From IMG/VR virus record IMGVR_UViG_3300037010_000555, positions 1 through 24,263 of that record: a DNA stretch of 24,263 nucleotides; one strand, 5' to 3'. Shown here piece by piece: positions 1 through 24,263 of this stretch. The first letter of the stretch is position 1, and every line of letters starts with the position of its first letter. Made by a program: the position numbers and the translations under genes. A model generated the notes under the pieces. That model was not told the origin of the DNA, ran no database searches, and saw only the letters and a list, made by a program, of their open reading frames with translations. This DNA comes from a virus.

Positions 1-2
1 CA

Positions 3-635
3 AGTTCAACTGTTACTGGTATTGGTGCACAACAAGTCTCTTTAACAACATCTTGGCAGAAAAAATCTATTACTGTAACTATACCATCTATTTCTGGTAA
101 AACATTAGGTTCAGATGGGGTACAAACAACCGCAACAGTGTTGAACTTCTGGTTTGATGCTGGTAGTGATTTAAATTCTCGTACTGCTAGCTTAGGTCAA
201 CAATCAGGAACATTTGACATTGCTCAAGTCAAGATTGAGGATGGTTCAGTAGCAACCAATGGATGGCACCCATATGATGGTGAATTTGGTGGAGAAAATC
301 AAGCTTGTGAAAGATATTGTGAAATTTCTGATAAATCAAATTCTATCGTTGCTGAGGTAACTGATGCAGACAACCGTGGTGGTGGTATATGGTATTTTAG
401 AACTATTAAAAGATGTATACCAACAGTCATTTTTAACGGTGCATTGAGCGATTACACAATGTGGAATGCGAGCTCACAGAACAATATCGACGTGACAAAA
501 CTAGATGTTGTTGATATAGGATCATGTCATGTGAGAATTCTAGGGTCAGTTTCATCTGGTATATCAAAAGGACAAGGAACTGTTATTGGCAGCAAAAATA
601 GCAATGCTTATGTCATTGCATCTGCAGAACTATAA
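3..635 (+). CDS. Tail fibre protein, C-terminal part (5' end outside window)
   Basis: The frame is open from the first full codon (base 3) to the TAA at 633-635, so the gene begins upstream of the window; the GTG at 138 is internal and not a credible start. The visible 210 residues are rich in S, T, G and N, as in fibre shafts. Around the middle comes the pattern FDIAQVKIEDGSVAT followed by ENQACERYCE, which is the recurrent signature of phage fibre tips (a jelly-roll-like, probably carbohydrate-binding module ending in a short E..C.RY segment). The remaining 110 residues form a separate C-terminal portion ending IASAEL. By family knowledge it should bind the host surface. The next gene, a small fibre-associated protein, fits this. 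Host receptor and full length cannot be judged from here. Confidence 0.75.
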   Translation, partial: SSTVTGIGAQQVSLTTSWQKKSITVTIPSISGKTLGSDGVQTTATVLNFWFDAGSDLNSRTASLGQQSGTFDIAQVKIEDGSVATNGWHPYDGEFGGENQACERYCEISDKSNSIVAEVTDADNRGGGIWYFRTIKRCIPTVIFNGALSDYTMWNASSQNNIDVTKLDVVDIGSCHVRILGSVSSGISKGQGTVIGSKNSNAYVIASAEL

Positions 636-649
636 TAAGGATTTAAGCA

Positions 650-1000
650 ATGTTCAATACAATTGAAATTACATCAGTAAAAACGCAATCTAATGGTTGG
701 TTATTAAATGGAACCGTGTTAGTTCCAGATGCTCCAGGTAATAGAGAAAGAGAAGCTATTCTAAAATGGATCGCAATCGGTAATACATTAGAGCCAGAAT
801 TTACTAAAGATGAATTAGCAACCAATGAAAAAACCAAAGCATTATCTGATGCTAGAGCATTATTATTATCAACTGACTGGATTATGGCTAAATATATTGA
901 TTTGGTTGTAATTCAAAAACTCATGACAGATACAGACTTTAATACTAAATATGCAGATGTATTAAAGCAAAGAAATGATGCAAGAGAGTTACTCAAATGA
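650..1000 (+). CDS. Small tail-fibre-associated protein (assembly-chaperone-like)
   Basis: Encodes 116 residues. The start at 650 is preceded by AAGGA at 637-641, a good ribosome binding site, and lies 14 bases after the fibre stop. The second half has the pattern RALLLSTDW followed by a helical region, with a charged C-terminal helix (KQRNDARELLK). An R..LL..TDW signature is common in short proteins encoded directly after phage tail fibres (XkdW-like or fibre assembly proteins), so a role in folding or attaching the fibre is inferred from this motif and position. No signal peptide, TM segment or catalytic motif is visible. It could also be a minor structural subunit at the fibre base. Confidence 0.6.
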   Translation: MFNTIEITSVKTQSNGWLLNGTVLVPDAPGNREREAILKWIAIGNTLEPEFTKDELATNEKTKALSDARALLLSTDWIMAKYIDLVVIQKLMTDTDFNTKYADVLKQRNDARELLK

Positions 1001-1064
1001 GTTCATTAACATTATAAAATACAAGATTCAATTTACATAATAACAAACTTTGTGAGATGAATAT

Positions 1065-1508
1065 ATGGTGTTACCACATTTAACTACCTATACAGACAAC
1101 CTACCATCAAACTTGGTAGGTTGTACTAACGCATTTGTTATAAGAATTAGATCTAACTGTAAAGATGATGTTGGTGTTTATAACCATGAATATATGCACG
1201 TTAAACAATGGTACAAAGTACTAATAACATGGTTGATATTTTCTACACTATTAGTCATAGGAACTTATGACACTTTAGGTTATTCATTAGTTCCTTTGAT
1301 TTTTGTTGGATTTGGTTTACATGGAGTGCTTTATAAATTTGTACGTAGTTATAGACTAGAAGCTGAAGCACAAGCTTATGCTGAACAAGTTAAAGCTGGT
1401 GCTGATTTAGATGTAATGGCAAATTCTCTTGCAGGGGATTACTATAAACTTGATATTACTCATGAACAAGCAAAGACTGAAATTCAACGATGGATTACAC
1501 GAGATTAA
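1065..1508 (+). CDS. Membrane-anchored HEXXH metallopeptidase-like protein
   Basis: Encodes 147 residues. HEYMH at residues 41-45 is a match to the HEXXH zinc-protease motif. Two hydrophobic segments follow (about 52-67 and 73-91), then RLEAEAQAYAEQ at 97-108, where E99 or E101 could be the third zinc ligand as in gluzincins with a downstream ExxxA helix. The layout (HEXXH, membrane hairpin, glutamate helix) resembles integral-membrane peptidases of the M48/M56 kind in miniature. It is the first gene after the fibre genes and is followed by lysis genes, so it may act on the envelope or on a lysis partner, but no substrate can be named. The ribosome binding site is weak (GAG at 1054-1056). A perfect 11-bp hairpin lies 31 bases into the gene. 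Confidence 0.7.
   Translation: MVLPHLTTYTDNLPSNLVGCTNAFVIRIRSNCKDDVGVYNHEYMHVKQWYKVLITWLIFSTLLVIGTYDTLGYSLVPLIFVGFGLHGVLYKFVRSYRLEAEAQAYAEQVKAGADLDVMANSLAGDYYKLDITHEQAKTEIQRWITRD
1096..1124 (+). repeat. Perfect 11-bp inverted repeat inside the peptidase gene
   Basis: Arms ACAACCTACCA (1096-1106) and TGGTAGGTTGT (1114-1124) are exact reverse complements, separated by the 7-base loop TCAAACT. The mRNA hairpin would start 31 bases after the A of the start codon at 1065. It holds five G-C pairs, which is high for this AT-rich genome. Two other genes of the window carry strong hairpins at nearly the same distance from their starts (2715-2738 and 24007-24042). Confidence 0.8.
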
Positions 1509-1514
1509 TAAATA

Positions 1515-1542
1515 TTGACATAGGTTGTATAAGTATTATAGA
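1515..1542 (+). promoter_or_regulatory. Candidate sigma70-type promoter upstream of the lysis genes
   Basis: A perfect -35 box TTGACA (1515-1520) is followed after 16 bases by TATAGA (1537-1542), a 4/6 match to the -10 box. It lies in the 103-base gap before the XhlA-like gene. Host RNA polymerase could use it before late transcription starts. The -10 box is poor, so this is a weak call. An all-AT inverted repeat (AAATAATT/AATTATTT, 1575-1591) lies between it and the gene. Confidence 0.35.
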
Positions 1543-1611
1543 AAATGCATATTATCAATGAGTAAATAATATTCAAATAATTAAATTATTTTAGTCATTA
1601 TGGAGTATGGT

Positions 1612-1896
1612 GTGTCAGAAGAACAATATAATAGACGTGCTACTGATGTAAATTACATACAACTTAAAAGTGAAATTGAGTTGTTAAAACAAAATGTTGA
1701 TAACCGTATTAATGGTTTGTCAGAGAAGCATGGTGATCTGCGCGGTGATGTCGATGCTTTAACTAAAGCAGTTAAAGACCTGTCTAATACGGTTAGCAGT
1801 GCAGTTAAGTACATTCTAGGTGGTGCAGCTGTTATTAGCTTCTTGATGTCTGGATATGGTGTTAAAGTATTATCAGTATTAGCAGGTAGTCACTAA
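1612..1896 (+). CDS. XhlA-like coiled-coil membrane protein (holin-associated)
   Basis: Encodes 94 residues from GTG 1612. I prefer this start to the in-frame ATG at 1600 because GGAG at 1602-1605 sits at ideal distance from the GTG, while the ATG has no ribosome binding site. Residues about 10-65 are charged with heptad-like spacing (a coiled coil), followed by one hydrophobic segment (YILGGAAVISFLMSG and on to VLSVLAG) at the C-terminus. This is the layout of the XhlA (hemolysin/holin accessory) family, which cooperates with a holin to permeabilise the inner membrane. Its stop TAA overlaps the ATG of the next gene (1896), implying translational coupling. Assignment rests on topology and position in the lysis cluster. 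Confidence 0.6.
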   Translation: MSEEQYNRRATDVNYIQLKSEIELLKQNVDNRINGLSEKHGDLRGDVDALTKAVKDLSNTVSSAVKYILGGAAVISFLMSGYGVKVLSVLAGSH

Positions 1897-2378
1897 TGCC
1901 ACAAATTGATAGACAAATAGCACATTTCAAAATATTTAATCATGTATTTCTGATAATACTTCTATTAGTTGTGTCACTTCTAACATATTGGACATTCGAA
2001 CCTGATCCATTGCTAATAGACTATGTTAATGATGGTGATAGTTGGTCTAAATGTAATAATAGAGAATATAGTTTTGAACGTCGTGTTAAATCTAATAAAG
2101 ATTTATTAATCACTGTACAAGAACGTTGGCATGATCTTGATGGGATGATGGATCATAACAATATAGAAGGTGAATATGTATTTGGTAGTGAAATAACATA
2201 TACACTTGGTAGTGGTCTTGATAAAGCCATGATTTTCAATAAAAAAGTACCTAATGATATACCGATAGGTAGATACGAATATAGACCTTGGGCTACATAT
2301 AAGGTAAATCCGGTTAAAACAATTACCCGGTTGTTACCAGTCCAGAATGTAATTGTTGTGTGCGATGAAATAAAATAG
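1896..2378 (+). CDS. Unknown single-pass membrane protein in lysis module
   Basis: Encodes 160 residues. A basic N-terminus is followed by one strongly hydrophobic segment (residues about 15-32, VFLIILLLVVSLLTYW), then a soluble domain of about 125 residues that looks beta-rich. That domain contains IPIGRYEYRPWATYKVNP, a strand-turn-strand type pattern, and ends near VVCDEIK. Cysteines at C53 and C156 flank the domain and could form a disulfide if it faces the periplasm. There is no lipobox, catalytic motif or known lysis signature. It overlaps the preceding gene by one base and is followed by the holin-like gene 9 bases later, so it is probably expressed with them. A lysis regulator or envelope protein is possible, but the function is unknown. 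Confidence 0.65.
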   Translation: MPQIDRQIAHFKIFNHVFLIILLLVVSLLTYWTFEPDPLLIDYVNDGDSWSKCNNREYSFERRVKSNKDLLITVQERWHDLDGMMDHNNIEGEYVFGSEITYTLGSGLDKAMIFNKKVPNDIPIGRYEYRPWATYKVNPVKTITRLLPVQNVIVVCDEIK

Positions 2379-2387
2379 GGTGATATT

Positions 2388-2678
2388 ATGAAATTTGATA
2401 AACGTTTATTTTTCTTATTTGTTCCAGCTGTCATTTTCCTTTATATTGTTAATACTAGTTTACTATTGGAATTCATTAGTGTTTTATCATTAGGTATGTT
2501 GGTTGCAGGTTTAACTCATGTTATCCGTAAGATTTTATTACCTTACGTTGATATGGGTGCTATTGCAGAACAAGCAATTCAATCTCCATTAGGTAGTGGA
2601 TTGGTATTTTTAGGTGCTTCTGTAATGGTAGCTGCATTCTCATTAATGATTAGTATGTTGATGTCGACTGGACACTAA
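2388..2678 (+). CDS. Putative holin (three hydrophobic segments)
   Basis: Encodes 96 residues. Hydrophobic segments lie at about 8-27, 30-44 and 69-92. Between the second and third comes THVIRKILLPYVDMGAIAEQ, then SPLGSGLVFLGA, a pattern I associate with small putative phage holins of proteobacterial phages (Phage_holin_8 type: H..RR.L.PY.D.G followed by P.GAGLVF.G). Size, topology and position directly before the endolysin gene agree with a holin that opens the inner membrane to let the signal-less endolysin out. The stop codon is one base from the endolysin start, so the two are translationally coupled. The ATG is 9 bases after the previous gene with GGGTGA upstream. Confidence 0.7.
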   Translation: MKFDKRLFFLFVPAVIFLYIVNTSLLLEFISVLSLGMLVAGLTHVIRKILLPYVDMGAIAEQAIQSPLGSGLVFLGASVMVAAFSLMISMLMSTGH

Positions 2679-2679
2679 T

Positions 2680-3297
2680 ATGGATGAAATTCCAGTTAAT
2701 GCACATACGTACATACCTGTTCTTAAACAAGAACAGGTGACATATTGGAAAGACCACTATAAACCAGTACTATTAGCTGGACAGGTTGAACAAGAAAGTT
2801 GTACATCGCTTAAATCACCTAAATGTTGGTCACCAAATGCTGAACTTAAGACTGATAGAGAATGGGGTGTTGGTCTGAGTCAATTCACCAAGACTAAAAC
2901 CTTTGATGCAATCGAGGAAATCAAGACCAAACATCCAGAGATCAATTGGGGTAACTGGTCATTTGAACATCCATACCAAGCAAATTATCAATTGCGTGGG
3001 TTGGTTGTATATATGCATGATATCAGTAAACAGATTCTAGATACAGCAACACCAGAAGATAACTACCAAATGGCACTATCATCTTACAATGGTGGTATTG
3101 GTGGATTGCGCAAAGAACGTTTAAAATGCAGTATGACACTAAATTGTAATCCAAATATATGGTATGGTAATGTTGAGTTATCCAGTGTAAAAAGTCATAA
3201 AACATTTAAAGGGTATGGCCAGAGTCCTTATGATATTAACCGTGGATATGTCAAATTAGTTTACGAACGTGCTAAGAAATACGAGGAACTCTACTAA
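2680..3297 (+). CDS. Endolysin, lysozyme/lytic transglycosylase type
   Basis: Encodes 205 residues with no signal peptide, so release would depend on the holin encoded just upstream. Diagnostic patterns run in the order of an SLT/goose-type lysozyme fold: AGQVEQESC around residue 39 (E39 is the likely catalytic glutamate, as in the ES motif of transglycosylases), WGVGLSQFT near 62-70, then ALSSYNGG at about 132-139, the A..YN.G motif that lines the active site. Paired cysteines (C41, C49, and two in the segment KCSMTLNC) may stabilise the fold outside the cytoplasm. It should cleave the glycan backbone of peptidoglycan at lysis. The gene is followed one base later by the i-spanin. A perfect 10-bp hairpin lies just inside the 5' end. 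Confidence 0.85.
   Translation: MDEIPVNAHTYIPVLKQEQVTYWKDHYKPVLLAGQVEQESCTSLKSPKCWSPNAELKTDREWGVGLSQFTKTKTFDAIEEIKTKHPEINWGNWSFEHPYQANYQLRGLVVYMHDISKQILDTATPEDNYQMALSSYNGGIGGLRKERLKCSMTLNCNPNIWYGNVELSSVKSHKTFKGYGQSPYDINRGYVKLVYERAKKYEELY
2715..2738 (+). repeat. Perfect 10-bp inverted repeat inside the endolysin gene
   Basis: ACCTGTTCTT (2715-2724) and AAGAACAGGT (2729-2738) are exact reverse complements around the 4-base loop AAAC; T2714 and G2739 could add a wobble pair. The hairpin begins 35 bases after the start codon at 2680. In DNA it is a near-perfect operator-like dyad; in RNA it is a tight stem with a tetraloop. Confidence 0.8.
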
Positions 3298-3298
3298 T

Positions 3299-3772
3299 AT
3301 GTGGATTTACCCTACAATTGCAATGACTGTTGTCGGGTTCATTGCTGGTTGGCAGATAAATGGTTGGAGACTTAATGCTGAGATTGATTCATTGCATGCT
3401 ACTTGGAATGAGGCATACGCAAATCAAGCCAAAATTACCATGGATAAAGAACATGAACTCAACCAATTGAATACACAAATCGAGGTGGACAATGCAGCTA
3501 AAGAAAAAGCAATTAATGATGCACATGATGAAAATATCCGGCTTGCTTCTGATATTGAGCGGTTGCAGCACTCGACCAGTAGCCGTAGTAGCACCATGCC
3601 CAAAACCAATAGTTCCTGCAAGTGTTCAAGCCCAACCACCACAACCGAACTTTCAGGAGAGAGTATCAACCTTCTTGTCCAAATGGCAAAAGACGCTGAC
3701 GAAACAGCAAGATATGCAAACACCTGTCACGACTGGGCACTAGGTGTTACAGAAGAATTGAATAAACAATAG
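3299..3772 (+). CDS. Rz: i-spanin (Rz-like)
   Basis: Encodes 157 residues from ATG 3299, one base after the endolysin stop; an in-frame alternative at 3269 would run into the endolysin gene and lacks support. One N-terminal TM segment (residues about 3-21) is followed by a long charged alpha-helical stretch (heptad-like, about 25-95), a Ser/Thr-rich linker with cysteines, and a C-terminal helix with AKDADETARYANTCHDW, the typical Rz ending (AD..A....C..W). This is the inner-membrane half of the spanin complex, which fuses inner and outer membrane at the last step of lysis. The o-spanin is encoded inside it in the +1 frame. The Ser/Thr linker falls exactly where the Rz1 proline-rich segment is read in the other frame. 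Confidence 0.85.
   Translation: MWIYPTIAMTVVGFIAGWQINGWRLNAEIDSLHATWNEAYANQAKITMDKEHELNQLNTQIEVDNAAKEKAINDAHDENIRLASDIERLQHSTSSRSSTMPKTNSSCKCSSPTTTTELSGESINLLVQMAKDADETARYANTCHDWALGVTEELNKQ
3492..3743 (+). CDS. Rz1: o-spanin lipoprotein (Rz1-like), nested in Rz
   Basis: Encodes 83 residues wholly inside the Rz gene in another frame. The start at 3492 is supported by GAGG at 3482-3485, six bases from the ATG. The protein begins with a basic n-region (KKK), a hydrophobic core (ISGLLLILSG) and a lipobox LSGC with the acylated cysteine at residue 25. The mature part is short (59 residues) and proline-rich (PCPKPIVPASVQAQPPQP), as in Rz1 proteins. It should be anchored in the inner leaflet of the outer membrane and bind the periplasmic end of the i-spanin. 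Nested Rz/Rz1 pairs are known from lambda and relatives, and here both reading frames show their expected features. Confidence 0.88.
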   Translation: MQLKKKQLMMHMMKISGLLLILSGCSTRPVAVVAPCPKPIVPASVQAQPPQPNFQERVSTFLSKWQKTLTKQQDMQTPVTTGH

Positions 3773-3784
3773 ATGGAATGAATA

Positions 3785-3901
3785 ATGGAATGGCTGGTTG
3801 TTATAATGTATGTAATAGTATTAACAGTACCATTAAAGGATACATCTGTTAATAATGTAGATATAGATAATGTAGATACCGTTGTAGAAGTAACCAAATA
3901 A
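3785..3901 (+). CDS. 38-residue membrane peptide
   Basis: A short reading frame, MEWLVVIMYVIVLTVPLKD then a polar tail rich in N, V and D ending in TK, fills the gap between Rz and gp26. Residues 2-17 are hydrophobic enough for one TM segment. GGA at 3775-3777 lies 7 bases before the ATG, a modest ribosome binding site. The gene starts 13 bases after the Rz stop and would be co-transcribed with the lysis genes. No family is recognised; a small lysis accessory or antiholin is only a guess. The reading frame is short enough that a chance origin remains possible, but hydrophobic core plus polar tail argues for a real product. Confidence 0.5.
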   Translation: MEWLVVIMYVIVLTVPLKDTSVNNVDIDNVDTVVEVTK

Positions 3902-3908
3902 AATACGA

Positions 3909-3916
3909 CATAAATA
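3909..3916 (+). promoter_or_regulatory. Candidate T4-type late promoter (7/8)
   Basis: CATAAATA differs at one base from the T4 late core TATAAATA and ends 35 bases before the gp26 ATG (3952), the same distance as the exact copies at 4860, 22090 and 23616. It is in the intergenic space behind the lysis module. Confidence 0.45.
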
Positions 3917-3951
3917 TATTTGTAATAATTTATAAAGGAACACATATCAAA

Positions 3952-4638
3952 ATGGCACTACTCCCAAAAATTGAACGTCCAAAGTCTTATGTAACAACAC
4001 CAACATCTAAAATTGATGGATGGGTTATGCCTTTCACCATGAAAGAGCAAAAGATTTTAGCAATTGCAGAAAAATCTCAAGAACAGTCAAATATTCTAAA
4101 TGCAATGTTAGATATTATTAAAAGTTGTTCTTCATTCGATCCAAATTCATTATCTGGTGCCGAATTCCAATGGGTGTTTTTACAGATTCGTAAAGCATCA
4201 ACAGGTGCATCCGTAGATGTTACATTAAAATGTGGACATTGTGGTGAACAAGTTAATACCAAAATTTATTTAGATGAGTTTCAGATTACAGATCAAAAAG
4301 AATTAGATCCGAAACTAATGATTACTGATACCATTGGTGTTAAACTAAAACCATTATCAATTCTTAAAATTGCAACATCAAATAATATCTCAGAATCAGA
4401 TTCAATCCGTCTTGTAATTGATTATATTTTTGATGATAAAGATATATATAAAGTAGATGATGTAGATGATAAAGAATTAGAAGACTTTATTGATTCTATG
4501 GGTATTGATGCAATCAAATATATTATGGAATGGATTGCTAATGTTGGTTCATTAGAATTGAATAAAGACTGGATTTGTCCAAAATGTAATGGTAAAAATA
4601 ATTTACATGTTGGTGGTGTTGGAGATTTTTTCGTTTAA
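3952..4638 (+). CDS. 26: Baseplate hub protein gp26-like
   Basis: Encodes 228 residues. The N-terminal pattern LPKIERPKSYVTTP, followed by PFTMKEQKILAIAEKS, is that of the T4 gp26/baseplate hub family (P.....KEEKIL.IA...). Two CxxC pairs, C94/C97 and C209/C212, could bind zinc, and the end VGGVGDFFV matches the usual C-terminal G..DFF. Family members act in assembly of the central baseplate hub. AAGGA at 3936-3940 precedes the start. The last codons read through a TTTTTTC heptamer (4626-4632) two codons before the stop, and the -1 frame continues for 66 codons into a gp51-like segment, giving a predicted 293-residue fusion. The tape measure gene is next, so a tail-assembly chaperone role is inferred. 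Confidence 0.8.
   Translation: MALLPKIERPKSYVTTPTSKIDGWVMPFTMKEQKILAIAEKSQEQSNILNAMLDIIKSCSSFDPNSLSGAEFQWVFLQIRKASTGASVDVTLKCGHCGEQVNTKIYLDEFQITDQKELDPKLMITDTIGVKLKPLSILKIATSNNISESDSIRLVIDYIFDDKDIYKVDDVDDKELEDFIDSMGIDAIKYIMEWIANVGSLELNKDWICPKCNGKNNLHVGGVGDFFV
4626..4632 (+). promoter_or_regulatory. Programmed -1 frameshift site (slippery heptamer)
   Basis: In the gp26 frame the bases read T TTT TTC, a canonical X XXY YYZ slippery heptamer. Slippage by -1 at the TTC changes ...GAT TTT TTC GTT TAA into ...GAT TTT TTC CGT TTA and so on, avoiding the stop and entering an open frame that ends at 4832. GGAG at 4621-4624 lies immediately upstream and GGTGG lies about 10-15 bases upstream, either of which might act as an internal Shine-Dalgarno-like stimulator. 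An 11-bp inverted repeat lies 23 bases downstream. Confidence 0.7.
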
Positions 4639-4832
4639 CTCTCTTAAACTTTGATTTACTAGATTATTATAAAACAAATATGAATCTAGTAAAAGATTTC
4701 CATTTTAGTATGGGTGATATTGAATCTTTATATCCATTTGAATATAAAGTTTATGTCAATCTAATATTAGAATGGATTAAGGAAGAAGAAAAGAGAGTCA
4801 AAGAACAATCTAGAAGAATTTATAGAGGGTGA
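4632..4832 (+). CDS. 51: gp51-like extension of gp26 reached by -1 frameshift
   Basis: The frame 4632-4832 is open without a start codon until ATG 4680 and ends at TGA 4830-4832. Joined to gp26 through the slippery site (3952-4632 then 4632 again) it gives a 293-residue product with a 66-residue tail: RLTLLNFDLLDYYKTN, then a helical segment with YPFEYKVYVNLILEWIKEEE. The residues upstream of ATG 4680 look as protein-like as those after it, and that ATG has no ribosome binding site, so a separate gene of 50 codons is less likely than the fusion. The P.E...YV.L....I..E pattern resembles the C-terminal part of T4-type hub assembly proteins (gp51 or gp26-gp51 fusions). The intrinsic terminator overlaps its stop codon. 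Confidence 0.65.
   Translation, partial: RLTLLNFDLLDYYKTNMNLVKDFHFSMGDIESLYPFEYKVYVNLILEWIKEEEKRVKEQSRRIYRG
4655..4693 (+). repeat. Perfect 11-bp inverted repeat downstream of the frameshift site
   Basis: TTTACTAGATT (4655-4665) and AATCTAGTAAA (4683-4693) are exact reverse complements with a 17-base loop. The stem begins 23 bases after the slippery heptamer, further than is usual for a stimulatory hairpin. The ATG at 4680-4682 falls at the edge of the loop. It may slow ribosomes or hide that ATG; either is inference. Confidence 0.6.
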
Positions 4833-4850
4833 CACATGTTACCCTTTTTT
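4827..4850 (+). terminator. Intrinsic terminator after gp26/gp51
   Basis: GGGTGAC (4827-4833), loop ACAT, GTTACCC (4838-4844) form a 7-bp stem with one G-U pair, followed at once by TTTTTT (4845-4850). This is a textbook rho-independent terminator. It overlaps the TGA of the gp51 frame and precedes a late promoter by 9 bases, separating the transcription unit ending in gp26/51 from the tape measure unit. Confidence 0.88.
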
Positions 4851-4859
4851 ATTTCCTAT

Positions 4860-4867
4860 TATAAATA
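4860..4867 (+). promoter_or_regulatory. T4-type late promoter, exact TATAAATA
   Basis: An exact match to the T4 late promoter core lies directly behind the terminator and ends 36 bases before the tape measure ATG (4904). T4-type late promoters need no -35 box and are read by RNA polymerase carrying the phage sigma factor gp55; this phage presumably has an equivalent. Confidence 0.7.
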
Positions 4868-4903
4868 ATATGATATCCCCATTTATAGAGATACTAAAAT
4901 ATT

Positions 4904-7675
4904 ATGAGTACATCATCAGAACAACAAGCCGAAAAAAATGCACAAAATAAAACTATTAGTGGGTTAACAGAACAACTCAATACCTTAACATCTGCAATTA
5001 AACTTATGGGCAAAGATATGGCTGGTAATGGTGTTGGTTCAGTTGGTAAAGGTGTTGGTAGAGCTGCTAATGTCGTCGTTGATGCTACATTGGATGAAAT
5101 ACCTGGTGGACGTGCTATTGCTGGAATGGTAGGTGATGCTAAAAAATATTTCACTGGATTAAAGGAAAGAGCCAAAGCAGAAGCCGAGAAAAAGTCTAGT
5201 AAAAATGAATCAAAAGATATCATAGACACAATAGAAAAAACCAGCCAAAATGAATCAAGAGAATTCGGCAGTGAACTGGAAAAATCTAGACATGAAAATT
5301 CAAACGATAATAAAGAAATAATTAAAGAAGTAAAAAAAGTAACAGAAGTTGTAAAAGAATCAAACAACATTGCTATAATAGAAGGGTTAGAAGAATCACA
5401 TGAATTAAAACATCTAACGCATGAATTGGAAAAATCTAGTTGCAATGAAACAAAAGAGTCATCTAGTGATCTAGAAAAATCTAGTCACGAAAATTCAAAC
5501 GATAATAAAGAAATAGTCGATGCAATAAAGGAAACAACAAAAGCAATAAAAGAATCCAACGATATTGCTAGAAAAGCTGCAGCTGAAGAAAAAATAAAAG
5601 AAATAAAGGATAAGGATACAGTTGCGCAATCACAATTAGTTAAACCAGATAATACCAAAAAAGATGAAAAATCTAATGGTATATTTGGTGCATTAGGTGC
5701 AACGGTTATGGGTTCAATTATGGGTATCATGAAGTCTGCCACAACATTCTTGACTGCTGGTTTGGCTGCTATTGGTACAACTATCATGAAAGGATTAGGT
5801 GTTGCACTTAGATTTGCAGGGCGCGCATTGTTTCTTGCTGTTAGACTATTGAATCCAATTGGTTGGGCATTATTAATCGCGGATCTTCTTGTTACATTTA
5901 AAGATGATATTATTGGATTTTTCAAGGGCGATGGGTTTAAGAATTTTATTCAATCCACCAAACAATTATTAATAGATGCTTGGGATGGTATTGTAAAATT
6001 CTTTAAAGAAACCGATTGGTCAGGTTTAATAAAATCAGCAGCAGAAGGTATTAGTAATTTTATAGATACCATAGGTACCTGGTTTAAAGATTCAATGGTC
6101 AGTCTATGGGAAGGTGTTAAAAACTGGGTATCAGATCTTACAGAAGTAATTTCTGTAATAGGTACAGCTATATATGACAATTTATTAACACCACTTGGAA
6201 CATGGGTACTTGATTCAGTTAAATCAATGTGGGATGCTGTTACTGATAAAATTTCTGGATGGATAACCGATTTCAAAACATTAGTATCAGATAAATGGGA
6301 TGGTGCTAAACAGTTTTTAAATGACATCCCAAATAAATTGATGGAACCATTTGATACACTGATTAAATGGTTTGATAATGCTAGACTTGGTGGAAAATTA
6401 AATGATTTATTATCAGGTGTAACCGATAAAATTTTGGAAGGATTCGCATCAATATATAACATGACAGTTGCCAAATTACCTGGTGTTGATACCAAAATGT
6501 TACCAAATGGTAAATTGGTTAAGTCAGATGATTATGCCGAATATGAAAATTTGGTGAATGCTGGTAATTCAACACAGGATGCAGCGGCAAAAATAACACA
6601 AATGATTAGTGATAGAGAATCAGCAGAACATCAATATAATGTTAAGAAGGTTATGGCAGAACAACATGTTACTGCAGAACAAGCTGAGGTAATAGTTACA
6701 CAACAAGAAAAAGAAAAAAATCAAGGTGTTATTGGTAAGGCAGTTACTGCAGTAGGTAATGGATTAAGTAAAGTTGGTGATGTAGCTTCAGGTGCAGCAA
6801 GTTATGTTTCTGATAAAGCTTCTAGCGCGGTTGATTCTGTTAAGGCATTCTTTAGTAAATCATCATCAGACGGAAAATATCAGATAATATCTAATGGCGG
6901 TCGGACATCTGCAGTTGGTGCAAAAGGTAAATTTGATGCTTCATCTGATGCAATGAATAGTTTACTTGCAACAAATACAGGATTAAACAATTCACTGCCA
7001 ACTGGTGCTGCTGGTGATAGTGTTAAAAATAACCTTGTTCGGGTTGATGAACAAATCTGGGAACCATTAAAACGTATAGATCCTGGTGTAAAAATTAGTT
7101 CTGGATTTAGATCTAAAGAGGTTAATCAACGTATTGGTGGTGCATTGCAGTCAGACCATACAGAAGGTCGGGCAATTGATATTGTGCCAGGACCAGGTCA
7201 AACACCAACAGATTTAGCAAATGCAATCATTGACAACAATTTACCATTTTCTAAACTAATTGTTGAACCATCATGGGTACATGTATCACTTCCTAAAGAA
7301 GGTGAGACAAATGTACAACGATTGGTTATGGTTTCTGATGATGCAATGGCAGAAAATGCAAAATACGGCCCTGTTAAAATAGAATCAATTCACTTAAATA
7401 ATGATTTGCCACCAATTAGTGGCAGTCCTACCAGGGCACAAGCAACAGGAAAAATACCACAAAGCGCGCCAATATCATCGCCAACGCCTAGCACAGGAGA
7501 TATGGTTGCAACTGGTACAGCTAGTGTTAGTAAAGCAAACACTGAATTAAATGCAGCAATATTCAAATCTGCTTCTGATTCATCATCTGGTGCAACGGTG
7601 ACCGCCAATAATGGCAATACTGTTAATAATGTTACTGTTATTAATACTTCAACTGGTAAGTCTAGTACATGGTAA
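4904..7675 (+). CDS. 29: Tape-measure-like hub protein with C-terminal M15 peptidase domain
   Basis: Encodes 923 residues, longer than T4 gp29 (about 590). Residues 1-250 are polar and probably coiled coil, with a 65-residue internal duplication (ELEKSRHENSND and DLEKSSHENSND). Residues about 257-333 are hydrophobic (likely membrane-active) and about 355-490 contain regularly spaced tryptophans, as in tape measure proteins. Residues about 715-800 are a clear M15-type D,D- or L,D-peptidase: SGFRS..VN (733-740), SDHTEGRAID with H752 and D759, and EPSWVHVS with E788 and H793, giving the zinc ligands and catalytic glutamate. The tail is Thr/Ser/Asn-rich. It follows the gp26/51 unit, the usual tape measure position. 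It likely sets tail length and cleaves peptidoglycan crosslinks during DNA entry. Homology to gp29 itself is by context only. Confidence 0.8.
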   Translation: MSTSSEQQAEKNAQNKTISGLTEQLNTLTSAIKLMGKDMAGNGVGSVGKGVGRAANVVVDATLDEIPGGRAIAGMVGDAKKYFTGLKERAKAEAEKKSSKNESKDIIDTIEKTSQNESREFGSELEKSRHENSNDNKEIIKEVKKVTEVVKESNNIAIIEGLEESHELKHLTHELEKSSCNETKESSSDLEKSSHENSNDNKEIVDAIKETTKAIKESNDIARKAAAEEKIKEIKDKDTVAQSQLVKPDNTKKDEKSNGIFGALGATVMGSIMGIMKSATTFLTAGLAAIGTTIMKGLGVALRFAGRALFLAVRLLNPIGWALLIADLLVTFKDDIIGFFKGDGFKNFIQSTKQLLIDAWDGIVKFFKETDWSGLIKSAAEGISNFIDTIGTWFKDSMVSLWEGVKNWVSDLTEVISVIGTAIYDNLLTPLGTWVLDSVKSMWDAVTDKISGWITDFKTLVSDKWDGAKQFLNDIPNKLMEPFDTLIKWFDNARLGGKLNDLLSGVTDKILEGFASIYNMTVAKLPGVDTKMLPNGKLVKSDDYAEYENLVNAGNSTQDAAAKITQMISDRESAEHQYNVKKVMAEQHVTAEQAEVIVTQQEKEKNQGVIGKAVTAVGNGLSKVGDVASGAASYVSDKASSAVDSVKAFFSKSSSDGKYQIISNGGRTSAVGAKGKFDASSDAMNSLLATNTGLNNSLPTGAAGDSVKNNLVRVDEQIWEPLKRIDPGVKISSGFRSKEVNQRIGGALQSDHTEGRAIDIVPGPGQTPTDLANAIIDNNLPFSKLIVEPSWVHVSLPKEGETNVQRLVMVSDDAMAENAKYGPVKIESIHLNNDLPPISGSPTRAQATGKIPQSAPISSPTPSTGDMVATGTASVSKANTELNAAIFKSASDSSSGATVTANNGNTVNNVTVINTSTGKSSTW
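5279..5515 (+). repeat. Internal duplication within the tape measure gene
   Basis: A 42-base segment at 5279-5320 recurs at 5474-5515 with 40 of 42 bases identical, offset 195 bases (65 codons, frame preserved). Flanking protein sequence is also similar (KEVKKVTEVVKESNNIA versus KETTKAIKESNDIA). A shorter third copy of GAAAAATCTAG is at 5429-5439. The high DNA identity points to a recent duplication in the coiled-coil region. Confidence 0.8.
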
Positions 7676-7689
7676 AAAGGATTTAATAA

Positions 7690-8589
7690 ATGGATTTTAG
7701 TAAACTTGCAGGCGGATTTGGTGGGAGTTCAAGTGGAATTTTAAGATTCCCTACATCGGTTGAATCGGATACATATTTCTTGATCAAAACTTATGAAGTT
7801 GGTGGAAGGTCTATAAAAAATCTGGTGTCTGAATTATCAGAAAAAGATATAGATGCAATTTATTCACCTGGGGTATCAATATATCTACCGATTCCAACAT
7901 CAGGTCTTGGGGATTCATATTCATTGAACTTTGATGACGCAAAAACTTCTGCGGCCGAACTAAATGTAAAAGGTATTGTTGAATCCGCAGCAAGGAATAT
8001 TGCTCATGCAACAGGTACATATGATTTTGCATCAATGTTATCTGGTAGAGCAATTGATCCAAATGTAACACCATTGTTCAAAGGTATTAGTTTAAGAACA
8101 ATGTCATTTACCTGGGATCTTATTGCTAGATCAGAATCTGATGTTGTTGCTATTAGAAATATATGTAGTGTTTTACGTCATGCAGCATTGCCATCAGTTG
8201 AGGGAGGAGAAAATTCACCTGTATTAGGATTCCCGTCTGCATTTGGTTTAGATATGATTGTTATGGGTAATTCAATAACAAATAATCCTAGTATGCCTAA
8301 ACTAAAAGGTGCAAGTACAATTGGATGGGTTTGTGAATCGATTCAATTTAGTTATAATGGTGGATCAACATGGTATAATTACATTACCGGTGATCCAACA
8401 CAAGTTACCATTTCGATGGCATTTAAGGAAAGGACAAAAAGCAATAAAGGTAAAGCAGAAACCACCAATTGGAGCGATGCTGTTAAATCTGCCAATGATA
8501 CTCCGGAAAACAATGGTGGTAGTGTAAATACAACACCAGATGGTACACCAGTTCAACCATCGGCAACCGCTGGAGTCCCAAATAACTAA
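7690..8589 (+). CDS. Baseplate tail-tube junction protein (gp48/gp54-like)
   Basis: Encodes 299 residues. The centre carries SGRAIDPNVTPLFKGISLRT followed by MSFTWDLIARSESDVVAIR, matching the pattern of T4-type tube-related proteins gp48 and gp54 (NP....F....LR...F.....P.S..E...I..I...L). Such proteins sit on top of the hub and start tail tube polymerisation. T4 has two (gp48 then gp54) after gene 29; only this one is seen here, so it may be either or do both jobs. The C-terminal 60 residues are a polar Asn/Thr/Pro-rich tail. AAAAGGA at 7675-7681 precedes the ATG, 14 bases after the tape measure stop. Confidence 0.7.
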   Translation: MDFSKLAGGFGGSSSGILRFPTSVESDTYFLIKTYEVGGRSIKNLVSELSEKDIDAIYSPGVSIYLPIPTSGLGDSYSLNFDDAKTSAAELNVKGIVESAARNIAHATGTYDFASMLSGRAIDPNVTPLFKGISLRTMSFTWDLIARSESDVVAIRNICSVLRHAALPSVEGGENSPVLGFPSAFGLDMIVMGNSITNNPSMPKLKGASTIGWVCESIQFSYNGGSTWYNYITGDPTQVTISMAFKERTKSNKGKAETTNWSDAVKSANDTPENNGGSVNTTPDGTPVQPSATAGVPNN

Positions 8590-8622
8590 TGTTGAATATA
8601 AATGCATTCTAGGAAATAATAT

Positions 8623-9570
8623 ATGATTGATTTTTTTGATGTTCAACCAAAGACAAACTATGATGGTATTGTATTAACAGACATAACAAAACTTTTAGGT
8701 ATAACAAATAAAAGTGACTTAGATAAGTATATCATTACAGTAAAAATGGATCCATATGATTCATTTAATGATGTTGCATACAAATTATATGGTGATGATA
8801 AACTATTTTGGATTTTACAAGACTTAAATAAACGTTTGGTATTTTCACCATTATTAGATGCTGGTGATTTCAAAGCATATATGGATAGATATAATGTATC
8901 ATGTGCAGTAGCAATTTATGGCATAAATGAAATCATTGGTCTTGTTGGTAAATATGAATTCTCACTTGAATTCTATCAATACAATGAACTTGTTTTTAAT
9001 ACAACATCTAATACATTAATCAATTTTGATAAAGATGGTAATCCATTATATTTTGTAGATGGCACAGAAGCAGTTTATATTGGTAGTGCACCGTTGATAA
9101 AAAATAAAGATTATACTGTTGGACGTAATCCTGATACAGATATGCAATTCATCGCAATAACTACACCATCATTTACCATTGGTACACAGGTAGTTGTTAG
9201 GGTATACGAAAAACTAAATATCACAAAAATAGATACAGTTCGAAATCAAATAATATTAGATAAACTTATAACAAAACCATATGAAGTTAGATTAACATAT
9301 AATAACACTACAAATATCATTAATGCTAAATTTAATATTGTTAGATATGGTGATGCAATACACCATTACAATTATAATGGTACAGTATATATTTCAAAAC
9401 CAATTGGTGTAGATCCATTAAAATTATTTCAATATACATGGGAAGAATATGAAATTGCCGTAAATGAAGATAAAAGAAACATTAGAGCAATTAAACCTGA
9501 ATATAAATCAGATCTATTGAGTATAATTCAAGATCAAGCGGAGTTGTTACGAAATGTCAGAACTGATTAG
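8623..9570 (+). CDS. 53: Baseplate wedge protein gp53-like
   Basis: Encodes 315 residues. The N-terminal 90 residues contain DPYDSFNDVAYKLYGDD, then KLFWILQDLN, the LysM-like pattern of T4 gp53 (D....D.A...YG....W.I...N), which clamps wedges to the hub. T4 gp53 is about 196 residues, so about 120 residues here are an extra C-terminal domain, beta-rich by eye (repeated V/I/T stretches, YEVRLTYNNTTN), ending in a short alpha-helical tail (LLSIIQDQAELLRN). AGGA at 8611-8614 precedes the ATG. The 3' end overlaps the next gene by 17 bases. Confidence 0.75.
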   Translation: MIDFFDVQPKTNYDGIVLTDITKLLGITNKSDLDKYIITVKMDPYDSFNDVAYKLYGDDKLFWILQDLNKRLVFSPLLDAGDFKAYMDRYNVSCAVAIYGINEIIGLVGKYEFSLEFYQYNELVFNTTSNTLINFDKDGNPLYFVDGTEAVYIGSAPLIKNKDYTVGRNPDTDMQFIAITTPSFTIGTQVVVRVYEKLNITKIDTVRNQIILDKLITKPYEVRLTYNNTTNIINAKFNIVRYGDAIHHYNYNGTVYISKPIGVDPLKLFQYTWEEYEIAVNEDKRNIRAIKPEYKSDLLSIIQDQAELLRNVRTD

Positions 9571-10720
9571 AGATCGGGGTCAATGGTCACTTCAGGAAAT
9601 GAATATTAGTGTACTCGATAATGATAAAGAAGTTACATTTAGTATTATTGAATTGAACCAGGGATTTGCACTGACTTATGATGTTGAGAATACAACAGTG
9701 GATGGTCAAATCAATATTATAGATAGATATGATGTTGTAAAAAAGTATAAAATCTCAGGTGGCCAAACAATCTCATTAAAGCTATCCGCAGGGGATGATA
9801 AACCAGTTAAACTGAATCTATTGGTCTATAAAGTTACACCTTCTGTGGAGTCTTCTGGGGATGCTAGAAAGTATAGTTTTAGTGTTACATCAATTGACCA
9901 TACAAATTTTAATAGATCCCATTCAATATCCTTGGAAGGTACTATTGATAGTCAAATAGATAAATTTCTAAAAAATGCAATACAGACACAATCAAAGTTT
10001 GAAACAATTCATCTACCAAAATGGCCAATGAAGTTTGTATTCAATGCTGAAAAAGGATATTCAATAATTGAGTTTCTAGAAACCCGTTGTTTATCAGAAA
10101 AGAATAATTCAGTATTTAGATTCTTTGAAACATTTGATGGTTATAAATTGGTTAGTCTAAAAGAGGCATATGACGATAAACCATCTAAAACATTTTCAGG
10201 TCAAATAGAATCAGAAACAAGTACATTGAGTTATCTTGTATATGATAATTTTAAGTTGATATCACAAGGTGACCATAATGAAATGCTTTATAATGGTGGT
10301 TATGGTTCTTTAATGTCAACATTTGATGTATTCAATAAAAAACACATACCAAATAAAGAATCAAAAGAAGAATCAACATCAATAACAGATAAAGCATATA
10401 CAACTGAAGCATCTAAATTGTTTAGATTGTCCTATAATGATCCTGCTAGTACAATGAAACAAGATCATATTGAAGACATTACACCAATTAGATTAAAACA
10501 GGAAGCAACAATTAATAATACTGTAATATCAATACGAGTACCTGGTATGTCAGATAACATACCTGGATTATGTGTGGGTGTTACGGTCTATGGTGTTAAT
10601 AGAAATATTTCAGGTGAAAAGAATAAAGAGAATTCATTATCAGGAAAATATGTAATCACAAGAGTTGATAATGTATTCGGTGAACAATGGTTACAAACTT
10701 TAACATTAAAGAGATTCTAA
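9554..10720 (+). CDS. 27: Baseplate hub protein gp27-like
   Basis: Encodes 388 residues, close to the 391 of T4 gp27. The sequence is beta-rich with recognisable hub-type elements: IIELNQGFALTYDVENT near the start, VTSIDHTNFNR near residue 112-122, and a middle segment FLETRCLSEKNNSVFRFFET (gp27 and related hubs show R......S..N...F.FFE). It should form the trimeric torus on which the gp5 spike sits. The start at 9554 lies inside the end of the gp53 frame (17-base overlap), suggesting coupled translation; CGGAG at 9539-9543 serves as ribosome binding site. The next gene starts 3 bases after its stop, as expected for the hub-spike pair. Confidence 0.75.
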   Translation: MSELIRDRGQWSLQEMNISVLDNDKEVTFSIIELNQGFALTYDVENTTVDGQINIIDRYDVVKKYKISGGQTISLKLSAGDDKPVKLNLLVYKVTPSVESSGDARKYSFSVTSIDHTNFNRSHSISLEGTIDSQIDKFLKNAIQTQSKFETIHLPKWPMKFVFNAEKGYSIIEFLETRCLSEKNNSVFRFFETFDGYKLVSLKEAYDDKPSKTFSGQIESETSTLSYLVYDNFKLISQGDHNEMLYNGGYGSLMSTFDVFNKKHIPNKESKEESTSITDKAYTTEASKLFRLSYNDPASTMKQDHIEDITPIRLKQEATINNTVISIRVPGMSDNIPGLCVGVTVYGVNRNISGEKNKENSLSGKYVITRVDNVFGEQWLQTLTLKRF

Positions 10721-10723
10721 TAT

Positions 10724-11623
10724 ATGAATACAACTGATGGAATTCGTACATGGGTTGGTAGTGTAGTAAATGTAAATGATCCGCTAAAAGCAAATCGAGT
10801 TCAGGTTAGAATTTTTGGGTTACACGATACATCAACAACAAATCTAAAAAATGATGATTTGTTATGGGCATTGGTTGAAATGCCAACAACAACTGCTGGT
10901 GTTACTGGTATTGGGTTGACTGTACATGGATTAGTACCTGGTTCTATTGTAACATTAGAGTTCTTAGATGGTATTAATGAACAGATACCATTGGTTCGTG
11001 GTGTTATATTAGGAATCAGTACACAGAATGGAATAGATGCACCATTTGGTGATCCATCTGGAAAGTATCCATTAAAAGATAGACTTAACGAACCTGATGT
11101 TAATCGTTTAGGTAGAAATGAAAAGTCATCAAGTACATATAGATCAAATAAAGGTTCTAGCGGTACAGTTAGTGCTGGTCAAACATCATGGTCTCAACCT
11201 GCAGATCCATATAATGCTGTATATCCAAACAATAAAGTAATGGAAACAACATCAGGTCATATAATTGAAGTAGACGATACACCTGGTGCAGAAAGAATCC
11301 ATATAAGACATAAATCAGGTACATATACAGAATACCATCCTAATGGTGATATAGTACATTATACTGTAGGTTCTGAATATAGAACAGCTGGACCATTAAA
11401 TGTGTTTGTAAAAGGTAATGCCAATTTAACGGTGAATGGTGATGCTAATACAAAAATTAATGGTAATGATAACAGAACAATTAGTGGTAACTTAACAGAA
11501 ACTATTAATGGTAATTTTACTCAAAATGTATCTGGTTCTATTAACCAATCTGCAGGTTCTAGTGCTTCATTAGTTGCTTCTGGTTCTGTTACAATTAATG
11601 GTTCAACTGTTAATATCAATTAA
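10724..11623 (+). CDS. 5: Central spike protein gp5-like, without lysozyme domain
   Basis: Encodes 299 residues against about 575 in T4. Residues about 10-100 form an OB-fold-like domain (WVGSVVNVNDPLKANRVQVR, then GIGLTVHGLVPGSIVTLEF), typical of gp5/VgrG. A linker leads to ETTSGHIIEVDDTPGAERIH, the usual entry to the needle. From residue 229 to 276 six uninterrupted octads (VKGNANLT, VNGDANTK, INGNDNRT, ISGNLTET, INGNFTQN, VSGSINQS) follow the VxGxxxxx rule of the gp5 C-terminal triple-stranded beta-helix. No lysozyme insertion is present; the hydrolase is instead on the tape measure. It should trimerise below gp27 and be capped by the PAAR protein encoded at 12595. Confidence 0.88.
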   Translation: MNTTDGIRTWVGSVVNVNDPLKANRVQVRIFGLHDTSTTNLKNDDLLWALVEMPTTTAGVTGIGLTVHGLVPGSIVTLEFLDGINEQIPLVRGVILGISTQNGIDAPFGDPSGKYPLKDRLNEPDVNRLGRNEKSSSTYRSNKGSSGTVSAGQTSWSQPADPYNAVYPNNKVMETTSGHIIEVDDTPGAERIHIRHKSGTYTEYHPNGDIVHYTVGSEYRTAGPLNVFVKGNANLTVNGDANTKINGNDNRTISGNLTETINGNFTQNVSGSINQSAGSSASLVASGSVTINGSTVNIN

Positions 11624-11645
11624 AAAGTTTATATAAGTACATATT

Positions 11646-12125
11646 ATGGCAAAATGGTCTCCAGATTCATCTGATACTTTACCACAATTATCTGAAAGTG
11701 ATACTAATGTTAAACTGACATTTAGTGTCAGTGATGATTCAGATTCTGGTTCATCTGTTACATATACAATAAAGACTATTGATATCAGTCCAAATGGGCT
11801 GTCATCATTCTTCACTCAATCGATATCAGATAATACTGCTACATTGATTGCAAATAGTTTAGCTGGTTCATTCCCTATATTGAATATTAGATATAGGTTA
11901 AATGATAAAATGTACAATATTAATAATTGGGATGATTTACCAATAAATGCATCTCATATAACTGAATATTCAAAGGATCCAAATACACCTAAACAAATTA
12001 CGATTACAATTAGTGCTGATGGTAGTGATAAAAGTACAGTAACAAATTCCTGGACATATACACTTAATGGCAATTATAGTTCAGGTATTGATAAATTTTT
12101 ACATGAATTATCTATTAGAAAATAG
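11646..12125 (+). CDS. Unknown protein between spike and spike tip genes
   Basis: Encodes 159 residues. The N-terminus is rich in Ser and Asp (KWSPDSSDTLPQLSESDTN), the rest looks beta-rich (LTFSVSDDSD, SSVTYTIKTIDIS, QITITISADGSD). No TM segment, signal peptide, cysteine or catalytic motif is visible. Base composition matches the neighbours. The start lacks an evident ribosome binding site; it lies 22 bases after the gp5 stop. Position between gp5 and PAAR suggests a virion protein of the spike or baseplate, for example an effector or adaptor, but I do not recognise the family. Confidence 0.65.
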   Translation: MAKWSPDSSDTLPQLSESDTNVKLTFSVSDDSDSGSSVTYTIKTIDISPNGLSSFFTQSISDNTATLIANSLAGSFPILNIRYRLNDKMYNINNWDDLPINASHITEYSKDPNTPKQITITISADGSDKSTVTNSWTYTLNGNYSSGIDKFLHELSIRK

Positions 12126-12309
12126 CATAATATTCTCCATGGTCCTCTGTATTGCATTATAATGATGTATACTATTAGTATCTATTGGTACAAAATTAAA
12201 GTCCATTCTAGATGATTTAAAAGAGACGTTAAAGTTGATATAAGTCCGCAAGCGTCCTTATCGTCAATAAGTATACAAAGTCAATATATAATATAAAGAC
12301 ATAAAGTTA

Positions 12310-12355
12310 AATTTTCGCTAACGCGAAAATTGGTGCCGGCTAAAGCCAACACCAA
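12310..12355 (+). other. Tandem hairpins in the non-coding region
   Basis: AATTTTCGC (12310-12318), loop TAAC, GCGAAAATT (12323-12331) is a perfect 9-bp hairpin. TTGGTG (12330-12335) pairs with CACCAA (12350-12355), enclosing GGC-TAAA-GCC (12338-12347) after a CC/AA internal loop. The two share bases 12330-12331. No T-tract follows either, so a simple intrinsic terminator is not indicated, although the A/T flanks of the first could act as a weak bidirectional one. Confidence 0.65.
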
Positions 12356-12558
12356 AGTCCCATGTTTAAGTCCATATAAGGACAATGACCGCATATAATA
12401 TAAAACATAACCGGACAGTATATAATAAATGCCGAACATGAGCGTACAAAGCCACCGGCCAGTCTGAGTATAATATCCCCTCAGAATCTATGATTCTATT
12501 ATACCACCAAAACACAATCTTGTCAATAGTTTTAGTGTAAAAATATTAAAAATTGTCT

Positions 12559-12566
12559 AATAAATA
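12559..12566 (+). promoter_or_regulatory. Candidate T4-type late promoter (7/8)
   Basis: AATAAATA differs at one base from TATAAATA and ends 28 bases before the PAAR start (12595), close to the spacing of the exact copies elsewhere in the window. It would start the PAAR-gp25-gp6-gp7-gp8 unit. Confidence 0.4.
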
Positions 12567-12594
12567 TCAAAAAGGCATATAGAGGAATCATTGA

Positions 12595-12879
12595 ATGGGA
12601 TCAATTGCTAGGGTTGGAGATACAACATCAGGTCATGACTGTCATCCACCACAGACACTTGTTTCTGGATCTCCAAATGTGTTTGTAAATGGTAAACCTG
12701 CATGTAGACAAGGTGATCCAGTGTCATCTCATACATGTGGTAAAGATACACATTCTGGTGTTGTTTCTAGCGGATCAGGATCTATTAAAATAAATGGTTT
12801 ACCTGCTGCAATTATTGGATCTGCCATTTCATGTGGTGGAGTTATTGCTAAAGGTTCTGATAATACATTTGGAAGTTAA
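12595..12879 (+). CDS. 5.4: PAAR spike-tip protein
   Basis: Encodes 94 residues, the size of T4 gp5.4 (97). It begins IARVGDTTSGHDCHPP and continues SPNVFVNGKPACRQGDPVSSHTC, with GSIKINGLPAAIIGS later: the repeated P/G-rich pattern of PAAR proteins. Candidate zinc ligands H14, H17, H46, H53 with C16, C48 and C80 are available. PAAR proteins form a pointed cone on the gp5 needle and make first contact with the membrane to be pierced. GAGGAATCATTG precedes the ATG (AGAGGA at 12581-12586). The next gene starts 2 bases after its stop. Confidence 0.92.
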   Translation: MGSIARVGDTTSGHDCHPPQTLVSGSPNVFVNGKPACRQGDPVSSHTCGKDTHSGVVSSGSGSIKINGLPAAIIGSAISCGGVIAKGSDNTFGS

Positions 12880-12881
12880 TA

Positions 12882-13262
12882 ATGAATTATTCTGATTTAA
12901 GTTTTGACATCAATACAAAACATCCTATTACTGGTGATATTCCACGATTATTAGATCAAGCAGCAATCAATAATAGTCTAAAGAATCTGTTATTAACACC
13001 ATTTGGCACTGTTCCACATGATAGAACAAAGGGTTCAAATTTATATAAATTAATTGGTGAATTAAACACCGCAATATTAAAACATGAAGTTAAAACAGAA
13101 GTCGACTTTGTTATTAAAACACAAGAACCTAGAGTAGAATTATTAGATACACTTGTGATGGATGACAACACAACTAATGGCATAATAATTAATGTCATTT
13201 ACAGAATAAAATCAAGTGGTCAAATATCAAAATTGGATATAAATCTGACATTAAATAGGTAA
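12882..13262 (+). CDS. 25: Baseplate wedge protein gp25
   Basis: Encodes 126 residues (T4 gp25 is 132). It shows the gp25/lysozyme-like (GPW_gp25) pattern: AINNSLKNLLLTPFGTVPHD near residue 28-47, GSNLYKLIGELN at about 51-62, and KTQEPRVELLDTLV, where EPR is the conserved motif that interacts with gp6 and sheath. It is the sheath initiator and wedge core subunit, found in all contractile tails. In T4 gene 25 lies next to 26; here it sits between PAAR and gp6, the order seen in many other contractile injection systems. Confidence 0.9.
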   Translation: MNYSDLSFDINTKHPITGDIPRLLDQAAINNSLKNLLLTPFGTVPHDRTKGSNLYKLIGELNTAILKHEVKTEVDFVIKTQEPRVELLDTLVMDDNTTNGIIINVIYRIKSSGQISKLDINLTLNR

Positions 13263-13287
13263 ATGATATCCCAATAGAGAGTACGAA

Positions 13288-15054
13288 ATGAATAAAATTG
13301 ATGTATCTAATATTTCATTCGATGAACTTAAAAATAGTTTTATTGAATTTGCTAAATCTAAATCGCAATATAGTGATTGGGAATTTGGTGGATCAAATAT
13401 CAGTTTTTTAATTGATATGTTGACATACAGCACATATTATAATAATGTATATCATGCAATGATGCTCAATGAAACATTCTTAGATACTGCCACACAAAGA
13501 TCGTCTGTTGTTGCTCGTGCTAAAGAACATGGTTATATACCAAGATCAAAAACATCTGCATATATGAATGTAACAGTTAGTGTAGATGTTAATAAACTTA
13601 TAGCTGATGGTTTACCATTGCCAACCGGTATCACTATCCCAACTGGTAGTAAACTAAATGTTAAAATACAAGATATCATCTATACATTTAATACATTACA
13701 AACATATGTAATTTATAATGTGAATGGTGTATTATCTTTACAAGATGTGATGTTTTATGAGGGTCATTCAACATCATTTACTTATAATCAATATCTAAAT
13801 TCTGATATTGTTGTTCCTGTTACGGCCGATATATCAACATTAAAAGTATATGTTGATGGTGTTGAATGGGACTATGCAAAAAATGCAATCAGATATAATA
13901 AAGATTCTACTGTATTTTATTATTATGAAAATGGACTTGGTGAATATAATGTATATTTTGGTGATAACATTATTTCAAAAAAACCAGACCCAACATCTAG
14001 AATTGATATATCATATTTAGAATCTGCTGGCCCAAATGCAAATGCTGGTGTAAGTCCATTTGAAGTATCTAATACAAATTCATATATTGAAAATTGCATA
14101 GATTATACAAAATATATTAGTTTTAATACATCTGTTCCAACCGGTGGTGCAGACAGAGAATCAATTGATGAAATTAGAGACAATGCACTTCGCAGAACAA
14201 TTACACAAAATAGAGCAGTAACAGTAAAAGACTTTATTTATATCATTGAATCAGAATTTTATAATGATGTATTACGTTGTAATGCCTGGGACATCAATTC
14301 ATTTACTGATAATGTAAATCCATTGGATTTGGGTAAAGTATATATCACAATTCAACCTAGAAATTATAGAACTACATCATATATCGGATACATTACACAA
14401 GATAGAATTTATAGAACACTTACAAGTACATATACAATTGGTGGTATCAGGATTGAAATTGTAGATCCAGTTTATATTAAAATCAATCATAATATTGATG
14501 TTTATTATAACAGTCAATTATTGGATAATGATATCAATACGGTTAAACTAAAAATAACAAATGCAATCAAAACATTATATGATTCTGATATCATTAAGTT
14601 TGATACATATTTACCAATATCACGTATTCAATCGGTTGCTGATTCTGCAGATAAGGCAATTATTAGTACTAGTATATCAATTACATGTGGGTTAGATATT
14701 CAACTTGAATCAAGTGTAAATTTAAATAAAGAAATTAAATTTAATAATGCCGTCAGCATTGGTTCAATTACTAGTAATGTATTTGGTATAACAGATTCTC
14801 ATACTGGTAAAGATGCTAATAATAATGATATTGGTAATCTTGTTTCTGCTAATCATGGTATTGTTGGTACAATTAATTATACACAGGGTAATGGCGTTGT
14901 ATCAATCCCTGGAAATCTTATTACATCAGATACTATGTTATCATTTAATTTTAGTGTAGTTGCACCACAATTAAAGGTTAATAGAGAATTTATCATGATT
15001 GATTCTGATAAGTATACATGGAACTTTATTAATGTTAATGAAGGGTTATTATAA
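13288..15054 (+). CDS. 6: Baseplate wedge protein gp6
   Basis: Encodes 588 residues (T4 gp6 is 660). The N-terminal section has FDELKNSFIEFAKSK, then SNISFLIDMLTYSTYYNNVY, NETFLDTATQRSSVVARAKE and HGYIPRSKTSAYMNV, all in the order and spacing of T4-type gp6 (baseplate J-like core: N..FL.TA..R..V...A...GY.PR). Later GGADRESIDEIRDNALRRTI matches the J-like segment G.D.E......R. It forms the iris-like ring of heterodimers holding the wedges. GAGAGTACGAA precedes the start. Its TAA shares the A of the next ATG (15054), a TAATG coupling junction. Confidence 0.9.
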   Translation: MNKIDVSNISFDELKNSFIEFAKSKSQYSDWEFGGSNISFLIDMLTYSTYYNNVYHAMMLNETFLDTATQRSSVVARAKEHGYIPRSKTSAYMNVTVSVDVNKLIADGLPLPTGITIPTGSKLNVKIQDIIYTFNTLQTYVIYNVNGVLSLQDVMFYEGHSTSFTYNQYLNSDIVVPVTADISTLKVYVDGVEWDYAKNAIRYNKDSTVFYYYENGLGEYNVYFGDNIISKKPDPTSRIDISYLESAGPNANAGVSPFEVSNTNSYIENCIDYTKYISFNTSVPTGGADRESIDEIRDNALRRTITQNRAVTVKDFIYIIESEFYNDVLRCNAWDINSFTDNVNPLDLGKVYITIQPRNYRTTSYIGYITQDRIYRTLTSTYTIGGIRIEIVDPVYIKINHNIDVYYNSQLLDNDINTVKLKITNAIKTLYDSDIIKFDTYLPISRIQSVADSADKAIISTSISITCGLDIQLESSVNLNKEIKFNNAVSIGSITSNVFGITDSHTGKDANNNDIGNLVSANHGIVGTINYTQGNGVVSIPGNLITSDTMLSFNFSVVAPQLKVNREFIMIDSDKYTWNFINVNEGLL

Positions 15055-16745
15055 TGCTTAGTATTGATGCATATAAAAATATGTTACCTGGTGTTTTCAA
15101 TGAAAATACCAATAATACAGCATTATTAAACTTTTTTGAAACATTCCTTGAGTTTTCAGATACAATAAGTGAAACATCACCAGAAAGAATAAATGATATT
15201 GATTTACTCAATAATGAGTATATAGAAAACTTTAAGAATACATTCTTACCGAATATACCAATTGTTAATGGTGTTAAAACATTATCAGATGCAGAAGTCA
15301 TAGCAATCATTAAGAATGCTATTGATTTAAACAGAACAAAAGGTACGACTTTATCAATACAATATCTATTCAGGGCATTATTTGCAAATGAAATTGATAT
15401 TCAGTTTGGTAGAATTGGCACATCCCAGGTTGCAAAACCATTAGACTTTGAAGTTGTTGAAACAAATAGTCTTGGTAATCCAGTGGTTGTACCAAACTAT
15501 GATAAGTTTTCCAATACAAACTTCTTCTTTATTGATGGTCAAAATACCAAATCAGGTAGCTGTGTAACATATTTCAAACAATATAATGAAAATCATATCT
15601 GGGTAGTATCAAATGATATTTTCAATGAGAATGAAATTCTATATTTCCCATCAATTAAATCATATCTGAAAATTAAATCCACCAATAGACTTAATTTAGA
15701 TGGGTGGAATGGTAAACTTACAAGAGAAATTGATAAAAATGGATTCTATTTAGAAAATTCATATAATCCAATTATCAGTAAAGCATTGTTCAATGAAATT
15801 AATAATGTAACGTTTGTGGATCAGACTAATAAAAATGATTATGTAACATTTACTGTCACCGATGGTAAATTGTCATTTGGTATTATTAAATATCCATCAA
15901 GCGTACAAACATATACATTTGATGTAACAGGTTTACGAAATTCAGAACAACTTCATGCAACTATCAAATATTCAATTGATCAAACTGGTGTAACTTCAAT
16001 AAAAATTAATGATATTGAACGTGTACAAGATTTTATCAATAATACATTGCAGTTATACGAATATGATATGTTGAAATCTGATAATACAGCTGCAATTAAT
16101 AGGGCAGATTATGATATTCGTGAAGGACTAATCAGTACATTTACGATTATTACACGTACATCTGTAAGTCCAGCGGCATATATGAATATCCTTAGAACAA
16201 CAGTGATTCCTGCAGGGTTTAGGTTATTACATTTATACCTTATTACAAGTATGGTAACAAATACTGGGTTATATAAGTTATATGAAGGTACATCATTAAC
16301 ACCAACACTTAAACTACTTATTAGTACCCAATGGGCAATTGCAGCAGCATCAATTGCTGACTATGATAATGTTGTGTTCAACTCAAAATATTATGACTAT
16401 TTTTATACTGCTACAGATTTAGATGGAGTTAATGTTGGTTTATTAACACCGGCTAATCCAAAGTATCATTCTAGCCCAATGTATAGTGTAGCTGCGTCAT
16501 CAACTCGACCAACTATTACATATAGTACGCCATTAGCAACATATACATATGATTATAATGATTGGATTACTATATTAGCTACACAGCCGATTGATAAACT
16601 TGATGTATTATCTAATTATGATCGGAAACTTTTTAGAATCAATGATATGAATATACCAATTGATACAACACCACTAATAAATACTTATGACAGGTTATAC
16701 CATATATATTATAGAAGTGCAGATATAACCATCGGTTCGTCATAA
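15054..16745 (+). CDS. 7: Baseplate wedge protein, probably gp7-like
   Basis: Encodes 563 residues. It starts YKNMLPGVFNENTNNTALLN followed by FFETFLEFSDTISE and, at about residue 92-108, IDLNRTKGTTLSIQYLF, the R.KGT..SI...FR signature near the N-terminus of T4-type gp7 and of tail protein I-like wedge proteins. The position between gp6 and gp8 is that of gene 7 in T4. T4 gp7 has about 1032 residues, so this version lacks almost half, presumably peripheral domains. It should be the third partner of the gp6 heterodimers in each wedge. Translation is coupled to gp6 by a one-base overlap. Identification rests on the N-terminal motif plus gene order. Confidence 0.65.
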   Translation: MLSIDAYKNMLPGVFNENTNNTALLNFFETFLEFSDTISETSPERINDIDLLNNEYIENFKNTFLPNIPIVNGVKTLSDAEVIAIIKNAIDLNRTKGTTLSIQYLFRALFANEIDIQFGRIGTSQVAKPLDFEVVETNSLGNPVVVPNYDKFSNTNFFFIDGQNTKSGSCVTYFKQYNENHIWVVSNDIFNENEILYFPSIKSYLKIKSTNRLNLDGWNGKLTREIDKNGFYLENSYNPIISKALFNEINNVTFVDQTNKNDYVTFTVTDGKLSFGIIKYPSSVQTYTFDVTGLRNSEQLHATIKYSIDQTGVTSIKINDIERVQDFINNTLQLYEYDMLKSDNTAAINRADYDIREGLISTFTIITRTSVSPAAYMNILRTTVIPAGFRLLHLYLITSMVTNTGLYKLYEGTSLTPTLKLLISTQWAIAAASIADYDNVVFNSKYYDYFYTATDLDGVNVGLLTPANPKYHSSPMYSVAASSTRPTITYSTPLATYTYDYNDWITILATQPIDKLDVLSNYDRKLFRINDMNIPIDTTPLINTYDRLYHIYYRSADITIGSS

Positions 16746-16769
16746 TATTGTGTAACAAAGGATTTTAAT

Positions 16770-17558
16770 ATGGCAGCAATTTTAACACGTGAATTTAGAA
16801 CGAATAACCTAATATCATATATTAATTCATTTTTCTCTGCATCATCTACAACACCAATGTATATGTGGTTTGGCAGAAACAGCGCATGGCCAAATGATGC
16901 AAGTAATAGATCAGAAACAACAGGCGGATTTGTTGTACCACAACCAAACACCGATACCGCATCAGCTGATTTTAGAACAAATGCCATTGTTGGTTCAAGA
17001 ATTGCTCTTACTGAAGTAGCACCAGTGGTTGAACGTACAAATTGGGCAACGAATAATACATATAATGCTGGTACTGTTGTTATCACCGATGAATGGAATG
17101 TATATATAGCATTGCGTAATGTTACATCAAATACAAAACCTACACATACTGATACAAAAGATTCAAATGCCGATTGGAAGTTTTTGTATAAAATTACCTC
17201 AACATCAATGTTTTCAAACTTTGTTACAGACGAATGGATCCCGGTCTATTTTGAAGGTAATACAGGTACAAGTGGCAACCCTGATGTTAATTCCATTTAT
17301 ACAATTAAATGTATCACTTTGATGGTATCAAAGGCATATAATACAGATGTAATTAGTATTAGTGATTTATCAGTTTTTAGACAAATTTCATTATGGTCTG
17401 GTATTCTTAATACATCTGGGGCAAAAGTCACAGCGCAAAAAGTATTAGTTGGTGATATTGATAAAACAACAGGAACAATTGTATATGTTGATAATCGTCT
17501 TCCTGTATATCGTGCAGCTGGACAAACTGAAGACTATCGTATTCTAATTGGTTTCTAA
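16770..17558 (+). CDS. 8: Baseplate wedge protein gp8-like
   Basis: Encodes 262 residues (T4 gp8 is 334). The N-terminus REFRTNNLISYINSFFS and MWFGRNSAWPND parallel the T4 pattern (FRTEKMLNFYNS, FGRSEPW). The middle GTVVITDEWNVYIALRN, then KPTHTDTKDSNADWKFLYKI, resembles the strand-loop section before the T4 YEYLFEI element. The end FRQISLW and DNRLPVYRAAGQTEDYRILI matches the T4 gp8 ending (FRQIS, ENRPPI..A..QTE...IL). gp8 dimers sit at the periphery of each wedge. AAAGGA at 16757-16762 precedes the start, 24 bases after the gp7-like stop. Confidence 0.88.
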   Translation: MAAILTREFRTNNLISYINSFFSASSTTPMYMWFGRNSAWPNDASNRSETTGGFVVPQPNTDTASADFRTNAIVGSRIALTEVAPVVERTNWATNNTYNAGTVVITDEWNVYIALRNVTSNTKPTHTDTKDSNADWKFLYKITSTSMFSNFVTDEWIPVYFEGNTGTSGNPDVNSIYTIKCITLMVSKAYNTDVISISDLSVFRQISLWSGILNTSGAKVTAQKVLVGDIDKTTGTIVYVDNRLPVYRAAGQTEDYRILIGF

Positions 17559-17575
17559 GAAAGGGTTAATATATT

Positions 17576-17767
17576 ATGGCATATTCAAGTTCAGACTATA
17601 CAGTTGATGGTAGTGTTGATAAAATAGTAAATTGGAAAGATAAGTACAATGCACTAGTTAATGTCGTTGTTAATACAGCAAATAATGATTCAACACTTAA
17701 AACAGAAGTCGATAATATCGGTGTATATAATGATTTTAAAACAGCATTTGATGCTGCTAAGACATAA
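17576..17767 (+). CDS. Unknown 63-residue protein after gp8
   Basis: Encodes 63 residues with a good ribosome binding site (AAAGGG at 17560-17565). The sequence begins AYSSSDYTVDGSVDKIVNW and ends in a probable helix (YNDFKTAFDAAKT). No cysteine, TM segment or known motif is present. It lies 17 bases after gp8, where T4 has genes 9 to 12 and wac. It could be a small virion decoration or adaptor protein; function unknown. Base composition and SD site speak for a real gene. Confidence 0.6.
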   Translation: MAYSSSDYTVDGSVDKIVNWKDKYNALVNVVVNTANNDSTLKTEVDNIGVYNDFKTAFDAAKT

Positions 17768-17784
17768 TATGGTTAAATGGTACC

Positions 17785-17851
17785 ATAAAGCTATCTGGTG
17801 ATGTTTATTGTAATAAGATATATGTAATATAAACATCCATATGAGCTTTAT
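17785..17851 (+). other. Large two-part hairpin between gp8 unit and gp13
   Basis: ATAAAGCT (17785-17792) pairs with AGCTTTAT (17844-17851), and GATGTTTAT (17800-17808) pairs with ATAAACATC (17829-17837). The two perfect stems (8 and 9 bp) are separated by an internal loop of 7 and 6 bases, with a 20-base terminal loop. It occupies the only larger gap (133 bases) in this part and lies after the 63-codon gene. No T-tract follows, so a factor-independent terminator is not clear; an mRNA processing or stability element is possible. Confidence 0.65.
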
Positions 17852-17900
17852 AATTAATATCGCTGCATACATTCAGATATATAAAGGTTAGTTAAAGAAT

Positions 17901-18650
17901 ATGAATACATTTGGTGAGATTACATCAATAGATGGATTGATAGAATATATAAAAAGAAGTCTTGGACATCCTGTTATTCGTATTAATGTAACAGATGACC
18001 AATTCATTGATAGAATTTCCGATGCATTATCTTTATATAGAGAATATCATTTTAATGCAACAGAAAAGGTATTATTAGCTCATTCATTATCAGCTACAGA
18101 AATTGCAAATAAAGAAATCATATTACCAGATAATGTAACCGGTGTTGAAGAAGTATATCCAGGTAATACTGCATTTGGTGGCGGATTATTAACATCAAAT
18201 TATATATACCTATTCCAGGAAATGAGACGTACGGGTGTCACGGCTGGTATAACATCATATCTCAATTATGAAAGTAAAACAGCAGAGTTCCAGAGTATTC
18301 TTAATACAAAATTAAGATGGAATTTTGTTAAACATAGAAATGCCTTAAAAATAATAACAAATTGGAATGACTATGTTCCAGGGCAATATATAGTGATTGA
18401 AGGTTGGATTAAACTGGATCCAGAAGAACATATTTCAATGCTAAATGATCCATGGTTGATTGAATATAGTACATGGTTAATTAAACGTCAAATGGCGACA
18501 AATCTAAGTAAATTTTCTAATGTTACATTGCCTGGTGGCGTTACTATTAATTCAGAAGAAATGATGCAAATAGCATCTGATAATATCCAGAGAATGCGGG
18601 ATGAAATCATGGATAAATGGATGATGCCACCAATGATTCATATCGGGTAA
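17901..18650 (+). CDS. 13: Neck protein gp13-like
   Basis: Encodes 249 residues (T4 gp13 is 309). It opens with IDGLIEYIKRSLGHPVIRIN followed by VTDDQFIDRISDALSLYREY, the pattern of T4-type neck proteins (L..YI...LG.PV..I.VTDEQ..D.I.DA...F.E). Near the C-terminus KRQMATNLSKFSNVTLPGGV and INSEEMMQIASDNI match the conserved Q...NL.KF....LPGGV...E segment. gp13 closes the DNA-filled head and prepares it for tail binding together with gp14. The next gene (gp14-like) starts 6 bases after the stop, as in T4. Confidence 0.8.
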   Translation: MNTFGEITSIDGLIEYIKRSLGHPVIRINVTDDQFIDRISDALSLYREYHFNATEKVLLAHSLSATEIANKEIILPDNVTGVEEVYPGNTAFGGGLLTSNYIYLFQEMRRTGVTAGITSYLNYESKTAEFQSILNTKLRWNFVKHRNALKIITNWNDYVPGQYIVIEGWIKLDPEEHISMLNDPWLIEYSTWLIKRQMATNLSKFSNVTLPGGVTINSEEMMQIASDNIQRMRDEIMDKWMMPPMIHIG

Positions 18651-18656
18651 TATAAA

Positions 18657-19289
18657 ATGATTAATCCATATTTTAATCCATTAGGTACAGATGAAGAAAA
18701 AAGTCTATATGAAGACATAGCAACTGAATATATTCAATTTGCTGGTTGGGATATTGTATATGTACCAAGAGATGTATTTAATGTAGATGACTTGCTCGGT
18801 CGATCTGATGGTGAATTCAAAAACGGAAAATATCTAGAGGCAATAATAGAAGAACAAAACGGGCTAGATGAATTAAACCAAACATATAGCAAATTTGGTA
18901 TGTTCTTGCAATATACTGCAACATTTACTGTTATGGCCAAAAGATTTTCTGAAGTATTTGGTGAAGGAACAACACCAATGGTTGGGGATATTATATTTTT
19001 ACAACATAAAACCAATAATCCTAAATTTGATGTTGTATTTGATGTCCGAGATATTGATAATGTAGGCGCTGTACAATTTGGGGGTTATGTTCCAATGTAT
19101 AATCTTCGTTGTGGTGTATGGTCGAATAAAGGTGAATCATTAACATCAACTATCGACTCAGTTAATGCTCATAAGGATTCTTATACTACAGATTCACAAG
19201 AAACCGGATATGAAAATGATGTTATTGATACATTATTAAATGGGTTAAAGGATGTTGATGTTGATAATCCATTTGCCAAGACATTCTAA
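18657..19289 (+). CDS. 14: Neck protein gp14-like
   Basis: Encodes 210 residues (T4 gp14 is 256). Recognisable pieces are IQFAGWDIVYVPRDVFNVDD (T4 pattern: G.D..Y.PR....D.....D), an IEEQNG segment, YSKFGMFLQYTATFTVMAKR (SKFG......TF...R.F), VGDIIFLQH and FDVVFDVRDI. These form the beta-rich core of the family. With gp13 it makes the neck ring between portal and tail. The C-terminal 60 residues are acidic (VNAHKDSYTTDSQETGYEND) and end DNPFAKTF. The gene lies between gp13-like and gp15-like genes, the T4 order. Confidence 0.8.
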   Translation: MINPYFNPLGTDEEKSLYEDIATEYIQFAGWDIVYVPRDVFNVDDLLGRSDGEFKNGKYLEAIIEEQNGLDELNQTYSKFGMFLQYTATFTVMAKRFSEVFGEGTTPMVGDIIFLQHKTNNPKFDVVFDVRDIDNVGAVQFGGYVPMYNLRCGVWSNKGESLTSTIDSVNAHKDSYTTDSQETGYENDVIDTLLNGLKDVDVDNPFAKTF

Positions 19290-19303
19290 GGATATAGTAT
19301 AAT

Positions 19304-19960
19304 ATGTTAGGTTATGATTATTTTTATTATGGTACCATTAGAGCAATGGTTGCTAGTTTTGGATATCTGTTTTCTAATATCAATATAGAAAGGAAAACAT
19401 CAACCGGATCTACACTCATTAAAGTACCATTGCATTTTTCAAACCAAGGTAAAGCATATGAATCATTTTCTAACCCATGGTCACAAACATTCCCAAGAAT
19501 GGGTTTCGATTTTACTGTGATTGGTGTAGATGAACTGCGTAAAACTTCTGGTAATACCATAGAAAGAATGAAAACGTCTAAAGGTATTCATTGGTCAAGA
19601 AATTTTATACCGTATGACTTTTCATTTTCATTATATATTACAGCAAATGATATACAAGATAGTCTACAGATCGTTGAACAAATATTGCCGCATTTTCAAC
19701 CATCAATGACGATTAAAATTAAACCGCTCAAGGACTATCCTGATTTTATTACTGATGTAACTGTAGAATTAATGCAGGTATCAAATGAGTTCGATACTTA
19801 TGGTGATATTTCTGACCATGCTTCATTTGATTGGACTCTCAATTTCACATTAAAAGGATTCATATTTGCCCCAATTCAAACAACCGGTATTGGTGTTATT
19901 GATACAACTACTATTAATATGCATGAATGGGGTTGGGTAGATACTAAAATTACAGGTTAA
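19304..19960 (+). CDS. 15: Tail terminator / sheath stabiliser gp15-like
   Basis: Encodes 218 residues (T4 gp15 is 272). It begins YDYFYYGTIRAMVASFGYLF and SNINIERK, matching the T4 pattern (YYG..R.....FG.LF..I.I.R), continues LIKVPLHFSNQGKAYE and has YDFSFSLYITANDIQDSLQI followed by VEQILPHFQPSMTI, the P..FDF.L.I......D..QI.EQI.P.F.P signature. gp15 caps the finished tail tube and sheath and mediates head joining. AAGGA at 19288-19292 overlaps the preceding stop codon. The next gene is the small terminase, 5 bases on. Confidence 0.85.
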   Translation: MLGYDYFYYGTIRAMVASFGYLFSNINIERKTSTGSTLIKVPLHFSNQGKAYESFSNPWSQTFPRMGFDFTVIGVDELRKTSGNTIERMKTSKGIHWSRNFIPYDFSFSLYITANDIQDSLQIVEQILPHFQPSMTIKIKPLKDYPDFITDVTVELMQVSNEFDTYGDISDHASFDWTLNFTLKGFIFAPIQTTGIGVIDTTTINMHEWGWVDTKITG

Positions 19961-19965
19961 CATAT

Positions 19966-20361
19966 ATGTCAACATTTACACAACTGGAACAGACACTTGG
20001 TATTAAACCACAAGAGTCCTATGAGATTGTACAATCTATATCGAATCGACCAACTACAATAGAAGATACAAGGGTTGAAGAAAATATAGACTATGTTGAA
20101 TCAGAACTAAAAGATACAATTAGACAATTAGATGATTCAATAGAAAAAGTACAATCAATTGGTGAACTATCAGAAGCACCTGGTGCATATCGGGTGATTG
20201 GTGAACTTGCATCAACAAAAATTGCTGCGTTAAAAGAATTAAGAGAATTGCGCAAAAAACAACAAACTACAGTTAATGTTGGCACTGTTAATAATACTCA
20301 GGTTAATACAACTGGCGCATTTAATATCAATGATATTCTAAAAGAATTACGAAACACATAA
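19966..20361 (+). CDS. 16: Small terminase subunit gp16-like
   Basis: Encodes 131 residues (T4 gp16 is 164). The N-terminal 45 residues are polar; residues about 50-105 form a helical hairpin: NIDYVESELKDTIRQLDDSI, a turn with ELSEAPGAYRVIGELASTKI, and ALKELRELRKKQQ. The AP.AYRV..EL element is the typical turn of T4-type small terminases. The C-terminal part holds an NVGTVNNTQVN stretch and a short helix (INDILKELRNT), probably for contact with gp17. It recognises DNA and regulates the large terminase as a ring oligomer. Order 15-16-17 is as in T4. Confidence 0.8.
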   Translation: MSTFTQLEQTLGIKPQESYEIVQSISNRPTTIEDTRVEENIDYVESELKDTIRQLDDSIEKVQSIGELSEAPGAYRVIGELASTKIAALKELRELRKKQQTTVNVGTVNNTQVNTTGAFNINDILKELRNT

Positions 20362-20368
20362 CAAATAT

Positions 20369-22081
20369 ATGGCAAAACATATCCCATGGGGTATACACCC
20401 ATTAGAATCTAAACACCCAGATCATCTATTAGAAATACCGATGGATTCGGAGGGATATTATTTAGATTCTGAAGGTAATAGAATTTCATTTAATGGTAAC
20501 AGAGAATTAAAACCAGCATATGTTAAGTTACCATTAAACCAATATCATATTGATGAAATTAGAAAATGTTCAGAAGATCTAAAATACTTTATCTTTAATT
20601 ATTGTAAAGTATTAACAAAAACAGGATGGAGATTACCTGATCTCCGTGATTATCAAGAAGAATATGTACTTAATATGTTTGAAAATAACCGATTGGTGCT
20701 ATTAGCCGGTAGACAATTGGGTAAAACAGTTACTTCTGCATTAAAATTTATATGGTCACTTAATTTTGTTCAAGATACTTCTATTGGTGTTTGTGCCAAT
20801 ATCGAAAAAGGTGCAACAGAAGTATTACATAAAATGAAACAGACATTTAATAAGTTACCTATTTGGTTACAACAAGGTGTAACTAAATGGAATGTTAAAT
20901 CTATTTATTTTGAAAATGGATCTAAATGTATTACTTCTGCGACAAATGGAGATGCATTCCGTGGATTCTCATTTGTTGGCGGTATTGATAAACATGGTAA
21001 TGGCCATTCATGTTTATATGTAGATGAGTGCGCATTTATTGATAACTGGTATGATTTTGCCGATTCTGTTTTACCAACAGTTAGTTCAGATCCAAATGCA
21101 AACATTATTATTACCAGTACACCAAATGGTATGAATCATTTTTATGAAATCGTAAAAGGTGCACGTACTGGAAAAACAGAATACAAAATACAAGAAGTAC
21201 CATGGAACTGTTTGTCAGAACGAAATCAGGAATGGCGTGAAAAAATCATCAAGACCCATGGTATTGTATATTTCAATCAGAACTTTGGTTGTCAGTTTAT
21301 TGGTTCATCGTCAACATTAATTAATGCTGATAGTCTAGCAAAACTAGAATCCCGTGAGCCAATAGAACATAGTGATTCTTTCTTTATATACCAAAAACCG
21401 TACAAAGACACAAAATATCTATTATTGTGTGACCTTGCATCAGGTACTGGCGGTGATTACACGGTTGTACAAGTTATTAAGGTGCTCAAGAATAAATTTG
21501 AGCAGGTTGCAATATTCCGTAGCAATACAACGCCGCTATTATCAATGACAAGTATTATACATACAATTGCAACGAAATATAATGAGGCATATGTATTATT
21601 TGAATTGAATTATGGTTCTGAAGTTGCTAGTAGATTATATTATGATATTGAATATGAAAATGTTTTAACCATATCATATCATAATAACACTCAAACATTA
21701 TTGGGGTTTGGTGGTCAATTTAGATTAGGTTTACAAGTTGATACTAAAATAAAAGCATCAGAATTGGTTAGTCTAAAGGCATTAATAGAATCAAATAAAT
21801 TAATAATTAATGATAATGAAACAATTTCAGAATTATATACTTTCATTCAAAAGGGAACTTCTTTTGAAGCTGATTTGGGTAAACATGATGATTGTGTAAT
21901 GTCTATTGCCCTGTTGGGATGGTTGGTGAATCAAGAATCATTTAAAGAAATCATCAACTATGATTTTATTAGTGATTATGAAGAAACAAAAGCAGAGGAA
22001 TTATCTGATCTATTACCGAGTAATATGTTTGGTGATGGCAACAATGTATCATATAGTGATACATCATGGATCACTGCTTAA
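20369..22081 (+). CDS. 17: Large terminase subunit gp17 (ATPase/nuclease)
   Basis: Encodes 570 residues (T4 gp17 is 610). ATPase domain: an adenine-motif region LPDLRDYQEEYV (89-100), Walker A AGRQLGKT (113-120, K119), Walker B CLYVDE with catalytic E220, and coupling motif ITSTPNG (about 247-253). Nuclease domain (RNase H fold): LLLCDLASGTGGDYTVV with D355, FELN with E412 and GKHDDC with D507/D508, corresponding to the three metal-binding acidic residues of T4 gp17. It pumps DNA into the prohead through the gp20 portal and cuts the concatemer. The gene starts 8 bases after gp16 and is followed by a late promoter and gp20; genes 18 and 19, which lie here in T4, are absent. Confidence 0.95.
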   Translation: MAKHIPWGIHPLESKHPDHLLEIPMDSEGYYLDSEGNRISFNGNRELKPAYVKLPLNQYHIDEIRKCSEDLKYFIFNYCKVLTKTGWRLPDLRDYQEEYVLNMFENNRLVLLAGRQLGKTVTSALKFIWSLNFVQDTSIGVCANIEKGATEVLHKMKQTFNKLPIWLQQGVTKWNVKSIYFENGSKCITSATNGDAFRGFSFVGGIDKHGNGHSCLYVDECAFIDNWYDFADSVLPTVSSDPNANIIITSTPNGMNHFYEIVKGARTGKTEYKIQEVPWNCLSERNQEWREKIIKTHGIVYFNQNFGCQFIGSSSTLINADSLAKLESREPIEHSDSFFIYQKPYKDTKYLLLCDLASGTGGDYTVVQVIKVLKNKFEQVAIFRSNTTPLLSMTSIIHTIATKYNEAYVLFELNYGSEVASRLYYDIEYENVLTISYHNNTQTLLGFGGQFRLGLQVDTKIKASELVSLKALIESNKLIINDNETISELYTFIQKGTSFEADLGKHDDCVMSIALLGWLVNQESFKEIINYDFISDYEETKAEELSDLLPSNMFGDGNNVSYSDTSWITA

Positions 22082-22089
22082 ATGCCATA

Positions 22090-22097
22090 TATAAATA
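22090..22097 (+). promoter_or_regulatory. T4-type late promoter, exact TATAAATA
   Basis: The exact T4 late core lies in the 47-base gap between gp17 and gp20 and ends 31 bases before the gp20 ATG (22129). No -35 box is seen. It would start a head-gene unit (gp20, gp67-like, gp68-like, gp21). Confidence 0.65.
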
Positions 22098-22128
22098 TAT
22101 AAACATAACAAATTTGAGAAAATAATTT

Positions 22129-23613
22129 ATGAAAATTTTTGGATTCGAACTAGGTAAAAGTGTTGAGACACAGTCACCGTCGCCAGTCATCCCAAATGAT
22201 GTTGATATCACTGTATCAAGTCATTATGGTGTGCAGAGTCTTACATTTGCCACAAATACAAAATCAGATTCTCATAAAACAGTAATTGTACAAAACAGAG
22301 AATTAGCAAATCAACCAGAAGTAGATTATGCTGTTGATGAAATCGTCAATGAAATGGTTGATTCAAGTATTGATGTTCCATTTGAAATATCATTTATTGA
22401 TAATACAGACAATGAATTATCAAAAAAGGTAAGGGATAGTATCACTGATAGTTTTAGAAGAGTCAGTATTCTATATTCAGCAAATATTGTTGAAGACTTA
22501 TACAAGTGGTATGTTGATGGTTCATCTGCAAAATTCATTCGTCTATCTGAAGACGGTAAATCTATTCAGGCACTAGAAGAAATTGATCCATGGTTAATTG
22601 AAAAAATTACACCGGCAAAAACGGCAAGAACAGAATATGGTGTTACTACATTAGTAAAAGAAGAACCATATTATGTATATTCACAACCAAATATGACTGA
22701 AGAAAAATCACAAATACGATCTGCTGGTCAAAATAAAATAAAATTAGCATACGATTCTGTTATATTTGTCGATTCTGGAAAATATGATGAATATAACATT
22801 CCAGTTTCTTATATTAGAGCTGCAATGAAACCAATTAATGATATGTTAACACTAGAAAATGCTGGTGTTATTTATCGTATGACGCGTGCACCAGAAAAAC
22901 GGGCATTCTATGTTGATACTGGTCAATTACCAACTCAGAAAGCCGAAGAATATATTAAGGCATTGATGAATCGGTTTAAAACCAAAATTGATTATGATTC
23001 TAAAACTGGTGAAATCAAAACAGCGAATCGTAATTTAGTTGCAGCAACAGAAGATTATTGGATGCCACGACGTGGTGGTTCTAATGCAACAGAAATACAA
23101 ACAATCTCAGAAACAAGTAATCAACTAAATACACTTGTTGACGAATTGGACTATTTCAAGAAAAAGGCATATAGAGCATTAAAAATACCAACATCAAGAA
23201 TTAATGACAATCCAACATTTAACTTGGGTACCAGTGGTAATATTACCAGGGAAGAAGTTAAATTTTCAATGTATATTGATAGATTACAACGACTATATAC
23301 TAATGGATTATATCATCTACTTATGGTAGATTTAATGATTACTGGTATAATGTCAAAAGAAGAATTCATTAAAATCAAAGATTTGATTAAAATCAGTATG
23401 ATTAATAATGACTTCTTTAGTGAAACCAAAAAATTTGAAGTATTAACAAATAAGGTTTCATTAATATCATCAATGGAACAATTTGTTGGCACATATTTTT
23501 CACAACAATATGTTCTAAAAGAAGTATTGGGTATGACAGATGAAGAAATTGATTTAATGTTAGAGGAAATAAAAAATCCACTAATTAAAAAATCAGTTGA
23601 ATCATCGTCATAA
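22129..23613 (+). CDS. 20: Portal protein gp20
   Basis: Encodes 494 residues (T4 gp20 is 524). Portal-family signatures include QPEVDYAVDEIVNEMVD at about 64-80, the segment AAMKPINDMLTLENAGVIYR, then RAPEKRAFYVDTGQLPTQKA, EEYIKALMNRFKTKIDYDSK, and EDYWMPRRGG; later NFLGT-like FNLGTSGNITREEVKFSMYI. These are the best conserved stretches of T4-type portals. It forms the dodecameric ring at the head vertex through which gp17 pumps DNA and onto which the gp13/14 neck assembles. The weak ribosome binding site (GAGAA at 22115-22119) and late promoter precede it. Confidence 0.93.
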   Translation: MKIFGFELGKSVETQSPSPVIPNDVDITVSSHYGVQSLTFATNTKSDSHKTVIVQNRELANQPEVDYAVDEIVNEMVDSSIDVPFEISFIDNTDNELSKKVRDSITDSFRRVSILYSANIVEDLYKWYVDGSSAKFIRLSEDGKSIQALEEIDPWLIEKITPAKTARTEYGVTTLVKEEPYYVYSQPNMTEEKSQIRSAGQNKIKLAYDSVIFVDSGKYDEYNIPVSYIRAAMKPINDMLTLENAGVIYRMTRAPEKRAFYVDTGQLPTQKAEEYIKALMNRFKTKIDYDSKTGEIKTANRNLVAATEDYWMPRRGGSNATEIQTISETSNQLNTLVDELDYFKKKAYRALKIPTSRINDNPTFNLGTSGNITREEVKFSMYIDRLQRLYTNGLYHLLMVDLMITGIMSKEEFIKIKDLIKISMINNDFFSETKKFEVLTNKVSLISSMEQFVGTYFSQQYVLKEVLGMTDEEIDLMLEEIKNPLIKKSVESSS

Positions 23614-23615
23614 CA

Positions 23616-23623
23616 TATAAATA
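23616..23623 (+). promoter_or_regulatory. T4-type late promoter, exact TATAAATA
   Basis: An exact core copy begins 3 bases after the gp20 stop and ends 38 bases before the start of the gp67-like gene (23662). Spacing agrees with the other copies. Confidence 0.65.
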
Positions 23624-23661
23624 TAGTTGATTAATAAATCTCATAATTAGGAGTATTAAAA

Positions 23662-23940
23662 ATGAGCGTAAGAGAAGAAGTACTTTCTGAATTAGAAACA
23701 AAATTAGAATCATTGGCTGATATGTTTGGCAAATATATGACCAGTGTTGTTTCTGAAAAGTCTATTAAAATGGAAGACGATAAAGAAAAGGACGACGAAA
23801 AAGAAGTCGATGATGACGATACCTGTACCGAAGACGACAAAGAAGATGATTCAACAGATGATGATGTTTCTGATGAAGACAACAAAGAAAATCAAAAGAT
23901 GATTGATGAAGAAAAACCTAAAAAATCAAAAAATAAATAA
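23662..23940 (+). CDS. 67: Acidic prohead core protein, gp67-like
   Basis: Encodes 92 residues. An N-terminal helix (REEVLSELETKLESLADMFG) is followed by about 40 residues made largely of D and E (DDKEKDDEKEVDDDDTCTED) and a short basic end (KPKKSKNK). T4 gp67 is a similarly small, very acidic internal scaffold protein encoded between genes 20 and 68, later cleaved by gp21. Position and composition are the basis; low-complexity sequence makes true homology hard to judge. TAGGAG at 23648-23653 is a strong ribosome binding site. A shadow frame on the other strand is explained by the repeated GAN codons. Confidence 0.7.
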   Translation: MSVREEVLSELETKLESLADMFGKYMTSVVSEKSIKMEDDKEKDDEKEVDDDDTCTEDDKEDDSTDDDVSDEDNKENQKMIDEEKPKKSKNK

Positions 23941-23972
23941 CATTAACAAAATGTTATATTAAGGGGTTGTTA

Positions 23973-24203
23973 ATGGTACGTAAGATTAGATTTAAGGCAT
24001 CTGGTACTCGCAAGATTGCGAGAACTCATCGACGAGTTCTTGAGTCTGGTCGCAGTATGATTAAAAATGCCCTAGATAAATTGATTGAACGTAAATATTC
24101 ATATAAAAGTAATATTACAGAACGTCATAATCAAATAAAAGAAACACTGGGTATTATTGCAATGAAAAAGGCAATTGCTCGTAAATATGTTTCCTGTATG
24201 TAG
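23973..24203 (+). CDS. 68: Basic prohead core protein, gp68-like
   Basis: Encodes 76 residues from ATG 23973, chosen over the in-frame TTG at 23967 because AAGGGG (23961-23966) is six bases from the ATG. The protein is basic and helical (VRKIRFKASGTRKIARTHRR, then ERHNQIKETLGIIAMKKAIA). T4 gp68 is a small basic prohead core protein located between gp67 and gp21, which is exactly this place. An acidic partner (gp67-like) followed by a basic one suggests charge-based scaffold packing. Two overlapping hairpins lie 34-70 bases inside the gene. The stop is followed 10 bases later by the gp21-like start. Confidence 0.6.
   Translation: MVRKIRFKASGTRKIARTHRRVLESGRSMIKNALDKLIERKYSYKSNITERHNQIKETLGIIAMKKAIARKYVSCM
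24007..24042 (+). repeat. Two overlapping, mutually exclusive hairpins in the gp68-like gene
   Basis: CTCGCA (24007-24012) pairs with TGCGAG (24017-24022) around AGAT. CGAGAACTC (24019-24027) pairs with GAGTTCTTG (24034-24042) around ATCGAC, including one G-U pair. Bases 24019-24022 are needed by both stems, so only one full stem can form at a time. The first begins 34 bases after the start codon at 23973. Confidence 0.7.
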
Positions 24204-24213
24204 AGGTTACCAA

Positions 24214-24263
24214 ATGATATTAATTGAAACGGTAAACAATACGGAACTATTGGTTGAAAATAC
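24214..24263 (+). CDS. 21: Probable prohead protease gp21, N-terminal fragment
   Basis: The reading frame starts at ATG 24214 behind GAGGT (24204-24207 region) and runs off the window after 16 codons: MILIETVNNTELLVEN. The LLIET-type opening is usual for T4-type gp21 prohead proteases, and the position after gp68-like and gp20 agrees with T4 order. gp21 would cleave the scaffold proteins encoded just upstream. No catalytic residue is visible in so short a piece. Confidence 0.55.
   Translation, partial: MILIETVNNTELLVEN

Follow-up and report, generated by a model that had tools for sequence, protein, structure and literature searches.

A conserved -1 slippery site predicted to join gp26 to a gp51 segment directly upstream of the tape measure gene in a divergent T4-type phage

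The DNA analyzed here, which we refer to as the window, is a stretch of 24,263 nucleotides comprising positions 1 to 24,263 of the IMG/VR virus record IMGVR_UViG_3300037010_000555. It contains an open reading frame encoding a homologue of T4 gp26, with the tape measure gene as the next gene downstream (Table 1). The product of the gp26 open reading frame matches Pfam family PF12322 with an E-value of 6e-40 and a score of 137.7 bits, which is above the curated cut-off of 24.5, and PHROG 150 with an E-value of 3e-41. Its two CxxC pairs, CGHC and CPKC, resemble a zinc ribbon, and these pairs are absent in some cyanophage relatives. In the frame of gp26, the region near the end of the gene reads GAT TTT TTC GTT TAA. 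An earlier, sequence-only reading of this DNA had pointed to an in-phase T TTT TTC close to the gp26 stop, and this heptamer is indeed present, one sense codon ahead of the stop. Also in agreement with that reading, the -1 frame, which lacks stop codons from 4602 to 4829, is open for 66 codons after the slip, and the predicted long product has 227 + 66 = 293 residues with the junction DFF-RLTLL. Residues 2-62 of the 66-residue -1 segment match PHROG 634, the gp51 family named “baseplate hub assembly catalyst”, with an E-value of 4.2e-16, which bears out the proposed relationship to gp51.

Table 1. Features of the gp26 locus in the window (positions are those of the window).
Feature	Position	Strand	Remarks
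gp26 open reading frame	3952..4638	+	Short form of 228 aa, lambda G-like; T4_baseplate, PF12322; two CxxC pairs
Slippery heptamer T TTT TTC	4626..4632	+	In the phase of gp26; in-phase T-TTT-TTN in 93/93 loci
-1 extension (gp51 segment)	4632..4832	+	66 codons and stop TGA (4830-4832); PHROG 634, tblastn, alignment
Possible 6-bp hairpin GTTTAA-CTCTC-TTAAAC	4633..4649	+	Directly 3' of the heptamer; weak; putative function
gp26 zero-frame stop TAA	4636..4638	+	One sense codon between heptamer and stop
Possible stimulatory stem-loop	4655..4693	+	Arms 4655-4670 and 4678-4693; 11 consecutive pairs; encloses ATG 4680; putative role
ATG of the -1 frame	4680..4682	+	Sole early ATG; no Shine-Dalgarno sequence; within the stem-loop; probably not a start
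Tape measure gene	4904..7675	+	Next gene downstream; PHROG 58, E = 6.5e-10; PF08291, E = 2e-11; proposed client of the chaperone

The C-terminal part of the tape measure protein contains an M15-type peptidase domain (PF08291, residues 725-794). Further downstream, gp5 (10724-11623) has OB and C-terminal repeat domains, and no lysozyme domain was matched in it by Pfam at a threshold of 1e-3. Judging from these domain matches, the tape measure protein may have taken over the wall-cutting activity of the hub. Downstream of gp5, positions 12595-12879 encode a small PAAR-motif protein (PHROG 281), which is probably the spike tip.

A tblastn search using the -1 segment alone as query matched 505 phage records, mainly of cyanophages, and also of Vibrio, Aeromonas, Sinorhizobium and Methylophilales phages, with matches starting at residue 1 of the segment. 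For P-TIM40, base 9659 is both the end of the gp26 match and the start of the gp51 match, placing the two in -1 register, and the junction DNA in P-TIM40, S-WAM1 and S-PM2 reads CTTTTTTCGCATAA or CTTTTTTCGCGTAG. A search of viral contigs with gp26 of the window as query found no relatives because its sequence is too divergent, and IMG/VR was therefore searched with an alignment of -1 segments. A plasmid search gave no match. The resulting set of 93 loci consists of 83 IMG/VR contigs (80 retrieved by homology to the -1 segment only, together with three earlier ones), nine annotated phages and the window; 84 of the 93 remain distinct at an identity cut of 85%. Since the 80 IMG/VR loci were retrieved via the -1 segment only, their selection is independent of the heptamer.

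The last base of the heptamer, present in phase in every one of these loci, is C in 65, T in 19, A in 8 and G in one of them. The heptamer was also found in S-MbCM6, Vibrio PVA8 and the marine virus AG-345-F15, which were examined afterwards. For 88 of the 93 loci, the gp26 stop follows after zero or one sense codon. The codon preceding the two Phe codons of the heptamer, a Ser, Asp, Asn, Ala or Thr codon, ends in T in 93/93 loci, and the first Phe codon is TTT without exception, while TTT makes up only 64% of the Phe codons in these genes. If the codons are taken as drawn independently and kinship between the loci is ignored, the chance probabilities of these two observations are about 1e-22 and 1e-18, respectively. 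The codons at the slippery site are thus far more uniform than predicted from codon usage. Heptamer, phase and downstream frame are all conserved across the aligned relatives, with strong constraint at silent sites, in line with the programmed -1 frameshift that had been proposed for the window. At the level of sequence, the slippery signal is real and nearly perfectly conserved in the relatives.

Candidate stimulatory elements were found on both sides of the heptamer. The predicted RNA structure of the 45 nt starting at +12 past the heptamer has a mean z-score of -1.5 in the relatives, and values of about 0 were obtained at offsets before and well after this region. For the window, the possible hairpin and stem-loop together have a minimum free energy of -13.6 and a z-score of -3.8; its main stem begins 22 nt past the heptamer, and the usual spacer is shorter. 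Among the examples printed, the strongest stem is that of S-PM2 (L004:3011-3045), which has 14 pairs and starts 9 nt past the heptamer. RNAalifold detected no common structure for the 93 downstream regions because the positions of the stems vary, and we claim no covariation support. Upstream, most relatives contain an SD-like GARGG about 10 nt before the heptamer; the window does not have it. In dnaX, frameshifting is promoted by an SD-like sequence at a comparable distance. The GARGG of the relatives also encodes a conserved Glu-Gly, which confounds its reading as an SD sequence. An SD-like stimulator has been described for dnaX frameshifting (PMC5009743). Taken from sequence and predicted folding, the downstream structures and GARGG are suggestive of frameshift stimulators.

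The T4 genes provide a second view of the same proteins. In T4, gene 26 encodes 208 aa and gene 51 encodes 249 aa; the two genes are neighbours on opposite strands, divergently oriented, and they have no slippery heptamer, unlike the situation in the window. The protein domains, however, are alike. T4 gp26 belongs to PF12322, and so do residues 1-201 of T4 gp51 (E = 3.9e-52), i.e., its N-terminal ~200 aa. Moreover, T4 gp51 matches PHROG 150 over residues 3-248 and PHROG 634 over residues 147-246, its C-terminus corresponding to the -1 segment of the window, and a BLASTP comparison of T4 gp26 with gp51 gives an E-value of 2e-6. By these matches, T4 gp51 is therefore a gp26 paralogue containing the gp51 segment in frame, and the suggestion that T4 genes 26 and 51 are a split form of the frameshift pair was correct in this sense. 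The FF at the end of T4 gene 26 is retained but is encoded by TTC TTT, so that the heptamer is absent. The short and long forms would thus be encoded by two genes in T4 and its close relatives and by a single gene in the window phage. It has been reported that gp51 of cyanophages and marine vibriophages is without the first ~200 residues (Sullivan et al. 2010, PMC3037559); a frameshift that supplies the gp26 part would explain these “missing” ~200 residues of cyanophage gp51.

The arrangement resembles that of phage lambda, in which both G and its rare frameshifted long form GT bind the tape measure protein, GT recruits the tail tube protein, and neither is present in the virion (PMC5009743). 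As for G/GT, the window has a short form and a predicted rare -1 extension made near the 3' end of a gene located directly upstream of the tape measure gene, and the proposal that the pair is the counterpart of G/GT agrees with this layout. The heptamer differs from that of lambda and gp26 is larger, with its zinc-ribbon-like CxxC pairs; the parallel with lambda G is one of gene layout and recoding. A similar layout is known for the tail assembly chaperone (TAC) genes of the Vandenendeviridae, such as that of phage Adele; there, TAC-N precedes the tape measure gene, and its 3' end contains a conserved poly-T site for a -1 frameshift (PMC12846349). Their motif is GTTTTT and they belong to other phage families, and this comparison is one of arrangement.

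We infer from genomic position, recoding and the literature, with a probability of roughly 90%, that the locus is the TAC gene of a T4-type phage, which produces a short/long pair by a -1 slip like lambda G/GT. Most ribosomes would terminate at 4636 and yield the short form gp26 (228 aa, TAC-N), and a minority would slip one base back on T TTT TTC, translate the 66 extra -1 codons and yield gp26-51 (293 aa, TAC-NC). If the analogy with G/GT holds, the product of the neighbouring tape measure gene would be coated by the short form, the tail of the long form would bring in partners from the tail tube or hub, and neither form would be retained in the virion. T4 and its close relatives would obtain the same products from gene 26 (short form) and gene 51 (long form, fused in frame).

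It is also conceivable, though unlikely, that the frameshift is real and that its products are structural proteins of the hub instead of a chaperone pair of the G/GT type. The family names read “baseplate hub”, and some genetic studies place T4 gp26 within the hub itself (PMC3004832). In addition, the fold of gp26 was compared with solved structures: the AlphaFold model of the 228-residue protein has a pLDDT of 93.4, and its match to the solved TAC HK97 gp13 (2OB9) is weak and not significant (E = 2.6, probability 0.25, TM 0.40 for the 107-residue target, 74 columns). The Pfam and PHROG matches listed for an alignment of gp26 include no TAC family, a search of PDB sequences with the gp26 profile gave chance matches only, and NCBIfam gave no match. 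On the other hand, T4 gp51 is required for assembly yet absent from the particle, and gp26 and gp51 are both tabulated as hub assembly chaperones (Leiman 2010, PMC3004832). The hallmark of TACs is a short/long pair that arises by a -1 slip just ahead of the tape measure gene, and a TAC assignment for T4-like phages has, according to papers that cite it, already been published (Vladimirov et al. 2022).

A different explanation for the open -1 frame is that gp51 is a separate small protein, of 50 aa in the window, translated from ATG 4680 or by re-initiation past the gp26 stop. A short gp51 gene of this kind is annotated in many records, and in Vibrio phages the gp26 stop is part of a TAATG. An ATG is present within the first 30 nt of the -1 frame in 25 of the 93 loci; in the other 68 there is none, and in 48 neither ATG nor GTG nor TTG occurs. 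Even where a start codon is available, the heptamer is retained. The sequence-only reading had used the lack of a ribosome binding site at ATG 4680 as an argument. The observation is true, since this ATG has no SD sequence and is moreover buried in the predicted stem, but we give the missing site little weight because the tape measure start at 4904 is likewise without a clear one. The case against a separate start rests instead on the conserved residues upstream of the ATG. Homology sets in at the very start of the -1 segment, 16 residues ahead of ATG 4680, which confirms the earlier impression of protein-like residues there, and conserved positions of the segment include Leu 9 (86/93), Asn 16 (89/93) and Phe 17 (91/93). 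Finally, T4 gp51 includes the gp26 domain, and therefore the fusion is the working protein in T4. A separate gp51 is thus very improbable.

The annotated phage records inspected (L002, L003, L004, L089-L092, L094, L100 and L101) do not contain a joined CDS. The -1 segment is either unannotated in them, as in S-WAM1, S-MbCM6 and Aeromonas P19, or treated as a gene of its own, gp51 or hypothetical, whose start is placed at a later ATG. In phiM12 (L090:4181-4600) and Melnitz-2 (L092:4216-4545), the gp51 segment is separated from the tape measure gene by an additional small open reading frame.

We consider it even less probable that the change of frame is due to RNA polymerase slipping on the T run rather than to the ribosome. 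T runs are capable of transcriptional slippage, and at least seven Ts are present in 19/93 loci; however, the run is exactly six Ts in 74/93, and runs that give transcriptional slippage in bacteria have about nine (PMC5009743). The exact codon phase T-TTT-TTN together with the downstream structures matches ribosomal slippage. A sequencing error, for which a homopolymer is a prone site, or a decayed gene is refuted by the identical arrangement in 93 loci, which include isolates from different sequencing groups.

Returning to the frameshifting chaperone gene, the distribution of its two forms bears on their history. A tree of 25 proteins resolves three groups, namely gp26 encoded by a separate gene, gp51 encoded by a separate gene and the frameshift type, with supports of 92/92, 100/99 and 100/96; the tree is unrooted with long branches and alone gives no order of states. 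The frameshift type is used by Aeromonas P19 (Emmerichvirinae) and Vibrio PVA8 (Schizotequatrovirus), which belong to the Straboviridae, as does T4, and this favours an order in which the frameshift came first and the duplication later. We therefore lean towards the view that frameshifting within a single gene is ancestral in T4-type phages, the ratio of its products being set by a stem-loop 3' of the heptamer and, for most relatives, also by an SD-like stimulator, and that in the T4 lineage recoding was replaced by duplication and in-frame fusion. The frameshift would have been retained in cyanophages, other IMG/VR phages, and phages of Vibrio (Schizotequatrovirus) and Aeromonas (Ceceduovirus).

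The statement in the sequence-only reading that no such description exists for T4-type phages has to be withdrawn. An earlier study (Vladimirov, Gautam and Davidson 2022, Virology 566:9-15), which is cited in PMC10274946 and PMC12846349, identified TAC genes in T4-like phages. Citing this work, the PRFect paper (PMC10274946) states that some T4-like phages have, in place of a frameshift, two genes, one of them short and the other a longer fusion, and the Adele paper (PMC12846349) mentions T-rich -1 signals in the TAC-N genes of T4-like phages. Because the cited description of a short and a fusion gene matches our results for T4, we take genes 26 and 51 to be those meant. As conveyed by the citing papers, these TACs share the T-rich -1 signal and the pair of a short and a fusion gene with the ones reported here, and the window differs in being a divergent member that is apparently not described there.

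Ours is therefore not a first description, and the window represents a new, divergent member of the T4-like TAC genes. Much of the view that the frameshift is ancestral may be contained in, or derivable from, the 2022 paper; what may be new here are the putative stimulators and the range of phages over which the site is conserved. The short -1 segment that is annotated as a separate gp51 or missed in the records inspected would be the C-terminus of a frameshift product. T4-type phages would thus be a clear example from nature of one short/long pair reached by two alternative routes, programmed frameshifting and gene duplication, which are directly comparable as both yield the same pair of proteins.
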